DNA from: a virus
Direction: 5' to 3' (one strand)
Virus record (IMG/VR): IMGVR_UViG_3300025010_000002
Span: 1-64,000 of that record
Length of the DNA: 64,000 bases
How positions within the stretch are numbered: the first letter of the stretch is position 1; each line of letters opens with the position of its first letter. A model generated the notes under the pieces. The model saw nothing but the letters and a program-made list of their open reading frames with translations, was not told the DNA's origin and searched no databases. The translations under genes and the position numbers were made by a program. Shown one piece after another: positions 1 to 64,000 of the stretch.

Positions 1-497
1 AGCGTTGAGTTTATACTTACCAGAGGTGATACAAGGTTAATTAGGTCATCCCCACCAACAATCTCAATCTTTACTCCGTTTGAACCCTGAAGAGTAAGAT
101 TGTCAACTGCACTTGCATCAATGTTACCGGCTTCAATTACCATATCAACAGCATTGATAGGAGTGTTAAATGTTACACCACCATTGTGGCTAATGGTATG
201 GACATCAAGTAAACCAATAATGTTAACTGTATCAGCAAAGTAGGAGTTTCCATTAACTGTTAGTGTATCAAAAGGCTCATCACCGAGAACAGTGTTACCG
301 CTTGCATGTAGATTACCACTAATCTCAATACTGTTTACTGTTACAACGTCACCTGCAACATATAAATCAGCAGCAACAAGTCTTCCATTAACCGACACAT
401 CTTGCATAATAACTGTAGCAAGGTTAACAGTGTTGGTAGCTGTTAAGTTATTGAATACAGAATCATTAGCAGTAATATTACCAAGTATACGTGACAT
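1..497 (-). CDS. Partial fibre-like repetitive structural protein
   Basis: The gene is open at the window edge, so only the N-terminal ~165 residues are visible. The start codon ATG at 497 has a good site (taggaga) just upstream. The protein begins MSRILGNITANDSV and then repeats short beta-rich segments of the form 'xLTVNGNSYFADTV', with many N, G, T and V residues and no Cys. This is typical of beta-helical or trimeric phage fibres and whiskers. The next gene upstream (508-1575) has the same style of repeat ('DFTINGDASFNGSV'), so the two are probably paralogous fibre segments. No specific family was recognised; a virion role is inferred. Confidence 0.6.
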   Translation of the reverse strand, partial: MSRILGNITANDSVFNNLTATNTVNLATVIMQDVSVNGRLVAADLYVAGDVVTVNSIEISGNLHASGNTVLGDEPFDTLTVNGNSYFADTVNIIGLLDVHTISHNGGVTFNTPINAVDMVIEAGNIDASAVDNLTLQGSNGVKIEIVGGDDLINLVSPLVSINST

Positions 498-507
498 TTA
501 TATTCTC

Positions 508-1575
508 CTACCCTACCACTGAAATCGTTACATCATAAGAAGCATTGAAGCTAACAGTTACTGAATTAGCATCTACAACATCAATGCTGTCAGCACCATA
601 CTGTTTGTTGGCTGAGTATATCTGAACGATTGGTACCATGTTATTAACTGAATGAACAACTAGGTAGGAGCTTGCACTATTATATGTCTGGCTGAAAAAG
701 TGTGGTACTCCTGGTGCACTAAATGAACCCGAAACTGTAAGGTCATTATCAACTAAAGCATTGTTAAAAGTAACGTCACCCAGATCAAGACCATTAGTAA
801 ACAGAACATCACCATTAAAGGTGATTGTATTACCACTCATCTCAATTGCTGTGGTACCTGTAATGCCATCTGTAGCAGCTACAACAAGCTTTAGTTTCTT
901 TGTTGAGCTAATACGTGAGTCAACGTTACTCACAGCAGAGATGATAACCGAGGTATTCTCATCTGTACGTGTAAACTTTGCGATGTCACCAGTACCACCG
1001 TTAGCTCCATTGAAGAAGCATCCTGTACCTACATTAAGTACTAGACCATCCTTGTTAATGTCATCAACAACGAGCTCACCATAAATGTTAACAGTACCTT
1101 TGTCGCCACTGTTAACTCCATTGCTGCTGAGCTGCATAATCTGAACACCATCTGTACCATCACCAGTTGGGTCGTTGTTAAAGAAAACTATTGACCCTGT
1201 TGAACTTATACGTGACTGATTGATGTTACCAATGGCCGAGTAGAAAAGAGAAGTGCTCTCTGAAGGTCTTGAGAACGTCGCTATTGGAAGACCTTCGCCT
1301 TCAACAGAGATGCCACCAACAATAGGATCAGCAAATGCAACACTGCCATTAAAGCTTGCGTCACCGTTAATGGTAAAATCTGTAACAACAAATGAACCTA
1401 GTGTTCCCTGAATTCCATTTGCTGAGATGTCCCCCAAAACAAACAGGTTATGGGATACCCAAATATCACCAGTGTTAGCGTTTGCTGAGATATTCGAGGT
1501 GAGATTCTTTACAAAAGGAAAGCAAAAATTAATCTTGCTATCCTGTATGATGTCATAAGTTGAAAGTAATCCCAT
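508..1575 (-). CDS. Fibre-like beta-repeat structural protein
   Basis: This 355-aa protein starts MGLLSTYDIIQDSK with a strong Shine-Dalgarno site (caggaga). The body consists of repeated beta-strand motifs such as 'GDVTFNNALVDNDLTVSGSF' and 'FTINGDASFNGSVAFADP', separated by Gly/Asn turns. The C-terminal ~90 residues are non-repetitive ('VPHFFSQTYNSASSYLVV') and could be a trimerisation or receptor-binding tip. It resembles tail fibre or fibritin-type proteins in composition only; no named domain is seen. It is followed 10 bp later by another gene of the same type, and it lies in one minus-strand run with two small genes and the large terminase. Confidence 0.6.
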   Translation of the reverse strand: MGLLSTYDIIQDSKINFCFPFVKNLTSNISANANTGDIWVSHNLFVLGDISANGIQGTLGSFVVTDFTINGDASFNGSVAFADPIVGGISVEGEGLPIATFSRPSESTSLFYSAIGNINQSRISSTGSIVFFNNDPTGDGTDGVQIMQLSSNGVNSGDKGTVNIYGELVVDDINKDGLVLNVGTGCFFNGANGGTGDIAKFTRTDENTSVIISAVSNVDSRISSTKKLKLVVAATDGITGTTAIEMSGNTITFNGDVLFTNGLDLGDVTFNNALVDNDLTVSGSFSAPGVPHFFSQTYNSASSYLVVHSVNNMVPIVQIYSANKQYGADSIDVVDANSVTVSFNASYDVTISVVG

Positions 1576-1590
1576 TAGTATCTCCTGTAG

Positions 1591-1977
1591 TTAAGCTGGT
1601 GCGTAAGGAATCTTGTTATAAGAAGTCATTACATAAGGATATGTAGCATTCTGGTAGAAGAAAGTAGTGATGTACTCATTCACTGTTCCGGCTGGGTTAG
1701 TAACCTCAACTATATTCTTGACGTTTCCCTGACTACCCTGGCAATAATTGGTGCCATCAATGTCAGCATCGGTAACTACATTAGCACTTGCACCCTCTGA
1801 AGCTGAGCCAGGACCATCAAGAAGGTCAATGATAACAGCTGTCTCGTTGTTAACACTATTCAGCAAAGCGTTAGCTGTTAGTGTGTACTGATTGTTAAGT
1901 GTAGTGAGATCTTCTAGATCCTTAACATTGATATTCACACTGTTCATCTGAATATCAACTGATGTTGTAATAGGCAT
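1591..1977 (-). CDS. Hypothetical protein, probable late/virion gene
   Basis: A 128-aa protein of unknown function, rich in N, T and V, with a hydrophilic N-terminus (MPITTSVDIQMNSVNINV). It ends with an aromatic stretch (TTFFYQNATYPYVMTSY). The start has a very strong site (aggaggaga). A TTATACA late-type motif lies 35 nt upstream of the start, inside the end of the preceding gene. A role in the virion, next to the fibre-like genes, is inferred from context and the late-type promoter only. Confidence 0.6.
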   Translation of the reverse strand: MPITTSVDIQMNSVNINVKDLEDLTTLNNQYTLTANALLNSVNNETAVIIDLLDGPGSASEGASANVVTDADIDGTNYCQGSQGNVKNIVEVTNPAGTVNEYITTFFYQNATYPYVMTSYNKIPYAPA

Positions 1978-1991
1978 TTGCTAGTCTCCTC

Positions 1992-2300
1992 CTAGATGTA
2001 CTCAATAAGAACTGTATAAGTGCTTCCAGCAGCTCCGTCTATGTAAAGAGAACAAGGGTAATCTGAGAAACCATTGTTCCTTGAGTATGTCTGACCGGCG
2101 GTGAGTGTAAGTGAGGGAAGTGCCTCACCAGTATAGGTAACACCACTGTCAGTTGAATAAACAAAGTGAACAACAACGGTGCCCGCAACACATGACACCT
2201 GATACTGTTGACACTTATTGATTACATGTAAGCTAGTCAGTGGGTTATCAGCAGCTAGAGTTGCTGACTGTTCTACTATAGGAGAAATTGGAGTGATCAT
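1992..2300 (-). CDS. Small hypothetical structural-like protein
   Basis: A 102-aa protein starting MITPISPIVEQSATLAADN. It is predicted to be mostly beta-strand, with phrases typical of small phage decoration or Ig-like sandwich folds ('VVVHFVYSTDSGVTYTGEAL', 'LTAGQTYSR'). Cysteines at roughly residues 30, 37 and 83 have no obvious metal pattern. A GAGG site precedes the ATG. It sits between the terminase and the fibre-like cluster. The family is not recognised. Confidence 0.6.
   Translation of the reverse strand: MITPISPIVEQSATLAADNPLTSLHVINKCQQYQVSCVAGTVVVHFVYSTDSGVTYTGEALPSLTLTAGQTYSRNNGFSDYPCSLYIDGAAGSTYTVLIEYI
2013..2019 (-). promoter_or_regulatory. Candidate late promoter TTATACA (minus strand)
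   Basis: On the minus strand the sequence reads gcacTTATACAgttc. It lies 35 nt from the ATG at 1977, the same spacing seen for six plus-strand copies. It is embedded in the 3' end of the 1992-2300 gene. Confidence 0.5.
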
Positions 2301-2311
2301 CTTTTACCTCA

Positions 2312-4273
2312 CTAGAAAAATAAGCTACTGGCCTTAGCCCTAGCTTTGTCCTTACTTTGAAACGGGTTAATACCAATGCTCGGAGATACCCATGCGTCAC
2401 TTGTGTCCCCAAGTTTACTTATGCCCATTAGATTGTCAACAGAAGATCTTTCTAGCATCTCCCTTTGAAGTAGATTTGTTATAACACCAACTACTGCGTC
2501 ACTTACGTCCTTGGTTCCGTCTGACCCATCCCCATTTTTAATAGGGTGATCAACGTCGCCACGGGTCCTGTCGTGGATTAAGTTAAACCACTCAGTCCTG
2601 AATATACTATATAAGTAAAAGGAAATTCTAGTGGAATACATAAGTTCGCATGCATCCATCCACACTGTGTCACTTCTATCCATACTGATCCGCTTGCTAT
2701 CACCTATGGCCTTCTCAAAGAACTGCAGCATGCTTTCAGATTGGTTTTGGTCGAACGATACGCTGTTGATCTCAAAGTTAAACTTCTCCTTGAGAGCCAT
2801 AATGAAGGACTTAATCTTCTCATAGTCAATTCTTGCAGGTGCTTTTGGTGGTTGAATACGTAGCATAAAGTCAATGTGTATAACAGGTAGTGAAAAGTCA
2901 CCACCTCTAACTTGTTTAAAGTTTGACACACAACCCATAGCTATACCAGTTGGATCCCCAGTAGCAGACAAGTCAACATGGATAACTCTCTTAGCACCTG
3001 GGAAATACTTCGGTGAATAGATCTTAGCCTTGGAGTTAGCTGCGTTGTCTGGGCAGTTACAGATCTTCTCTGGTATAAAGTAACCCTCTATCTCTTTGTA
3101 ATCAGAGGTAGATACAACAATCTCCTGGGCTATGAAAGGGTGCTCACGGATAGGATCAATACAATTATTGAATGCCTTGATATCCGTGAACAACTTTGAC
3201 ACAGATGTTACAGACACACCACCAATGTTCTGCAGTGATCTTACTGGATCATCAAGGAAGTCATTCTTGAAGTCAACTGGAATGAATAGGAACTTATGCT
3301 TAAGACTACCCTCAAGGTTATCTACATTATCTGCCAGTGACTTAGTATCCTCAGCCATAGTATCATAGCCGTAGGACACAAGGATATCATTAAGGTTTTT
3401 TGTATCCTCAATTACAGCTGGAACTCTGTCTTCATCACCAGCAAACACGCAGAACATTTCTTTGGAGTAATCATTAGGCTTTACATCCCAGATCTTTACG
3501 TTGACAAAGTAACATGTTCCAGGCTTAGCTTTTTCTCTGCGGTCATCTGTGAATGATGAATCATTAGTTGACGAAGATACAAGAATTGATATACCAGGAT
3601 CTACACCATGCTTCATGAAACGGTTACGTCTTCTGTCAGTGGTGTCCCTATAGATACGACGGGCCTTTTCAAGATCACCGGCTTTACCACCGCCACCTTC
3701 CTTCCAGAAGTTTACCTCATCGCAAAAGCACCCTAGAAGGTTTGTACCTAGAACTGATACAGAGTCAGAACCATGAACAAGGTTAACACCATTGGGGAAC
3801 TGTGCGGCTGATGTTATGTCCATGTTTCTCTTGTAGTCATTTCTGAAGTATGGAGCATCATCAATGATTGCCATCAAGTCAGAGAACCCTGATAGCTTCG
3901 TCTGAGCAGATGTCACGGCTATGTACCCAAAGAATAGTCGTGATGAATCTGGCACCTTAAAAAGTCTTTGGGGGTACTTGTAACAAGAGAGCTCGTATAT
4001 CCTTCGTAAAAACACAATATAACCAAAAGTACTTTTTCCTGCACCCAAACTGCCGTCGATGAGCAGCTCAGAACATTTGGATTTTCTGAACTCCCTCATG
4101 TGTTCCTGCCAGAAAGGATAGAGCTTATCTGCATGGCTACCAATATAGTACGGGGATAGCCAGTCCTCAATAGGAACTACTTCTCGTATCTGCTCAGGGT
4201 CATCCTTGACCTCACGATGCTTCCTCTCTACCTTTAAAAGGCCAGAGAGGGCATCGGATAACTTGTCACTCAT
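2312..4273 (-). CDS. terL: Terminase large subunit (packaging ATPase-nuclease)
   Basis: This 653-aa protein powers DNA packaging into the prohead and cuts concatemers. The ATPase domain has a Walker A motif GSLGAGKST at residues 74-82 and a Walker B at about 180-186 (LLGCFCDE, with D185 and E186). The C-terminal RNase-H-like nuclease shows its acidic residues in context: VIHVDLSATGDPTG (D434), VSFDQNQSE (D508) and KDVSDAVVG (D589/D592). Length and order fit T4 gp17-type terminases. Its ATG overlaps the stop of the upstream gene (ATGA), indicating translational coupling. A small terminase is not identifiable by sequence; the two genes just upstream are the positional candidates. Confidence 0.9.
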   Translation of the reverse strand: MSDKLSDALSGLLKVERKHREVKDDPEQIREVVPIEDWLSPYYIGSHADKLYPFWQEHMREFRKSKCSELLIDGSLGAGKSTFGYIVFLRRIYELSCYKYPQRLFKVPDSSRLFFGYIAVTSAQTKLSGFSDLMAIIDDAPYFRNDYKRNMDITSAAQFPNGVNLVHGSDSVSVLGTNLLGCFCDEVNFWKEGGGGKAGDLEKARRIYRDTTDRRRNRFMKHGVDPGISILVSSSTNDSSFTDDRREKAKPGTCYFVNVKIWDVKPNDYSKEMFCVFAGDEDRVPAVIEDTKNLNDILVSYGYDTMAEDTKSLADNVDNLEGSLKHKFLFIPVDFKNDFLDDPVRSLQNIGGVSVTSVSKLFTDIKAFNNCIDPIREHPFIAQEIVVSTSDYKEIEGYFIPEKICNCPDNAANSKAKIYSPKYFPGAKRVIHVDLSATGDPTGIAMGCVSNFKQVRGGDFSLPVIHIDFMLRIQPPKAPARIDYEKIKSFIMALKEKFNFEINSVSFDQNQSESMLQFFEKAIGDSKRISMDRSDTVWMDACELMYSTRISFYLYSIFRTEWFNLIHDRTRGDVDHPIKNGDGSDGTKDVSDAVVGVITNLLQREMLERSSVDNLMGISKLGDTSDAWVSPSIGINPFQSKDKARAKASSLFF

Positions 4274-4815
4274 TTCTTCTTTGACTGCCTTTCATAAACA
4301 ATGCGGCTGATCTCAGCAAGCTCTTCATCTGATAGCTGTGACAGAACACGCATGATATCCTTCTCGCGCTCTGTAAGCTCATTACCAGACTCTAATGGAA
4401 TCTTGCTGGTGTACTTACGTATGAACTCGAGGATGTTGAGGAAGTCCTTGTTAACCTTCTCATAGAAGTCACGTAGCATCTTTAGATCATAGATTGTGTC
4501 AAGCTTGCGCCCCTCACTATTGAACACATCAATCTGCTCACCTTCAGCATTGAAGAACTTCATGGTACTGAGCTCAAACACCTCATCACTAAATAGACGG
4601 GTCTCTGTCCTGTTTAGGAAGTCAATCATCTTCTGGAGGATCGGTAGTCTGCTGATGATGATGTGCGACAGTGCCAGGTTGAGTTGACCAGTGCTCTTCT
4701 CTACTTCCCTGTTTACATCTGTGCCCTGTGATGCCGCCATCTTAGTGATGGTCTCAAAGAAATCAGGACCTAGTAAATTTTTTGTAAGTTCTATAGGACT
4801 CTTGGAATCTGCCAT
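4270..4815 (-). CDS. Hypothetical protein upstream of terL (small-terminase candidate)
   Basis: The likely start is the ATG at 4815 (MADSKSPIELTKNLL, 181 aa). The upstream in-frame ATG at 4830 itself forms part of the GAGGAGA ribosome site. The protein is helical and charged, with 'QLSDEELAEISRIVYERQSKKK' near its end (helical, basic C-terminus). It overlaps terL by ATGA and overlaps the upstream gene by about 50 bp. A small terminase subunit is possible from position, but no helix-turn-helix or terminase signature was recognised. Confidence 0.65.
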   Translation of the reverse strand: MADSKSPIELTKNLLGPDFFETITKMAASQGTDVNREVEKSTGQLNLALSHIIISRLPILQKMIDFLNRTETRLFSDEVFELSTMKFFNAEGEQIDVFNSEGRKLDTIYDLKMLRDFYEKVNKDFLNILEFIRKYTSKIPLESGNELTEREKDIMRVLSQLSDEELAEISRIVYERQSKKK

Positions 4816-5200
4816 CTTCGATCTCCTCATCTAGAATGTCATATGATGCTAAGTTTCTATCAATCTTTCTCTTTATGCTCAATACAGCCGCCTTGCGCAA
4901 GCCATACTTTTTTGTCATGTCCTCCAGTGTCATCTTGCCATAGTCAAAGCATACATTAAGATCACGCTGCATCTTACGAACAACGCTAAGCTTAGGGAAC
5001 TTAATTGATTTACCAGCGAAGATTGACATGAACGTAAAGAAGTCAGCTCCAAGAAGAACGTATAGCTCAAGGAATGTCTTTGTCTTTCTACGTGATGACA
5101 GGTAACGAGCAGTCATGAAGTCAACTGTATCCCCGTAGCTCTCTATAAAGTCAACCTTATCAATCTTTTGTATAACTTCCTTCTTGGCTTTCTTTGCCAT
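4763..5200 (-). CDS. Hypothetical HTH-like protein
   Basis: The best start is the ATG at 5200 (MAKKAKKEVIQKIDK), 9 nt from AGAGGA; the ATG at 5209 abuts that site. The protein (145 aa) has a Lys-rich N-terminus, a hydrophobic centre (FLELYVLLGADFFTFM) and near residues 90-115 a stretch resembling a helix-turn-helix ('MTLEDMTKKYGLRKAAVLSI'). It follows the sigma-factor gene with an overlap of only a few bases at most, and precedes terL by two genes. It could be a transcription co-factor of the sigma or a packaging DNA-binding protein; sequence alone does not decide. Confidence 0.6.
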   Translation of the reverse strand: MAKKAKKEVIQKIDKVDFIESYGDTVDFMTARYLSSRRKTKTFLELYVLLGADFFTFMSIFAGKSIKFPKLSVVRKMQRDLNVCFDYGKMTLEDMTKKYGLRKAAVLSIKRKIDRNLASYDILDEEIEDGRFQESYRTYKKFTRS

Positions 5201-5201
5201 A

Positions 5202-5654
5202 TCACCCATTCCTCTGGAAGAATCTAAACAAATAGATACCTTTATAGTGATCTATGTTTTTACCAAATTTCTTGTCTATCCATGAATCGTTGTACTCATC
5301 ACTTGGAAGAGCAACATCATGGAAGTCAAAAGTCTCATCTGATACATCAAGGGTTGCTTCATCCTCAACTATCAATGGAAACTTAGTATTTAGATTATAT
5401 AGGAAATTTGTTAGTCTGTTACGAATGCCTGTGAATAAATAGTTTAGGACTTTGTTACTCTCATCAAACGCTTCATCTTTTAGCAGTTTGATAACTTCCA
5501 GGTTTGCTATTGCTTCCAGCTCTTCTCTGTCTTGGTAATACCTAAAGTAGCGATTAATGACAACACTGACCAACTTGTTTAGATTTAGATAAAAATCTTT
5601 CTCATCAAATTTATCTCCCCTAGCATAGGAGATAAATGAATCTACACTTATCAT
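5202..5654 (-). CDS. Phage sigma factor (gp55-like, late transcription)
   Basis: A 150-aa protein whose middle (about residues 35-85) matches sigma-70 region 2. It has an aromatic helix 'INRYFRYYQDREELEAIAN', then 'EVIKLLKDEAFD' and 'VLNYLFTGIRNRLTNFLY', corresponding to the -10-recognition and core-binding helices. No region 4 is present, as in short late sigma factors of the T4 gp55 kind. It would redirect host RNA polymerase to phage late promoters. Its start has only a modest site (tgggg) but has its own TATAAT promoter 30-40 nt upstream. The TTATACA motifs in this window are the obvious candidate targets (inference). Confidence 0.7.
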   Translation of the reverse strand: MISVDSFISYARGDKFDEKDFYLNLNKLVSVVINRYFRYYQDREELEAIANLEVIKLLKDEAFDESNKVLNYLFTGIRNRLTNFLYNLNTKFPLIVEDEATLDVSDETFDFHDVALPSDEYNDSWIDKKFGKNIDHYKGIYLFRFFQRNG

Positions 5655-5685
5655 TAAGTATACCCCACACCTGTAGTATACCTAT

Positions 5686-5691
5686 ATTATA
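5686..5691 (-). promoter_or_regulatory. Extended -10 promoter for the sigma-factor gene
   Basis: On the minus strand the sequence reads ttgtggTATAATatagg. It has the TG of an extended -10 and a perfect -10 hexamer; the -35 is poor (tagaaa). It lies in the gap between the clamp-loader stop and the sigma-factor start at 5654. Confidence 0.6.
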
Positions 5692-5703
5692 CCACAATAA
5701 ACG

Positions 5704-6768
5704 CTAGCTTTCTATCTTTTTCTTAAACTTATCCATGCTAACTACTGAACTGCTCGTAGACTTTGATGACAGAAGTAGCTCACGCAAGGCCCACATAACA
5801 CTAACAAAAGACATATGGTTAGCGAATGAATTTACAACCCAGTCCTTGCCACTGAACTTAACTAAATCGAATATAATTTTATTGTGTGATTCCACAAATG
5901 ACTTGATATAATCAGGTTGTGAACCAACCCCAACCTTGTTGTTGACCATCTTTAGTACAACGCTAAAGAAGTTATCACGCAGCATGTCAAGGGATAACGC
6001 GGTCAAGTGTGCTAGTGCATTACTATATTCAACCTCGTCCTCATACTTGGACATCAGATCAACAATAAGGTGCTCATTATCAGTCAAGCTATTTCTCAGT
6101 TGTGCTATGTCTCCTGTAACCGTGAACATGCATAGTGAGGTTATGGCCTTATTGTAGTCCCCATTCGATGCACAGGCAATCTTGAAGATAAGATCGTTAC
6201 TAGGAGCAACCCCTGTGATGTCTGTAACATTAGCCCCCTTTAGAACTAGACACACGTCTTTCAGAGTGGGCTTGTCAAGACATATCTCAACTGACCTTGC
6301 TCTTATACGGTCATGCAAACAACTAATATCATTGGATGTGAACACAAAGAATACCTTTGAGTAGTACTCATCCAGCATACGAACTACGTGATCCTGGTTG
6401 ACAGATCTATTAAGACAGTCTATAACTATAACCCTCTTAGATCCTTCAGGCGCACCTGACACCATGTTAGCCAAAGCATTAACGCTAAACATGGGGTTAA
6501 AGTCCTTGTAATATGGTGCACTGTCAATACTACTTGAGCAAGACTCACACACAGAACAACAGTCGTTTGATGTTCCATTTGTGCAGTTCAGTGCTCTTGC
6601 AAATATCCTAGCAATGGTGGTCTTGCCATAGCCAGGACCACCGTGAATAATGATACTCCGTGGAGCAGACGACGGATCAGACAGAATAGCTTTCAGTAAT
6701 CCTATGGCATTTGACTGGCCACGAATACTACTGAAAGCTAGAGGTTGAATCCTGTCGGCTAACTTCAC
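5704..6768 (-). CDS. DnaX-like clamp-loader AAA+ ATPase
   Basis: A 354-aa protein that would load the sliding clamp. Walker A is GGPGYGKTT at residues 43-51. A complete DnaX-type zinc motif follows (C62-x8-C71-x2-C74-x2-C77). Sensor 1 is FVFTSND around 141-147. Walker B reads VIVIDCLN (113-120), so the Glu normally following the Asp is replaced by Cys. That raises the question of whether this subunit hydrolyses ATP well. The start is a GTG overlapping the stop of the upstream 82-aa gene. It lacks the tau C-terminal extension. No separate sliding clamp or delta-like subunit was recognised in the window. Confidence 0.85.
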   Translation of the reverse strand: MKLADRIQPLAFSSIRGQSNAIGLLKAILSDPSSAPRSIIIHGGPGYGKTTIARIFARALNCTNGTSNDCCSVCESCSSSIDSAPYYKDFNPMFSVNALANMVSGAPEGSKRVIVIDCLNRSVNQDHVVRMLDEYYSKVFFVFTSNDISCLHDRIRARSVEICLDKPTLKDVCLVLKGANVTDITGVAPSNDLIFKIACASNGDYNKAITSLCMFTVTGDIAQLRNSLTDNEHLIVDLMSKYEDEVEYSNALAHLTALSLDMLRDNFFSVVLKMVNNKVGVGSQPDYIKSFVESHNKIIFDLVKFSGKDWVVNSFANHMSFVSVMWALRELLLSSKSTSSSVVSMDKFKKKIES

Positions 6769-7017
6769 CTAGATCTTTGCCTCAATAACCGGCTCAATAA
6801 CTGGGTTGAGACTCTTGTAAACCTTGTACACACAACTGCACACAATTGGCTTACCCTTAGAGTAGCCATACACACCAGTTGCATTGCACTTCTTGCAGTT
6901 AATCTTACTAAGTTCCTTGCTTACCATATGCTTACGAATATCATCAGCGTTATCCTTGATGAATTTCACAAGCTCCTCTGTCTCTACCTCAATAGGTGCA
7001 CTCTCTGCATTGCTCAT
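6769..7017 (-). CDS. Small zinc-binding protein with N-terminal AESAP motif
   Basis: An 82-aa protein starting MSNAESAPIEVETEELV from an ATG with a GGAGG site, overlapping the primase stop by ATGA. The C-terminal half has C-x2-C and C-x-C pairs (INCKKCNATGVYGYSKG followed by IVCSCVYK), a DnaJ-like zinc hairpin. A similar arrangement (CKLCND ... CFCVKK) begins the putative helicase loader at 60083-60754. It lies between the clamp-loader and primase genes, so a role at the replication fork is plausible. The function is unknown. Confidence 0.65.
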   Translation of the reverse strand: MSNAESAPIEVETEELVKFIKDNADDIRKHMVSKELSKINCKKCNATGVYGYSKGKPIVCSCVYKVYKSLNPVIEPVIEAKI

Positions 7018-7697
7018 ATCAATACCTCCAGTTTAGTTTGAAGACTGTCTAGTAGCTCTCTTCGTATTCCAATATACTTTCTACGTGCCAAGTCACCAAA
7101 GTCCTTAACTCTTTTATCAGGGTAGATAACCCCAACCCTACTGTATTCTACCACCTTACTAACATACTTTTCAAATCTTTCCCCCTGCTCTCTACCAGTT
7201 TCATCATTATCAGGGATAAAAATAATCTTACTTGTGAACACTGAAAGTGCCTTCAGAAGATTCCTGGATGGCAGTGAACCACAACAAGCCATAGAGTACG
7301 TAACCTGCTCCTCTATAACCTCAGAATCCATAGGACCTTCTGACAGAACCATGTAAGGAATTCTTGCTACATTTCCTTTCATGAGTGTAGCTCTCAACCT
7401 GTCAGGTGTGTAACAGATGAAGCCACAGCTCTTTACTATCATTCTCCTGTCCGTCTTTATTGAACGCAGCTGAAAACCAATATGCTCATTCATAAAGAAC
7501 ATGGGTATAATGAACAATGGGTAGTCTCTTGAGTCTGTTGAGAACCCATCAAGCTTATCCACACCAACCCTGATGCACCTGTTCTTCCTAGCTTTCAGGT
7601 ACTCCACCCAGTAGTGTGCCTCATTAAAGTTACTATTGAAATCCTGTACTGGACGAGATTTCCCCCAGTACTTCTTGGCTTCTTCATCTGAAACCAT
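7014..7697 (-). CDS. DNA primase, TOPRIM catalytic half
   Basis: A 227-aa protein with the TOPRIM acidic motifs of DnaG-type primases: 'VLSEGPMDSEVI' (catalytic Glu), 'IFIPDNDETGREQ' (the DxD) and 'RVKDFGDLA'. The N-terminal ~100 residues resemble the RNA-polymerase-basic domain ('FIIPMFFMNEHIGFQLRSI'). The CHC2 zinc-binding domain normally fused at the N-terminus is missing. A protein carrying a zinc-domain-like sequence is encoded on the opposite strand at 19168-19608. A good site (aggaga) precedes the ATG. Confidence 0.8.
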   Translation of the reverse strand: MVSDEEAKKYWGKSRPVQDFNSNFNEAHYWVEYLKARKNRCIRVGVDKLDGFSTDSRDYPLFIIPMFFMNEHIGFQLRSIKTDRRMIVKSCGFICYTPDRLRATLMKGNVARIPYMVLSEGPMDSEVIEEQVTYSMACCGSLPSRNLLKALSVFTSKIIFIPDNDETGREQGERFEKYVSKVVEYSRVGVIYPDKRVKDFGDLARRKYIGIRRELLDSLQTKLEVLI

Positions 7698-7708
7698 GTC
7701 CTCTCCTG

Positions 7709-8626
7709 TTATATGATACTGTATGTTCTCAGATACTCAGAACAGGTATCATATAGAACCTTGTTTCCTTTGCACAGATCCTTCAGTATCTTAACGGAGT
7801 CACCCCTCTTGCTGGGTGCCTTCTTCATATCCTCAATGAACGAGATAAGACCCTTCTTGTACTCCTTGCTTGCCAACTTCTGCTCTGAGTATATGTTCTC
7901 GCAAGGCTCAATATCTAATCTAACCCTGTCTATATATGATACTACTCTGGATCCCTTATTTTCAACCCCAATAATATCAACTACTATCTCCCTCTGCTGG
8001 TCCTCAATACTGCTGGTGCACCTCATGAGAGACCCAGGACGAACAAGTATCTTACCTTTATGACTTACTGGTTCATAGCTATTGTGATCATGACCACACG
8101 CTATAACACCACAACCCTCTATGGCTTTGTAATCAACGTAATCTTCATCACTCTTGTAGTCACTATGCATGTACTTGTGCATAGCTGTAATGTCTGATTC
8201 AAGAGTAATCTTGTCTTGTGGTGCTCTGTCATAGTCAATACAGGATATCGTACTACCATAAGTTGTGGTGATGACACCGTGTTTAATGGCACCTGAGGAG
8301 AACAGAACACCTAGTGGTGTCTTAAATAGGGAGTCTGCTCTCCCATAGTATAGGTCGTGATTACCAGCCACAGAATAGAATAGTAGATCTTTATCCTCGT
8401 CTGCATGTTTCTTGAAGAAATCAATAACCTCAACAAGGAATGGGATGGATATGGTCTTCCTGTTGAATACGTCACCAGTGCACACAATGGCACTGCAGTT
8501 GTTCGTATGAGCTATGGAGTATACTTGGTCCAGCTTTGAGAACAACGTTCGTGTATAGTCATCCTTGCGCGATGCAGGGGCTTTCTGATCTATATGAAGG
8601 TCACCAATAATGGCTATTTTATCCAT
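7709..8626 (-). CDS. SbcD/Mre11-like recombination nuclease (T4 gp47-like)
   Basis: A 305-aa metallophosphoesterase with all core motifs in order: GDLHID (D9, H11), GDVFNR (D52), AGNHD (89-91) and GHDHN near residue 180, followed by a capping region. This is the nuclease subunit that works with an SbcC/Rad50-type ATPase in end resection and recombination-dependent replication. Its start overlaps the end of the C-terminal SbcC half by 8 bp, so the subunits are co-translated. Confidence 0.9.
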   Translation of the reverse strand: MDKIAIIGDLHIDQKAPASRKDDYTRTLFSKLDQVYSIAHTNNCSAIVCTGDVFNRKTISIPFLVEVIDFFKKHADEDKDLLFYSVAGNHDLYYGRADSLFKTPLGVLFSSGAIKHGVITTTYGSTISCIDYDRAPQDKITLESDITAMHKYMHSDYKSDEDYVDYKAIEGCGVIACGHDHNSYEPVSHKGKILVRPGSLMRCTSSIEDQQREIVVDIIGVENKGSRVVSYIDRVRLDIEPCENIYSEQKLASKEYKKGLISFIEDMKKAPSKRGDSVKILKDLCKGNKVLYDTCSEYLRTYSII

Positions 8627-9278
8627 TGCTAGCCTCTGTCTCTAGTAGAACTGCGTTACCCCAGGACATCTTGTACGCTCTGTTAGCATGCCCTATGTAT
8701 CTTGGATCCTGGCTAAGGAACAGTATGTCGAAACCCATCTCCTTTGAGAGAACCTCAAGGAAGCTAATTACATTGGGAACGTACTCCTCAGACATCTGAG
8801 ACAGTGACTCATCAAACACTATGAACCGCCTACGGCCCATTGAGCTAATTAGATAAACCCTTGTTATTAGGTCAATTATAGCACGTAGTGTTCCACCGTT
8901 CGCGTGGTCAATGTTTCTCCAGTCACACCACTCCCCATCAATTTCCCTTCGTGAAAGCATGGTTGCTTTCTTTGTTCTACCCCTGTTGTCAATCTCGATC
9001 TTGAACTCGTAGTTTCTGTCTACAAAGATAGTCTTTAGACCACGGTTAATCAACTCAGTGTACTGGCTTAAACCATATGTTGATAGGATACTGATGAACT
9101 CTTTTAGTATCTCCATGCTTGTGCCAAGTACTTTAAGGTCTGTCTCAAGTGTGCTTATGTTGCTGTCACATTCAGCAATGGACTCAACGAATGATTCAAT
9201 CGACTTAACTAAGGAATCTCTCTCCCCATCCAATCTGTTCACTGAATCAGATATAGCCTGGAGACGCTTACTCAACAT
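8619..9278 (-). CDS. SbcC/Rad50-like ATPase, C-terminal lobe as a separate protein
   Basis: The best start is the ATG at 9278, with GAGGG at 8 nt and an 11-bp overlap with the upstream gene. Earlier in-frame ATGs (9326, 9308) lack sites. The resulting 219-aa protein has a short coiled coil (1-60), a degenerate ABC signature (HANGGTLRAIIDL, ~125-137), Walker B RRFIVFDES with D156 and E157, and a switch region FLSQDPR where Gln replaces the usual His. It corresponds to the C-terminal third of SbcC/T4 gp46. The N-terminal lobe is encoded separately at 9939-11003. Confidence 0.8.
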   Translation of the reverse strand: MLSKRLQAISDSVNRLDGERDSLVKSIESFVESIAECDSNISTLETDLKVLGTSMEILKEFISILSTYGLSQYTELINRGLKTIFVDRNYEFKIEIDNRGRTKKATMLSRREIDGEWCDWRNIDHANGGTLRAIIDLITRVYLISSMGRRRFIVFDESLSQMSEEYVPNVISFLEVLSKEMGFDILFLSQDPRYIGHANRAYKMSWGNAVLLETEASNG

Positions 9279-9660
9279 AGATTGAGCCCTCACTGTACTT
9301 CGCAACATTTCCACTGAAGAACACAACCACAGGGAAAGCAGTTGAGGCTATAAAGTCAGCCTTGGCCCTGCTAACAACCCTAATGTAATAGCTGTAGTTC
9401 ATCTCTATGTTGTCAGCAATACTTGTTATAGTAGTGTTTAAATCATAGTCAAGCATGTTTATCTTCTTCATGAAGATGATCCGCTTGAACTCCTCACGAG
9501 TTAACACCTGCACAACACACATCCCATCGTCAGTCTTGGTAAGAAATAGATCAAGGCCCTTGTTACTGCACCAGATGTTTAGCTTAACAAACTTCTGGGA
9601 AGGACACTTTACACTTGCTATTGCGTCCTTAAGTGACTCGAACTTTCTTCTGACAACCAT
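9268..9660 (-). CDS. Hypothetical protein inserted between the SbcC halves
   Basis: A 130-aa alpha/beta protein of unknown family (MVVRRKFESLKDAIASV; 'DLFLTKTDDGMCVVQVL'; 'YYIRVVSRAKADFIA'). A strong site (agaggaag) precedes its ATG, and its start abuts the stop of the 87-aa coiled-coil gene. Its place inside the SbcCD operon suggests an accessory subunit of the nuclease. Nothing in the sequence shows catalytic activity. Confidence 0.6.
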   Translation of the reverse strand: MVVRRKFESLKDAIASVKCPSQKFVKLNIWCSNKGLDLFLTKTDDGMCVVQVLTREEFKRIIFMKKINMLDYDLNTTITSIADNIEMNYSYYIRVVSRAKADFIASTAFPVVVFFSGNVAKYSEGSIYVE

Positions 9661-9923
9661 TAGTCTTCCTCTTCACCGGCTATCTTGGCAGCAGCCTGTT
9701 TGAGGTTCTCCTCAAGAACTGCCATCCTAGCCTCAATCTTTTTCTTAAGATCCTCGTACTGCTTCTGGAGTGTCTCTGGGGATAAGCCAATACTGTTAAT
9801 CTCAGCATCAATGTCTTTCAGCTCTGCCTCAAGAGACTTCTTGCGTGTCTCGTACTCAACAGACTTACGCTTTAGCTCCTCGATGTTCTCACTGCACCTT
9901 AGGTAGCGTTCCTGTAAATTCAT
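9660..9923 (-). CDS. Small coiled-coil protein of the SbcCD operon
   Basis: An 87-aa, almost entirely helical and highly charged protein with heptad-like spacing (RCSENIEELKRKSVEYETRK; 'LQKQYEDLKKKIEARM') and an acidic tail (GEEED). It starts MNLQERYL with a taggag site. It lies immediately after the N-terminal SbcC half, which ends at the zinc hook. It may supply a coil segment that a normal one-chain SbcC would contain (inference). Alternatively it is a stand-alone phage coiled-coil protein. Confidence 0.65.
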   Translation of the reverse strand: MNLQERYLRCSENIEELKRKSVEYETRKKSLEAELKDIDAEINSIGLSPETLQKQYEDLKKKIEARMAVLEENLKQAAAKIAGEEED

Positions 9924-9938
9924 TTTATAGCTCCTAAT

Positions 9939-11003
9939 CTATTTTCCGCAGAATGGACATGTGTCAAATTCGCTCTTAACAGCTTCTTCCTCTTTGAGTT
10001 TAAACAAAGTATCCTCTAACTTGGAAGACATCGCTGATATAGTGACTAGCTTTACTTTTCTTAGTTGTAGTAATGATTCCATCTGTGCACATTTATCCAC
10101 ATCTGACTTGCTCACAACCAGCTTCACACTCGCAGCACTACAGTATTCCTCCAGCCTTTTAATGGAGTTTCTAAGATCCCTGGCTTTAAGTACCAATCTA
10201 TACTTTGAATCAATATTCTTTAACTCGTCAATATCCTCAACTACAACACCCTGCTTCTTAACAAAGAAACTAACTATCTTTGTACATGTTGCAGCCGTGT
10301 CAGTCATTGAGGAAAGCTTACCCTCAGTAGTAGTGTGTCTTTCCAATAAGCTACTCATTGTGTCAAGTCTGTCTACAGACATAGAGAGCTTGCTTACCTC
10401 ATTTTTTATGCTATCAATATCAGAGAACAACTGCAGCTTATCAGTGCTTGAAGCTACATACCCTGATAGCATCTCCTTCTTCATATACTCATTAGAGCAT
10501 GCTTTCTGAACTGCCTTTAGATCATCCCCAACCTTTTTGAGCATCTCCTGGTATTTCTCTCCAGAGAATATACTGGAGAGTATCTCGAACTTATGCGTGT
10601 CTGGGCGATTTACAACAAGGAACTGCTCCATCTGGTTCCAGAAGTTAAGGTAGAAATCACCCACACTTGTGGTTAGAGGGAGCAGTCCTTCCTCAACAAC
10701 ACCCTCAAAATCAGACTTCCCAAGCTTTCCGTATTCACCGCTTGGAAGAAGGTACTCTCCACCCTTACCCCTAGACTTCTTCCAAGCGAACTTAAAGTCA
10801 TCATTAAACTTTAGTGCTACGCTGCAACCGTTAACACCCTGCCTAATGAAGTCATCACCGAGCTTGTTGTATATCCCATACTGCATAGCTCTTACAACTG
10901 AGGACTTACCGTTATCGCCAGAACCAACCAGAAAGGTCAGACCATCTATATCAAGCCTGGTCTGACCGATGATTTGAAAGTCCTTGATGAATACTTTAAG
11001 CAC
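9939..11003 (-). CDS. SbcC/Rad50-like ATPase, N-terminal lobe ending at a zinc hook
   Basis: A 354-aa protein from a GTG start (ggag site; the start overlaps the recA-like stop). The N-terminal ATP-binding lobe has a Walker A GSGDNGKSS at 27-35 and the typical opening 'VFIKDFQIIGQTRLDID'. Residues ~150-345 are predicted coiled coil. The last residues are EFDTCPFCGK, so a Rad50-type CxxC zinc hook (C349, C352) lies at the very C-terminus, after which the chain stops. The return coil and the C-lobe are encoded in other genes downstream. This is an end-processing ATPase working with the nuclease at 7709-8626. Confidence 0.85.
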   Translation of the reverse strand: MLKVFIKDFQIIGQTRLDIDGLTFLVGSGDNGKSSVVRAMQYGIYNKLGDDFIRQGVNGCSVALKFNDDFKFAWKKSRGKGGEYLLPSGEYGKLGKSDFEGVVEEGLLPLTTSVGDFYLNFWNQMEQFLVVNRPDTHKFEILSSIFSGEKYQEMLKKVGDDLKAVQKACSNEYMKKEMLSGYVASSTDKLQLFSDIDSIKNEVSKLSMSVDRLDTMSSLLERHTTTEGKLSSMTDTAATCTKIVSFFVKKQGVVVEDIDELKNIDSKYRLVLKARDLRNSIKRLEEYCSAASVKLVVSKSDVDKCAQMESLLQLRKVKLVTISAMSSKLEDTLFKLKEEEAVKSEFDTCPFCGK

Positions 11004-12001
11004 TACTCTACTCCGTGCTTCTCTTTCAGCAGATCTAGAATCTTGTTCATGTTGTCATTAAAGTACTTGTACAAAGCAGTCCTACTCTTAAACTTAATGA
11101 TCTTGTCTTCAAGCAAGCAGTGCAGCTCGTAAAGCTTTTCGTCCTGCTTCAAGTACCCGAACTCAGTCAGTGCAGCTGTCAGTGACGCAAGTGGATCAAA
11201 GCCATGACCATAGATAATAGTTGACTCAACCTTCTTACGTGGTGCCGTCTTGTTCTTGTCAAAGATGAATGAAATGTCTGCACCATACACAGTTGTATCT
11301 GCGTGTGATAGCTGCTTCTTAACACGTAGTTCTACCTGAACATCAAGAGCGAACTTCAGTGACTTTGCCCCAGCTGCTTCCTCTGTACGAGCCCCAGGAG
11401 GAGCGAAGCCAAAGTTAAACTTGGCCCGCATCTGCTGGATCCACAGGATACCAATGTCACGACTACGCCACTGACTGTTGTACTTCATCTGAATATTTGA
11501 TGTCAGCCGTGACTTCAAACCTGGCTGGATATCCTGGATGTCACCGTCGCAAACCTGATCCGGTACAATGTCAGATTCGCTATCAATAACAATGAGTCCA
11601 AGATTCTCCATGTCCAGATATGCATCTGCCATGTTCTGGAAGTCCGTGTAAGTATGGACATCCTGGTGAAGAAAGAACAGGGTACCCTCATACTGAGTAA
11701 GACCGAAATTCTCAATCAATGACTCAACTAGAGAGTTCTCGAAGTCCATGTAGACCACAGCATAACCAGCGTCACAATATGCCTTACAGATGGCAAGGGC
11801 TACGTTTGTTTTACCAACACCCTCACGGCTGTATAACATAACCTGCTTGGCCATTGGGTAACCACCACCGAAGCCATCATTCAGTGCCTTGTCCGTCAAA
11901 GGAATACGTCTGCACTGTAGACGGGATGGGTACTTAGCAGCCATCTTCTTGTAGATATCAGCCCCACTCTTACTAATAGTGTCAGCACTCTTCTTTGCCA
12001 T
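11003..12001 (-). CDS. RecA/UvsX-like recombinase
   Basis: A 332-aa RecA-family strand-exchange protein. Walker A is SREGVGKTN (K64, T65), preceded by 'GYPMAKQVMLY'. Walker B is in 'LGLIVIDSESDIV' (about 133-145). A further conserved block is 'RDIGILWIQQMRAKFNFGFA'. It starts MAKKSADTISKSGAD with an aaggaga site. It is the first of a coupled set with the SbcCD genes, suited to recombination-primed replication and repair. Length is near T4 UvsX (about 390) and RecA (about 350). Confidence 0.9.
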   Translation of the reverse strand: MAKKSADTISKSGADIYKKMAAKYPSRLQCRRIPLTDKALNDGFGGGYPMAKQVMLYSREGVGKTNVALAICKAYCDAGYAVVYMDFENSLVESLIENFGLTQYEGTLFFLHQDVHTYTDFQNMADAYLDMENLGLIVIDSESDIVPDQVCDGDIQDIQPGLKSRLTSNIQMKYNSQWRSRDIGILWIQQMRAKFNFGFAPPGARTEEAAGAKSLKFALDVQVELRVKKQLSHADTTVYGADISFIFDKNKTAPRKKVESTIIYGHGFDPLASLTAALTEFGYLKQDEKLYELHCLLEDKIIKFKSRTALYKYFNDNMNKILDLLKEKHGVE

Positions 12002-12010
12002 AGTATCTCC

Positions 12011-12298
12011 TTACTTGGTGAACATCTCTTTCATGACTTTACCTGGACGGAATGAAACCTTTGAACGTGCTGGGATCTCAACTGATTCACCAGTCTTGGG
12101 GTTACGACCCTTACGAGCCTCATACTTCTTTACTTTGAATACACCAAAGTTACGGAACTCCAGGGTGTTGCCTTCTTTTAGATGCTCCATCATAAGTTCC
12201 ATGAAGCAATCAATAACCGCCAGAGTCTGAGACTTGTCTGCACTTAGCTTCTCTGCAACTGCGTCTGCTAATGTACGCTTCTGAACATTTTCTGCCAT
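12011..12298 (-). CDS. HU/IHF family DNA-binding protein
   Basis: A 95-aa protein with the standard HU/IHF architecture: an N-terminal helical dimerisation region (LADAVAEKLSADKSQTLAV), then the beta-arm sequence 'FRNFGVFKVKKYEARKGRNP' with the Pro at the arm tip, and 'KVSFRPGKVMKEMF' at the end. It bends DNA and could act in replication, recombination or packaging. A strong site (aaaggaga) precedes the ATG. It is transcribed between the ssDNA-binding-like gene and recA-like gene. Confidence 0.92.
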   Translation of the reverse strand: MAENVQKRTLADAVAEKLSADKSQTLAVIDCFMELMMEHLKEGNTLEFRNFGVFKVKKYEARKGRNPKTGESVEIPARSKVSFRPGKVMKEMFTK

Positions 12299-12328
12299 TG
12301 TATTCTCCTTTGGTACAGTAGTACCGTT

Positions 12329-13378
12329 TTATTCCTCAAAGAACTCTTCAAGCTTCTTGGGTGCTTCTTCCTTTACAACCTCTTCAGCAAGGGCCATCTG
12401 TGGCTCGCCATGGTCACCGCTTGTACTAGCCTTGGACCACTCCTGAACCTCATCCCAATAACCCTCACAAGCCTCAATTACTTCCTTGCCAACAAATGCT
12501 TTCTTACCAATCTCCACAGCGTCAAACTTCTCAGGCAATGCCAATGCCGGTGAGGTTGCATACTTGTTGTACTCCTCAGAGATCTTGACACGCTCACCTG
12601 GCTTCAGTGGGCACCAGAAACAGTATGGTGCAAACTTGCGGCTAAACTTGCGCTCAAGTGTACGACGAAGATTTGTGTCATAGCTACTCACAGCCGACTG
12701 CAGTGTACGACCCTTAATGCCTGATACAGTGATCATCAAAGGACCATACTTCCACAGATCCTCGTTCTTAACAAGAACGACATAGCGGGTACGACCACGG
12801 AGATTCTTCTTACCAGCATCCTTGATACCCTCGTCGTAGCTCTTGTAGAAGGTGCGCTTGTCCCCACCCTTTGAGAACCAGTCAAGACGGTAGCCAATGA
12901 TTGACACCATAATCTTCGGGAAGCCTAGACCAACCTGACTGCTACCATTGTCGAACGTGATCTTATTGAGCTTACGTGATGGAGTAAAGCCGAAGGGGAA
13001 CTGTTCCTCAGGCAGAAAGAAACCTCCTAGATTCTGAAACGAACCCATAGCAGCCTTAGGATCTGGCTCAACCCACTGCATGAACTTGTACAAAGGACCC
13101 TGGCCAGCGGACAGATCATGTGCCTCGTTAGTCTGTGCGCCAAGGAAGTTCAGATCCTCTACATCATCAGACACCACAGGCTTAGCCTTAGGTGCAGGAG
13201 CAGCTGGCTTCTTTGTAGCTGCAGCGACAAAAGCATCCTGCTCTTCCTCCTCTTCTTCAACAACTTCTTCCTTAGGAGCAGCCTTTACCGGAGCAGCTTT
13301 CTTAACTGCCTTAGGAGCTGGCTTCTCCTCCACCTCATCACTTGAACCAAAAATGTCCTCATAACTTTCTTCTGCCAT
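12329..13378 (-). CDS. Probable ssDNA-binding protein
   Basis: A 349-aa protein with a very acidic/Ala-Pro-Lys-rich N-terminus (EEVVEEEEEEQDAF), a globular core at ~75-290 containing 'LGFPKIMVSIIGYRLDWF' and 'RYVVLVKNEDLWKYGPLMIT' (OB-fold-like strands), and a C-terminal acidic/aromatic tip (KKLEEFFEE). An acidic C-terminal tip is typical of SSB and gp32-type proteins, and the gene lies beside HU and RecA-like genes. No other SSB is visible in the window. The assignment is by context and architecture rather than a recognised signature. An aaaggaga site precedes the start. Confidence 0.6.
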   Translation of the reverse strand: MAEESYEDIFGSSDEVEEKPAPKAVKKAAPVKAAPKEEVVEEEEEEQDAFVAAATKKPAAPAPKAKPVVSDDVEDLNFLGAQTNEAHDLSAGQGPLYKFMQWVEPDPKAAMGSFQNLGGFFLPEEQFPFGFTPSRKLNKITFDNGSSQVGLGFPKIMVSIIGYRLDWFSKGGDKRTFYKSYDEGIKDAGKKNLRGRTRYVVLVKNEDLWKYGPLMITVSGIKGRTLQSAVSSYDTNLRRTLERKFSRKFAPYCFWCPLKPGERVKISEEYNKYATSPALALPEKFDAVEIGKKAFVGKEVIEACEGYWDEVQEWSKASTSGDHGEPQMALAEEVVKEEAPKKLEEFFEE

Positions 13379-13381
13379 ACT

Positions 13382-13732
13382 CTATTCTCCTTTCAAGGTA
13401 AACATCTTTTTGACCATAGCTTCTTTGACCACATCGTTTAACAACAATGAGAACTTAGGCATAAATGGAATACCCATATCACGCCACCTGTTGTTTCCAT
13501 GTGGCACATATTTATGCTTAGCAGCACGTATGATACATTCACCAATACCATTTAAAGGCAACTTGTGATTTGGGCTATTAATGGTTGCGTCAATGAGGCA
13601 AGCAACAACAAGTCCTATAATGGCGTATGCTGTGTCACCAGTAATGTTCAGACCTGTAAGGTGACGCACACCCTCTACTATCTGTGTACGAAGCAGAGAC
13701 TGCTTCTCACCAACACGACCAACCCTGCCCAT
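13382..13732 (-). CDS. Divergent HU-like small protein
   Basis: A 116-aa protein whose second half lines up by eye with the neighbouring HU/IHF protein. 'LPLNGIGECIIRAAKHKY' matches the HU strand 'LEFRNFGVFKVKKYEA', and 'PKFSLLLNDVVKEAM' matches 'SKVSFRPGKVMKEMF'. The preceding helices (AIIGLVVACLIDATI) fit the HU dimerisation region. The canonical Arg-Asn-Pro arm tip is replaced by a His/Gly/Asn stretch. The start is coupled to the upstream gene (TAATG). An HU-fold paralogue is inferred; a profile or structure comparison would settle it. Confidence 0.6.
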   Translation of the reverse strand: MGRVGRVGEKQSLLRTQIVEGVRHLTGLNITGDTAYAIIGLVVACLIDATINSPNHKLPLNGIGECIIRAAKHKYVPHGNNRWRDMGIPFMPKFSLLLNDVVKEAMVKKMFTLKGE

Positions 13733-14124
13733 TAGCCTAACCTTGTGCTTGAGTTTATACTACGTAGAACTTCCACAACCTCATTGGCTGTCTTCATCTT
13801 CATACGAATAGTATCCTCCAGCATCTGAAACAAGCTGAGGTACTGATCCATTCTATGTCTAAACGTAGAGGTAACTACCTTAGGGAGATCAGGGGGAGTA
13901 ACCATCATCTCCCTGCACCCATAGGAATTGTAGCGAAGCTCAGCAAACTTGTTCTGTAGCTTGATAAGTATGTCTCCATACTTGTGCAACTCTTCCCGCA
14001 AGGATGCAGGCGAGTTCATCAAGGTGTTGAAGGCAGTCAACTCTGGAATCGGATCAGTCTCGTGAACCGATTCCAGGTATTCTTCAACCCTAGCGTAAAT
14101 CTCTAATAGATCGTTCTCTTCCAT
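13732..14124 (-). CDS. Hypothetical helical protein, possibly leaderless mRNA
   Basis: A 130-aa, mostly helical acidic protein (MEENDLLEIYARVEEYLESV; 'RMDQYLSLFQMLEDTIRMKM'). The family is not recognised. No ribosome site is present: the ATG at 14124 lies just 6 nt after a perfect TATAAT (14136-14131), so a transcript from that promoter would begin at or next to the start codon. It heads the run HU-like/SSB/HU/RecA. Confidence 0.6.
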   Translation of the reverse strand: MEENDLLEIYARVEEYLESVHETDPIPELTAFNTLMNSPASLREELHKYGDILIKLQNKFAELRYNSYGCREMMVTPPDLPKVVTSTFRHRMDQYLSLFQMLEDTIRMKMKTANEVVEVLRSINSSTRLG

Positions 14125-14130
14125 ACATAC

Positions 14131-14136
14131 ATTATA
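14131..14136 (-). promoter_or_regulatory. Extended -10 promoter for the SSB-HU-RecA operon
   Basis: On the minus strand it reads ttagtggTATAATgtatgtATG, with a weak -35 (TTTAAA, 17-bp spacer). Expected initiation falls on the ATG at 14124. Confidence 0.55.
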
Positions 14137-14818
14137 CCACTAACTCCTTCAGCTTTAAAGCCCTTGACACTGGATTCTTATGCTTACCACTGAAGATGAG
14201 ACAACCATTGTAATAGCTAAGACTTGTACAAAGCTCGTGGAGGTCCTCTTTAGCTAGCTTACTGGGGTTAAACGAGTAAGGTATACACACTGCCGAGCAG
14301 CTTCCAATAATAGGTACATTAGACTTAACAGCAGCATCTACCATAATACCAGCTGACTTGAATTCAATGATAGGCTGCATGTGCCGGAACAGCAAGCTTG
14401 GGTCTGTGCTACCGGATGCCTTGATATGAAGAAACAATGGTACGTCACGCATCACCCTGGAGATATTAGCATATAGTGACTTGTACCCAATATCATCAGT
14501 AATGTTATTGTCTGCAGCAAGGATGAACGTTCGGATCCCACAGTACTTAGCTGCACACAGTGCTGAGCGCACATTGGCTAGGTGATGTGGTTCCTTACGT
14601 GAGTCGCAAACAAGGTCATAGTCTGAGGCACTAAATACAACCTCGATACCATTCTGCCCCAAACTGAGTATTTTCTTTTTTAGTTCATTCAGTACTGAAG
14701 GGTTCTTCAGGCTATGATCACATGCTTTGATTTCATGGACACATACAGTTGCGCCAACTTCCTTACAAGCGGACACACAATCTCCGCTGGCAATATCCAA
14801 CTCTACCGCTAGTTTCAT
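14132..14818 (-). CDS. Hypothetical protein, possible TIM-barrel fold
   Basis: A 228-aa protein (MKLAVELDIASGDCVSACKE) with alternating hydrophobic strands and helices: 'GIEVVFSASDYDLV', 'GIRTFILAADNNI', 'VPLFLHIKASGSTDPSLL', 'SAGIMVDAAVKSNVPIIGSC'. That regularity suggests an (alpha/beta)8 barrel, but no catalytic signature was identified. It is preceded by a GGTGGGAA site and by the 690-bp non-coding region. Its stop overlaps the promoter of the next operon. Confidence 0.6.
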   Translation of the reverse strand: MKLAVELDIASGDCVSACKEVGATVCVHEIKACDHSLKNPSVLNELKKKILSLGQNGIEVVFSASDYDLVCDSRKEPHHLANVRSALCAAKYCGIRTFILAADNNITDDIGYKSLYANISRVMRDVPLFLHIKASGSTDPSLLFRHMQPIIEFKSAGIMVDAAVKSNVPIIGSCSAVCIPYSFNPSKLAKEDLHELCTSLSYYNGCLIFSGKHKNPVSRALKLKELVV

Positions 14819-14925
14819 ATTCCCACCCCTGTTTTTTAGTTCGCATCAAAGGGTTATCTACTGTAACACTTTGAAGGAGAGCAACTTAGTCTTAGATAAC
14901 AACAAAGTAGAGTTAAAAAACTGCG

Positions 14926-14970
14926 CTTGTTATTATCTTTAGCTTTATTTTTTATTATTACTATTATAGT
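14926..14970. repeat. 45-bp direct repeat, copy 1
   Basis: Begins cttgttattatctttagc and ends attattactattatagt. It matches copy 2 (15143-15187) with only a few T/A substitutions. Confidence 0.8.
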
Positions 14971-15142
14971 TTAGTAAGTAGAAAGAATAATATATATAGT
15001 AACTAGTATTCTGATCTACTTCAACTAACCTTTGATGCCCTCCTTAACTTTCTCTTGGTGAGATTACCCCACCGGCTCGTTTGTGGACCACTGCGGATCC
15101 ATACGCGGTACAGTCCATATTGTACCTAATCATTCATTCTAT

Positions 15143-15187
15143 CTTGTTATTATCTATAGCTATAATTATTATTATTACTATTATAGT
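15143..15187. repeat. 45-bp direct repeat, copy 2
   Basis: Begins cttgttattatctatagc and ends attattactattatagt. The repeat period from copy 1 is 217 bp. Confidence 0.8.
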
Positions 15188-15511
15188 CGTCGTCTGCCTA
15201 CCCAATAAGAAGTGACTAATGCCTTAGCCAACCTTTATTGTAAATGTTAACTAGTAGTATGGTCGCGTGAGGTAAATACATAGTTACAGGTAGCTCGAGA
15301 TTATCGTGTCCTTTGGGATCATTGATAACCTCATGTGGTTTGAAGTACTCTCAGGTGTTGATCGGTTACTTCGCCCCAGTCAGGATAAGCCACTCCATTA
15401 GAACATGTACACAGCCCCACATCTGACCCCTTCTGGTTTTAGTTGTTTGCTGCTCCCTTGTTAACCACCCTCTTTCTTAACCCTGGCCGCACGGCATGCG
15501 CACCAGGTAGT

Positions 15512-16204
15512 CTATTGCAGATATGCGAGTATCACCTTTAGTTCAAGCGGTATCTCGCTATTTAAGTGTATAAGGTTGTTTGCAAAGTCCTTCGGTTTCT
15601 TCATACGTCCTGAGGCTTTGCGCACAGATTTTCTATATCTTCCACGCATGTCTTGCTTTATGTCTTTGTACTTTGCTGCCTTCTCTAGAAACGTTAATAG
15701 TGATGCTAGAGAGTACGCTGCACCAAACTTATAACTACATGATAGATAGCTAGATATGAACTCCTCTTTGGACTTGGTGTACGTGTCAAACAAAGAGAAG
15801 ATCTCATCCTTTGTTTCAAGTAGTTCTATTTTCCATTTCTTAAGTACTAATGATTCCTTGATGAACCTCTCGTAGGTCTTATTATCTAAATTTTTGATCA
15901 GCTCAAACTTCTTTGTGTACTTCTTATGTATGGCCATACCCAGCTTTGTCTTGATATAGTTGATCATGATGTCTCTTGAGTCTAGATCTACATACCCAGA
16001 AGACACACCATCATTACATATTATGATAAGATTGCTTTCTCTGTCCCTGTTGTCCTTGATAATTGACATTATGTAACCCATGTTAGGAGTGTAGTTTAGT
16101 ACAGTATCATGACACGAAATGTCTGCTAATGTGTACGCTAGTAGACACTTTGGGTACAGGTAGGGTATGAAAGACTTATTGGATACCTTTATAAGCTCAA
16201 TCAT
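15512..16204 (-). CDS. Hypothetical protein
   Basis: A 230-aa basic protein of unknown family (MIELIKVSNKSFIPYLYPK). The N-terminal half looks alpha/beta ('SNLIIICNDGVSSGYVDLDS'). The C-terminal half is helical and Lys/Arg-rich ('GRYRKSVRKASGRMKKPKDF'), consistent with nucleic-acid binding. Its start overlaps the end of a 50-aa gene. It ends just before the non-coding repeat region. Confidence 0.55.
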   Translation of the reverse strand: MIELIKVSNKSFIPYLYPKCLLAYTLADISCHDTVLNYTPNMGYIMSIIKDNRDRESNLIIICNDGVSSGYVDLDSRDIMINYIKTKLGMAIHKKYTKKFELIKNLDNKTYERFIKESLVLKKWKIELLETKDEIFSLFDTYTKSKEEFISSYLSCSYKFGAAYSLASLLTFLEKAAKYKDIKQDMRGRYRKSVRKASGRMKKPKDFANNLIHLNSEIPLELKVILAYLQ

Positions 16205-16349
16205 TGCCTACAACTAGCTCCAGCAGTCTCTTCTGAAAGGGTGCTCTGTTCGCACTCATGATGAGCTTAGTAGTAGCATACTCAACCTTTGAGCAGGACA
16301 CTGGTGGAGCAGACTCAGCTTTGTAGTCTATAGTTTTTTCGTCGCTCAT
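16197..16349 (-). CDS. Small protein with ESAPP motif
   Basis: A 50-aa reading frame (MSDEKTIDYKAESAPPVSCS ... ELVVGND) that overlaps the end of the ligase-like gene by 35 bp and the start of the next gene by 8 bp. Such tight nesting is typical of real small phage genes. It carries the AESAPP peptide also seen in several other proteins of this phage. The ribosome site is weak (aggtacagag). The function is unknown. Confidence 0.5.
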   Translation of the reverse strand: MSDEKTIDYKAESAPPVSCSKVEYATTKLIMSANRAPFQKRLLELVVGND

Positions 16350-17514
16350 CTCTGTACCTATCCATGAAGTTTTGATTTATGATGCAGTCAGACTTTACCT
16401 TGTCTTCATCAATGCGGATAAATACTGGATCCGCTAGTTCACCGTTGGTCTTGAACTTGGTGCCATCAAGCTCTATCACTGATCCCTTTAAGTCACAGTT
16501 GAAATCATACCATTTGTGACTTGTCTCAACCTGGAACAGATGTCTTAGCTCTCTGCCAACTTTTAGGGTGCATAGAAACTGATCTTTTTTCAGTACACCA
16601 TTTGATACATTCGTATAGATTCTTAGGCCGTTAACGTGATGATGTTTATTATATAGAGGGGAATCAATGTAACCAAGTACACCACTTCCAGTTATGTCTG
16701 AGAAGCTGAGCTTTCTTTTAACACAGACACCCTTGTTACGAGTGTTGTCGCTCAGGTACGATTTGTATAACTGCTTTGCTATGATACCATTATAACCTAA
16801 ACTGTGCGCCTTTGATACAAAGGATAACTTTTCTTCTTTTTTGGTGCAACGCTTACTAACCATACACGGTATAAGTGAGTGACACATATCCTTGTACACA
16901 GCATCAGTATAGCGGGTTCTCTCTATGTAGGGCTTGTTAGCTATCAAGGATCTATTAACTACGAGTGTGTCAAGTATATTTACCTTGGACCGTACTTTAC
17001 GTGGAGCACATGTAAGCATAAACTTGGTGTACTCAGACATGTCAGAGAACGTACCTTTAACCCTGTTGTCCATCTCTGATGGGTCAATAAGCTCAACCTC
17101 AACTCTGACATCAAGCACTAGACCTTTGATGCGTTGGTTATGCAACAAAGGTAGCCTGGGATTTACCGTCTCACGTAGGAGAGATACGTTACCTATTCTA
17201 TCTCTGAGTAATAAACTAAATCCTTCTCTGTCATACACTAAAAAGCCACGTAGTCCATCCATGTTGTACTCAAATGCCCAAGTATCCTCATAGACACCAT
17301 CTTGGCATTTCTTGTTCATCTCATAATAGGAGTAGCACAGCATTGGGCTAGTCAGATGGGCGTACTTCTTGTAGGAGCTTAGCTCTGGATGGCTGTTCAG
17401 CTCATCTGTAACAACGCAGGACAGCTTATCATGCATTGACTGGCACTGGCTTAGGTCAACATTATTGAGCCTCGCAATTGTCTCAATTTCAGTTGTGCTA
17501 AGCGTCTTGATCAT
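16315..17514 (-). CDS. DNA/RNA ligase-like protein with substituted active-site lysine
   Basis: A 399-aa protein with the layout of ATP-dependent nucleotidyltransferase ligases. Residues 81-90 read FEYNMDGLRG, matching motif I (ExKxDGxRG) except that Asn84 (codon AAC) stands where the nucleotide-accepting Lys belongs. Motif III-like VLDVRVEV (133-140) has Arg at the usual Glu position. Motif IV-like GYNGIIAK (240-247) has Asn in place of Glu. Motif V-like VCVKRK (263-268) is kept. A C-terminal OB-like region follows. It may be an inactive or repurposed ligase fold. The start has agagga and its own TATAAT promoter. Confidence 0.6.
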   Translation of the reverse strand: MIKTLSTTEIETIARLNNVDLSQCQSMHDKLSCVVTDELNSHPELSSYKKYAHLTSPMLCYSYYEMNKKCQDGVYEDTWAFEYNMDGLRGFLVYDREGFSLLLRDRIGNVSLLRETVNPRLPLLHNQRIKGLVLDVRVEVELIDPSEMDNRVKGTFSDMSEYTKFMLTCAPRKVRSKVNILDTLVVNRSLIANKPYIERTRYTDAVYKDMCHSLIPCMVSKRCTKKEEKLSFVSKAHSLGYNGIIAKQLYKSYLSDNTRNKGVCVKRKLSFSDITGSGVLGYIDSPLYNKHHHVNGLRIYTNVSNGVLKKDQFLCTLKVGRELRHLFQVETSHKWYDFNCDLKGSVIELDGTKFKTNGELADPVFIRIDEDKVKSDCIINQNFMDRYRDERRKNYRLQS

Positions 17515-17533
17515 AGTCCTATCCTCTATACAT

Positions 17534-17539
17534 ATTATA
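17534..17539 (-). promoter_or_regulatory. Extended -10 promoter, minus strand
   Basis: Minus strand gttgtggTATAATatgta, 19 nt before the ATG at 17514, with an agagga site between. It lies in the divergent intergenic gap 17515-17617, which separates the leftward and rightward gene sets. Confidence 0.6.
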
Positions 17540-17617
17540 CCACAACCACACTTTGTTTTCTATTCTGCTTTATTTCTGATATACTCTGGAGTACAATGTT
17601 AATAACAGGAGAGTCAA

Positions 17618-18124
17618 ATGAAATTTCACTATGAGTTCAAGATGGACATTGAGAAGCTGGTTGGTCTTAATGTAGCAGAAATGCTTATGTACCTAGGGCT
17701 TCTGAGTCAGCGAAACTCTGGGTACTTCAAGGAACATCAGATGAAGCTTGGTAGCAGTGTCATGCTTAGCGAGCGTAGTGGCGAGCGCATGAACAGTGTT
17801 GAGACGCGTATTAAGGAACGCCTAGCAGTTCTGGAGAACTACGAGAAGCTCCAGGAAGAGGTTAGTTCATTGCGGCAGAAGATTGCCATTATGGAGAGCG
17901 TTCCTAATGAGCAGGGTGAGATTGATGTTATGGTTACACCCATTACAGCTGTTGATATTAATGCTCAGAACAAGTCACGTTTGATGAAGTCAGGGATTGC
18001 CACAATTGGTGATGCAGTTAAACTGGGGAGAGCAGAGCTGGCTAAGATCCCCTACTTCGGTAACAAAGGGATGATTGCTCTTGAAGCGGCGTTGGTTAGA
18101 TTTAAAGTCGTACTTGAACCTTAG
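17618..18124 (+). CDS. Protein with RNA polymerase alpha-CTD-like domain
   Basis: A 168-aa protein with an acggagag-like strong site (caggagag). The N-terminal half (1-60) is unrecognised, residues 60-95 are a coiled coil (KERLAVLENYEKLQEEVSSL), and residues ~112-162 closely follow the alpha-CTD helix-hairpin-helix fold. 'VDINAQNKSRLMKSGIATIG' and 'DAVKLGRAELAKIPYFGNKG' match the bacterial pattern (S/N)xxLKxxxIxTIGDLVxxxxxELLKxxxxGxKS. Such a domain could bind UP-element DNA, sigma or transcription factors. A transcription-modulating role is inferred. It is the first gene of the rightward operon. Confidence 0.7.
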   Translation: MKFHYEFKMDIEKLVGLNVAEMLMYLGLLSQRNSGYFKEHQMKLGSSVMLSERSGERMNSVETRIKERLAVLENYEKLQEEVSSLRQKIAIMESVPNEQGEIDVMVTPITAVDINAQNKSRLMKSGIATIGDAVKLGRAELAKIPYFGNKGMIALEAALVRFKVVLEP

Positions 18125-18134
18125 GAGACAGAGT

Positions 18135-18308
18135 ATGCCAAAGAAGATTAAGGCTGATGTGTGCCCTGTGTGCTTCCAGCCTAAAGGACGTTTGCGTAAG
18201 AAAAATGCTCAGGGACATGTTGTGGCATTTCACACCAAGTGCTGGGACGAGTATGTTGAAATGAGTCCTGTCAGGGGTTTTAAAGTAGCTTACACTGATG
18301 CAGATTAA
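18135..18308 (+). CDS. Small zinc-ribbon-like protein
   Basis: The start is the ATG at 18135 with a ttaggaga site (57 aa, MPKKIKADVCPVCFQPKGRL). It has CPVC followed by 'FHTKCWDEY', a probable C2HC zinc site. It lies between the alpha-CTD-like gene and tRNA-Tyr, ending directly against the tRNA 5' end. The function is unknown. Confidence 0.6.
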   Translation: MPKKIKADVCPVCFQPKGRLRKKNAQGHVVAFHTKCWDEYVEMSPVRGFKVAYTDAD

Positions 18309-18396
18309 GGACGATTCGGCTAGTGGTGATGCCGCCTGACTGTAAATCAGGTGCCTTGCGCTAAACTCGGTGGTTCAAATCCATCATCGTCCACCA
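18309..18396 (+). tRNA. tRNA-Tyr (GTA)
   Basis: Acceptor stem GGACGAT/ATCGTCC, anticodon stem CCTGA/TCAGG around loop CTGTAAA (anticodon GTA), long variable arm as expected for class II tRNA-Tyr, T-arm with GGTTCAAATCC, and an encoded CCA end. Length 88 nt. Confidence 0.95.
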
Positions 18397-18416
18397 TAAT
18401 TTACTAGGAGATTCTT

Positions 18417-18638
18417 ATGGACTACACTGAATACAATGTTGAAATGATGGATGATTGTATTTCAATGGTAGAGCTTAGAGACAACTGTGTGCTAACAAAC
18501 AAGAAAGCATTATACGGTTGGATTAGACAATTTAAGGACACTAAGGTTAATGAAATTTATTGGGTTAAAAAGCTAAGAAACAATACTACAGGAGAGACTA
18601 CTTTTGCTAGGGTTAACTATGAAAGTATTGCTCAATGA
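18417..18638 (+). CDS. Small hypothetical protein
   Basis: A 73-aa protein (MDYTEYNVEMMDDCISMVEL) with a ctaggaga site. It ends 'TTGETTFARVNYESIAQ'. The family is not recognised. It overlaps the next gene by ATGA and lies between two tRNA genes in an early-type cluster. Confidence 0.55.
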   Translation: MDYTEYNVEMMDDCISMVELRDNCVLTNKKALYGWIRQFKDTKVNEIYWVKKLRNNTTGETTFARVNYESIAQ

Positions 18639-18886
18639 GTAAGAAATGTCCTCAGTGCGGAAGTAGTCATTACATTACTACATTGATGGGTTTTATTAAC
18701 TGTAGAAACGAGAACGATGTTAACTGTTGTGACTGTGGGTGGTCTGGTAAAGCGTATGAGCTAAAGCTAGACGATGACTTACTATGCACATGCTCAACTG
18801 GTTCTTGCAACAAGCATGGCAGATCTATTAGATCAGAGGTAAGACGAGAGCTGGATGAGTCATGGCAGAGAATGATAGGTGGTTAA
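18635..18886 (+). CDS. Small zinc-finger protein
   Basis: An 83-aa protein with a zinc ribbon: 'KKCPQCGSSHYITTL', then 'NCCDCGWSGKAYEL' giving CPxCG and CxDCGW knuckles, plus a further Cys cluster 'LLCTCSTGSCNKHG'. It is coupled to the preceding gene by overlapping stop and start. It is probably a nucleic-acid or protein-interaction module; the function is unknown. Confidence 0.6.
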   Translation: MSKKCPQCGSSHYITTLMGFINCRNENDVNCCDCGWSGKAYELKLDDDLLCTCSTGSCNKHGRSIRSEVRRELDESWQRMIGG

Positions 18887-18891
18887 ATAAT

Positions 18892-18964
18892 GACTTGGTA
18901 GTGTAACCTGGTAACACACCAGTCTCCAACACTGGTAATCTGAGTCCAAATCTCAGCCGAGTCG
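18892..18964 (+). tRNA. tRNA-Trp (CCA)
   Basis: Acceptor GACTTGG/CCGAGTC, D-arm GTGT/ACAC with CTGGTA loop, anticodon stem CCAGT/ACTGG around CTCCAAC (anticodon CCA), T-stem CTGAG/CTCAG, and discriminator G as expected for Trp. The CCA end is not encoded (followed by cattt), so it must be added by an enzyme. Confidence 0.93.
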
Positions 18965-18983
18965 CATTTAAAAGGAACTGTTT

Positions 18984-19157
18984 ATGTCAAGACAGCAGAA
19001 GAGTAAGAGAGCACGTAGCGAGGAGAGAGCACTAAGATTTATCGAGATGGAGACAGGAGAGTTGTTTGGTACATGGCATAACACTTCTCATATATCTGGA
19101 TGGAAAAGACAGAGGGGACGTAGAACAACCAAGGGTATGCGTGGTATAATTAAGTAG
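18984..19157 (+). CDS. Small basic protein
   Basis: A 57-aa highly basic protein (MSRQQKSKRARSEERALRFI ... RTTKGMRGIIK) with an aaaagga site. It has 'METGELFGTWHNTSHISGWK' in the middle. It is likely to bind nucleic acid from charge alone. The TATAAT promoter for the primase/polymerase operon lies inside its last codons. Confidence 0.5.
   Translation: MSRQQKSKRARSEERALRFIEMETGELFGTWHNTSHISGWKRQRGRRTTKGMRGIIK
19145..19150 (+). promoter_or_regulatory. Extended -10 promoter for primase/polymerase operon
   Basis: Reads gcgtggTATAATtaag, 17 nt before the ATG at 19168, with an agaggacagg site between. The -35 is poor (agaaca). Confidence 0.5.
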
Positions 19158-19167
19158 AGGACAGGAC

Positions 19168-19608
19168 ATGGAGCTTAGGCTCATAAAGATAGTAGACAAG
19201 GTATTCTCTGCCAGGAAGCTACTTGAATCCTTGGGTGTCAGGATTTATGGTAACAATGTATTCCTGTGCCCTTTCCATGATGACAACCACAACTCAGCGA
19301 AGTTCTACGAGGATGCTAACAACATGTATTGCTTTGCTGAGCGCAGGGTCTACGGATCTTATGATATGCTTAGACATATGGAGTTCTCTGATAAAGATAT
19401 ATTCCTCCAGTTGAAGAAGTCAGGTAAACTTGGTACAATAATAGAAGAGAAGAAGCTGGACAAAGTTGATCTGGATATGGATTTCATAAAGGACTTACAG
19501 AAGAAAGTATTGCTGAAGAAGCTTACAATGAATCAAGCTTGTAAGCTTATAAAGGAGAAGAGCATCCATGTTTGCGAAGTACACCCCGATGTACCTGAAG
19601 AATCTTAA
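19168..19608 (+). CDS. Primase zinc-binding (CHC2-like) half
   Basis: A 146-aa protein whose first ~70 residues resemble the DnaG CHC2 zinc domain. 'LGVRIYGNNVFLCPFHDDNH' carries the CPFHxD motif, followed by 'NNMYCFAERRVYGSYDML', matching the YxCFxC region but with the last Cys absent (CFAE). The C-terminal half is helical and Lys-rich and resembles a linker. It lacks the TOPRIM domain, which is encoded on the other strand at 7014-7697. It overlaps the DNA polymerase start by 41 bp. Confidence 0.65.
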   Translation: MELRLIKIVDKVFSARKLLESLGVRIYGNNVFLCPFHDDNHNSAKFYEDANNMYCFAERRVYGSYDMLRHMEFSDKDIFLQLKKSGKLGTIIEEKKLDKVDLDMDFIKDLQKKVLLKKLTMNQACKLIKEKSIHVCEVHPDVPEES

Positions 19609-21604
19609 GCCACTCATTGCTCAAGATAAAACCCAGTATATTATGCTCAAGGATGAGGATTCCATTAAGGCTGTGTGTAAGCAATACATGTCATTGCCTG
19701 AGGCTCAGCGTATCATTGCCATTGATACAGAGACCACTGATCTTAATCATAAGCTTGCTGGCCTTGTAGGCATCTCACTATGCTTTACTCTTGACAAAGC
19801 ATATTACATCCCGATCTCCCATAAGGTCGGTGAGAACTTCACTGACTTCAATAAGTTCAGCAAGTTCTTTAACAAGATGCTATATGCAAGTTCAAAGGTT
19901 CTGTTCTTCAATGCAAGGTTTGACATGCGTATACTGAGGGAGTCCAGCGGACTTGATCCATTTAAGGTTAAGTACTTCGACACACAACTCCTGGTGTGGA
20001 ACGCTGATACAAACGTTAAACGTCTTGGTCTCAAGTGGTGTATGGAGAATATTCTCAAGTGGAAGTTTCAGAACTTTGAGGACGTTGTTGGTGATTCACA
20101 TGATATCTCCTACATTGACTCAAAGGATGTGGTGTCCTACGCTAGCATGGATGCTGCTGCCACGTTCCAGATCTGGGAGATGTTCAAGGGTCTATACGAG
20201 AAGCAGCTCAAGACCGTGGTTGACCTTGACAATGCCTGTCTGCTTCCTTTGATGGTTGAGGAGGAGGGGCTCATCCCAGTTGACGTTGAGCTGCTCAAGA
20301 GCTACAAGCCTGAGCTTGAGAGCCGCATGGCACGTCTGGAAGAATCAATCTATGAGTCAGCTGGCTCCAAGTTTAATATTGGGTCAACCAAGCAGCTCAT
20401 TGAGGTATTCAAGAAGCTTGGGATCAACACTGGGCAGGTTACAGACAAGGGTTCAATGTCAACAGGTGAGGCAGCACTTGTCCCGCTGCAGAAGGACTAC
20501 CCGTTCGTTGCCAGTATCCTTGAGGTACGTGGTCTCAAGAAGCTTATGGGAACCTACGTTGACACGTTCATTGAGGAAGCAGAGAAGCACAATGGCGGGG
20601 TGTATTTTAACTACAAGGTAACTGAAGCTGCCACTGGTCGCCTTGCAGGTGGTGGTGACAAGCTCAATAGCTTCTTTGCCAGCATCAATTGCCAGAACAT
20701 GCCTAAGACACCTCCTACACGGTACAAGCTGATCAAGGGTGGTCCCATCTTCGGGTATGGCTATAAGGATGTAGGTCACGATGATGACTACGACTTTGAG
20801 GCACTGAGTCTTAAGAACTCCATTCGCCATGCCATCAAAGCTAAACCTGGAGAACTGTTCTTCCATGGTGACTTCGCTGCCCAAGAAATTCGCCTCATAG
20901 CAAACCTAACTGGTTGCAAGATGGTTGACTTCATCCAGAATGGTTTAGACATCCATGAAGAGACAGCAAAGATGCTCTTTGGTGCGGAGTACGAAACAGA
21001 TAAGAAGAAGTATCGTACCATTGCTAAGACCATTAACTTTGCGGTTGCTTATGGTGGCGGGGCTGGCACTGTAGGGTCTAACCTTGGAATCTCACGTGAA
21101 GAGGCCCAGGTTATCGTTGACAAGTGGTGGAGTGTGTACCCTGAGATCAAGAAGTGGAACGCAGGAGAAGTTGTGAAGGCAAAGAAGTGCGGGTACGTCA
21201 AGACATACTTTGGACGGCAGCGTTGGGTTCATGAGGACTTGGCTAGTGAGGACAGGCGTGGTTATGCAATGCGTACCATTATTAACTCGCCTATCCAGGG
21301 TACAGCAGCTGACATCTCCAAGCTGGCCTTGCATCGTATCCACAACAATGTCCTCATGACCAATGAAGACATCAAGCTTCTTCTGTGTGTGCACGACGAG
21401 TTTAACTTCTCCGTGCCAGCTGATCCTAACCGCTTCCTTGAGCTGGCAAAGATGGTCAAGAAGAACATGGAGATCAGTGTCAAGGGCTGGAAGCTGCCAA
21501 TGACTGCCGACTTCACGGTTGGCACAAGCTATGCCGATGGAGTTCCAGTTGAGTTCGATGGCGACAAGATTATCCTTTGTGGCAAATACGAGGTGGAGAT
21601 CTAG
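19568..21604 (+). CDS. polA-like: DNA polymerase I (family A) with 3'-5' exonuclease
   Basis: A 678-aa replicative-type family A polymerase. Exo I is IAIDTETTDL (D53, E55), Exo II FFNARFDM (113-120) and Exo III YASMDAAATF (D195). Pol motif A is FFHGDFAAQEIRLIA (D435), motif B RTIAKTINFAVAYG (R483, K487, F491) and motif C CVHDEFNF (D610, E611). No 5'-3' exonuclease domain. Phe491 at the O-helix sugar-selection position resembles E. coli Pol I rather than T7 (Tyr). A 30-residue acidic/Gly stretch (~383-411) precedes motif A. The start uses a ggag site 12 nt upstream and overlaps the primase fragment. Confidence 0.95.
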   Translation: MFAKYTPMYLKNLKPLIAQDKTQYIMLKDEDSIKAVCKQYMSLPEAQRIIAIDTETTDLNHKLAGLVGISLCFTLDKAYYIPISHKVGENFTDFNKFSKFFNKMLYASSKVLFFNARFDMRILRESSGLDPFKVKYFDTQLLVWNADTNVKRLGLKWCMENILKWKFQNFEDVVGDSHDISYIDSKDVVSYASMDAAATFQIWEMFKGLYEKQLKTVVDLDNACLLPLMVEEEGLIPVDVELLKSYKPELESRMARLEESIYESAGSKFNIGSTKQLIEVFKKLGINTGQVTDKGSMSTGEAALVPLQKDYPFVASILEVRGLKKLMGTYVDTFIEEAEKHNGGVYFNYKVTEAATGRLAGGGDKLNSFFASINCQNMPKTPPTRYKLIKGGPIFGYGYKDVGHDDDYDFEALSLKNSIRHAIKAKPGELFFHGDFAAQEIRLIANLTGCKMVDFIQNGLDIHEETAKMLFGAEYETDKKKYRTIAKTINFAVAYGGGAGTVGSNLGISREEAQVIVDKWWSVYPEIKKWNAGEVVKAKKCGYVKTYFGRQRWVHEDLASEDRRGYAMRTIINSPIQGTAADISKLALHRIHNNVLMTNEDIKLLLCVHDEFNFSVPADPNRFLELAKMVKKNMEISVKGWKLPMTADFTVGTSYADGVPVEFDGDKIILCGKYEVEI

Positions 21605-21607
21605 ACC

Positions 21608-21946
21608 ATGGGAATGTTTGATTATGTAAAGGTTAATATTAATGCTGTCCCAGGATCACTTCGCCCACAGTTTTCAAGGGTAGTAAAAGATCCTAGGTGT
21701 AAAGGTGAGTTTCAAACAAAGTGCACAGAGTGTCATATGAATACGTACAGAATAAGTGCAGATAGGACTCTTTTTATATCTAAGTGGAATCACGATCTTG
21801 AGGTTTACGTAGAGAGTGCATGCGATTACACTGGAGACATTGACTTCTACACTGGTACAGATAGATATGGGTGGGTGGAATATAGAGCATCTTTTGATAA
21901 TGGTAATCTAGTTAAGTTTGTCAATACTCATATTGGGAGCGAATAG
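21608..21946 (+). CDS. Conserved-type phage hypothetical (MGMFDYV family)
   Basis: A 112-aa protein with the opening MGMFDYVKVN, a recurrent start among small phage hypotheticals. It contains 'FQTKCTECHMNTYRISAD' (a possible CxxC zinc pair) and a beta-rich C-terminus. The start follows a ggagatctagacc site 3 bp after polA. The function is unknown. Confidence 0.55.
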   Translation: MGMFDYVKVNINAVPGSLRPQFSRVVKDPRCKGEFQTKCTECHMNTYRISADRTLFISKWNHDLEVYVESACDYTGDIDFYTGTDRYGWVEYRASFDNGNLVKFVNTHIGSE

Positions 21947-21948
21947 AT

Positions 21949-22689
21949 ATGATTACAATACTTGAGACAGTAGTTGGCTCAACACTTCATGGCATAGCTG
22001 TCAATGATGGTCTTGAGGACACTGACTACATGGGTGTCTGCATTGAGGATAAGAAGAAGCTCATTGGCCTTGCTGAGTGGAAGGGTACAATTGTAGAGCG
22101 TACTAAGCCGGAGGGTGTTCGCAGTGAGGCTGGTGATGTTGACCGTGTAACCTATGGGCTTCGTAAGTACCTTCGCCTAGCTCTAGGCGGTAACCCGTCA
22201 GTACTGCTTCCATTGTTTGCCCCAACACAGTTCATTACCCAGTGCACAACAGAGGGTGACGAGCTCCGTGGCCTAGCCAGTAAGATAGTGTCAGCAAAGA
22301 TCAGGACTCCGTTTATGGGCTATGCACGGCAGCAGCACGAGCGTATGCTGGGACTAAGAGGCCAGCGCAATGTAACAAGACCAGAGCTTGTTGATAAGTA
22401 TGGTTATGACACAAAATATGCATCCCATATCATTCGTCTATGTATACAGGGGATGGAGCTGTTATCTTGCGGTAAGCTGTCACTGCCAATGGCTGAGCCT
22501 GATGCTAAGTTCCTACGCGGTATTAGAAAGGGAGCACTTAAGCTCGGTGAGGTGTCAGAGGTTATCCTGGACTATGAGAACAAACTTGCTACATGCCCAA
22601 CAATGCTGCCAGCAGAGCCAGACTATGAATTCGTTGAGAACTGGATGACGGACAAGTATATGCACTATTGGATGAACGACGGAGAGTAA
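21949..22689 (+). CDS. Nucleotidyltransferase (Pol-beta-like superfamily)
   Basis: A 246-aa protein with the nucleotidyltransferase signature GS-x(n)-DxD: 'ETVVGSTLHGIAVNDGLEDT' followed by DYMGVCIE (G10-S11, D24, D26). It then has 'DVDRVTYGLRKYLRLALGGN', the typical third region of the YcgL-like phage/bacterial nucleotidyltransferases. The substrate is unknown; RNA or tRNA repair has been suggested for relatives, but nothing here proves it. A gggag site precedes the start, 2 bp after the previous stop. Confidence 0.75.
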   Translation: MITILETVVGSTLHGIAVNDGLEDTDYMGVCIEDKKKLIGLAEWKGTIVERTKPEGVRSEAGDVDRVTYGLRKYLRLALGGNPSVLLPLFAPTQFITQCTTEGDELRGLASKIVSAKIRTPFMGYARQQHERMLGLRGQRNVTRPELVDKYGYDTKYASHIIRLCIQGMELLSCGKLSLPMAEPDAKFLRGIRKGALKLGEVSEVILDYENKLATCPTMLPAEPDYEFVENWMTDKYMHYWMNDGE

Positions 22690-22691
22690 TC

Positions 22692-23108
22692 ATGACTTAT
22701 TGCCCTCACTGTAAACAGGAGAAGGAAGACACAGAGTTCCCTAAACGTAGAAGTAACTATAAGGCTAGGAATAAAACAAGGGGTAGGATGTGTAGGAGAT
22801 GTCTTAATAGGAAAAGCAGGGAGCGTGTACAGAAAAATCCGGAGCGCATCAAAGAGTACCTAAAAAAGTATCGAGCTGCTAATCTAAAAAAGATGAAAGA
22901 AGCTGCTCGTAAGTATTACGAGGAAGGAACAACGGACGCAGAAGGAAACAAAGTTAAGTTCAAGCATAACTATACCAAGAGGCACAGTGTATCAATGATT
23001 AAGTACTGCGCCAAGAGAATTGGTGTGGAGTTATGCAACCTCGACTTAGACAAGCTAGCACGTATAGCTAAGAGGGAAAAGACGGAGGCTATGGGTGGAA
23101 CTATTTAA
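22692..23108 (+). CDS. Zinc-finger protein, paralogue 1 (HNH-associated)
   Basis: The start is the ATG at 22692 with ggagag at 8 nt (138 aa, MTYCPHCKQEKEDTEFPKR). An N-terminal CPHC plus 'RMCRRCLNRKSRER' forms a four-Cys zinc finger, followed by a long Lys/Arg helix. Its C-terminus 'MIKYCAKRIGVELCNLDLDK' resembles that of the next gene ('NILKWSARKLGITLCGCC'). These look like tandem duplicates of a DNA-binding module of phage HNH endonucleases; the HNH core itself is absent here. Confidence 0.6.
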   Translation: MTYCPHCKQEKEDTEFPKRRSNYKARNKTRGRMCRRCLNRKSRERVQKNPERIKEYLKKYRAANLKKMKEAARKYYEEGTTDAEGNKVKFKHNYTKRHSVSMIKYCAKRIGVELCNLDLDKLARIAKREKTEAMGGTI

Positions 23109-23499
23109 GTGTGGGGCTTGTGATAACATGCTGTCTAGTGAGTTATTTAGGTTTAAAAAAAGTGGTAACAAAGTTTACAAGGAGACTATTTGCAGGAAGT
23201 GCAGAAATCATAGGGAAAAGCTGCGGAGGATAGCTAACAAGGACGAGGTAAATGAAGCGCAAAGGAAGTACATGGCTGAGTACAGAAAAACTGAAGCCTT
23301 TATAAAGTCACAGGAGAAACTTAAAAACAGTCCAAAGTACAAAAACTATATTAAGGACTACCAAAAGAAGTACTCCAAGAAAAAGGCTTACTCCTTCAAC
23401 ATACTAAAGTGGAGCGCAAGGAAGCTTGGCATAACACTTTGTGGATGTTGCATTAGGAAGATGGAGGAACAGGTTGCCAAGGAGAAAGCTAATGGGTAA
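23095..23499 (+). CDS. Zinc-finger protein, paralogue 2 (HNH-associated)
   Basis: A 134-aa protein from a GTG start with a perfect ggagg site, overlapping paralogue 1 by 14 bp. 'LFKCGACDNMLSSELFRFKK' and 'ETICRKCRNHREKLRR' form the same CxxC/CxxC finger as paralogue 1. A basic helix ('YMAEYRKTEAFIKSQEKLK') and the shared C-terminal block follow. It is A-rich and Lys-rich compared with polA. It is probably DNA-binding and probably derived with its neighbour by tandem duplication. Confidence 0.6.
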   Translation: MELFKCGACDNMLSSELFRFKKSGNKVYKETICRKCRNHREKLRRIANKDEVNEAQRKYMAEYRKTEAFIKSQEKLKNSPKYKNYIKDYQKKYSKKKAYSFNILKWSARKLGITLCGCCIRKMEEQVAKEKANG

Positions 23500-23794
23500 G
23501 AAACTACCAACGACACCACGTTCACGTGTCCGCGCCGCGCTCCGTCAGCTGTGGCTCCGCAGCAGGGAAAGAGCAAGTGCAGTTAAGCGTGAGCACAACA
23601 CATGTCAGCGTTGTTCAAAGAAGGGGTCAGTTGCCAAAGGCAAAGAAGTTAAGATAAACGTGCACCATACCAAAGGGATATGCAACTGGGATGCTGTTAT
23701 TGATCATATATTCAAGGAGATATTGTGCAATCCTGCTGCGCTCGAGGTACTCTGCGTTGAGTGCCACGACAAAGAGCATCATAAGACACCTTAG
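23492..23794 (+). CDS. HNH endonuclease
   Basis: The start is the ATG at 23492 with aaggag (100 aa, MGKKLPTTPRSRVRAALRQL). The HNH motif is visible: 'NTCQRCSKKG' zinc knuckle, 'INVHHTKG' (His-His), 'ALEVLCVECHDKEHH' (second knuckle and catalytic His). It overlaps paralogue 2 by 8 bp. It may be a free-standing homing-type nuclease or a small packaging-associated nuclease; isolated position among zinc-finger paralogues favours the former. Confidence 0.8.
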   Translation: MGKKLPTTPRSRVRAALRQLWLRSRERASAVKREHNTCQRCSKKGSVAKGKEVKINVHHTKGICNWDAVIDHIFKEILCNPAALEVLCVECHDKEHHKTP

Positions 23795-23801
23795 TTATAC
23801 A
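23795..23801 (+). promoter_or_regulatory. Candidate late promoter TTATACA before endolysin
   Basis: Reads tagTTATACActtgg directly after the HNH stop; 32 nt separate it from the endolysin ATG at 23834. Confidence 0.6.
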
Positions 23802-23833
23802 CTTGGTTATCTAGACTTCAAGGAGATAACCAC

Positions 23834-24433
23834 ATGGCACGTATATGGTTAGACGCAGGGCATAGCGGAGTACAGGCTGGCAGTGATCCAGGTGCAGTCA
23901 AGTTTATCAAGGAAGCTGCAGCTAATCTAACTGTATCCCTTGAAGCTGAGCGTCTACTAACTGAAGCAGGGCACACAGTTGGCATGACACGTAGAAGCGA
24001 TGCATCAATTATCTCCTTGAATGACCGCTGCAAGCTAGCCAATGCTTTCAAGGCTGACTACTTCATCTCGATCCATCATAATGCTGGCGGTGGTGACGGC
24101 TATGAGATCATTCACTCGATCTATCACGGCAAAGGTCTTGACCTAGCCAAGTCAATAAGCACTGAGTTCAACAAGCTTCAGAACCCACATGGCACACATG
24201 GCATCTATGACAAAGAAGGCCGCAACGGAGATTACTTTGCTGTCATCCGTGACACACACATGCCAGCCATTATCACTGAGTTCGCCTACGTTGACAACGC
24301 AAAAGATGTTCAGGCTATTGACTCCAAGGAAGATCTACTGCTAGAAGCTAAAGCCATTGTTACTGGCACCCTTAATTATCTAAAGAAACTAAATGAGGGT
24401 TCAGCAAAGGATTCCTTGAAACAAGCCAAATAG
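23834..24433 (+). CDS. Endolysin, N-acetylmuramoyl-L-alanine amidase (Amidase_3)
   Basis: A 199-aa zinc amidase that cleaves the bond between muramic acid and the stem peptide. The motifs are in order: LDAGHSG (H10), 'LTVSLEAERLL' (E37), 'FISIHHNAGG' (H81) and 'ITEFAYVDN' (catalytic E149). There is no signal peptide and no cell-wall-binding domain, so it is a single-domain enzyme needing a holin or similar. A strong aaggag site and a TTATACA late-type promoter precede it. A membrane protein gene follows. Confidence 0.92.
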   Translation: MARIWLDAGHSGVQAGSDPGAVKFIKEAAANLTVSLEAERLLTEAGHTVGMTRRSDASIISLNDRCKLANAFKADYFISIHHNAGGGDGYEIIHSIYHGKGLDLAKSISTEFNKLQNPHGTHGIYDKEGRNGDYFAVIRDTHMPAIITEFAYVDNAKDVQAIDSKEDLLLEAKAIVTGTLNYLKKLNEGSAKDSLKQAK

Positions 24434-24444
24434 TGTGGTATAAT
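24416..24444 (+). promoter_or_regulatory. Sigma-70-type promoter (TTGAAA-17-TATAAT)
   Basis: -35 TTGAAA at 24416-24421 and -10 TATAAT at 24439-24444 with a 17-bp spacer and an extended TG (gtgtggTATAAT). It is the best consensus promoter in the window. It overlaps the 3' end of the endolysin gene and drives the small-gene cassette starting at 24476. Confidence 0.75.
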
Positions 24445-24475
24445 AGTAGTAGACAGCACATAGAGGAGATGGATA

Positions 24476-24850
24476 ATGTTACTCAAACTGGCCTATTGGT
24501 TAGTTTATAAGTCACTTGTTATACTCGGTTTAGACAACTGGTATAACAACAGTGTTCATGTTACTCTGCGTATGTCCATCCGTGATCTGTGTTATCACTT
24601 TGAGAAGAGGATGCTTATATTCTCTTACATGATAATAGGTTATGCTATCATGGCTTTTGTCTGTGTGTTCAATATAATTATAGTGTCTATCTTTAGAGTA
24701 TCATTCCTGGGGTTCTACTATGCAGCATGCTTCCTTATGTCTTTCATTGAGAGCATAGTGAAGATCAGATATGGAATTCAGATGATGGGGATAAAGGAGA
24801 TGTCCACGTGGTATACAAGACAGGTGACTTGTCAGAAGCCAGCTATCTAA
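24476..24850 (+). CDS. Membrane protein (holin candidate by position)
   Basis: A 124-aa protein with two clear transmembrane helices (about residues 46-70 'MLIFSYMIIGYAIMAFVCVF' and 74-92 'SFLGFYYAACFLMSFIES') and a hydrophobic N-terminus. A gaggag site precedes the ATG. It follows the endolysin, which makes a holin possible. However, it is transcribed from its own sigma-70-type promoter together with early-looking small genes, which argues for another membrane function. No named holin family was recognised. Confidence 0.6.
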   Translation: MLLKLAYWLVYKSLVILGLDNWYNNSVHVTLRMSIRDLCYHFEKRMLIFSYMIIGYAIMAFVCVFNIIIVSIFRVSFLGFYYAACFLMSFIESIVKIRYGIQMMGIKEMSTWYTRQVTCQKPAI

Positions 24851-25044
24851 AAGCAAAGGGTCGCAAGATTGTTGATGTAATCTTCAAAGGTAAGAAAGCT
24901 ACATTTCTATTTGAGGATGTTGATGAGATGTGTCGCAGCTTGATTATGGAGTACATCAATGGTGATGCAATGGTTAACGCCAAGTGCATGATGGATGCAC
25001 AGAGGGGACTTAAGGATCTTATCTTTACACACAGCCGAAGCTAA
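24808..25044 (+). CDS. Small phage protein (DUF5659-like)
   Basis: A 78-aa protein from a GTG start with aaaggag at 8 nt, overlapping the previous gene by 43 bp. The pattern 'ASYLKAKGRKIVDVIFKG' ... 'ATFLFEDVD' ... 'DAQRGLKDLIF' fits what I recall of DUF5659-type phage proteins (not verified). The function of that family is unknown. Its stop overlaps the next start (TAATG). Confidence 0.6.
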   Translation: MVYKTGDLSEASYLKAKGRKIVDVIFKGKKATFLFEDVDEMCRSLIMEYINGDAMVNAKCMMDAQRGLKDLIFTHSRS

Positions 25045-25232
25045 TGTTAAAAGAGCAGGAGGATGGGATAGTCCTGAGGTTTCAGTACCAGGATCAGCTG
25101 GAGAGGTTTCTTGAGGAACTCCAGTTAATACCTGGTAGTAGGTTGGACAGTCTAGGAGAGCACATTGAGGAAGTCATGGAGATTTGTGCGAGACTGAAGA
25201 TAGATTATATCTACAAGGAGAGGATAGGATGA
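25044..25232 (+). CDS. Small hypothetical protein
   Basis: A 62-aa acidic protein (MLKEQEDGIVLRFQYQDQLE), predicted helical, with the start embedded in the previous stop (TAATG), indicating re-initiation. Its last codons contain the aaggag site of the deaminase-like gene. The function is unknown. Confidence 0.5.
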   Translation: MLKEQEDGIVLRFQYQDQLERFLEELQLIPGSRLDSLGEHIEEVMEICARLKIDYIYKERIG

Positions 25233-25540
25233 AGGTTGATGACATTGTTACAAGGCTCAAAAAGAAAGCACTAAAAAGTTCATGTCATTACTCTATAGCG
25301 GCCATCGGTTTAGATTATAGGAACAAGCCTATATGTATTAAGTTTAACCATCCTAGGTTCTCCCGCAAGGGTGGTGGTATGCATGCAGAGCTTAACGTTA
25401 TGCGTAACTCACCCAAGTCTTTGCGGAGAATTATTATATGTCGTATGAATCTCAATGGGGAGACTCTCCCTATTGATCCTTGCTCTGTGTGTCTTGCTAA
25501 AGCCAGAGAGTTGGGGGTTACCATTGAAACACTCAGATAA
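25229..25540 (+). CDS. Small cytidine-deaminase-fold protein
   Basis: The start is the ATG at 25229 (aaggagaggat site; 103 aa, MKVDDIVTRLKKKALKSSCH). It has the deaminase zinc signature: 'GGGMHAELNVMRN' (H52-A-E54) and 'LPIDPCSVCLAKARELG' (P84-C85-x2-C88), separated by a strand 'RRIIICRMNLNG'. This is the minimal CDA/dCMP-deaminase fold with conserved catalytic Glu. The substrate (free nucleotide, or a base in nucleic acid) is unknown. It is shorter than typical dCMP deaminases. Confidence 0.7.
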   Translation: MKVDDIVTRLKKKALKSSCHYSIAAIGLDYRNKPICIKFNHPRFSRKGGGMHAELNVMRNSPKSLRRIIICRMNLNGETLPIDPCSVCLAKARELGVTIETLR

Positions 25541-25676
25541 GTTTGACCTAAAGGAATTCTTAGATTACATGGCATTGGTGGGTATGTCGTTGGTTCTCAC
25601 AGCTATCACAATGGCTTGTATTCTTTCAGTTATATCAGTAGGTTATGTCGTACTCACAGGAGACTACGGTGGCTAA
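25524..25676 (+). CDS. Tiny membrane protein (TTG start)
   Basis: The reading frame overlaps the deaminase end by 17 bp. The likely start is TTG at 25524 after a ttggggg stretch, giving 50 aa (MKHSDKFDLKEFLDYMALVG). One strong transmembrane helix follows (MSLVLTAITMACILSVISVG). An internal ATG at 25569 is the alternative. Its stop overlaps the next GTG start (GTGGCTAA). The function is unknown. Confidence 0.5.
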   Translation: MKHSDKFDLKEFLDYMALVGMSLVLTAITMACILSVISVGYVVLTGDYGG

Positions 25677-25884
25677 CTTTATCCTAAAAGTTATCTTCTT
25701 TGTTCCTATAGCTGTCAATGATTGGATGCATAGAGTGCTCTGTAGGTTCACAGTCAATCAGTATGGTCGTGCATACTTTGCTCTATATTATGATATCCTT
25801 GATGCAATAAGTGGTTGCAAATTGAAGGAAGAACGGTTAAAGCAACTGTTTTCTTATACACGTAAAGGTAGTAATACTTATTAA
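25669..25884 (+). CDS. Small membrane-associated protein
   Basis: The best start is GTG at 25669, 6-7 nt after caggag (71 aa, MANFILKVIFFVPIAVNDWM). An upstream ATG at 25645 lacks a good site. It has one N-terminal hydrophobic helix and a soluble tail ending 'RKGSNTY'. It is the last gene of the coupled small-gene cassette. The late-type TTATACA before the next gene lies inside its 3' end. Confidence 0.5.
   Translation: MANFILKVIFFVPIAVNDWMHRVLCRFTVNQYGRAYFALYYDILDAISGCKLKEERLKQLFSYTRKGSNTY
25854..25860 (+). promoter_or_regulatory. Candidate late promoter TTATACA
   Basis: Reads ttttcTTATACAcgta; 36 nt separate it from the ATG at 25897. It marks the switch from the early-type cassette to the virion-type genes. 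Confidence 0.6.
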
Positions 25885-25896
25885 AGGAGACTGCCA

Positions 25897-26337
25897 ATGC
25901 GTCTAGATGAAGCTGTTGCCTATGTGAGAAGTGAACTAGCTCTTTTGAATTACTTCCCTGCTGCCTCAGTTGCTTTGATTGAGAGTGGCTTGGAAATCCT
26001 AGAAGATCTTATGGGAGCTCCTCAGCTATATATCAACACCTATAACTCAGACACACTTACTTGTAATGTGTCACAGCCCCTCTATACTCTTTCAGGCCAG
26101 ACATATGTATCGGTTAATGATGCCACTGATATGACCAGTGACTTCTCAGCTAATGCAACTCTTTCAGCTGTGACATACTCACTAGGCACTGCAGTAAAGA
26201 TTGTTGCCCAGTTCTCTGCACCTGTTGCAGATGCTACAGCAATGATCTATTCCTCAAATGCACTGTACAGTCGTTCAGGTGATTCATATGTTCCAGTAGC
26301 AGCTACATTTACAAACAACGCATGGATCATAGGTTAA
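25897..26337 (+). CDS. Hypothetical probable structural protein
   Basis: A 146-aa protein (MRLDEAVAYVRSELALLNYF) with a helical N-terminal ~40 residues and a beta-rich, Ser/Thr/Ala-rich remainder ('QLYINTYNSDTLTCNVSQPL', 'NALYSRSGDSYVPVAATFTN'). An aaaggag site and a late-type promoter precede it. A virion or decoration protein is inferred from composition and context. Confidence 0.55.
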   Translation: MRLDEAVAYVRSELALLNYFPAASVALIESGLEILEDLMGAPQLYINTYNSDTLTCNVSQPLYTLSGQTYVSVNDATDMTSDFSANATLSAVTYSLGTAVKIVAQFSAPVADATAMIYSSNALYSRSGDSYVPVAATFTNNAWIIG

Positions 26338-26360
26338 CTAAGCAGTAAGGTGGTACAAGC

Positions 26361-28778
26361 ATGAGAAGTCATGAACGTGCCCTCCTCCGCTTTATTCGTG
26401 AAGCGGAGGAGGCCGATTTTAATCAAGGTACTCCAGAATCAGCTCCCCCACTTCCGTATGATAGGGAGCCTGTGTTCATTGTAAACATCAAGGAGTACGA
26501 TGAAGTAGAAGCAAACGATGAGAAACACAACGGCATCTATGTTGGTGCAACTCCTGAAGATAATGCAAAACTAAAACAGATCCTCAAAGGCAAGCATGTA
26601 CTGCAGGGTGACTTTGATACATCTACCAGTAAGATTGTCTCCTTTGAGTTTAATAAACTTGCTAACCTAAAAATATATGCAGCACGTAAAAACTTTGAAG
26701 TTATAAAGGTAGACAAGGATAACTACAATCCAGCTACAGCCAGGATTGCTATTGATCCTAAGTACTTGCGTGGCATGGCATCAGAGCTACGCAAGGATAT
26801 CATTCAGACAGATAAAGAGGCTGGCATTGTCACACCTGAGTCAGCAGTTGCTGCAGTACCAGCACAGGCCCCAGCTGAGAGTGCACCTTCACTGGTAACT
26901 GGTGATGCTAACACAGAGCCAGCTAGTGAAGAAGCAAAGATATTCCTTCAGGCTCTAAAGCTATTCCTTGGTAATGTTAAGTACGTTCCAGAGTCACGCT
27001 TTGTTGGCAGGAAGTTCACAAGCTATATGTGTGAATGGTACAATGCACAGGCTGACAAGTGCTACTGTGACTTCCCTGACCCAACAAAGGCATCACATCG
27101 TTGTGGACTACCGGCTACCAAGTTGGCTATCTTTAAGTACTTGACACCTGCTAAGAAGTTCCACAGAGTTCCAAGTACTTTCTGTGACAAACACAATCAG
27201 GAGTTCATGGGTGAGGACTTTGTTAGCAGGTTTGAAGATCCAACCAAGATGTCTGCTCTTATCTTTGGTGAGCTTCAAGACAACAAGATCACCCCAACCT
27301 CTGCCCGTGGAATGACACCTGAGATAGCTGCTAATATTAAGGCAGGTATTACTGAGACCACGCAAGGTGAGTCAGCACCTCCAGAGAGTGCCCCTGCTTC
27401 AGCTGCAGCGGCTGCTGAAGAGATGTGGACACCAGAACCAGTAGAGTACACAGGTGTTCGTCCAAGTGGCTCATTTGAGTCCCAGGCCCACCCAGCGATG
27501 ATTGATGGTATCACATGGGATGCATGGGTCAAGTTCCTCAATGGTAACCCAGACAAGATCAAGGTTGACATTCACTTGGAGGAAGCTATCACAGCTACCC
27601 CAGAGAACAAGAAACTCATTGCTGACTACGTTAATGAGATCAGGGCTGCACGTGACAAAGCACCCCAGGACTTTGATCTGTCAACACTAAATGGTAAGAC
27701 ACCTGAAGAGCGTGTACAGATTGTGTACCAGCTGTACAACAGAGCTCGTAAGGTTAACACTAACATGTCACGCAATGTTGTCAACGCAATCAACAGTATG
27801 CTGCCAACTCTAAGTGAGGATAAGCAGACATACATTAAGAGCATGCTGAAACAGGTTAAGGCAGACTTCCTACGCCGTCATCCTGATTGGCTAGCCTATG
27901 TTCTTATGCTACTTGATCCAACTCTTGGTATGATGTACTTTGCTTATCATCATATCACCAAAGGTGAGAACGTTCAGGAGATTTGGTTTGCAACTCCTGA
28001 AGCCAGAGACCAGGCTTCTCCAGTACTTGGTGGAGTTAAGGGATCACAGGCAAGCAATTATGCTTCTGACAAGTACCTTGTAACCCACGAGACTCGCAGT
28101 GAGTCCTCAAACACCAACAGTGGTTACGGGTATCTTCTCCGGCTTCACTTCAAAGAGAGCAAGCAGCAGGAGCGTGGTAGCACTCTTGAGTTCAAGAAAG
28201 AGATTCGTGACCGCTTGAACAAGGTTAACCTACGCTATGGCGTTAACTACATTATGCCTGATAACAGGTCAATCAACAAGATGTACGGTGTGTGGCGTGA
28301 TTCAATTACCGAGAACTGGCAGTTTGTTATCCGCTTTGGTACACAGGGTGAAACTGCTACCTCAGGAGCAAACAGGTTCTTCACAGACAATCCTGTTGGA
28401 TCAACAAGATTTGGCTACCCAGTCGTAGCTATCTATCCAAATGATGGTCCAGGTGTTCTCCCGTCAGATCCTAAGTTTGTAATGATTTATGAGTATGGTA
28501 AAGATCTTGGTACTGAAGATATACAGAACGTAATCAAGAACATCATTACTCATATCAGCACTGAGTATAGACGTACTCCACAGCATAGCAAGGACAAGCT
28601 TAATGGAGATCCATACAAGCTGAACTTGGATTTCTATGTTGACTCAACCACTTTGTCATTCAACCCACACAGCTTAAATGATCCAGTGTTCTTCAGACAG
28701 GATGCTCCTGCTGTGTCTTCAACTGCAGGTACCAACACACCACCTGCTCCAGAGTCTGCACCAGCTGGTACTCAGTAG
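26361..28778 (+). CDS. Large uncharacterised protein with ESAP motifs and a Cys/His cluster
   Basis: An 805-aa protein of unknown family. Starting MRSHERALLRFIREAEEADF, it has ESAP-type peptides near residues 25 (TPESAPP), 158 (TPESAV), 170 (PAESAPS), 337-344 (GESAPPESAPAS) and at the C-terminus (PAPESAPAG), each in a low-complexity Ala/Pro linker. These divide the chain into globular blocks. Between about 222 and 282 is a Cys/His cluster ('YMCEWYNAQADKCYCDF', 'SHRCGLP', 'STFCDKHN') that could bind zinc. Later blocks are alpha/beta ('YGYLLRLHFKESKQQERG'). It is possibly a processed virion protein. Confidence 0.6.
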   Translation: MRSHERALLRFIREAEEADFNQGTPESAPPLPYDREPVFIVNIKEYDEVEANDEKHNGIYVGATPEDNAKLKQILKGKHVLQGDFDTSTSKIVSFEFNKLANLKIYAARKNFEVIKVDKDNYNPATARIAIDPKYLRGMASELRKDIIQTDKEAGIVTPESAVAAVPAQAPAESAPSLVTGDANTEPASEEAKIFLQALKLFLGNVKYVPESRFVGRKFTSYMCEWYNAQADKCYCDFPDPTKASHRCGLPATKLAIFKYLTPAKKFHRVPSTFCDKHNQEFMGEDFVSRFEDPTKMSALIFGELQDNKITPTSARGMTPEIAANIKAGITETTQGESAPPESAPASAAAAAEEMWTPEPVEYTGVRPSGSFESQAHPAMIDGITWDAWVKFLNGNPDKIKVDIHLEEAITATPENKKLIADYVNEIRAARDKAPQDFDLSTLNGKTPEERVQIVYQLYNRARKVNTNMSRNVVNAINSMLPTLSEDKQTYIKSMLKQVKADFLRRHPDWLAYVLMLLDPTLGMMYFAYHHITKGENVQEIWFATPEARDQASPVLGGVKGSQASNYASDKYLVTHETRSESSNTNSGYGYLLRLHFKESKQQERGSTLEFKKEIRDRLNKVNLRYGVNYIMPDNRSINKMYGVWRDSITENWQFVIRFGTQGETATSGANRFFTDNPVGSTRFGYPVVAIYPNDGPGVLPSDPKFVMIYEYGKDLGTEDIQNVIKNIITHISTEYRRTPQHSKDKLNGDPYKLNLDFYVDSTTLSFNPHSLNDPVFFRQDAPAVSSTAGTNTPPAPESAPAGTQ

Positions 28779-28779
28779 T

Positions 28780-28995
28780 ATGATGACACAGCGTGAAGTA
28801 AACGCTATTGCTGTCACAGTTCTCAACTTACTAAAAGGTAGCTTGAGTGACTTTGAGATCGACGTAGATCCTGGTGTGTTCAGCAGTGATAACTCTGAGT
28901 ATCCATCCACAATCAAGCTGAAGAAGATTGGCGGTAATAGATTTAGAGTATCACGGTCAATAAGAAAACCTACCAAACCCCAACCTCCTGTTTAA
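28780..28995 (+). CDS. Small hypothetical protein
   Basis: A 71-aa protein from tandem ATGs at 28780/28783 directly after the previous stop (MMTQREVNAIAVTVLNLLKG), ending in basic/Pro-rich 'RSIRKPTKPQPPV'. No strong ribosome site, so translation may be by re-initiation. The function is unknown. Confidence 0.5.
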   Translation: MMTQREVNAIAVTVLNLLKGSLSDFEIDVDPGVFSSDNSEYPSTIKLKKIGGNRFRVSRSIRKPTKPQPPV

Positions 28996-29017
28996 TTATA
29001 CAACTGTAAGTAGTATA
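28996..29017 (+). promoter_or_regulatory. Overlapping promoter motifs TTATACA and TATAAT
   Basis: TTATACA at 28996-29002 lies 33 nt before the ATG at 29036, the standard late spacing. A TATAAT at 29012-29017 (gtagTATAATgtt) follows 9 nt later. The gene may therefore be read by both sigma factors. Confidence 0.55.
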
Positions 29018-29035
29018 ATGTTAAATAGGATGACA

Positions 29036-30724
29036 ATGAACGAAGAACCTTGGTACTCTAAACTCAAACAAGCAAGTGCTTCTGATATGGAATCAATACT
29101 ATCAGACAAGCACTCCTGTAAGTTTATCTCTGAGAACATTGATCAGGTACCAAGTGAACTTCTTGAGGAAGCAACACTGCGTGACCTTCTAGCAAAGTCA
29201 AACTCTGATATATCATTTCAACACAGAGCACTAACAGTAAAACAACTCAATGATCTATTTGTGCAGGATAATAACTCACTGTCATTCATGGGACTTGGTA
29301 ATGATAATTCACTAACGTTCTCCATCACATCCAAGTCAACACCAGAAAATTCGTATACACAAAAACTAAGGTTGGCAAGTCTTGATGATATAGTTGATGA
29401 CTACTTAACCAAGAACATTGATGTGCTTAAGCAGATAGTGTACGACGAGGAAGAGGAAGTAGATCCAGACAAACTGGTTGACGACCTGATTGAGCATGTC
29501 CTTGATGAAGCATCCAATGGTAACATTGAGGTTGATTGTTCCTGTCCCTCACAACGTTTCCTGGGGTTCAGGCATTTTCTAAACCAGGACGGTGCACTGT
29601 ACACATCTCCTGGTGGTTCAAGGTTGAGCACTGACTACTTTGACCCATCTAAAGTTACAGGCCCACGCAGCAAACCAATTGAGATACTCAGAGCTCCTCG
29701 TGACCGTAACCAGAACTATGTGAGCACAGAGCCAGGACAGGCTCCAGTAAATATTGGATCAAAGGGTATTGTCTGTAAGCACCTGCACTTCCTGTTCACT
29801 AACTTTGCTGACAATCAGCCATACCGAGAATTCCTACTACGTGAGATAACAAAGCAAGCACACACCATATGGGTTATTATGGTGAAGAAGATTCGTGACC
29901 ATATCAACGCTGCCCTTAAGCGTCCACTGTCTGCCAAGGAGAAGCTGGAGCTCAGCGTCAGCCTCTCGTTCTTGTCAGACGATGAAGCACAGCAGAGGCT
30001 AGCTGAGCTTCAGGGTAAGATCCCGCAAGAGGACTATCAGGAGCTACTGAATAATCTAAATAGGTTTAGAGAGTTTCAAGCTCAGCAGCAGGAGAAACCC
30101 TTTGACCAGTCCCTGTTTTTTGTGCCAACAGATCTAATCCCTGTTGACACAAGCATTGATTTTCTTCAGACAGAAGTTCCACCTGTTGATACTTCAATTG
30201 ACTTTCTACAGCCAGAAGTTCCACCAGTTGATACAAGCATTGACTTCTTTGATCAGGGTGTTGCCCCAGTTGATTCTAGCGAATTGTTACAACCATATGA
30301 ACAGCAACCACCTATGCCTGGGGAGTCCGTTCCTCCAGCACCAGTGGAGACACAAGTACCTGAGCCAGCTGAAGTTGTGCAGCCAGAGAAGCCTGCTAAG
30401 GTAGCTAAGAAACAGAAGCATAAAGTTGTAACTCCAAAGGAATATGTAGATATGGTGAAGGGTATTGCTAATCTTCCACGTAACCAGCAAGGCAACAAAC
30501 TGCAGGATCTAAGCAGGTATATTTCCCAGGATGCAATTGCAGAGATAGCTAGCCGTGTTAAGGACGTGAATAGGGAACGTGACTTTGATGCATTAGCAGA
30601 CAGACTGGTTGGGATGAAAGATGATGACAAGATAGCAGTGCTTAAGAATCTACAAGGTTTTGTTTCTCCTGAAGGTATTTCTAGTATACTAAGAAAGGTT
30701 GATGCACTAAAGGAGCGTGTATGA
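29036..30724 (+). CDS. Uncharacterised protein with 14-residue tandem repeats
   Basis: The preferred start is the ATG at 29036 (MNEEPWYSKLKQASASDMES, 562 aa) with AGGA; upstream ATGs at 29018 and 29030 lack a site. The central region carries 'CSCPSQRFLGFRHFLNQDGA' and a later 'GIVCKHLHFLF', suggestive of a metal-binding CxC...CxHxH arrangement (SWIM-like: CxC-x(n)-CxH). Residues ~369-415 hold 3.5 copies of PVDTSIDFLQxEVP, then a Pro/Val/Glu linker (PGESVPPAPVETQVPEP) and a Lys-rich helical C-terminal domain. The function is unknown; a virion or DNA-binding role is possible. Confidence 0.6.
   Translation: MNEEPWYSKLKQASASDMESILSDKHSCKFISENIDQVPSELLEEATLRDLLAKSNSDISFQHRALTVKQLNDLFVQDNNSLSFMGLGNDNSLTFSITSKSTPENSYTQKLRLASLDDIVDDYLTKNIDVLKQIVYDEEEEVDPDKLVDDLIEHVLDEASNGNIEVDCSCPSQRFLGFRHFLNQDGALYTSPGGSRLSTDYFDPSKVTGPRSKPIEILRAPRDRNQNYVSTEPGQAPVNIGSKGIVCKHLHFLFTNFADNQPYREFLLREITKQAHTIWVIMVKKIRDHINAALKRPLSAKEKLELSVSLSFLSDDEAQQRLAELQGKIPQEDYQELLNNLNRFREFQAQQQEKPFDQSLFFVPTDLIPVDTSIDFLQTEVPPVDTSIDFLQPEVPPVDTSIDFFDQGVAPVDSSELLQPYEQQPPMPGESVPPAPVETQVPEPAEVVQPEKPAKVAKKQKHKVVTPKEYVDMVKGIANLPRNQQGNKLQDLSRYISQDAIAEIASRVKDVNRERDFDALADRLVGMKDDDKIAVLKNLQGFVSPEGISSILRKVDALKERV
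30140..30286 (+). repeat. In-frame 42-bp tandem repeat (3.5 copies)
   Basis: Units at 30140-30181, 30182-30223 and 30224-30265, plus a partial copy. Each encodes PVDTSIDF-type peptides, with synonymous and a few coding changes between copies. Confidence 0.85.
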
Positions 30725-31068
30725 AGAAACCAGAAAGTGTAAACATCCTAAGCAGGGAGTACAAAGTTACATATCTGGATAGCATTGAGAAAGTAAACAC
30801 CGAGGGAAGAGATCAGGCATTTGGTATGGCTAACTTCCACGAGCACACCATTAGGTTGTTTGAGGGTAAGATGGTTAAGCAGGAAGTGATGTCCACATTG
30901 ATGCACGAGATCATTGAGATTATCTCAAAAGACCTGGAGCTTTGTCTGTGTGCACCTGAGAACCACAAAGACCTAAATACACTAGCCACTGTGTTAGTGG
31001 ATACATTTATCCGTAATGGATGGATAAATATGACAGAGTGGAAAAGCAATCGAAAGGATAAGAAATGA
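30721..31068 (+). CDS. Metalloprotease-like small protein (HExxE)
   Basis: A 115-aa protein with 'EVMSTLMHEIIEIISKDLEL', a zincin-like helix reading HEIIE where relatives of the ImmA/IrrE type have HExxH. The preceding 'ANFHEHTIRLFEGK' also fits the small phage peptidase-like fold (XkdX-region 'tllHEiiH' proteins). A later His (PENHKDLN) could be a third ligand. The start overlaps the previous stop (ATGA) with aaaggag. Enzyme activity is uncertain. Confidence 0.5.
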   Translation: MKKPESVNILSREYKVTYLDSIEKVNTEGRDQAFGMANFHEHTIRLFEGKMVKQEVMSTLMHEIIEIISKDLELCLCAPENHKDLNTLATVLVDTFIRNGWINMTEWKSNRKDKK

Positions 31069-31847
31069 AAGATCAGAATATTATTGTAATTGCAGATCTG
31101 CATTGTGGTAGCCGTAATGGTTTGACTCCACCTATGTGGCAGGACAACAGGGATCCTCTGTATCCTCTGCAGCAGGAAGGGTGGAAGTGGTATAAGAATG
31201 AAATTAAGACTCTTGGCAATATTGATATTTGTATTGCCAATGGTGACCTCATTGATGGTCGTCAGGAAAAAGATGGGAGCACTGGACTACTTGCTGTTGA
31301 TCGTCTTGAACAGGCTAACATGGCAACCTATTGTCTGCGTGAGACAAAGGCAAAGCAGTTCTTCATTTCATACGGAACCCCTTATCACACAGGTAGTTAT
31401 GAAGACTTTGAGAATGTTGTAGCACGTAACTTGGCTGGTAGTGGACTTAAGGTTGAGATTGGTGGCCACCTGTTCATTGACATCAATGGAGTGGTTCTCG
31501 ATGTCAAGCACAAGACCGGAAGCTCCTCAGTCCCACATGGTCGTCACACCCCAGTTGCACGTGAAAAGCTATGGAATAAACTGTGGGCCTTGAAAAATGA
31601 GCAGCCAGATAGTAACATAGTAATTAGAAGCCACACACATTTCTTCGGGTACTGTGGCGACGATACATACCTGGCTTTCACTACGCCAGCACTGGAAGGT
31701 CTGGGTTCACGTTACGGAAGCAGGGCATGCACAGGACTAGTGGACTTTGGTTTCGTCCATATTAATATTGACAGGAAAGGACAGTACACATGGCAGGTTC
31801 ACAAAGCAAAGTTAAAGGCTCAAAAAGCGCAAGTGTTAAAAGTTTGA
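31065..31847 (+). CDS. Metallophosphoesterase
   Basis: A 260-aa calcineurin-like phosphoesterase: 'IVIADLHCGSR' (motif I), 'IANGDLIDGRQ' (motif II), 'ISYGTPYHTGS' at the GNHD position (altered; Asn missing), 'DVKHKTG' (His), and 'VIRSHTHFFGY' (HxH). It is distinct from the SbcD-like protein. The substrate is unknown (nucleotides, cyclic nucleotides or RNA ends are possible). It is coupled to the preceding gene by overlap, and the next gene starts inside its 3' end. Confidence 0.75.
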   Translation: MKDQNIIVIADLHCGSRNGLTPPMWQDNRDPLYPLQQEGWKWYKNEIKTLGNIDICIANGDLIDGRQEKDGSTGLLAVDRLEQANMATYCLRETKAKQFFISYGTPYHTGSYEDFENVVARNLAGSGLKVEIGGHLFIDINGVVLDVKHKTGSSSVPHGRHTPVAREKLWNKLWALKNEQPDSNIVIRSHTHFFGYCGDDTYLAFTTPALEGLGSRYGSRACTGLVDFGFVHINIDRKGQYTWQVHKAKLKAQKAQVLKV

Positions 31848-32101
31848 GTTTACCCGTAGAAGCAATGCGGGCGTTGGAGGCATTGGAGGGAAAGCCCAAT
31901 GCTAGGTCAACGTGCTATCCTGATTGGCACGATGATGTTATCATTAAGTTTTATGGTGTCAAAGATATTCAGGATATCTCTGAAGCTCTAGGTGGTCGTA
32001 GCAGGACGAGTATTAAGTCACGAGCTAATTCTTTGCGGAGTAACGGCTACAAGATTGCAATGTACGCTAACTCCGGTAAGGTTAATGTACCTGGCAAGTG
32101 A
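31790..32101 (+). CDS. Small SANT/HTH-like DNA-binding protein candidate
   Basis: A 103-aa basic protein overlapping the phosphoesterase by 58 bp, with aaagga before the ATG. The N-terminus is Ser/Lys-rich. Residues ~42-83 ('CYPDWHDDVIIKFYGVKDIQ', then 'ISEALGGRSRTSIKSRANSL') fit a Myb/SANT-like three-helix domain (W..E/D...i..fyg...i..l.gRs..si..ra..l). It is therefore a likely DNA-binding protein. Confidence 0.55.
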   Translation: MAGSQSKVKGSKSASVKSLSLPVEAMRALEALEGKPNARSTCYPDWHDDVIIKFYGVKDIQDISEALGGRSRTSIKSRANSLRSNGYKIAMYANSGKVNVPGK

Positions 32102-32117
32102 TATTTAGTTGGTTTAC

Positions 32118-32124
32118 TTATACA
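32118..32124 (+). promoter_or_regulatory. Candidate late promoter TTATACA
   Basis: Reads gtttacTTATACAtgtatt; 35 nt separate it from the ATG at 32160. Confidence 0.6.
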
Positions 32125-32159
32125 TGTATTTAGCTTAACTAAATATACTGGAGGACGCT

Positions 32160-32903
32160 ATGGAAACAAACAGTCTGCTGGATGAAGCAGAAGCATTGGT
32201 AGGCAAGCAGGAAGTCGTAACTGAAGAGCAGCCAGTGACTTCTGAAGATATCCAAGAGGTGTCATTTGAGGGCTATAAGTTCACTGACAATCCTTTTGAG
32301 ATTGACTCTCTGTTTGAGCAGTGCTATGGTGTCAGCAATGCATCAGAGACTTTCCGTAATCTGTACATCAAGGAAGGCGACGAAACAGTTGATATTCGTG
32401 CAAGCCTTCATCGGTTCAGCCCTGCCGTGTTTGTTCAGGTTGCAAGCGAGAGCCTAGAGGAAACCAAGCAGTTCCTCTCTGACATGTTCGGCATGGGTGC
32501 AGTCAAGGAAAACATTGAGGTAGCAGAGCCAGAGGTAGCAGTGTTCGAATCAGAAGTAACTTCACTAGGCACAGCCACTTGGAGTGACACAGCAGAAGAG
32601 CCAGTCATTGCTCGTATCTTCTTTGACAATGCAGACATTGACATGGTTCAGACTCCTAATGGTATGATCACACGGGAAGATTATGATAGCTTTGAGATCA
32701 AGGAAGAGCTTGAACGTGAGCTAAGCTTTGATCGCCTCAGTGCACAGCTCCAGGATTGGCGTGACAAATACGGCTTGAAGGTTGCCAAGGAACACCGCAT
32801 TGCAGTTCAGAAAGCAGAGCAGAGGCTCAAGGAGAAGAAAGAAAGTGTCCAAGAATCCATTAAGCGTCTACGCGCAAAGGTTTCGGCAGACACTGAACAG
32901 TAA
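32160..32903 (+). CDS. Acidic hypothetical protein (late)
   Basis: A 247-aa protein (METNSLLDEAEALVGKQEVV) rich in Glu, with a C-terminal charged helix (RIAVQKAEQRLKEKKESVQE). A ctggagg site and a late-type promoter precede it. Composition would suit a scaffold or assembly protein, but no family was recognised. Its 3' end overlaps the start of the lytic transglycosylase by 59 bp. Confidence 0.55.
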   Translation: METNSLLDEAEALVGKQEVVTEEQPVTSEDIQEVSFEGYKFTDNPFEIDSLFEQCYGVSNASETFRNLYIKEGDETVDIRASLHRFSPAVFVQVASESLEETKQFLSDMFGMGAVKENIEVAEPEVAVFESEVTSLGTATWSDTAEEPVIARIFFDNADIDMVQTPNGMITREDYDSFEIKEELERELSFDRLSAQLQDWRDKYGLKVAKEHRIAVQKAEQRLKEKKESVQESIKRLRAKVSADTEQ

Positions 32904-33522
32904 GCTAAACAACGTCCCCAGCAGAGTTTATATAACTTTGCTGGGGCTTTTTGTTGCCTGTTCAGTGACTTTTCTAGGTGTAAATACCAACAAAGTAATC
33001 CCATCTGTAAAGATCTGTAAAAAAGCAACAGCAAATGAGCAGTTCACAAACTCAGTGCTAAGTCTACAACCATATGTTACTGACACTGAGGCTATACGCT
33101 CAATGGTTGCACACGCACTCACCTATCAGGATAGCCTTGGCAAGCTGCGTAACGCTGACTATAAGAGACAGCGATTTGCTGAAGTCCATGGTATCAAGGC
33201 TGAGGTAACACTGGCTGTAATACTACGTGAGTCACGTTTTAATCCAGGGTGTATTGGTGGGAGTGGTGAGGTTGGGTTGATGCAGATACTACCGTCAACC
33301 GCACGGAGTATCTGTCGTATGTTTGATATTGAGTACTCCTATGAACGTCTGAAGGATCCTGGCTATAACATAATGTTGGGGACTCTTTACCTGGAGTATA
33401 ACATGGACAGGTACAATGATCTGTCTAGAGCTCTGGTTGCTTACAATGCAGGTAGGGCATATTGTAGATCCAATGCGTACAGCCGTGGTGTACTCAAGAA
33501 CATGTCCTTGATATGCAACTAA
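32845..33522 (+). CDS. Membrane-anchored lytic transglycosylase (SLT)
   Basis: The preferred start is GTG at 32845, 10 nt after AGGAG (225 aa, MSKNPLSVYAQRFRQTLNSK). A basic N-terminus leads into one transmembrane/signal-anchor helix (VYITLLGLFVACSVTFLGV). The SLT domain follows: 'AVILRESRFNPGCIGGSGEV' with the catalytic Glu, 'GLMQILPSTARSIC', and 'ALVAYNAGRAYCRS'. It cleaves peptidoglycan glycan strands from outside the membrane, so it may help lysis (signal-anchored endolysin type) or DNA injection. A terminator-like hairpin lies within its 5' coding part. Confidence 0.75.
   Translation: MSKNPLSVYAQRFRQTLNSKLNNVPSRVYITLLGLFVACSVTFLGVNTNKVIPSVKICKKATANEQFTNSVLSLQPYVTDTEAIRSMVAHALTYQDSLGKLRNADYKRQRFAEVHGIKAEVTLAVILRESRFNPGCIGGSGEVGLMQILPSTARSICRMFDIEYSYERLKDPGYNIMLGTLYLEYNMDRYNDLSRALVAYNAGRAYCRSNAYSRGVLKNMSLICN
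32916..32952 (+). terminator. Terminator-like hairpin inside the transglycosylase gene
   Basis: Stem CCCCAGCA (32916-32923) with TGCTGGGG (32939-32946), extended inside by AGTT/AACT, followed by CTTTTTG. It starts 13 bp after the end of the 32160-32903 gene, as a normal rho-independent terminator would, yet falls in codons ~25-36 of the next gene. Confidence 0.7.
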
Positions 33523-33530
33523 CAGATTCC

Positions 33531-33537
33531 TTATACA
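33531..33537 (+). promoter_or_regulatory. Candidate late promoter TTATACA
   Basis: Reads attccTTATACAcgtcta just after the transglycosylase stop. The next recognised gene begins at 33667. A 30-aa reading frame at 33556-33648 and a ggggaaagg site lie between but are not convincing as a gene. Confidence 0.45.
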
Positions 33538-33666
33538 CGTCTAGTGTAACTACTAATGGGGAAAGGCTTATGTGATACCTTACTTGCTGTTTTGATTTTG
33601 TCGCTTAGGCGGCTGGTAGCGGGGTTTGCTGATTTTCTAAAGTTGTAGTGGCAAAGGAGATATGAC

Positions 33667-34587
33667 ATGAGCAAAGTAGTTGATGCGCACATTGAACCAC
33701 TTGGTAAGCAGAATCTAGCTGTCTTCAATGTACAGGACGCTGCTAGCAGGTTTGCTAGTGAGTACCCTAGTCCTGAGTGGTCTGCTTTCTATGGAGCTGG
33801 TCACAACTTTGATGCAGCTTTAGAGAATGCACTTGATGGTATTAACAGTAATGAGTACCAGAAAATCCAATTGACCAGACCAGACATCTACGATGATCTG
33901 GCCAAGCTTATTCCAAATGAAGGCATCAAGCAGAAGTTTGAAGTTCCTGTTGAGGTAATTAACTCAATTGATCAACAGGCTGATGCAATTAAAGCTTCAA
34001 ATAATCAGGAAGCATTGTCTGATGTTCGCCATGCAGAGAGTCACCCAGAAGCAAAAGGCATGAGCATTGTAAACTACATCACAAATCTTGGTATCATCCC
34101 CAAGGAACAAGGTAACCTTGAAGATCCAGAAGTAGAGAGATCCATGAGAGTTACCCTGCGCAACTGGTTTAGAAACCCACGTAACAGTGCAGAAACATCA
34201 AAGGTTAGAGCCGGTCTTGTTGACATTGATGTTGTTCCAGAAACAGAGTCAAGCGTTGAAGCATTGGCTGATGGAGTAGTTAAGCTTATCTATAAGTACA
34301 AGGATTCATTGGTAGCTGGGAAGCAAGCTATTGAGCCATCACTGAAAGATGTTGGTAGCAAGCATACTCCTAATGTAGCGAAGATCCAGGGTAGATATGC
34401 TAAGAGTCTTGACACTAAGCCACTGTCCCACCAACCATTAGATGTTCAGAATGTAGTTCTCATCTTTGTTAAACTTCAGAACATCTCTGCAGGTGATACA
34501 CCAGAGACAAGTAGGTTTGGAACTGGTGCACGTATGGATAGTGTGTACAGGATGGTTCGTAGTCTTGAAAGGCAGATGCTTAGCTAA
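33667..34587 (+). CDS. Hypothetical protein, probable virion/assembly
   Basis: A 306-aa protein (MSKVVDAHIEPLGKQNLAVF) with a good aaaggag site. It contains 'SIVNYITNLGIIPKEQGNLE' and a basic helical C-terminus (MDSVYRMVRSLERQMLS). The family is not recognised. It precedes a run of small genes upstream of the tail genes, so a head-completion or neck role is possible by position only. Confidence 0.5.
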   Translation: MSKVVDAHIEPLGKQNLAVFNVQDAASRFASEYPSPEWSAFYGAGHNFDAALENALDGINSNEYQKIQLTRPDIYDDLAKLIPNEGIKQKFEVPVEVINSIDQQADAIKASNNQEALSDVRHAESHPEAKGMSIVNYITNLGIIPKEQGNLEDPEVERSMRVTLRNWFRNPRNSAETSKVRAGLVDIDVVPETESSVEALADGVVKLIYKYKDSLVAGKQAIEPSLKDVGSKHTPNVAKIQGRYAKSLDTKPLSHQPLDVQNVVLIFVKLQNISAGDTPETSRFGTGARMDSVYRMVRSLERQMLS

Positions 34588-35078
34588 TGGCTCATCCAGG
34601 TACAATCCCTCTACCTAAAAGACTCATAGAAGCCATCCATTTGGTGACCGATATAGTGGTCGATGTTGTGGGTCAGGATTGTAAGCTATATCAGTACGTA
34701 AGTGAAGCTACAGATGACACTTACAACGAGGGAACTAAGCTGTTTGCTGATCCTGTCTCAACCAAGATGGTTACTATATGGAGCAAAGAACATCACAAGA
34801 CAAAGAACCTTGGTGCAATGGTTGAAGATGGATTACCTATTCAGTGCAGGCTAAAGTTCGAAGACAGAGTTGATATAGGTAGCATCATAACTGTACCATA
34901 CTTATTTTATCAAGGAGCACACCCAACATCTCAGGAGTATGGGTATGCTTTTGAAATAATTGATCGCAAGTTTTTTGGTCAGGACATGGAAGCCAGTGTT
35001 ATCTATATCCTCAGTCCTGTCAGGGACTTCCAGAATATGCCAGCTGAAATGATAGCCGATATTTACGGGAGAGTGTAA
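34587..35078 (+). CDS. Hypothetical protein, probable connector/neck region
   Basis: A 163-aa alpha/beta protein (MAHPGTIPLPKRLIEAIHLV) with 'LPIQCRLKFEDRVDIGSIIT' strands. Its start overlaps the previous stop region (TAATG). Its stop lies inside the first copy of the 16-bp direct repeat that bounds the next gene. The function is unknown. Confidence 0.5.
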   Translation: MAHPGTIPLPKRLIEAIHLVTDIVVDVVGQDCKLYQYVSEATDDTYNEGTKLFADPVSTKMVTIWSKEHHKTKNLGAMVEDGLPIQCRLKFEDRVDIGSIITVPYLFYQGAHPTSQEYGYAFEIIDRKFFGQDMEASVIYILSPVRDFQNMPAEMIADIYGRV

Positions 35079-35083
35079 CCATG
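35068..35083 (+). repeat. 16-bp direct repeat, left copy
   Basis: GGAGAGTGTAACCATG, spanning a stop codon, a ribosome site and the start codon of the 35081 gene; identical to 35404-35419. The period is exactly 336 bp. Confidence 0.9.
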
Positions 35084-35404
35084 AATAATAAACAGATGAT
35101 TGGTATGTTTAAATGTATTAGAGAAGATTCTATAACAGATGGTAGAAATTATACCTGGAACGAAGAATTAAATAATGGAGTAGCAAGAAAACAGGTTTTG
35201 TATTCGGATGACTCTGATATTATAACAGATGCAGAGTTTGATATGATAGGAGACGGGTATAGTGATGAAGTTTTTACGTACAACTTTGACACCAATCTAA
35301 GAACCATAAGCGTAGTAACATATGGGTATACAATGGATTATGAAAGCTTTAAGGGAAAGAGTGTTAAAGAACTTCATGATTTTGTGAAAAAAAACATTGG
35401 TTAG
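35081..35404 (+). CDS. Inserted small gene bounded by a direct repeat
   Basis: A 107-aa acidic protein (MNNKQMIGMFKCIREDSITD) with 'VFTYNFDTNLRTISVVTYGY' strands, of unknown function. Its base composition is clearly more A+T-rich than the genes on both sides. It is bounded by a perfect 16-bp direct repeat that includes the ribosome site and start codon of both this gene and the next. Removing one unit would leave the neighbours intact, so it looks like an acquired moron or a deletion-prone unit. Confidence 0.6.
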   Translation: MNNKQMIGMFKCIREDSITDGRNYTWNEELNNGVARKQVLYSDDSDIITDAEFDMIGDGYSDEVFTYNFDTNLRTISVVTYGYTMDYESFKGKSVKELHDFVKKNIG

Positions 35405-35419
35405 GAGAGTGTAACCATG
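35404..35419 (+). repeat. 16-bp direct repeat, right copy
   Basis: GGAGAGTGTAACCATG, containing the ribosome site and ATG of the 35417 gene. Confidence 0.9.
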
Positions 35420-35794
35420 TGGGAACGTGACGTAATTAAGAATCTAAGATTGTTCCAGGAAGAGGATGTGCTGTCCTATTCTCCCTCTAAAGTAACCCCA
35501 CCTGAGCAGCAGATCACAGACACTGCCCCAGAGTCAGCCCCACCTATTGACTTTGTTCCCGAGTTCCTTGATGCAGGCAAAGCAAAGGAGCTTGGTTTCA
35601 CTGAAGCAGATGCAGACCCAGAGCAGCTGCGTATGGGCATTGAAGTCGAAACTGAGCACACGTCTAATCCCTTGCTGGCTAAGAAGATAGCTTTGGATCA
35701 CCTCGCTGAGATCAAAGATTATTATTCGCTTTTAAAGAATATGGAAGATGAAGCAAAGTCAAGGATGGCTCAACCGGAAACACCAAAACAATAG
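35417..35794 (+). CDS. DUF5661-like protein with ESAPP motif
   Basis: A 125-aa protein. After 'TAPESAPPIDFVPEFLDAGK', residues 52-118 follow the pattern I associate with DUF5661 ('RMGIEVETEHTSNPLLAKKI', 'ALDHLAEIKDYYSLLKNMED'). The function of that family is unknown; it occurs in phages and bacteria (recalled, not searched). The ESAPP peptide lies just before the domain, as a linker. The start has ggagag within the 16-bp repeat. Confidence 0.65.
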   Translation: MWERDVIKNLRLFQEEDVLSYSPSKVTPPEQQITDTAPESAPPIDFVPEFLDAGKAKELGFTEADADPEQLRMGIEVETEHTSNPLLAKKIALDHLAEIKDYYSLLKNMEDEAKSRMAQPETPKQ

Positions 35795-35800
35795 CTTTAC

Positions 35801-35807
35801 TTATACA
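35801..35807 (+). promoter_or_regulatory. Candidate late promoter TTATACA
   Basis: Reads ctttacTTATACAgttag; 32 nt separate it from the ATG at 35840. Confidence 0.6.
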
Positions 35808-35839
35808 GTTAGTTAGCTAATTACTTTGGAGGACTACAT

Positions 35840-36691
35840 ATGAAAGATCAGAAGAAGGAATCAATGGACAGCATGCTTGATGGTATTCTAGCTGGTAAGA
35901 GTGTCCGTGAGGTCATCTCAACTCATTCAGCAGCCAGTGAGTCATTTACTAGCTCTGATGCAGTTCCAGCTGACACAGGCGAAGGCGTACAGAAGGGCTC
36001 ACCAAGCCAGGGTGTCTCCAAGGTAACTGGTCATAAGATTGCTGCAAAGGGTAAGAAGAAAGACAAGAAGGGCACTGGCCTCAAGGCTACAAGCAAGTAT
36101 GCCAAGACACGCTCAGAGAGTATGGCTGCAGTGCATCAGCGCGCCATTGAACTCTATGACGAAATTGACTCACTTGTTACCAAGGCACAGGGCAAGGCAA
36201 AAGAGATCCCTGGCTACAAGTATGACAAGCTACGCAAGCAGGTTCAGACTGGTGATGACAATATCAACAAGACTGAATCAACCAATCCTGATGGCGTTGG
36301 TGATGGTAAGCCAAAGATTGATCAGCCAGCTAAGGACTTCACTGGTGGGTCAGTTAAGAACGCTGACTCAGTTGCTGGTGCAAAGATCACAATGCATGGT
36401 GACACCAAGGTAACTGAGCCTTTCAAGGGTAACGTTAGTGGCGGTGGCAAAGAAGTGAAGCCACAGCTAGCAAGCTTCATCGGTGCAATCGTTAAGGTTC
36501 CTACAATTATGCAGGGTCTGGCTCATGTTGCTAAGGAAGACACTGACATGCAGGTTGCAGTTCGTAAGTGTCCTAAGTGCATGCGTCATATGAAGCAAGA
36601 CAAGGTAACCGGCAATTTTTGGTGTGAGTGCGGCGAGAATCTAGAGATTGGCGCATCCTACGGTCCGGACTCAGCTATCGGCAAGAGCTAA
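35840..36691 (+). CDS. Lys/Ser-rich protein with C-terminal zinc ribbon
   Basis: A 283-aa protein: a Ser/Lys/Gly-rich, probably disordered N-terminal two thirds ('KIAAKGKKKDKKGTGLKATS') and a C-terminal zinc ribbon, 'VRKCPKCMRHMKQDKVTGNF' followed by 'WCECGENL' (CPxC ... CxCG). A tttggagg site and a late-type promoter precede it; a terminator follows. It could be a DNA-binding virion protein (basic, abundant late product); this is inference. Confidence 0.55.
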   Translation: MKDQKKESMDSMLDGILAGKSVREVISTHSAASESFTSSDAVPADTGEGVQKGSPSQGVSKVTGHKIAAKGKKKDKKGTGLKATSKYAKTRSESMAAVHQRAIELYDEIDSLVTKAQGKAKEIPGYKYDKLRKQVQTGDDNINKTESTNPDGVGDGKPKIDQPAKDFTGGSVKNADSVAGAKITMHGDTKVTEPFKGNVSGGGKEVKPQLASFIGAIVKVPTIMQGLAHVAKEDTDMQVAVRKCPKCMRHMKQDKVTGNFWCECGENLEIGASYGPDSAIGKS

Positions 36692-36705
36692 TTAGTGCAA
36701 CTTAT

Positions 36706-36742
36706 CCCTGCTGTCTTATATACTAGGACAGCAGGGTTTTTT
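36706..36742 (+). terminator. Rho-independent terminator
   Basis: Perfect 10-bp stem CCCTGCTGTC (36706-36715) with GACAGCAGGG (36727-36736), loop ttatatactag, followed by TTTTTT. It ends the transcript of the 35840-36691 gene and precedes tRNA-Met. Confidence 0.93.
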
Positions 36743-36772
36743 ATTGGTAGATAAAAAGATATAAGTCATTGA

Positions 36773-36849
36773 TACGGGATAGTTTAATTTGGTAAAACGT
36801 CGGTCTCATACGCCGAAGACTCTGGATTCGATTTCCAGTCCCGTTACCA
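36773..36849 (+). tRNA. tRNA-Met (CAT)
   Basis: Acceptor TACGGGA/TCCCGTT (with a T1:T72 mismatch), D-arm GTTT/AAAC, anticodon stem TCGGT/GCCGA around CTCATAC (anticodon CAT), T-arm CTGGA-TTCGATT-TCCAG, discriminator A and encoded CCA. Length 77 nt. A CAT anticodon could also serve as tRNA-Ile2 if modified to lysidine. Confidence 0.9.
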
Positions 36850-36877
36850 TACACAACAACGAGTTAAGATAAAGAGC

Positions 36878-37708
36878 GTGAACAAAATGTATAACACGAA
36901 TTGGAAAGATCCGTACAGAGCTAGCGACTATACACTACAAGAGTACAACAAGAATCCAAAGTTATGTGAGTTCTGCGGTAGGGCTATACCTATGAAACCT
37001 ACTGACAAAATATCGCATATAAGAGCAAGAAAGTTCTGCTCTATAGGATGTTCTAAGGCTAAAGAAAAAAAACTTCTAGTTGATGAGTACCTAAAGAATC
37101 CTAAACACTGTATGTACTGTTCTAAACCAATAGATATAATTGGTGATAGTGTAAGTGCTACAAAGATTAAGAAATTTTGTAACAGCACATGTTTTGGTCT
37201 ATATAATGCCAATAACATTAAGATGAAGTTCAAGGAGATTAAAAGAAAAAAGTGTTGTAGATGTGAAGCTGACATAACATACATGTATTCTGGTAAAAAA
37301 GAAAAGTACTGCAAAGAGTGTAGTGAAGAGGTAAAAAAAGAGAGGTACAAGATTAGGGTAGAAAAGAGAACATCTTTTGTTGACTTAACTATTCATGATG
37401 TTTTTTTACTATACTCAACTAGAGGAAGTGCGAGAGCTATGATTGATAACTATGCTAGGAAAGAGATAGTTAAGACGTACAAAGAGAAGAGGTGCTTGTT
37501 GTGTGGGTACACAAAATCAGTTGATGTATGTCATATAAAAGCAGTTGAGTCCTTTTCTGATAACTCTTTTATAAGTGAGGTTAACTCCTCCAGTAATTTA
37601 ATATATCTTTGTCCTAATCATCATAGAGAACTAGATCGTGGTTTTATAGAGGCAGACTATGTAAGATGGGTTCAATCAGAAAATATCAGCACTAGTGGAG
37701 ATAAATAA
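36878..37708 (+). CDS. HNH endonuclease with multiple zinc knuckles
   Basis: A 276-aa protein (GTG start at 36878; ATG at 36887 is an alternative). Three zinc modules come first: 'KLCEFCGRAI ... FCSIGC', 'KHCMYCSKPI ... FCNSTC' and 'KKCCRCEADI ... YCKEC'. The HNH core is 'KRCLLCGYTKSVDVCHIKAV' followed by 'NLIYLCPNHHRELDRG'. It is A+T-rich and Lys-rich unlike the flanking genes, and sits right after a terminator and tRNA. It is therefore probably an acquired homing-type nuclease. Confidence 0.85.
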   Translation: MNKMYNTNWKDPYRASDYTLQEYNKNPKLCEFCGRAIPMKPTDKISHIRARKFCSIGCSKAKEKKLLVDEYLKNPKHCMYCSKPIDIIGDSVSATKIKKFCNSTCFGLYNANNIKMKFKEIKRKKCCRCEADITYMYSGKKEKYCKECSEEVKKERYKIRVEKRTSFVDLTIHDVFLLYSTRGSARAMIDNYARKEIVKTYKEKRCLLCGYTKSVDVCHIKAVESFSDNSFISEVNSSSNLIYLCPNHHRELDRGFIEADYVRWVQSENISTSGDK

Positions 37709-38331
37709 TGGCCGAGGTCGAGCTTATAGAGAAGACGGATAGGGAGGTATATCTCCGTGTCTGTGATAGACTTGGGATAAACCAGAGCGATGCTTTTTTT
37801 CAACCAAAGGGCGTGGCGTACTTCACACGAACAGAAGATAAGTCAAGGGTATCAATGCCCTTTGCTAATCTCTGGCGTGAAGCTCCTCAGCTGCAAAATG
37901 AAATGAGGTACTCGCACTTCACAGCAATCGAAGGTTTCCCCTATGGAGAATTTGATGAGGCCACTGGAGCTGTCAAAGAAAGAATAGCCAAGCTTAAGTT
38001 GATCCCAGTAATGATTCCTTACACACTGGATTTCTGGTCAACTGATCGTCGTACCCAGAATACAGTGATCTCAAACTATATGTGGTGGTGGAAGTACGAA
38101 CCCATTGTTGAGTTCACTGAGCATAATGTAATTGAGCAGAACTTTGGATTCAACATTACCTTCAGTGATCCCCAGGATGCCAGTGACATTGAGAGCAAGT
38201 ACACCAAGGGTAAGGTTTACAGGACTACATTTAAGTTCATTGTAAATGGTGCACTTGCACGTGTAACTGATCCTGACTATGCAACCATCTTCTATGTCAA
38301 GGCACGTATCTATAATGAGGGTCTAGCATAA
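37708..38331 (+). CDS. Probable tail completion/terminator protein
   Basis: A 207-aa protein (MAEVELIEKTDREVYLRVCD) with 'LKLIPVMIPYTLDFWSTDRR' and 'YMWWWKYEPIVEFTEHNVIE'. It lies just upstream of the sheath gene, the place where T4-like genomes and other myoviruses encode tail terminator/sheath stabiliser proteins. The function is inferred from position only. Start and stop overlap with neighbours (TAATG both sides). Confidence 0.5.
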   Translation: MAEVELIEKTDREVYLRVCDRLGINQSDAFFQPKGVAYFTRTEDKSRVSMPFANLWREAPQLQNEMRYSHFTAIEGFPYGEFDEATGAVKERIAKLKLIPVMIPYTLDFWSTDRRTQNTVISNYMWWWKYEPIVEFTEHNVIEQNFGFNITFSDPQDASDIESKYTKGKVYRTTFKFIVNGALARVTDPDYATIFYVKARIYNEGLA

Positions 38332-38504
38332 TGGCTGACGATGTTTGGAGTGTAAACCAATCATATAACTGGGACATCATTATTGAGACCACTGATGGCG
38401 AGTTTCCCACCTACCCACCCGACGTTTACATATTAAGCGGGAATTCTTATAAATATGAAAGTACCATTTATGCAGTTGGTACTAACGTTTCTGTTAACAC
38501 TTAG
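38331..38504 (+). CDS. Small hypothetical protein before the sheath gene
   Basis: A 57-aa protein (MADDVWSVNQSYNWDIIIET ... GTNVSVNT) starting in the TAATG overlap with the previous gene. It is beta-rich and acidic. It sits in the tail operon between the putative tail terminator and the next 84-aa gene; the function is unknown. Confidence 0.6.
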   Translation: MADDVWSVNQSYNWDIIIETTDGEFPTYPPDVYILSGNSYKYESTIYAVGTNVSVNT

Positions 38505-38518
38505 CTTAGGAGGATTAT

Positions 38519-38773
38519 ATGTACCTATTGATCAATAAGCACCGCACTTTGCCAGTGAGACTCAAGTTTGAAAATGGTGAAAACATTATTCTAAATTGTG
38601 GTAAACGTATGCAGTTAGAGGATATTACCAAGATTGTCAACCTTGACTCCATCCGTACCATGCTGCAGTACGTTTTCGTTGACACTCCAAAGGAAGAGAA
38701 AACTACGAATTCTCAATACACTCCAGGTGAAGATGAGAAGGTATCTCGTAAGAAGCGTGGAGGTAAGGAATAA
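38519..38773 (+). CDS. Small hypothetical tail-operon protein
   Basis: An 84-aa protein (MYLLINKHRTLPVRLKFENG) with a folded N-terminal ~60 residues and a charged, disordered tail (DEKVSRKKRGGKE). A taggagg site precedes it. Its last codon overlaps the sheath start. The function is unknown. Confidence 0.6.
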   Translation: MYLLINKHRTLPVRLKFENGENIILNCGKRMQLEDITKIVNLDSIRTMLQYVFVDTPKEEKTTNSQYTPGEDEKVSRKKRGGKE

Positions 38774-40530
38774 TGAGCTTTGGACATAGCGCATCAGTAA
38801 CAATCACTGAAACTGATCTATCTGCTTCAATTCCTGCAGAGGGTGGTATTACTGCAGGCATCGTGTTCGATGCACCAAAGGGTTCACTTGACATCCAGGT
38901 TATTAAGAACAACCGGCAGTTCGAGGATGTCTATGGCACCCCAACAAGCATTGCACATTTCTCAGCACTTGCATATCTCCGTGGTGGCTCAGCACTTCTG
39001 TGCAAGCGTGTAGTTAACGGTGCGCTATATGGTGGTGTTGCAGTTAAGACAGAGACAAGTGGCTCTGCCAACACTGGCATTGTAGGTGTTGCTGATCCTG
39101 CCTCGTACAACTACAGCTCAAACGACTGTATGCTTGTAACCACACAGAATCCAAATGCCGAAGCTTATGCAGTTACCATCTCCTACAACCGTACTCTGTT
39201 TGGTCGTGGTAATGACACAGTTAACTCATTCACTCTACCACGCATGGCTGGCGACTATACCAACATCATCATTGAAGACTCAGGCAACACTGTTGACAGC
39301 CTAAGCTACAACATCAGTGGCAACATCATCACCTTCAATTACTCAGTGAATGATGGCCACGCATTGAATTGCATCTTTGATGAGTTCTACTTCACAGCAT
39401 GGAAGAAGCTCGGCACCAACAACTATGCAATGGTTGATTCACCCTACTTCGTTTCACGCATCACCAACAAGAAGAGCGAAGCTGGCCGTAACATGTACAT
39501 TGAGGAAGTAATTAACAACCAGAGTATTTATGTTCGCGTCTATGACAATCAGTTAATTGACGAGAACGTACTGCCAGCTGAGCAGCTAACTCCAGTTGAC
39601 TTTACTGGTGGCACAAGCGGTAACAGTGTTACTTTCGGTGACGTGATTGACGGTTGGGATGCATTTGCAAACAAGAAGGCAGTCCCAGTTCGGTTGCTAA
39701 TCAACGCAGGGTATGCAGCATTTGATGACACTTCAGTTCAGGTTAAGATGATTGAGATCGCAGAGCTCCGCAAGGATTGCGTTGCGGTTCTCGATATGCC
39801 ACTGAAGGACAATGGTGATAGTATGTCAGTGCAGCAGATGACTGACTACTCACAGCTCACCCTTGCTTCAAGTTCAAGCTATGCATGTATTTACACAGAC
39901 TATTGCAAAGTGTACGATTCATATGCAGACCGTGAACTCTGGGTTCCTCCATCAGGCTTTGCTGCAGACGTGATCAGCCGTACAATCACCCAGTCATTCC
40001 CATGGGAAGCACCTGCTGGGTTGCTCCGTGGCGGGATCAACTGCATTGAGCTGAAGACTGTATTCAGTGAGACCGACCCTGACACAGAGAATCAGTTGGA
40101 TGATCTACAGGATGCACGTATCAATCCAATCGTACTGTTCCCTGGCTCAGGTAAGTTCATCTGGGGTCAGCGTACACTTCTAGGCGGCAGCAAAGCTACA
40201 TCACGCTTGAATGTTAGAATGCTCATGCTAGGTATTGAGAGCTGGGTTGGTGCATATCTAGAAGGCGTTACCTTTGAGACCCACACTGCCAAGCTACGTG
40301 CAAGTGTCAAGAGTGGCATTGACAAGTACCTAGGCGGGATCAAGAACAAGGGTGGGCTATACGACTATCAGGTTAACTGTGATGCAACTAACAACACACC
40401 TGAGAGCATTGATCGTAATGAGCTCTATGTTGACATTCTAGTTAAGCCTGCACGTACTGTTGAATACATTAAGGCTAACTTCATCATTGGTTCGACTGGC
40501 GTAAGCTTCAGCGAACTACTGAGCCGGTAG
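38773..40530 (+). CDS. Tail sheath protein
   Basis: A 585-aa contractile tail sheath (T4 gp18 type). Typical features: N-terminal 'PAEGGITAGIVFDAPKG', 'FEDVYGTPTSIAHFSALAYL' then 'RGGSALLCKRVVNG', and the conserved C-terminal region with 'LNVRMLMLGIESWVGAYLEG' and 'YVDILVKPARTVEYIKANFI', the strands that join subunits. It is followed 10 bp later by the tube gene, the standard order. Confidence 0.93.
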   Translation: MSFGHSASVTITETDLSASIPAEGGITAGIVFDAPKGSLDIQVIKNNRQFEDVYGTPTSIAHFSALAYLRGGSALLCKRVVNGALYGGVAVKTETSGSANTGIVGVADPASYNYSSNDCMLVTTQNPNAEAYAVTISYNRTLFGRGNDTVNSFTLPRMAGDYTNIIIEDSGNTVDSLSYNISGNIITFNYSVNDGHALNCIFDEFYFTAWKKLGTNNYAMVDSPYFVSRITNKKSEAGRNMYIEEVINNQSIYVRVYDNQLIDENVLPAEQLTPVDFTGGTSGNSVTFGDVIDGWDAFANKKAVPVRLLINAGYAAFDDTSVQVKMIEIAELRKDCVAVLDMPLKDNGDSMSVQQMTDYSQLTLASSSSYACIYTDYCKVYDSYADRELWVPPSGFAADVISRTITQSFPWEAPAGLLRGGINCIELKTVFSETDPDTENQLDDLQDARINPIVLFPGSGKFIWGQRTLLGGSKATSRLNVRMLMLGIESWVGAYLEGVTFETHTAKLRASVKSGIDKYLGGIKNKGGLYDYQVNCDATNNTPESIDRNELYVDILVKPARTVEYIKANFIIGSTGVSFSELLSR

Positions 40531-40540
40531 GAGAGTTTAA

Positions 40541-41356
40541 ATGGCAAAGAATAACAAAGGTCTAAACTTTATTCGTGGTCTTGCGAATCCAGCTAAGACC
40601 TTCCTGTGGTACCTGTACTTTCCACCCGCACAGACTGGTGCATTGAAGGGCCTATTCACTGATGCATTCACCTTTGTGGTTCATAACACTTCTATCCCAG
40701 GGGCAAGCGTTGACTTCATTGACGTTCCTTGGCAGGGTCAGATTGCACGTTATGCAGGCCGTCGTAACTACACCCACTCACTAGGCTTCCAGTGCATGGA
40801 AGTTGAGGAAGGCACAGTTGGTCGTACCCTCTATAGTTGGGCGCAGCTTTGCTCCTCACACTATGATGGTATGTGTCAGAACAGAAACAACGAGTACGCA
40901 ATGGACATTCAGCTGATCTGTCTCAATGAGAATCGTGAGGCAGTGAACGTGTACAACCTGTATAATGCATGGCTACAGAACGTTGCTGATGTAGGTATGA
41001 ACCAGAACCAGAATGGCCTAGTTATGTACAACTGCACCCTAGCCTATGACTACTGGGAAATGGGCACTGGCGATACCAACACTGGTCTTGTTCTCTTTGA
41101 AGCAACTGGTAAGGGCACACAGGCTTCACCAGTAGGCACCAAGGGTACAGATCGTGGCGATGGCCAGTCAACAGGCACTGAAGTAGGTAAGTACCTAACT
41201 GGTTACAACATCATCAATGGTAGCAATGCCAATGGTGGGACAGCAAGTAGCACAACTGGTAGTGCATTGTCCAATCTCCAGGAAGAGCTTAACAATGTAA
41301 ATAACGTGGTGGATGCATTTAAGGACATTTGGAAAGATGTAACTACCGGCTGGTAA
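40541..41356 (+). CDS. Tail tube protein (gp19-like)
   Basis: A 271-aa tube protein directly after the sheath. It shows the T4 gp19-like beginning 'PAKTFLWYLYFPPAQTG' and core 'VVHNTSIPGASVDFIDVPWQ', followed by 'HSLGFQCMEVEEG'. Residues ~190-250 are a Gly/Ser/Thr-rich extension beyond the usual ~165-aa tube length, perhaps exposed. A taggagag site precedes it. Confidence 0.85.
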   Translation: MAKNNKGLNFIRGLANPAKTFLWYLYFPPAQTGALKGLFTDAFTFVVHNTSIPGASVDFIDVPWQGQIARYAGRRNYTHSLGFQCMEVEEGTVGRTLYSWAQLCSSHYDGMCQNRNNEYAMDIQLICLNENREAVNVYNLYNAWLQNVADVGMNQNQNGLVMYNCTLAYDYWEMGTGDTNTGLVLFEATGKGTQASPVGTKGTDRGDGQSTGTEVGKYLTGYNIINGSNANGGTASSTTGSALSNLQEELNNVNNVVDAFKDIWKDVTTGW

Positions 41357-41362
41357 CACACT

Positions 41363-41923
41363 ATGCCAAAGCAAGCTAAATGGGAACAACCTATTACCGG
41401 CTCGTCCGGTAATAGGGCACCCTTTCGAAGTATCCTAAAAAACCTAGAACCTATCAATGCAGTACGTTGGAAGATGATCATTGATGATGTTGAAGAGGAT
41501 AATGGTGTAAACATTGCTGTACAGAATGTTTCCTTTGCTCCGTTAGGTTTATCAAGCAAACCATTCTATATTGGTAACGGGTACTCCATCAAACTCCCTG
41601 ATCAGCAGACTGTTCAAGATGTTGACATTACATTCCTTGAGACAAATGACAGATCTTTTTCAGCCCTTGCTTATATAAATGAATGGCTGAAGAAAGTTGT
41701 TGACCCTGTTACTGGTGTCTACAACCCTCCATCAGAGTACAAGAAGGAGAGCAAGCTTAAGTTCGTTGGTAACATTGAAGGTGTTGAGAAGGGTATTGTA
41801 GCTGAGATGGGCGGGATGTTCCCGCTATCAATAGGAACTATAAGGACAGATTATACACAGTCGAGACCAGTATCTTTCTCGGTACGGTTCTCATGTGATA
41901 ACGTTAATTTCAATAGACCTTAA
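41363..41923 (+). CDS. Second tube-like protein (tube initiator candidate, gp54-like)
   Basis: A 186-aa protein with tube-fold features: 'INAVRWKMIIDDVEE', 'FYIGNGYSIKLPDQQTVQDV' and 'GGMFPLSIGTIRTDYTQSRP'. It resembles the tail tube protein's fold and lies between the tube gene and the gp26-like gene. A baseplate-proximal tube or tube-initiator role is inferred. The site before its ATG is weak. Confidence 0.6.
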   Translation: MPKQAKWEQPITGSSGNRAPFRSILKNLEPINAVRWKMIIDDVEEDNGVNIAVQNVSFAPLGLSSKPFYIGNGYSIKLPDQQTVQDVDITFLETNDRSFSALAYINEWLKKVVDPVTGVYNPPSEYKKESKLKFVGNIEGVEKGIVAEMGGMFPLSIGTIRTDYTQSRPVSFSVRFSCDNVNFNRP

Positions 41924-41933
41924 AGGAGAGTAT

Positions 41934-42737
41934 ATGGATTTCCCGTACACGATTGAACTGTCAGAGCTTCCATCTAAGGGCCTTGCTTATTCAGGTATTA
42001 CCAAGATTCAAGGACGCTCTATTACTGTGCGGGAGGCTAAGATTCTCCGTACTATTCTCGACACCAAAGACTACTACCAGATAGCACTGACCTCCAACAG
42101 CATCCTCAATAACTGCTTCGACTTTGACTATAAGAAGCTGACATATGGGGACAAGTTCTTCCTGTTGATCTGGCTCCGTATGAATTCACTAGGTAAGAAC
42201 TTCCTTGTGGATTACACCTGCAAGCACTGCAAGGAAAAGACCCAGGGGCTCAACGTTGATCTGTCACAGCTGACTGTCAAGCATATCAAGGAAGACTACA
42301 CACATCCTATGGAGTTCCAGTTTGTAGAGAGCAATGGAGTGAAGCACTCCTTAATCCTTTCACTACACAACATTGAGGACGAGGAGAAGGTTATTAACTT
42401 CACTCGTGAAGCAGGTGTTGACCTGGAGATGGATGAGGATATTGTTGCTAGGTACGCCAGCACTGTTCGCGTTGTTGACGGCAGAGAAGTATCATTTGAA
42501 GAAGCTATTAAGCTGATGTCTGTTCTACCTGAGGGAAGTAAGGCTATCTCAATTATCCGTAGGTTCTTTGAGATCTATGACCACGGCATTGACTTCAACT
42601 ATGAAATGGAATGCCCAAAGTGTAAGGAGTCGAGTTCCGTACTGGTCCCCTTTTGTACAAGCCTATTTATCGCACCTACCATCAGTGACTACGACTTTAG
42701 AGAATCAATTGTGGTTAAGTCAGAAAACAAACAATAG
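41934..42737 (+). CDS. Baseplate hub/assembly protein (T4 gp26-like)
   Basis: The start is the ATG at 41934 with aaaggag (267 aa). It begins MDFPYTIELSELPSKGLAYS, the LPSxGxxY motif of the T4 gp26-type baseplate family, and continues 'ITVREAKILRTILDTKDYYQ'. Two CxxC pairs (YTCKHCKEK ~ residue 97 and MECPKCKES ~ 228) suggest a zinc site. Position before the large tail protein fits a baseplate hub or tape-measure chaperone role. Confidence 0.7.
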   Translation: MDFPYTIELSELPSKGLAYSGITKIQGRSITVREAKILRTILDTKDYYQIALTSNSILNNCFDFDYKKLTYGDKFFLLIWLRMNSLGKNFLVDYTCKHCKEKTQGLNVDLSQLTVKHIKEDYTHPMEFQFVESNGVKHSLILSLHNIEDEEKVINFTREAGVDLEMDEDIVARYASTVRVVDGREVSFEEAIKLMSVLPEGSKAISIIRRFFEIYDHGIDFNYEMECPKCKESSSVLVPFCTSLFIAPTISDYDFRESIVVKSENKQ

Positions 42738-42739
42738 TA

Positions 42740-42746
42740 TTATACA
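42740..42746 (+). promoter_or_regulatory. Candidate late promoter TTATACA
   Basis: Reads gtaTTATACActcag directly after the gp26-like stop. It lies 7 nt before ATG 42754 and 65 nt before ATG 42812, so spacing to a start differs from the other copies. Confidence 0.4.
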
Positions 42747-42753
42747 CTCAGAT

Positions 42754-42828
42754 ATGATGGATATGTTTGAGTTTCTTAGGGTTATCGACATGATTGCGGA
42801 GAAGCAAGAAGATGGTGGACTCCAGTGA
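42754..42828 (+). CDS. Very short frame between the gp26-like gene and the tail lysin
   Basis: A 24-aa frame (MMDMFEFLRVIDMIAEKQED ...) overlapping the next start by 17 bp. There is no ribosome site at its first ATG. It continues an open frame that runs in +1 phase through the end of the gp26-like gene. It may be an untranslated gap, a leader peptide or a C-terminal extension made by frameshifting. Low support. Confidence 0.25.
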   Translation: MMDMFEFLRVIDMIAEKQEDGGLQ

Positions 42829-44788
42829 TAAGAGGTCAGCTTCAGTATTAGATGAGGAAACCAGACGCAACATTGTCGAGCTTGGTGTACAGTACTCAGA
42901 GCTTGTAAAGAAGTTTGATGATATACTTGGTGTTCAGAAGAAGATCAAAGAGGAAGAAGAGAAAACCAAAGCAGAAGCAGAACGCAAGTCAAACCTAGCT
43001 ACAATGGGAGTTGCAGCTGGTCTATCTCTGGCTGACCCATTGTTTGGCACAGCATACTTAGCTGGCAAGTTGATCAAGAAGGCCTTCTCAAAAGATGACC
43101 AGCTAGCACCAGCAGCACAGAATCCTCAGTCAAGCGCACGAGTAACAACTGACTATGGTCTAGCCAAGGAAGATGTCACACGGCTAGAGACAGCTCTTAA
43201 CTATGCAAGGATGGACAATCCAACCTTTGTATCAGCTAAGACTCGCACTGCTTTGTCTATTGCTGGAACTCAAGAGCACTCACTACAACTCATATACACG
43301 GAGGTAGTTAAGCTTAAGGATGGAATGACCCAGGTTGATCCATCGAACACAGATACCTCATCTGTTGAGAGCAACAGCTTTCTTAGTGATGTAACTCCAC
43401 AAAGTGAGCGTCATGATGCTGAGGATGAGAAACAGAAGAGTTCAGTAACTCGCTCTGTTGTTGTAACCATCCCTGAGAAACTACAAGCACTTATTGATTG
43501 CCACAAAGGTAAGAAAGAAAAGGACGAAGCTGCGTCAAAGGCTAGCCTTAGCACACTTGCACTAGGATTGATTGCAGGTGCTGGCATTGCTGCCGTTGGA
43601 GCAGGAGCTGCCATTGCTTCATCAGCTTATGACTTTTTTACTGAGGGCATACCAGCTGGCACAGTGACTGGTGGTACACAGGGAGCAGGAGAGTTTGACG
43701 CAGGTGATAGGCAGGCCCCTGTACCCCCACCATCTGGTTCAAGTGATCCATTAGAACCAATCCCAATGGTACCCACCTTCCACCCTGTAATGGCTGGAAG
43801 TAGCACAGCTTCAGATGCTATGCCTGTAAGAGGTAGCTCAACAGTACCTATTGCTGAAGAGGTGCCCGCGTCTTCAACATCCTCAGAGGGTAGGGTAACA
43901 CCTACTCCAAGTGTGTACCCTGGGCAGTGGTATGTAACTGGTTTCAATGTAAACCTAAGAGCTATGCCAAACACCAGTGCTGCTATCTTGGATACCCTTA
44001 ACAATGGGGATAAGATCAACCTTGTTAAGATGGTTAATGGTTGGGCGCATGTAATAGCTGAGTCAGGTCAAAGAGGATATATCTATGGTGACTTTGTAAC
44101 CAATGACTGGAGCAAGGTTGAGTCCCGCATAACCCCGTCATCAAATGCTACTTCAAATGCACCAACACAGCCAGATGCTTCTGAGTCACGTGTTGTTACC
44201 TCAGGTGGTGGGGGTGAGCCAAACACAGAGATGAGCACTTGGCAGGATGTTAAGAGCTTCCTGAACTCCAGAGGATTTAACCCCAATATTACATCAACCA
44301 CTGGTGGAGAGCACACAGCTGGGTCATACCACTATAGCGGCCATGGTCTTGACATTGGTAGTGGTAGCTATGGAGACAAGTACAGCCCAATACTGGGGAG
44401 AATCTTCCGTGAGCTTGAGCCTTTTGCAATAGGTCCTAACAGACAAATAGATGAGCTCATGTATAATCATATGCCTACCAACTGGGATAACGGTGCTCGT
44501 ATTGGTCATATCTCAGGGCACTGGAATCACATTCACATTGGTGTTCGAAGAGGCGCAAGACCTTCAAGTATGCAGGCTGGCTCTGTAACCCACACTCAGA
44601 TCCGTGGGGGTGGTGGTTCAGGACTAGCTGGTGGTGGCAGCATTGGGGCACTAGCTGGTGGAGGTTCATCACAATCCATTGAGACAAATACTGCGTCTGA
44701 GTCAAACTCCAGTCGTAGAATAGAGAAGAACTTGTTTCCAGAGGACATAAATAACCCAAGCATAATAATGCTCAATAGAGTACGATAA
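42812..44788 (+). CDS. Tail protein with SH3 and M15-like peptidase domains
   Basis: The start is the ATG at 42812 (ggag at 10 nt; 658 aa). Order: charged coiled coil (25-60), two hydrophobic segments (~65-90; ~245-270 'LALGLIAGAGIAAVGAGAAI'), Pro/Ser linker, bacterial SH3 domain (~370-425: 'GFNVNLRAMPNTSAAILDTL' ... 'GYIYGDFV'), and an M15/VanY-like zinc peptidase (~465-575) with 'SYHYSGHGLDIGSG' (HxxxxxxD ligands) and 'HWNHIHIGV'. A Gly-rich tail follows. Position and TM segments suit a short tape-measure/injection protein carrying cell-wall enzymes. Confidence 0.75.
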   Translation: MVDSSDKRSASVLDEETRRNIVELGVQYSELVKKFDDILGVQKKIKEEEEKTKAEAERKSNLATMGVAAGLSLADPLFGTAYLAGKLIKKAFSKDDQLAPAAQNPQSSARVTTDYGLAKEDVTRLETALNYARMDNPTFVSAKTRTALSIAGTQEHSLQLIYTEVVKLKDGMTQVDPSNTDTSSVESNSFLSDVTPQSERHDAEDEKQKSSVTRSVVVTIPEKLQALIDCHKGKKEKDEAASKASLSTLALGLIAGAGIAAVGAGAAIASSAYDFFTEGIPAGTVTGGTQGAGEFDAGDRQAPVPPPSGSSDPLEPIPMVPTFHPVMAGSSTASDAMPVRGSSTVPIAEEVPASSTSSEGRVTPTPSVYPGQWYVTGFNVNLRAMPNTSAAILDTLNNGDKINLVKMVNGWAHVIAESGQRGYIYGDFVTNDWSKVESRITPSSNATSNAPTQPDASESRVVTSGGGGEPNTEMSTWQDVKSFLNSRGFNPNITSTTGGEHTAGSYHYSGHGLDIGSGSYGDKYSPILGRIFRELEPFAIGPNRQIDELMYNHMPTNWDNGARIGHISGHWNHIHIGVRRGARPSSMQAGSVTHTQIRGGGGSGLAGGGSIGALAGGGSSQSIETNTASESNSSRRIEKNLFPEDINNPSIIMLNRVR

Positions 44789-46366
44789 ATGGCTAACACC
44801 GATGTTGTCAAGGCATTTAAAGACCTTGTAGCAGGGAACATGGAGTTTTCCTACCGTGTTGATATACTATATACCAATCTCAGGAAGCAACTAGAGAACA
44901 GGGTAGAACTAAATAATAGCGTAGCAAACTCACCTCAACAAGAGGACTCCTCTGTTGATCCAGTGTACATCCCTGAGAAATCCAAGGATCTATTCAATAT
45001 CCTTGATAAGAGCTTCTCCCTGCTCAGTAGCCCATTCTACATGGCTAGGAGCTCGTATACAGGGGCTCTTATTGAGGGTACTCCAGAGAGATCACTCCTT
45101 AAGATACACTCCGTTTTAAGCTCAATAAACTCAGGCAGACGTGGTTCCAGGGGTATGCTAAGTGACACCACTCCGTATAGTGAGAAGCTCATGCTTGATG
45201 AAGAGCTGCGCGAGGACTCAATTGAGGAAGCAACTGTTGATACTATCCCAGGTTTACTTGACCAGCTACTTGAGGTGTGTAGCACTGATGATGTAAAATC
45301 AAGTAAAAGAGACAGAGAAGAGCAGGAAGAAATAGACACACAAGATTCTAATGACACCAATAGTTCTATGTGGGACTATATTAAAGAGATATTTGAGTGG
45401 GAAATAATCAGGAGAATCTTTAAGGTAGTTCAGGCTTTTGGGTATAGAGCACTTAGAGTTGTGTATGTTTTGACAAGAAACTTTGGGAGAAATGCCGGGC
45501 TTAAACTTATTGAATTCCTTGAGAAAGTTCTTGTGAACTCAAGAGCCATTAACTTTAGTGCTATAGCAAGATATGCAACTAAGAAGTTTAATATAGTTAT
45601 ACCTGGTATTGGGTCAGCTATTGCAGGTTCATCTGGAGCAGCACTAAAGGTTGCAAGATTTATACTGTCTTGGCCAGTTGCTGTAATTGTGGATGTATTA
45701 CTCAATGCTGAATCATTGGCCACCACAAGTAATGAGGAGGATGTCACAAGGGATATTCTACAGAATAATCCTTATCTTAGATCTAGAAATGTTACACTGC
45801 AACAGTATATGTCGTCTATATCTGGGCAGGAGAGTGGTGGTAACTCCTCTGCAATAAACACAAGAACTGGGGCGCATGGTTTATTTCAAATAATGCCTGC
45901 TAATTGGCCTGAGTGGTCGAGGGAAGCTGGTTTACCAGCGAACTCCCCTAGAACTCCAGCTAATCAAAATAGGGTTGCTAGATTTAAAATGGGTCAGTAC
46001 TTTAATAGATACCATGATTGGGATATGGTGTCTATAGCTTGGTATGCTGGCAGTGCAGCAGCTGACTACGCAGCAGTACATACTGGATGGAGGTCAGAGA
46101 GAAGATTTACCAGGAACCAGGGAAATGGCAATGAACCCTCTATAGTTCAGTATGTTGATCAAGTTAGATCCAGGTACTCTAGCCAGTCTGGGGATTCAAT
46201 GTCATCTCTAAGTCCAACATTCTCAGAGTACCCCGGTATGCCATTGCTGCAGCCAGATATGCCGCAGAGCTCAAGTTCTTTAACCATAAAGAATAACACA
46301 GAAGTAGTTAATAATTCTGATATTTTTATAGACTATGATGATAGCACAATAGTCTTTGTTAACTGA
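44789..46366 (+). CDS. Tail protein with lytic transglycosylase domain
   Basis: A 525-aa protein. The N-terminal half is helical and acidic; hydrophobic helices lie around 275-315 ('VIPGIGSAIAGSSGAALKVA', 'ILSWPVAVIVDVLL'). An SLT domain spans ~345-445: 'YMSSISGQESGGNSSAI' (catalytic Glu), 'GAHGLFQIMPANWPEW' and 'MVSIAWYAGSAAADYA'. Ser/Pro linker and an acidic C-terminus follow. It starts 1 nt after the peptidase-bearing gene. The two probably act together to cut glycan and peptide during injection. Confidence 0.75.
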   Translation: MANTDVVKAFKDLVAGNMEFSYRVDILYTNLRKQLENRVELNNSVANSPQQEDSSVDPVYIPEKSKDLFNILDKSFSLLSSPFYMARSSYTGALIEGTPERSLLKIHSVLSSINSGRRGSRGMLSDTTPYSEKLMLDEELREDSIEEATVDTIPGLLDQLLEVCSTDDVKSSKRDREEQEEIDTQDSNDTNSSMWDYIKEIFEWEIIRRIFKVVQAFGYRALRVVYVLTRNFGRNAGLKLIEFLEKVLVNSRAINFSAIARYATKKFNIVIPGIGSAIAGSSGAALKVARFILSWPVAVIVDVLLNAESLATTSNEEDVTRDILQNNPYLRSRNVTLQQYMSSISGQESGGNSSAINTRTGAHGLFQIMPANWPEWSREAGLPANSPRTPANQNRVARFKMGQYFNRYHDWDMVSIAWYAGSAAADYAAVHTGWRSERRFTRNQGNGNEPSIVQYVDQVRSRYSSQSGDSMSSLSPTFSEYPGMPLLQPDMPQSSSSLTIKNNTEVVNNSDIFIDYDDSTIVFVN

Positions 46367-46374
46367 GGCGACTA

Positions 46375-47331
46375 ATGGGACTACAGACAGCAAATAAAAG
46401 TTCAGTTTTTGGTGCAGACAATTCAGAGACAAGAAATGCTGGAAAAGGTGTAACCTTATTTTTCAGGAACATAGATGGTTTTGAAGATGTTGATCAATGG
46501 GGTAAGCGTATATCAAATAGCACAATGGAATCTACAGAGTACGTTAAGCTCCAAGCCTACCTCCCACAAGAGTTTTCATTTGGAACGTCCTCAAGTTATA
46601 CTCAGTCAGCTCTAAACCTAGCTAGCACAGTGCTTAGTGCACTTACTGGTAAAGAGGTTAATACTGGAGTTGGCAATGCTTTATTTGGTTGGACAACTCC
46701 TTACTTTGGAAGAGGGATTTACACAAAAACAGGGCCGAGTTATTATCTTACACGCAGAGTTTTTACTGGATCTGCTCCTATGGATATAACTTTACCTCTT
46801 CAGTTTTTCACAAAGACTGATCCTTACTGGGATGTTTATAGACCAATACAGCTTTTAAATATGATAACATCCCCTCCTATAAGTGCTTCAAGAATACTGC
46901 AGGATCCGCTTACGTCAACTGCACTTGGCGGTGAGGCCATAACAATAAGTCCTATTGATTTTTATGTTCAGATAGCAGACTACTTTACATTTGCTGACAT
47001 TGTTCCTATATCTGTGCGAAGCACTTTCTCGACCACACTTTGCAAGTCTGCATTCCTTGAGAGTGCTGGAGAGTCCAGTAGTAGTGCTGCTCTACCACAA
47101 AGTGCAACTTGCTCGTTTACATTTGGTACTAGAAATGCAGTTATCCGTGAGTACGCACGAGATATATTTGGTAAAAAACAAAAGAGCCCATTTCCAGGTG
47201 AGCGTATTCTACCTACAGTTGCACAGGCTAAGGAGCAGGCGACAAATATAAGTAACAGCGTAGAAGATATGAAGAAGGACTATACGAGTGCAATAGAAGT
47301 TGCTACTCGTATTTTTAAAGGAGTTCTTTAG
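46375..47331 (+). CDS. Baseplate/tail-tube-associated protein (gp48-like candidate)
   Basis: A 318-aa protein (MGLQTANKSSVFGADNSETR) with 'STEYVKLQAYLPQEFSFGTS', 'PMDITLPLQFFTKTDPYWDV' and 'SPIDFYVQIADYFTFADIVP', beta-rich features common in tube-cap/baseplate hub proteins. It lies between the tail lysins and the gp53-like gene. Specific identity is inferred by gene order, not by a recognised motif. The site is actgagg. Confidence 0.5.
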   Translation: MGLQTANKSSVFGADNSETRNAGKGVTLFFRNIDGFEDVDQWGKRISNSTMESTEYVKLQAYLPQEFSFGTSSSYTQSALNLASTVLSALTGKEVNTGVGNALFGWTTPYFGRGIYTKTGPSYYLTRRVFTGSAPMDITLPLQFFTKTDPYWDVYRPIQLLNMITSPPISASRILQDPLTSTALGGEAITISPIDFYVQIADYFTFADIVPISVRSTFSTTLCKSAFLESAGESSSSAALPQSATCSFTFGTRNAVIREYARDIFGKKQKSPFPGERILPTVAQAKEQATNISNSVEDMKKDYTSAIEVATRIFKGVL

Positions 47332-47333
47332 AA

Positions 47334-47654
47334 ATGAATGAATATGGGAGAGACCGATTTTACTCTAGGGTGAAGGTTGACGAATTCTGGGAGAGGGATT
47401 ACCTATACAACCCAATTAATAACTTGTCCTATGATTTTCTAAACATACAGATCTATAAGGTTAAGCAAGAAGATCTGTCTGCTCCTGATAGAATAGCTAG
47501 AGAGGTTTACGGAACTGAATATTTATGGTGGTACCTTTGTTTAGTGAATGGTATTGTAGACCCATTTGAGAATCTGTACTCAGGGCTTGAGCTGATAGTT
47601 CCTGATATTGATAATGTATATAAGTTCTTTAATCTATACAGGGTAAGCACATAA
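47334..47654 (+). CDS. Baseplate wedge protein (gp53/LysM-like)
   Basis: A 106-aa protein with the gp53-type signature: 'APDRIAREVYGTEYLWWYLC' and 'LVNGIVDPFENLYSGLELIV' (R.a..yG...lWW.i...N.i.DPf....G..l.iP). In T4, gp53 clamps wedges around the hub. The position just before the gp27-like hub gene supports this. Confidence 0.75.
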   Translation: MNEYGRDRFYSRVKVDEFWERDYLYNPINNLSYDFLNIQIYKVKQEDLSAPDRIAREVYGTEYLWWYLCLVNGIVDPFENLYSGLELIVPDIDNVYKFFNLYRVST

Positions 47655-48844
47655 TGCAAGGTATCTTTGGGCAGTACGCAATATCAATATATGTTGAGGG
47701 AAATCCATTACCACTCAATACGCACAACCTTGAGAAAATGTATCTTGTTGAGTCAATAAATAATTTCCTTCCAACACTTCATCTAGAGTACCTTGATAAC
47801 AATAATATTTTTGATCAACAGTACCCTCTTCTTGGAGATGACAATGTTGAGTTATACATTGGTCAGAATACTCCTGACATAGCTACTGAGGGTCAGTTTA
47901 TAAATGGTGTTAGATTCTTAGTTTACAACTTTAAGGTTACTCCGTCCCATATTAAAGATGCATACCTATATCATATTGACTGTGTTCATATTGCACAGGA
48001 TGGAATGTTCCAGCCAGCTATAACAAGGGCATTCAGAAGCAAGACCAGCTCCGAAGTGTTTCAGAATATCATTGCTGACATGGGCTTTGAGACCGGCGAT
48101 GTAGAGTCAACTGATGACCGGCAGACCTGGATCCAAGCTAGCTGGGACAATGCTACAATGATTCGCCATCTCATCTCTAACGCCAGAGCCATCCAGGATC
48201 GCACTGGGCTGCTCTGTTATGGCAATAGAGACAGCAAGTTCTCGTACTGCACCTATGAGCACCTTATCAAGAAGCAGCCCACAGCGAGGCTCTCATACGC
48301 CATAGACGTGCGTTCTGTGCAGGTGGCAGGCATTGACTCAGAGAATGACACCATGAGCTCCTACCTGTCTGGGGCTAGTGGTGCAACAGCTCAGTACTTT
48401 GATTACTCAAAGAAGCAGTTCAAGACTGAGCCATTCGACATAACAGATTGTTCACGAAGAGATACTTTGCCCGACTCAATCATCCGCAGAGAGCGTCTCA
48501 AGGGTGATAATATCTCCGTATACTTTGGTACCAATACAGATAACAGTTACAAGGGTAGACATGAAGCATACGTTAAGAATATTATTTCTGGAAGTTTCAC
48601 TGGAATGCAGAAGATTTCGTGCTTGTCAGAGACCCTTTCCAATATACATATAGGAGACGTGGTTGACTTCAGTATTCCATTTGATAGCTCATCTGCAATT
48701 AACAAAGGTAGCGCAGGACTCTGGGTTGTATACGCAATCAACACAGCTATCAAGGATCGTGTCTATCGTCGCTACACACTCACTAGGTCATGCATAAACC
48801 CAAGTGAGGAAAAGGTTAAGAGAAATAACTTGGTGACTCTATGA
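47654..48844 (+). CDS. Baseplate hub protein (gp27/gpD-like)
   Basis: A 396-aa hub protein with pattern 'YLYHIDCVHIAQDGMFQPAI', 'FRSKTSSEVFQNIIADMGFE' and 'QTWIQASWDNATMIRHLISN', which resembles the GpD/gp27 hub family (tail-tube-like domains with an inserted helical domain). A C-terminal 'IGDVVDFSIPFDSSSAINKG' strand pair follows. It is directly followed by the gp5-like spike with an ATGA overlap, as expected for hub-spike partners. Confidence 0.75.
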   Translation: MQGIFGQYAISIYVEGNPLPLNTHNLEKMYLVESINNFLPTLHLEYLDNNNIFDQQYPLLGDDNVELYIGQNTPDIATEGQFINGVRFLVYNFKVTPSHIKDAYLYHIDCVHIAQDGMFQPAITRAFRSKTSSEVFQNIIADMGFETGDVESTDDRQTWIQASWDNATMIRHLISNARAIQDRTGLLCYGNRDSKFSYCTYEHLIKKQPTARLSYAIDVRSVQVAGIDSENDTMSSYLSGASGATAQYFDYSKKQFKTEPFDITDCSRRDTLPDSIIRRERLKGDNISVYFGTNTDNSYKGRHEAYVKNIISGSFTGMQKISCLSETLSNIHIGDVVDFSIPFDSSSAINKGSAGLWVVYAINTAIKDRVYRRYTLTRSCINPSEEKVKRNNLVTL

Positions 48845-49815
48845 GCAAAGTATATACAGTTAAGCGTAAAGAAGATCGTTACTGGGGGAACTACAGGGGA
48901 GAAGTGGTAGCTGTTGATGATCCACTTAAAGCCTGTAGAGCCCGTGTTCGTATTCACCCTGCCTTCACTGAAGTCCCTAAGGATGATATTCCATGGGCTG
49001 TCACAGCTGCACCACTCTTCTTTGGTGTAGGACAGGATCAGGGAGTAATAGCTGTTCCACCAGTTGGCTCATGGGTATGGTGCTTCTTTGAGAACGGTGA
49101 CATCTATCAGCCAGTGTACTTTGCATCTGCTCCAGCCATGGAGAACAATGTGCCTGATGGTCCACTGCGTGGTCGTGGCGAGACAGATGACATTGCTGAC
49201 GATATGGAAGCAACAAAGATTGATGCTGGAGATTGGTCGGAACCCTCAGTCCCAGTGGGTACAGTTTATCCAAAGTCAACAGTAGCAAAGAATAGCGGCG
49301 GGTTCCTATTTGAGATGGATGAAACCCCTGGGGACAGGAAGCTAGTGATTCGTCATCCATCCGGTAGCCGCATTGTAATGAACGAGGATGGTGACATTAT
49401 CCTCCATGCAGCTGGTGATCTATACTCACTAGCTGAAGCTGATTCCTACGAGTACGCAGGTGCAAGCAGGCAGACAAAGATAGAAGCGTCTGATACCACC
49501 AAGGCTGTTGATATTACCTCTGAAGCATCAGCAACTAATAACGTTACTGGAGTAGCTGGAATCAATGTTACCAGCTCAGGGGTACTTGCTCTGCAGGTTG
49601 CCAGCATTTCATTCTTTGGTGGATCTGCTACCATTGCAGGACCTATCACACTTAATATTACAGATGCTCTGAATATCACAGCTACAGCAATGAACTTCAA
49701 TAGTGGTACCAAGGGAGTGGCAAGAATTGACGACGCTACTGGTCCGCAAATAGGTGGGGCACCTGCGCACTACCATCTTATACAGGGTGGAAGTTCCACT
49801 ATTTTAATGGGGTAA
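48841..49815 (+). CDS. Baseplate spike (gp5/VgrG-like)
   Basis: A 324-aa spike. The N-terminal OB domain (~15-105) has 'YRGEVVAVDDPLKACRARVR' and 'GVIAVPPVGSWVWCFFENGD', followed by 'IYQPVYFAS', typical of gp5/VgrG. A linker then leads to a long C-terminal beta-helix (~150-300) with 'LVIRHPSGSRIVMNEDGDII' and repetitive T/A/N strands ('ITLNITDALNITATAMNFNS'). No lysozyme domain is inserted, unlike T4 gp5; the cell-wall enzymes are in the two upstream tail proteins instead. Confidence 0.85.
   Translation: MSKVYTVKRKEDRYWGNYRGEVVAVDDPLKACRARVRIHPAFTEVPKDDIPWAVTAAPLFFGVGQDQGVIAVPPVGSWVWCFFENGDIYQPVYFASAPAMENNVPDGPLRGRGETDDIADDMEATKIDAGDWSEPSVPVGTVYPKSTVAKNSGGFLFEMDETPGDRKLVIRHPSGSRIVMNEDGDIILHAAGDLYSLAEADSYEYAGASRQTKIEASDTTKAVDITSEASATNNVTGVAGINVTSSGVLALQVASISFFGGSATIAGPITLNITDALNITATAMNFNSGTKGVARIDDATGPQIGGAPAHYHLIQGGSSTILMG
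49778..49784 (+). promoter_or_regulatory. Candidate late promoter TTATACA
   Basis: Reads ccatcTTATACAgggtg inside the spike gene; 35 nt separate it from the ATG at 49820, matching the other copies. Confidence 0.5.
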
Positions 49816-49819
49816 GGTG

Positions 49820-50248
49820 ATGGAAGATAACTATTTAGAAGATTGTGAGCTCGGGGTTGACAACACTCCACGCAGAGAATCAGCTTGGTATGCACATCTG
49901 GAAGGTATGCCAACCATAAAGGAGCATGTATCAGAAGCTGCCCGTGATCTTGTAGATACCTATTTTGGTGATTGGGATAACAAGATAGAGGACATTACCA
50001 TCTCTGATAATTATCTAAATGGCTCTAATACAATAACCTTAACTGTGTACTTTAATCTTGGTGAGGAAGGGTTGGAACTCATTTCAGACGTTGCAGCAAA
50101 GATTGATCTTGTTCCATACTTTGATGGTGCTAATGCAGAGCTATATATAAAGAGTTCCTTATACACTGAATATGACACAGAGAAGTCAATTACTACATAT
50201 TCAGTACTCAGTGACTCCTGGCTTAAAACACCAGACGAGATGATTTAG
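49820..50248 (+). CDS. Hypothetical baseplate-operon protein
   Basis: The start is the ATG at 49820 (142 aa, MEDNYLEDCELGVDNTPRRE) with a taagg site; a GTG at 49817 is possible. Acidic alpha/beta protein ('TLTVYFNLGEEGLELISDVA'). It sits between the spike and gp25-like genes, where small baseplate proteins are usual. The family is not recognised. Confidence 0.55.
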   Translation: MEDNYLEDCELGVDNTPRRESAWYAHLEGMPTIKEHVSEAARDLVDTYFGDWDNKIEDITISDNYLNGSNTITLTVYFNLGEEGLELISDVAAKIDLVPYFDGANAELYIKSSLYTEYDTEKSITTYSVLSDSWLKTPDEMI

Positions 50249-50256
50249 AGGTACTA

Positions 50257-50649
50257 ATGGCAACAGTAGATGAAGTAAAAGGATTAATGCAGTACTCCGA
50301 TGTCAACAACACTCTCTCCACGGGTATTGATGGTAATATTACTATCGCCTATGGAGTTGATGCTGTCAAGGGTAGCGTTGTAAATATTCTGTCCACTATG
50401 CGTGGTGAACGCCCTATGCTCCGTGACTTTGGTGCGTCACTTCGCTCACTTCTATTTGAAGCAGCTGATGAAAAACTGAAGACTGTTGTTATCTCTATGA
50501 TTCAGAAAGAGATAGCTAAGTGGGATCCTCGCCCACGCATTGATGACATTGTAGTTGACATTGATCCAGATGGACACTCAATGAACATGAAGATTGCCTG
50601 CACTGTTATTATGACCGGCGCACAATTTGTAGCAGAAGTTTCTCTCTAG
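50257..50649 (+). CDS. Baseplate wedge protein (gp25/GpW-like)
   Basis: A 130-aa protein with the gp25 family core: 'VDAVKGSVVNILSTMRGERP' followed by 'MLRDFGASLRSLLFEAADE' and 'IQKEIAKWDPRPRIDDIVVD'. gp25 is the conserved wedge protein that links to the sheath initiator; it is related to lysozyme-like gpW_gp25 but has no enzymatic role. It is followed directly by the gp6-like gene. Confidence 0.93.
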   Translation: MATVDEVKGLMQYSDVNNTLSTGIDGNITIAYGVDAVKGSVVNILSTMRGERPMLRDFGASLRSLLFEAADEKLKTVVISMIQKEIAKWDPRPRIDDIVVDIDPDGHSMNMKIACTVIMTGAQFVAEVSL

Positions 50650-50659
50650 GAGATAGATA

Positions 50660-52771
50660 ATGCCTAACATCCCATATAGTGAATTCAGCTTTGATAATCT
50701 AGTAAAGAACCTATCTAACCAGTTGGCTAAAGAGCCCACATGGACTGATGCTTATCGCAGTAGCACTGGTCAGACACTCATTGAACTGTTTGCCTATGTT
50801 GGCGATGTCATGCATTACTCTCTTGAACGTGCAATTGAGGAGAGCTACTTAGACACAGCTCGCCTTGAGTCATCCATTGTTCGTGCAGCAAAGCTTCTGA
50901 ACTACCAGCCACAGCGGCGTGTATCAGCAAGCTGCACAGTTCGTTTTACTCTGCCAGCTGCACATGGGTATAACATTATTATCCCACGTGGAACAGTTGT
51001 AACTGATGACGAGAATAGCCTAAAGTTTATTGTCAATGAAGACACCTCAATCAATGCAGGTGAGACATTTAAAGACATCAATTGCGTTGAGGGTAGCCTG
51101 TATGAAGTTCAGATCACAAGTTCAGGTCAGGCTAGTCAGTCCTATGTTCTTGAGAGCACAGTAATTGAGAACACTGGTGTTCGCCTGTACGTAACACATG
51201 GCAGTGCAGACACAGCATGGGAACTGGTTGATGCTCTACTACCCACTGCAACAAAGGAAGGGATTCAGTTCCAGGCGTTTGAGGTAAATGAGCTCCCCAA
51301 TAAGTATCTCCTAGTCAAGCTTGGTGACGGAGACTTCGGCCAGATTCCAGAGCAGGGTGATACCATCACTATTGAGTACCTAGTGTCCAAGGGTCTTGAG
51401 GGCAACATTGCATCAACTGGTGTCCTGACACGTATTGTCAATGCCATCTATGACAGCACTGGAGCAATCTATGCACAGCTAACCTGCTCCAATGTTACTC
51501 CTGCAACAGGTGGTATTGAGCGTGAAACAGCAGCTGATATTAAGTCACTGGCTCCACTTGTGTTCCAGACTGGTGACCGTGCAGTTACCAAGCTTGACCA
51601 TGAGGCACTGTTGAAGCTTGATACCAGTGTGGACAAGGTTTATATTGAGGCAGAGCGTGACCTGTTCCCACCTAACTATGACATGTTCAATCGTGTAAAT
51701 ATCTATCTGCTCCGCAAGCTTGACAACACGGGAGTTCCACAGGCTGTTACAGATGAGTGGTTGTTTGGTTCGTCAACTGATGCCAGTATGACTAAGCCAG
51801 ACAAGGGAACTCTTCTGGGTAACCTTTATGACAAGGGTATGATCTCAATCCGCTATGAAGCATATGAGGGAACGATTATTAAGTTTGACGTTGACATGAA
51901 TGCATATGTGCGCTATGGTCAGGATCTAACCATTGCACGTACTAATGTTGAGACTGCCTTGCGTGATGCATTGTCATACGATGCAGCTGAACTTAACCAG
52001 GATATCATTCGCTCAGTTGTTACCAGCCAGGCTAATCTAGCTTCTGGCATTACCTACACTGAAGTTGACATGAAGGTGTACTCGCCTGTAACTGTAACTT
52101 CAGGCAATGTATCTTCGTTCACCCTGCCACTACTCCCAGTAGCAAAGAGCAATTTCTACCTGTACGTAAATGGGGTTATGGTTGGTAAGGATGATGGGGC
52201 TGGTAGCATTGTTACAGCTGGTGAGTACCTGTCAGTTACTCCTCATCCTTACACAGTTAATTCTGGCAACATTGATTATGTCACAGGTGTTATCAATGCA
52301 ATGTTTGCAACACCAATCCCAAGTGGTAACACTGTCTCAGCAAAGTACAAGCAGAGTCGTGAGCAAGTAAAGACCATTAAGAACTCACTGTTGAGTGTTC
52401 CATACACCCACCAGATCGTTGACTACAACACCTATGTCCCCATTGTCCCAGGGTCATTGGTGATTAGCGCAGATGGTACTCCTATTGCACAGGATGACTA
52501 CTCAGGTAATGTTATCACCTATAATGGTTCACTTTCATCCCGCTATTCAGTTGACACAGGCACTGGCGATAATGATATCAACTACACCACAGGCACTATT
52601 CAGGCTTATGTTAACTACAATGGTAGCACCCCAACTGATGATATCCCAACCCGTGCAGTGTTCACTATTGAGTACGCTCAGAGTATTCCAAGTGATGACA
52701 TTACGGTTGGTCCTACTCAGTGTGCTGTTCTCAATAATATTTATACCACTATGAAGTACATTGGGGAGTAG
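50660..52771 (+). CDS. Baseplate wedge protein (gp6/baseplate J-like)
   Basis: A 703-aa protein with the baseplate J pattern: N-terminal 'GQTLIELFAYVGDVMHYSLE', 'RAIEESYLDTARLESSIVRA', then the central 'GNIASTGVLTRIVNA' and 'GGIERETAADIKSLAPLVFQ', 'RAVTKLDHEALLKL'. The C-terminal ~180 residues are beta-rich ('LPVAKSNFYLYVNGVMVGKD') and repeated once ('VPIVPGSLVISADGTPIAQD'). It forms the baseplate iris with gp7-like partners. Confidence 0.88.
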   Translation: MPNIPYSEFSFDNLVKNLSNQLAKEPTWTDAYRSSTGQTLIELFAYVGDVMHYSLERAIEESYLDTARLESSIVRAAKLLNYQPQRRVSASCTVRFTLPAAHGYNIIIPRGTVVTDDENSLKFIVNEDTSINAGETFKDINCVEGSLYEVQITSSGQASQSYVLESTVIENTGVRLYVTHGSADTAWELVDALLPTATKEGIQFQAFEVNELPNKYLLVKLGDGDFGQIPEQGDTITIEYLVSKGLEGNIASTGVLTRIVNAIYDSTGAIYAQLTCSNVTPATGGIERETAADIKSLAPLVFQTGDRAVTKLDHEALLKLDTSVDKVYIEAERDLFPPNYDMFNRVNIYLLRKLDNTGVPQAVTDEWLFGSSTDASMTKPDKGTLLGNLYDKGMISIRYEAYEGTIIKFDVDMNAYVRYGQDLTIARTNVETALRDALSYDAAELNQDIIRSVVTSQANLASGITYTEVDMKVYSPVTVTSGNVSSFTLPLLPVAKSNFYLYVNGVMVGKDDGAGSIVTAGEYLSVTPHPYTVNSGNIDYVTGVINAMFATPIPSGNTVSAKYKQSREQVKTIKNSLLSVPYTHQIVDYNTYVPIVPGSLVISADGTPIAQDDYSGNVITYNGSLSSRYSVDTGTGDNDINYTTGTIQAYVNYNGSTPTDDIPTRAVFTIEYAQSIPSDDITVGPTQCAVLNNIYTTMKYIGE

Positions 52772-52776
52772 GGGAA

Positions 52777-55700
52777 ATGTCAGAACAGGATCTTACCTTT
52801 AACCACATAACCACACCTATTACATACAACACTTATTCAATTGATGACCTTGCTTCCACAAGTAGTAAGTCTATTGTGTGGATTACTGACAAGGTCGAGA
52901 ACTTCCTCCGTGAGTACGAGGAGAAGCGCACCAACACTTCCTATGAGACTGTTAACTACACTGTAACTACTTCAAACACAGCAGTGATGTTCCTCAAGGA
53001 TCCAGCGGTTACAGAGCAGAACTTCACAGAAGAGTACATCACATTCTCTGCAAATACCTCAACAAATGTTCTCAGTGTCAATCTGGTAACCAGCGCAGGA
53101 GATATTGTCACAACTCTCCTTGACGTTGATGACTACCTACGTGACGAGGATAGCCGCTATGAGATCACCTTCGCTGACAGAACTGCTGAGAATGTGTACA
53201 CCCTTAAGGTTCGTTCATTTGAGCCAACAGGAACTATCCAGTCACTAACTGTTAACCTTGATGAGACAGCGGAGATTTACACCACCCCAACCGTTAATAC
53301 TATTGACAGAACAGTTAACACGTACACCATGAATTCACTGGGTGTACAGCGCATCTCCTCATTGTCAGCTGTCAACCTGAGTCTCTTGTTCCCAGAGAAG
53401 TTCCGCATCCTTCCTGAGGTTCAGGATTTCATTAGGATCATGGAGCGTATCTACTTTGAGATCAAACAGAAATCTGAGGGAGTTATCCTGGCTAAAGACC
53501 CAGATAATTTTCCTATCCAGTACGCTTCTGACTTTGCTAATTATATTGGGCTTAACATTAATGACCTAGCACAGATGACACAGGGCTCAGTTCGGCAGCA
53601 GATTGCGTATGCTACTGAGTGGTACAAGATTAAGGGCACAGAGCTATCACTAGACACATACATGGCTACCGTTGGCTTGCTTAAGGAAATCATTCCCCTT
53701 TGGACAAGCACTTATACTGTTGATGACCTTGTTCCATATGAGGATCTCGACAAGACACACATTAACCATCCTTCATATAACACCCCACATGTCATCCTTG
53801 AGTTTGCTCATAAGGGTGGAGTGACAACTGAGCAGCTATTGCAGAATGCAGCAAAGTCAGTTGACAGTATCATCCCTGTTAACATTGTTGCTGATCGTGA
53901 GTTCGGTATCTATCCTGATTCAATTGATCCAGATGATAGCATTGATCCATTCTCTCGTGTATCAGATCATGTTGATTTCTACAGGGCAGACAGAACTCTT
54001 GTTGCTGGTAACTATGGTGTGTTTCAGACAGCCAATACTATTATCACAGGTAATGGAGAAGCGTCATCTGAAGTTGCTGATCACCCAGTGTCAGCCGCAT
54101 TTGATGGAGACCAGCTAACCTACTGGCAAGCATCTCTTACGTACACTACCAATGCAACCATTGGTATATCCAATAACACAGCACAACCACCACTTAAGAG
54201 TTTTGTGTACACTGCAAAGCACCCATGGACAAGCTTTAACATGTATGGGGAAGCAACCGGATCAAGCCCAGTTGTTTTGTACTCAGGTGTTAACTCTGTA
54301 ATTAACACTCCAGTGACAGTCATAGTAAATGATACTAACTGGTATAACAAGTACTACATGGAAATTAGTGGCAATGTAGCTCTTCAGTCTTTGTCTGAAC
54401 TTAAATTTAATGGTGGAGCTTTCTCCAAGTTATCTGTTAGTACATCAACAATAACTGAAGCATTATATGTAGTTTCTAACAGTACTGCAGCAGGACCAGA
54501 CTTTGTAGCACATGATGAAACAATGGTGTCCACTATTGTAACCCCAACTGGATTTAAGAATGTTCGTTGCGTGGAGTATGGAAACGGTATGTGGGTAGCT
54601 GGTATGGAGAGTCCATCTAACACACTAGCGTACTCCTATGATGGTATTAACTGGACTGGTCTTGGAAGCACTATATTCACTGCACACTGTAATTTTGTTA
54701 AGTACGGCGGTGGTATGTGGGTAGCAGCTGGTACTGGAACAAATAATGTTGCATACTCTAATGATGGTATTAACTGGACTGGTATAAATACAGCAACACT
54801 CTATTTGGAGGCTACTCAAGTAGCTTACGGTGGAACAAGTGGGTGGATGATTGCAAGCCCAGGAAAAATATCATGGTCTCCTGATGGTATAAACTGGACA
54901 AATGTTAAGACAACTGCATATGCACAGAATGAATCAATTGGTTTCAGTCCTACATCAGGAGTTGGGTTAGGTCGTTGGTTGCACGGTAACAGAGAAGGTT
55001 TTGCAATGGGTTACTCTGATGACAATGGAGCTTCATGGAGCTCAGTTGTAGGTGTACCACTGAATTACACACATGTGCGAGGGTACCTAAATGGTAGGTG
55101 GGTTGTTGCTGTAGGAAGTTCCGGTGGTGCATTCATTAACCCAACCAGGTGTATTCTGTGGTCAGATGATGAATGGGCTACGTACCACTCCATCCCGAAT
55201 GATCCAGGTGGTGGCCTATGGTTATTACTTAGTGACATTAAGTATATAACTACAGGAACTATGGCATCCAAGTATCTTCTTGTTGGGTATATCTGTGTAA
55301 GCCCAGCTACTGGAAGAATAGCTGGTACTGAATGTATGTGGTACGCGGATACGTTAACAGACAGTCTATCTTGTTTGGTTGGTATGGGCAAGCAGTCAAC
55401 TCCAGGAACACTAACACAGATAGCTGAGAATACAGACTTTGTTACCCCAACACCATCCGCTAATCCAGTTAAGTCCTATGTCAGCACACAGGTTTATCCA
55501 TCAGTTAATAGCCTAGCGTATGATGGGAACACTAGCACATCCTGGGTTGGTGCTAACTATTACAGAGATTTCCTTGGTATCTCTAGTAACTCAGTACTAC
55601 CTAAGGTTTCAAGAATACGCCTCTACCCAACAACAGCATTTGGTGGGTACGAAGTAGTGGACAATACTGGCTTAACCACAAACGTTGTTGCTTCTGGAAC

Positions 55701-57066
55701 TGTTAATTCAGCTGGGGTATGGTATGACATAGATATCCCTTCGTACACATATAACATTAACTCAATAGCTCTGTCTCCTATCATGAGTGCTAACATAGCT
55801 GAGATAGAATTTTATCAGTACAATGATCTACTGATTTCTGGAACACCTAAAGCATCAAGTGCAGTTATTGGTCACCCAGCATCATATGCATTTGATAACA
55901 ATGATAGCACTTGGTGGGAAGGTACAAACTCAATCAACTCAACTATTGGTATCTCAGCTAATGATGTTCAGTACGTCAATGCAGTTGAGTTTAAGGCTCA
56001 TGAAGCATTTGGCCCTTACACAATCATTGGTAGCTCAAACTCAGCCATGGAAACTCTCTATGCTGGTACGTGCAATACCACATCATGGCAGACAATTACT
56101 TTCAATGCACTTGGCAGCTACAATGAGTTCTATCTAGACATCCCACAGAATGCCATTGGTCAGGGCATTGATGAGCTCCGCTTTATCAACCAACAGGTCA
56201 TTGATGACTCAGCCTACACCTGCCCACCATGTGCATACTCAGTTAATGACATGAACCAGCCAGTGTATATGAAGGCTGCAATGCTTGACCTAACTGTTCC
56301 ATCCAATATCCGCAGAGCATCATGGACAGATATTCCTGGGACAATAGTGTACACCAAGGGTAATCTTGATAAGCCACTGTACAACCGCAATGCACTAAAC
56401 TATGGTAGGTATCATCAGGCCCAGTCAATCATCGACAACAAGATTGATTTCACTCCAACCACCAATGATCATAATGGTGAGTACTTCAATACCATCGGGT
56501 ACTTCACTGAAGATGATGACCTGTTCTACACCTCACAGTTTGAGGGTAAGGTTCAGGTTAGTGGTGACGTTAACATGATGGCAATGTCAGATCATATGGC
56601 AATGTTCGCCAGCGCACTTAAGGATGAGATCGGATCTTGCAATAATGCTGGTGATGTTAAGTACATTAATGCCAAGACTGTGGCTAAGATCAGAACTCTT
56701 GGAACAGCAGCTTGTGTGTGCAATGGTGGTATTGTTGATCCAAATACCCATGGTATCACATACTACAAACTTGGCTACGAAACTGATGGTGTTGCAATTA
56801 ATACCAATATGACTGATGTTAACAACCCATTCTTTGATAGCAGGTACAGCTCTGACCCAGTTAATCTGTCAGTTGTTTACAATCCAACTGCCAATACACT
56901 GGCTATACAGTCAGACTTATTTATACCATCTATTAGTGGTAACTTGGTTAACGAGGTGGGTTACTTCTCAGCAAATACATTGCTCTGTATCACTCGTTTT
57001 AGCATGACAGACAAATGTCGTAAGTCAAATTACGGTAAATATTTAGGCTGCACAATCAGCCTTTAG
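52777..57066 (+). CDS. Giant baseplate/receptor-binding protein
   Basis: A 1429-aa protein, the largest in the window. The N-terminal ~400 residues are baseplate-like ('PEKFRILPEVQDFIRIMERI', 'SVRQQIAYATEWYKIKGTEL'), resembling wedge gp7 or tail-protein-I partners of gp6. Three discoidin-like (F5/8C) modules follow at ~430-545, ~902-1012 and ~1025-1138 (each with 'AFDGDQLTYWQAS' or 'AFDNNDSTWWEG'). Between them (~590-810) is a beta-propeller-like stretch with Asp-box repeats ('YSYDGINWTG', 'YSNDGINWTG', 'WSPDGINWTN', 'YSDDNGASWSS'). A structural C-terminus completes it. It likely links the baseplate to host-glycan binding. Confidence 0.75.
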   Translation: MSEQDLTFNHITTPITYNTYSIDDLASTSSKSIVWITDKVENFLREYEEKRTNTSYETVNYTVTTSNTAVMFLKDPAVTEQNFTEEYITFSANTSTNVLSVNLVTSAGDIVTTLLDVDDYLRDEDSRYEITFADRTAENVYTLKVRSFEPTGTIQSLTVNLDETAEIYTTPTVNTIDRTVNTYTMNSLGVQRISSLSAVNLSLLFPEKFRILPEVQDFIRIMERIYFEIKQKSEGVILAKDPDNFPIQYASDFANYIGLNINDLAQMTQGSVRQQIAYATEWYKIKGTELSLDTYMATVGLLKEIIPLWTSTYTVDDLVPYEDLDKTHINHPSYNTPHVILEFAHKGGVTTEQLLQNAAKSVDSIIPVNIVADREFGIYPDSIDPDDSIDPFSRVSDHVDFYRADRTLVAGNYGVFQTANTIITGNGEASSEVADHPVSAAFDGDQLTYWQASLTYTTNATIGISNNTAQPPLKSFVYTAKHPWTSFNMYGEATGSSPVVLYSGVNSVINTPVTVIVNDTNWYNKYYMEISGNVALQSLSELKFNGGAFSKLSVSTSTITEALYVVSNSTAAGPDFVAHDETMVSTIVTPTGFKNVRCVEYGNGMWVAGMESPSNTLAYSYDGINWTGLGSTIFTAHCNFVKYGGGMWVAAGTGTNNVAYSNDGINWTGINTATLYLEATQVAYGGTSGWMIASPGKISWSPDGINWTNVKTTAYAQNESIGFSPTSGVGLGRWLHGNREGFAMGYSDDNGASWSSVVGVPLNYTHVRGYLNGRWVVAVGSSGGAFINPTRCILWSDDEWATYHSIPNDPGGGLWLLLSDIKYITTGTMASKYLLVGYICVSPATGRIAGTECMWYADTLTDSLSCLVGMGKQSTPGTLTQIAENTDFVTPTPSANPVKSYVSTQVYPSVNSLAYDGNTSTSWVGANYYRDFLGISSNSVLPKVSRIRLYPTTAFGGYEVVDNTGLTTNVVASGTVNSAGVWYDIDIPSYTYNINSIALSPIMSANIAEIEFYQYNDLLISGTPKASSAVIGHPASYAFDNNDSTWWEGTNSINSTIGISANDVQYVNAVEFKAHEAFGPYTIIGSSNSAMETLYAGTCNTTSWQTITFNALGSYNEFYLDIPQNAIGQGIDELRFINQQVIDDSAYTCPPCAYSVNDMNQPVYMKAAMLDLTVPSNIRRASWTDIPGTIVYTKGNLDKPLYNRNALNYGRYHQAQSIIDNKIDFTPTTNDHNGEYFNTIGYFTEDDDLFYTSQFEGKVQVSGDVNMMAMSDHMAMFASALKDEIGSCNNAGDVKYINAKTVAKIRTLGTAACVCNGGIVDPNTHGITYYKLGYETDGVAINTNMTDVNNPFFDSRYSSDPVNLSVVYNPTANTLAIQSDLFIPSISGNLVNEVGYFSANTLLCITRFSMTDKCRKSNYGKYLGCTISL

Positions 57067-57077
57067 GAGAATGATAA

Positions 57078-58631
57078 ATGACAGTAAGCTATGGGACAAG
57101 CGTAAATCAAGGTAACCAGAATGTTGGGGTTCACTTCAGGGCAGCTGTAGCTCCTGAGACTTGGAACGTTCCTCATTCTGGCACTACTCCTATGGGTATC
57201 TATGGTGGTTGTACTCTGTCAGCCAACGGAACCAACGCAGTTGTTCAGCCTGGTATGTTTGTGTTCTGGGCTGACGATGTAGCTCACCCTGGAACCACAC
57301 AGTACATACGCTGCAGTGCAAACTCAAGCACCACTGTAGCAGTGGTCGATGGTGACTACGTTATAGCTCGTTATAAGTATCAGGACATTGAGGGTTGGTA
57401 CGCAGCCATTGGTGTTGAGACATCATATAACAGTGCGGATACCAGTGAGATCTGCTTTGGTCGTGTGAGCTATAATGGCCCAACAATGGAGTTTGATTAC
57501 TCAGAGCGCACCGGCACTGGTAAGCATATCCGTGTAAACAATCAGGATCTAACTTCAGGATACCTCGAAGACAAGCTACGCACCATTATGCCAGCTGGTA
57601 GAATTGAGCCATACGGAGGCGTTACCTGCCCCACTTATTACCTAGTGTGCGACGGTGATCTCTACAGTATCAATGACTACCCAGAGCTGTACGCTTCAAT
57701 TGGCAACACATGGGGATCAACCAATGCAACCAACTTTGCTGTTCCAGATCTACGTGGTCGTGTTATTGTAGGCTCAGGAACTCATATGGATAGCCGGTTC
57801 ATCTCAAGGACATTCACACTTGGTGAGACTGACACTCCTGGCATCTCTTCACGTGAGTCATATAACGGTGAGTACATGCACCAGATTACACAGGATGAGA
57901 TGGCTAATCACACCCATGTAGGAGCTTTTATTACCGGCTCACTATACAGGGAAACACAGACAGCCAACCCATTCAGCTATGCACCAGAGAACATCAGTCT
58001 AAATGGTGTTGGTAATGATATGCCACACAATAACATGCAGCCATATGCAGCAATGAATTACATCATCTTTGCTGGTATTTCTGCAGCTGGTGGCGGCGGC
58101 ACACCTGCTCCAGTAACTCAGGTTCTTACCTCAATCACAATCTCCCCATCCACATACTCAGCAAACGTAGCTGAGAGCAAGGTCTACGAGGTTGTTGCAT
58201 ATGACCAGTTCAGTAACGTTATGTCTGGAGTTTCAGTGTACTTCAGCTCAAATGATTACGCTGTTGCATCGGTTAATCTGACTCCAGTGGTAACAGCTGC
58301 AAATGGTAAGTCACAGGCAACAGTGGTTGCAGTTGAGACTGGTAACACAATGATCAACATCAGCACCAATGTGCTATCAACAAACTCAGCACTCACAGTT
58401 AATAAGTACCTTATCTCAACCAGCTTTGATGGTAATGGTTCAATCGTACCAGAGTATGCTAAGCTGAGCCCAGGTGCAGGATACACATTTAACTTCTTCC
58501 CCAATGATTCGGATACACTTCTGAACGTTTCAGTTAATGGGGTATCAGTTAATATGCAGACTTCGTACAACTACACCTTCAACAATGTCACAGCCAACCA
58601 GTCCCTGCATGCAGTGTTCAGCGCAATCTAG
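57078..58631 (+). CDS. Tail fibre with collar domain and Ig-like tail
   Basis: A 517-aa protein. An N-terminal baseplate-attachment region is followed by a phage tail collar domain (~172-235: 'PYGGVTCPTYYLVCDGDLYS', 'NTWGSTNATNFAVPDLRGRV'). Next comes a conserved fibre-tip block ending 'MNYIIFAGISAAGGGGTPAP'. Residues ~348-442 form a Big-type Ig domain ('LTSITISPSTYSANVAESKV'). The last ~75 are a bacterial-surface repeat-like unit ('ISTSFDGNGSIVPEYAKLSP'). Both C-terminal modules could bind cell-surface carbohydrate or protein. A terminator follows. Confidence 0.8.
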   Translation: MTVSYGTSVNQGNQNVGVHFRAAVAPETWNVPHSGTTPMGIYGGCTLSANGTNAVVQPGMFVFWADDVAHPGTTQYIRCSANSSTTVAVVDGDYVIARYKYQDIEGWYAAIGVETSYNSADTSEICFGRVSYNGPTMEFDYSERTGTGKHIRVNNQDLTSGYLEDKLRTIMPAGRIEPYGGVTCPTYYLVCDGDLYSINDYPELYASIGNTWGSTNATNFAVPDLRGRVIVGSGTHMDSRFISRTFTLGETDTPGISSRESYNGEYMHQITQDEMANHTHVGAFITGSLYRETQTANPFSYAPENISLNGVGNDMPHNNMQPYAAMNYIIFAGISAAGGGGTPAPVTQVLTSITISPSTYSANVAESKVYEVVAYDQFSNVMSGVSVYFSSNDYAVASVNLTPVVTAANGKSQATVVAVETGNTMINISTNVLSTNSALTVNKYLISTSFDGNGSIVPEYAKLSPGAGYTFNFFPNDSDTLLNVSVNGVSVNMQTSYNYTFNNVTANQSLHAVFSAI

Positions 58632-58644
58632 TACTAGATAGACT

Positions 58645-58680
58645 AAGGGCAGCTGAGTTAATTCTCAGCTGCCCTTTTAT
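58645..58680 (+). terminator. Rho-independent terminator between convergent operons
   Basis: Stem GGGCAGCTGAG (58647-58657) with CTCAGCTGCCC (58664-58674), loop ttaatt, then TTTTATATTT. It ends the tail operon; the T-tract is only on the plus-strand side. The minus-strand helicase gene ends at 58738. Confidence 0.93.
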
Positions 58681-58737
58681 ATTTCCTATTCTTGCCACCT
58701 ATTGAGATAATTCTGAGCACTTCAGTGCTGGGTTCGT

Positions 58738-60099
58738 CTAGTTGAGTAGGTCACCGAAGTCAACGCTTGTAGGGTTAACTGAGATCTCTGAACCAACACG
58801 GCTGTACCTAGGATCAAAATTAATTATGCATGGGTCCGTCATGGTCTCCCCAAAGCGGTTCTTAGCCAGGAATACAAGGCACTCATTGTTCTCCTTGAGT
58901 ACATTGTTCTTCCACAGGAAGAATACATAGGATGGGGTACGGGCTAGCTCATTGAACTGTGCTAGTGCAGTGAGCTGAGCCCTGCCCTCGTTAGCATCCA
59001 TGTACTTCTGGCCTTCTTTGTTAAGCTGTGACAGAAGCATGCAGTGACATTGACGACCCTGGCCATCCATATTTTCAGCTAAGTTCTTTATCTGCTGGAT
59101 ATAGTAGTTAGCTGGGTCAATGTTCTTCATCTTGTAGATTTCAGCAGGGTGACCAATATAGTTTAGCATCTGAATATAGTCAACAATAATCAGGTCAGGT
59201 TTAAATGGAAGCTTAGAGATAGCAGCTCGCATACCGTAGTCAGTGAATGACCTGAAGAATTGACTGCCAACTATCTCAATCTTACCATAGTCAGAGCACT
59301 CACGCAAGTCCTCGTCTACCACATCAAATAGGAATTCTTCTTCCTCGGGTGACAACTCTGAGTGTTGAATCCTGCTGAACTCAATTGGATCCCCTGCGTT
59401 CTTAAACTTCTCATGCTGGGAATGACGTGATAGAATACTGAATAAGATCTGCTCACGTGGCATTTCAAGAGATACAAATAGAACGTTATATCCCAGCTGC
59501 ACAGCATTAGTATATAGGACTGACTTGGCTACGGTTGTTTTACCGAAACCGGAGGGAGCAGCTATTACTGAAATTGTACCCATCTCAAAGGAGTAAACAA
59601 GATTATCAATGGGTTCCAGGCCAGTTAGAATACCACGTGACCTGTTCTTCCTCTCCTCGTATAACTGCTTTGCTGGAGTTAGTTCCTGATCCGCATCTGT
59701 TGAAGCATTGTACTTGGTCATTACCAGAGACAGCTTATCCATCAAGTCAGCTGTCTCTTCTGTATCCTTGGTCTTTGCCAGTGCATCCTGGATCTCTGCT
59801 GCTACCTCTTTGGTGAGAGCGTTGGTATGCTCTTTCTCAATTAGGTTAATGATCTCAGGTGCGGAGGGAATAATGTCTGGCTTATCATACTCCTGAAGAA
59901 ACGAGTAGTATTCTACGTAATGCTCATAAGATGGTACTTCACCTGTCTCTGTTAGTGCCTTGAGAATGTTCGGAATAATCTGGAATGGTTCATTACCACG
60001 CCAGATAGAGCACAAGCGATTACAGACATTGATCTTGTTCTCCAGAGAATCTTCACGATCAAACAAGTAAGCATATATTAGGTTAACATTCTGATTCAT
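58738..60099 (-). CDS. dnaB-like: Replicative DNA helicase (DnaB-like)
   Basis: A 453-aa RecA-fold hexameric helicase. The N-terminal helical domain (1-130) is followed by a linker, then 'RGILTGLEPIDNLVYSFEMG', Walker A APSGFGKTT (181-189), 'NVLFVSLEMPREQILFSILS' (motif H1a), Walker B DLIIVDYIQML (D307) and 'HCMLLSQLNKEG' (motif H3), with an Arg-finger region 'VFLAKNRFGETMTDP'. It unwinds DNA ahead of the polymerase and partners the split primase. Its start overlaps the putative loader gene by 17 bp. Confidence 0.92.
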   Translation of the reverse strand: MNQNVNLIYAYLFDREDSLENKINVCNRLCSIWRGNEPFQIIPNILKALTETGEVPSYEHYVEYYSFLQEYDKPDIIPSAPEIINLIEKEHTNALTKEVAAEIQDALAKTKDTEETADLMDKLSLVMTKYNASTDADQELTPAKQLYEERKNRSRGILTGLEPIDNLVYSFEMGTISVIAAPSGFGKTTVAKSVLYTNAVQLGYNVLFVSLEMPREQILFSILSRHSQHEKFKNAGDPIEFSRIQHSELSPEEEEFLFDVVDEDLRECSDYGKIEIVGSQFFRSFTDYGMRAAISKLPFKPDLIIVDYIQMLNYIGHPAEIYKMKNIDPANYYIQQIKNLAENMDGQGRQCHCMLLSQLNKEGQKYMDANEGRAQLTALAQFNELARTPSYVFFLWKNNVLKENNECLVFLAKNRFGETMTDPCIINFDPRYSRVGSEISVNPTSVDFGDLLN

Positions 60100-60754
60100 C
60101 AGTAGAGTCTTTCCTTAAACCGAATAGTCCATGTCTAAGTATACTAATAGCCTTGTCAAATTTGATCTCGTGGAACTCGCACTTACTTAGATACTTCTTA
60201 ACTTCAGGTAGGTCAATATTTAATGAGCTCGAATGAAACCACGTTGTAGTGCCATCTGAGAGACGCTTCATCAAGAGCTGGTTGATCAGTTCTTCCTGAC
60301 GCTTGTTCTTAAACTCTCCCTGCCCATAGGTTAACGCAAGGTGAGGCACATTAATCTGGTGTAGATTACTGAATCCCTGGTGAGCTTCATCCTCAAAGGC
60401 AACGTACACCAGCTCAAACACATTCATCTTTACATATGGCTTTGGATATATTAGGGATAGAGCGTAGCCCATTGCTCCATTCTGTTCCCTAAGTGTAACA
60501 GTTGAGTCGAACATAAAAACAATGTTATTAACTAAACCGAACTCTGCATGGGCTTTATCTATTTTTTCTCGTATCCAATCTGCTGGCATGGACATTGATC
60601 CATACCGTGTGACGTACTCCTTGATCTTTGCTTTCTTCACACAGAAGCATTCAACGTTGATTCCATTGAGAACTGTTACCTTGGAATCATTACATAGTTT
60701 ACATTTAGGTTCCTTCTTGGCAACCTTAGGGATCTTTACTTTCTTGACCGCCAC
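60083..60754 (-). CDS. Putative helicase loader with zinc motif
   Basis: A 223-aa protein from a GTG start (aaagga site). The N-terminus has a CxxC/CxC zinc hairpin (EPKCKLCNDSKVTVLNG then ECFCVKKAK), like primosome loaders and like the 82-aa protein at 6769-7017. The C-terminal part resembles a DnaC-type ATPase layout ('VPHLALTYGQGEFKNKRQEE', 'LINQLLMKRLSDGTTTWFHS'), but no Walker A loop is visible. The gene lies directly beside and overlaps the helicase. A loader or helicase-accessory role is inferred. Confidence 0.5.
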   Translation of the reverse strand: MAVKKVKIPKVAKKEPKCKLCNDSKVTVLNGINVECFCVKKAKIKEYVTRYGSMSMPADWIREKIDKAHAEFGLVNNIVFMFDSTVTLREQNGAMGYALSLIYPKPYVKMNVFELVYVAFEDEAHQGFSNLHQINVPHLALTYGQGEFKNKRQEELINQLLMKRLSDGTTTWFHSSSLNIDLPEVKKYLSKCEFHEIKFDKAISILRHGLFGLRKDSTDESEC

Positions 60755-62316
60755 AGTAGATCCTTTCTCATTTTTATAATTGCATCTCGTGTAATCTCGC
60801 CCTCATCGGGCAACGGTTCAGCCTTGCCACTAAGTACCTTAAGAACAACACTCGAGAACAGTTTGATTAAGTTAAGTTTATACTCATCAATGGTGTTAGT
60901 CACTGAGAATATAGTAACCTTAAACTTATCAAATGCACTGCTCTCTCTTGTTATTCTACCCACAGTCTGTATAAAACTTCCAATGCTAAATGGCAATCCA
61001 TAGAAAATAATTTCATCTGTCTTGTCAAAGTTGAGACTCATACCACCGGCATCAGTGATGATAACCACATCCCCAACCTTATGCTCATCCGCTATGTATC
61101 CCCTGTCCTCACCCTTGCTACTGCCATTGATGTACAATACATTCTTGTACTTACCCCTCAGGTAATGCTCAACAACAAGGCCGAGGCGGGTCTGTGTATG
61201 ACGGAACGGAGTGAATATGAGAATAGGTTTCTTGTCAATGATAGTGGTAAGGTAGTCAATGAAGGACTTTTCCTTGGACGAGAGCAGCAAGTCCTTGTTC
61301 TCCACCCTGTCCTCAAGGGTGTTACTGGTGGTCTCAATAGCGTTGTCTACGTACAGCTGTAGGTCAGGGAGCCTCTGACTGAATATGCGCTCCTCATCAT
61401 ACTTGGAAATGATGCCTTGAGCCAGTTTACAGTACTGCTTTTCCTCATCCTCTGACAGAGGGATATCAATGATGTTGTAGACCAGATCAAGCTCACGCAC
61501 AGTCCTTGTGTAATAAGGAGCAATGCGACGGGCAAGATCATCAAGGTTCTGATAACCAACCACTTCCTGCAGGACTCTGAAGTAGCTGACTCCTTTGGTG
61601 GTTTCATCCCACTCGAACAAACCCTTGCCCAGGCCACGGAATGTCTTTCTCCCAGGAAGATCCTTATGCAGCCATGTCTTGTACATATTAGGCTTTGTTC
61701 TACCATTCAAGTAGCGGATACGTTTCTCACTGCGAACAGTGTACTTCTCAAGGCACTGCTGCAGCGTTCCGAGTACCCCTGGATAGATGATGTTAATGAT
61801 GTTGTAGATATCCTCAATATGATTAAGGATGGGTGTGGCAGTAATTAGCCATGCATACTGGGCATACTTGACAGCAGAGCGCACAGCAGCCCCTATTTGT
61901 GACTTAGGGTTCTTTGCTGTGTGCGCTTCCTCAACTACAAGGACGATCTGCTTCTTCCATATCTTGTAGATTATCTTAGAGAACAACTTGATTGAGCTAT
62001 TGCGTAGAATGGTTACATCCCAGTCAACATCAATCTTATCCTGTGCCTCCATGTTACCTGCTAGATCCTTGTCATCTGCAGAGAAGCATCTGTGCTTGAG
62101 GCCAGGAAAGTACTTGATATCCCTAACCCAGGATGGAGCTGAGCTCTTAGTGGCTATGACAAAGAGATGCTTGTTAGGCATAGGGCATTCCTCGTATGAA
62201 GCAAGGCATGCAATGGTCTTACCTGACCCTGTTGGATCGGCAATGATCATCTTCTTCTGCTTAAGAAGCCTCTCCTTTGAGCTTACCTGGATTGGAGTTA
62301 GGGTTATTCCTTTCAT
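60736..62316 (-). CDS. SNF2/DEAD-type helicase (UvsW-like role)
   Basis: A 526-aa superfamily 2 helicase: Walker A ADPTGSGKT (26-34), motif Ia region 'LFVIATKSSAPSWVRDI', motif II VVEEAH (Glu-Glu-Ala-His instead of DEAH, 127-132), motif III LITATP (157-162), motif V 'VVIITDAGGMSLNFDKT' and motif VI 'FIQTVGRITRESS'. The C-lobe begins 'KPILIFTPFRHTQTRLGLVV'. It is SNF2-like in layout and may remodel recombination intermediates. The ATG overlaps the previous stop (ATGA). Confidence 0.88.
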   Translation of the reverse strand: MKGITLTPIQVSSKERLLKQKKMIIADPTGSGKTIACLASYEECPMPNKHLFVIATKSSAPSWVRDIKYFPGLKHRCFSADDKDLAGNMEAQDKIDVDWDVTILRNSSIKLFSKIIYKIWKKQIVLVVEEAHTAKNPKSQIGAAVRSAVKYAQYAWLITATPILNHIEDIYNIINIIYPGVLGTLQQCLEKYTVRSEKRIRYLNGRTKPNMYKTWLHKDLPGRKTFRGLGKGLFEWDETTKGVSYFRVLQEVVGYQNLDDLARRIAPYYTRTVRELDLVYNIIDIPLSEDEEKQYCKLAQGIISKYDEERIFSQRLPDLQLYVDNAIETTSNTLEDRVENKDLLLSSKEKSFIDYLTTIIDKKPILIFTPFRHTQTRLGLVVEHYLRGKYKNVLYINGSSKGEDRGYIADEHKVGDVVIITDAGGMSLNFDKTDEIIFYGLPFSIGSFIQTVGRITRESSAFDKFKVTIFSVTNTIDEYKLNLIKLFSSVVLKVLSGKAEPLPDEGEITRDAIIKMRKDLLWRSRK

Positions 62317-62810
62317 AACTTGATGGTGTACTCTTTGACAGGCAACTCACAGTACACAGATAGTTCACAAGCTACCTCTACCGCCTTGCTTACACTGCTG
62401 CCCATATGTAGGGCTGCTAGAGCAAAGTCACGACCAGCTCCAATAGCTGAGTGTCCTGCAATTTCGTACACAAAAAACCCCTGAATATGAAACAGTTTTT
62501 TCTGGTATACAATAAGGTAGTCATTTACTATCTTTGGATCACCAATCTTATCATTCTTCCACTCAGCAAACTCAGCTAGAAAATTAATGTAGGAGCTTTC
62601 ATCTGCGCGTTCAGGAGTGTGAGTTTTACAGAATACCTGCAGCAAAGCTGACTCTTCACAGATGCCTACGCTCCCAACGAACATATCATCAACCTGGAAT
62701 AGCTTTGCAAATTTATCTGCTGACTTGCTTTGTGTTGATCCGTATACAATGATTGAGTCTGACGCAATTGATATCTTATCATCATAAATCTTGGCGGCTA
62801 CAATGCTCAT
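62313..62810 (-). CDS. HslV/proteasome-beta-like protein
   Basis: A 165-aa protein with the Ntn-hydrolase proteasome pattern: 'SIVAAKIYDDKISIASDSII', 'KLFQVDDMFVGSVGICEESA', 'HSAIGAGRDFALAALHMGSS' and 'AVEVACELSVYCELPV'. If the initiator Met is removed, Ser becomes residue 1, with Asp17 and Lys32 close to the HslV Thr1/Asp17/Lys33 triad. No HslU-type ATPase is in the window. It could be an active self-compartmentalised protease or a decoy. The site caggaga is good. Confidence 0.65.
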   Translation of the reverse strand: MSIVAAKIYDDKISIASDSIIVYGSTQSKSADKFAKLFQVDDMFVGSVGICEESALLQVFCKTHTPERADESSYINFLAEFAEWKNDKIGDPKIVNDYLIVYQKKLFHIQGFFVYEIAGHSAIGAGRDFALAALHMGSSVSKAVEVACELSVYCELPVKEYTIKL

Positions 62811-62824
62811 TGTTATCTCCTGTC

Positions 62825-63007
62825 TTAGTGCGCTACCCGTTTATAGTTCTCAACGATCTTGACGAACTTGTACTCTGCAATGCGTGTCTCACCCATGATA
62901 TCAGATTTGCTAAATGCCAGAGCTTCCTTGTACGTTGGGCGAGCATCATAGAAATACCACGTGTCATCCTTACGACTTTTGATCTCAATAATAAACACGT
63001 TCTCCAT
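62825..63007 (-). CDS. Small hypothetical protein
   Basis: A 60-aa protein (MENVFIIEIKSRKDDTWYFY) with 'DARPTYKEALAFSKS', suggestive of a small beta-beta-alpha fold that reports a stepwise operand of phage hypotheticals; no function known. Strong aaggagag site. Its ATG touches the previous stop. Confidence 0.55.
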   Translation of the reverse strand: MENVFIIEIKSRKDDTWYFYDARPTYKEALAFSKSDIMGETRIAEYKFVKIVENYKRVAH

Positions 63008-63189
63008 TATTTACTCTCCTTATAGTCTAGTGCTTTCTGCACCACGTCTTTCAGTGATCCAACTGTGACCTTCTGAGTACCAGTAAGTGCTTCCCAATGG
63101 GCGAACTGTGCTTTGCTCCACGAGGATGGGTTACTAAAGTACTGTTTGGTAAGCATCAATGCTTCCTCCAGCACACGTTCCCTGCTCAT
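63007..63189 (-). CDS. Small hypothetical helical protein
   Basis: A 60-aa helical protein (MSRERVLEEALMLTKQYFSN) with 'SWSKAQFAHWEALTGTQKVT'. Aaggagag site. It is coupled to its neighbours by abutting stop and start codons. The function is unknown. Confidence 0.55.
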   Translation of the reverse strand: MSRERVLEEALMLTKQYFSNPSSWSKAQFAHWEALTGTQKVTVGSLKDVVQKALDYKESK

Positions 63190-63789
63190 CTAGCTCTCCT
63201 TATGTGTGATGATAACGATCTTCTCTGAGCCACCACAACCACAAAGGCATGTACGCTTGGATGGGCATTCAACTACCTTGAAGTCATAGCCCTCCGGAAC
63301 CTGATCAGTAATCACCTTGGTGTCCACAATGATATCTTCAATGGCATAGATACCATTTTTAGCGAGATAGGGAAGCAGGGTCTTCATTGTAAGGATCTGA
63401 TGCGGAGGGTGGTGTGACCCGTCATCAACAATGAAATCAACGTCCTTGCCAACGTTCTGCATTGCAGCCTCAAGTGAGGGAACGCTACCCTGATTGGCAA
63501 TGAATGTCTTGATACGTCCCGCACTGAACATTGCCTGTGGGTTCATATCGAAGGCAAAGATGTCCGCATTGGGGAAGAACTCCTCCCACATGTACATGCT
63601 GGCACCAGTCTTGTACGTTGCATACATACAGGATGCAAGACCAACTCCGATCTCTAGTACCTTACGTGTGCTCTCACGACGATCCTTGAGCAACTCATAG
63701 TAGGCAACTGTGTATGAGTGAGGCTTGTCGATACAGTCACCACCTTTGTCAGTTCCATATTTTGAAGCAAGTTCGCACAGCGGTGTCAT
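63190..63789 (-). CDS. SAM-dependent methyltransferase (CmcI/TylF-like)
   Basis: A 199-aa class I methyltransferase. The opening 'CELASKYGTDKGGDCIDKPH' and 'YTVAYYELLKDRRESTRKVL' leads to the SAM loop EIGVGLASC. 'ADIFAFDMNPQAM' is the acidic loop, and 'DVDFIVDDGSHHPPHQILTM' resembles metal-dependent sugar/cephalosporin O-methyltransferases. A C-terminal 'KRTCLCGCGGSEK' Cys cluster is unusual. The substrate is unknown; a role in modifying a cell-surface or nucleotide sugar is only a possibility. Confidence 0.7.
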   Translation of the reverse strand: MTPLCELASKYGTDKGGDCIDKPHSYTVAYYELLKDRRESTRKVLEIGVGLASCMYATYKTGASMYMWEEFFPNADIFAFDMNPQAMFSAGRIKTFIANQGSVPSLEAAMQNVGKDVDFIVDDGSHHPPHQILTMKTLLPYLAKNGIYAIEDIIVDTKVITDQVPEGYDFKVVECPSKRTCLCGCGGSEKIVIITHKES

Positions 63790-63989
63790 AGATTTCTCCT
63801 TAGATAGTCATCCATATAGATCATCATTTCTTTGTCTGATCTGAACTTCCTTTTTATCCCAAGGTTCTTTACTTCGCGCCAATACAGATTAATCTCTGCC
63901 TGTGATACAAATTCCCAGCAGAGTTTGTTTCTCCTGTCACATATATGGAGAGGCTGAACATTGTTTTCCCGCAAGCACTTGGGGCACAT
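63786..63989 (-). CDS. Small zinc-binding hypothetical protein
   Basis: A 67-aa protein (MCPKCLRENNVQPLHICDRR) with an N-terminal CPxC plus HxC pair that could form a zinc knuckle, and a basic helical remainder. It overlaps the methyltransferase start by ATGA. Its ribosome site lies at the window edge. Confidence 0.5.
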   Translation of the reverse strand: MCPKCLRENNVQPLHICDRRNKLCWEFVSQAEINLYWREVKNLGIKRKFRSDKEMMIYMDDYLRRNL

Positions 63990-64000
63990 GACATACTCAG

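Follow-up and report, generated by a model that had tools for sequence, protein, structure and literature searches.

Textbook Rad50 is one chain, its two coils meeting at the hook. The described systems most like the locus reported here (Mre11-Rad50, SbcCD, and gp46/gp47 of T4) share with it an N-lobe Walker A, a CxxC hook, a C-lobe Walker B and an Mre11/SbcD partner. Mre11/Rad50 fusions were described by Yoshida et al. 2011 (PMC3175470), who remarked that one P-loop NTPase segment is missing from those of Anaerostipes and of Bacillus phage 0305phi8-36. An archaeal herA-mre11-rad50-nurA operon is described in a review (PMC8708640), according to which nurA-herA of D. radiodurans is not clustered with mre11-rad50. 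A precedent for separate lobes is the catalytic domain of P. furiosus Rad50, crystallised as N and C chains (1f2t_A/B, 1ii8_A/B), although these constructs (1F2T, 1II8) are engineered and lack the natural arm, the hook and the small helical chain called CC below.

The best explanation of our phage locus, and one we consider very probable, is that it encodes a three-chain Rad50/SbcC working with SbcD. Unlike Rad50/SbcC, the split set consists of three chains broken at the hook (N, CC and C), of which CC is extra, with almost no return coil, and in Bacillota its arm is built of repeats. N, CC and C of Bacillota phages correspond to PHROG 16465 ('exonuclease'), 18563 (unknown) and 15167 ('ATPase'), which PHROGs treats as unconnected families. 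No published description of a split SbcC/Rad50 was found in the freely accessible literature searched; this is apparently an undescribed, widespread variant of Mre11-Rad50.

The window locus

The window is a stretch of 64,000 nucleotides (positions 1 to 64,000 of IMG/VR record IMGVR_UViG_3300025010_000002). The minus-strand genes of the locus overlap or almost touch (Table 1), and a primase-like gene lies with them on this strand. The RecA-like, an HU-like (12011-12298) and an SSB-looking acidic-tailed protein (12329-13378) are encoded in a single run at 11003-13378, upstream of split rad50. The tRNA genes of the whole 139.6-kb genome number just three (for Tyr, Trp and Met), at 18309-18965 and 36773-36849.

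Table 1. Features of the split rad50 locus in the window
Feature	Position	Strand	Remarks
RecA/UvsX-type recombinase	11003..12001	-	Directly upstream of the N-lobe gene
N, N-lobe chain of Rad50/SbcC	9939..11003	-	Walker A, Q-loop, helical arm, C-terminal CPFC zinc hook
CC, helical chain, 87 aa	9660..9923	-	Separate gene in relatives too
130-aa ORF between CC and C	9268..9660	-	No family match; related loci lack a homologue
C, C-lobe chain of Rad50/SbcC	8619..9278	-	83-residue helix, signature GG, Walker B DE, D-loop
SbcD/Mre11-type nuclease (predicted)	7709..8626	-	Metallophos E=5.7e-14; four metal motifs

The N chain (354 aa) starts at a GTG that overlaps the stop of the recA-like gene, has a Rad50-like N-lobe with Walker A GSGDNGKS at residue 27, and ends ...DTCPFCGK*, two residues past the CxxC zinc hook at the tip of its arm. 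A profile of N built from 19 relatives has archaeal Rad50 N-lobes as top matches (5f3w, E=1.1e-14), and its last 54 columns match the Rad50 hook structure 6zff (E=0.003). For a relative's N modelled with AF2 (pLDDT 71), the best PDB matches are Rad50 lobes; the arm in this model is of low confidence (pTM 0.34).

The C chain has 219 aa from its ATG, or 235 aa if a TTG is used. Its Walker B is FIVFDE, its long helix is seen in the AF2 model, and its signature is degenerate with the GG retained. In the H-loop, Gln replaces the switch His (SQ for TH), which makes the window C-lobe the odd one among its relatives and could alter hydrolysis; with this loss and the degenerate signature, activity of the window complex is not certain. 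The C profile matches the Rad50 C-lobe 3qkr_B (E=7.5e-12), and the AF2 model of the window C (pLDDT 79, pTM 0.63) has the Rad50 lobes 9a9j_B and 1ii8_B as best PDB matches. The partner gene alongside these lobes retains the four SbcD metal motifs (DLH, GDVF, GNHD and GHDH). Comparisons of sequence, profile and fold show N and C to be lobes of Rad50 and SbcD to resemble Mre11.

The window also has the combination that marks the PHROG 16465/18563/15167 set, namely an N ending at the hook, a CC with a G-V-x-P motif, and a stand-alone C-lobe. N (E=9.8e-15) and C (E=3.1e-12) match PHROGs; CC, which alone does not match 18563, is matched by alignment-based profile only.

Relatives in phages, prophages and plasmids

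The window proteins are very divergent, at 17-25% identity to relatives. Searches by tblastn with both lobes matched the same few phage records, each containing N and C. In LR745208, a 485 kb phage, the N gene stops just past CPVCG and is followed, over 7 kb, by SbcD, CC (94 aa), the gene for a sliding clamp, and C (211 aa). The Tunturiibacter phage Tunturi_5 keeps UvsX, N, CC and SbcD together with C ~109 kb away, and in Magritte too the N and C genes are far apart. In Bacillus phage vB_BboS-125 an AP2 gene stands between N and the CC and C genes, and SbcD lies further on. The same piece order is shared by ~30 Bacillota prophage or viral contigs, and the three-piece set is also found on plasmids. 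Linkage to recA, as in the window, is common to other phages and many chromosomal loci. Hook-ended N, CC and C recur in phages, prophages, plasmids and chromosomes; the arrangement is not peculiar to the window phage. In a C-lobe tree the prophage C-lobes form one clade, and the window falls with LR745208 and locus L043 (98/88), on a very long branch whose placing is unsure.

Chromosomal systems and fusions

Two samples were used, one of 400 genomes within the Brevibacillus fulvus class and one of 399 within its phylum. The C-lobe was present in 49 of the former, never within a long frame, and in 66 of the latter. NCBIfam models match chromosomal N at Rad50 positions 4-463 of 878 and chromosomal C at 669-880 of 883 in another Rad50 model; the missing part is therefore the stretch between them.

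Twelve recA-linked chromosomal loci carry sbcD-N-CC-C and rny, and many loci have the order recA-(recX)-sbcD-N-CC-C-rny-ymdB-spoVS. Six Bacillota loci (L066, L069, L098, L103, L111 and L115) read nurA-herA-sbcD-N-CC-C, with nurA and herA confirmed by Pfam. They resemble the archaeal operon in having nurA-herA-sbcD beside the Rad50 lobes, but they are bacterial and have Rad50 in three genes: an archaeal-type end-resection operon in bacteria.

Fusions of SbcD to N occur on an Aneurinibacillus plasmid (937 aa) and on P. polymyxa SC2 plasmid pSC2 (841 aa), with CC and C separate. SbcD ahead of the Rad50 N-lobe in one chain is also the arrangement in PMC3175470, whose consulted passages report neither the lost lobe as a separate gene nor CC. 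Three genomes have an armless single-chain SbcD-N-C of 684-700 aa with no hook and no CC. An apparent CC-C fusion in one genome (G464, open-frame length 311) is actually two ORFs. Comparative genomics shows N, CC, C and SbcD occurring together, often beside recA or nurA-herA and sometimes fused. The earlier view that the pieces belong to one SbcCD-type complex is supported, and both kinds of fusion argue that they form one machine.

Of 65 split genomes 2 had canonical SbcC (TIGR00618), against 30 among 65 other genomes from that sample (Fisher p=5e-9, a value that ignores kinship, the genomes not being phylogenetically independent). TIGR00618 was chosen over PF13558 because PF13558 matches in split genomes, of which 6 of 7 were checked, were hookless SMC-type proteins and were rejected as canonical SbcC. 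Common on chromosomes in the phylum of Brevibacillus, the split system largely replaces one-piece SbcC there. The plasmid SbcD-N fusions are annotated 'metallophosphoesterase', and their CC and C 'hypothetical protein'; in many genomes counted as SbcCD-negative the system is therefore present, named 'hypothetical protein', 'ATPase' or 'metallophosphoesterase'.

Hook, arm and CC

Among 42 hook-bearing N proteins measured, the C-terminus lies 2-44 aa (median 10) beyond the CxxC, so the end at the hook is not chance. Prophage N proteins (L011-L041) have His/Cys-rich tails beyond the hook (CPLCEQAVAHTH, CPLCESPMSFEHSH, CPLCEQTHKGGGC), which are possible extra zinc ligands.

Neither the window nor its relatives showed one polypeptide in which two antiparallel coils of matching length flank the hook; they have three chains. 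The arms of 44 N proteins are self-similar at lags of 47 (combined z=33) and 94 residues (z=24), and arm lengths cluster in steps of ~47 residues. The signal is a 47-residue tandem repeat located in the prophage and chromosomal arms; phage arms have periods of 44, 47 or 38, and the short arm of the window itself gave no clear period. The lag-47 repeat was absent from 12 control coils of SMC-type proteins. Being a tandem repeat, the Bacillota N 'coil' makes an unusual arm.

CC is a separate gene adjoining C in 60 of 65 rechecked C-positive genomes; of the other five, three are the armless fusions, one lies at a contig end, and one is a very divergent case that has a CC-like ORF. The length of CC stays within 75-97 aa while the distance from Q-loop to hook spans 228 to 375, and it carries a conserved helix break, [GNS]-[VIL]-x-P-x-x-[IL] (the G-V-x-P motif). 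Magritte and a relative have a hookless N, and no CC gene was found in either; a hook-bearing close relative has one. CC is tied to hook or arm, present with the hook and absent in both hookless groups, which are two independent losses only.

The preliminary description envisaged a complex of four to five subunits. Three SbcC chains plus SbcD are likely, but the 130-aa protein is not conserved: it has no family match and no homologue in related loci, was rejected as a subunit for that reason, and probably stands outside the complex. Elsewhere its slot holds a sliding clamp gene, an AP2-domain gene or nothing. The clamp between CC and C is full in both LR745208 and L043.

Interpretation

The break at the hook had earlier been read as a genuine split, open to challenge by a sequencing frameshift or by relatives with one continuous chain. 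The ORFs lie as then described. One reading frame holds N, CC and C but not the 130-aa gene, and between N and CC there are only a TAG and five codons in frame (15 nt), as might suit a sequencing or assembly error or a decaying SbcC pseudogene. Against this, the region is 100% identical in a second IMG/VR record of 96.7 kb (perhaps not an independent sample), CC has an ATG start and a strong Shine-Dalgarno of its own (AGGAG, 7 nt upstream), SbcD metal motifs and Walker motifs are intact, and dozens of divergent loci are broken at the hook likewise. Neither challenge, when tried, refuted the split. Since the architecture is conserved, error or decay is already refuted, and its probability is negligible. 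The common frame and short spacer would also allow read-through or recoding of the TAG, which would fuse N to CC and leave Rad50 with two chains. Read-through is made unlikely by the whole 139.6-kb genome, in which no suppressor tRNA was found, and relatives encode N and CC in separate genes that use other frames, overlap or lie kilobases from each other; we think a fusion very unlikely.

The distance between N and C in Magritte and Tunturi_5 might indicate two functionally unrelated proteins, one a hook-bearing ATPase half that stands alone and the other an ATPase in its own right, but each half is without motifs that an ABC ATPase needs, phage records from the lobe searches having either lobe have both, and armless SbcD-N-C fusions exist, so that this is extremely improbable. 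Little more weight goes to a defence or counter-defence ATPase set in place of a recombination complex: the N-lobe does match several SMC-like defence ATPases (e.g. LmuB, in PADLOC), but such matches reflect the shared N-lobe fold, the window C-lobe and SbcD have no PADLOC defence match, CC has coil-type matches only, and the linkage is to recA, nurA and herA. The preliminary description also allowed for a second coil supplied in trans, which would make CC its distal half and the arm a normal two-stranded Rad50 coil in pieces. The sizes roughly fit in the window, where CC (87) plus the C-lobe helix (83) approach the N arm (about 180 residues), and CC is lost wherever arm or hook is lost. It is not simply so, given the narrow length range of CC beside an arm that varies, its conserved helix break, and a Bacillota arm repeat foreign to the SMC-type control coils. 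Because the arm is repeat-built and CC length does not follow arm length, we doubt a simple divided coil and regard it as possible but rather unlikely.

A three-chain Rad50 acting with SbcD in end processing for RecA is most likely, and we infer its assembly and the role of CC as follows. Each ATPase head would take its Walker A/Q-loop half from N, which would also bring the arm and zinc hook, and its signature/Walker B half from C, which would add the proximal return helix. CC would be the third chain, small, helical and linked to the arm that bears the hook. N and C would pair in trans to make one ABC half-site, and two half-sites would dimerise with ATP. The hook would join two N chains through zinc, and CC may pack on the distal arm or hook, replacing the missing strand. 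The complex with SbcD would then process DNA ends for the adjacently encoded recombinase. Tentatively, with somewhat less than even confidence, we suggest an ancient alternative Mre11-Rad50 of phages and a large part of Bacillota, in which the three-chain Rad50 has a self-supporting arm of ~47-residue helical repeats and CC replaces the return strand at the hook. The natural break at the hook makes the role of hook and arm directly testable, the pieces being removable singly, and natural hookless and armless forms serve as comparison.

More divergent sets were seen at L046:7147-10246 and L101:6818-7751, where the CC-like ORFs have a turn of the 'G-[TV]-S' type, not G-V-x-P. In L046 the hook is present, CC is only a divergent candidate, and the slot between CC and C holds an unrelated 134-aa ORF. 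These two sets hint at a split family wider than the reach of our profiles.
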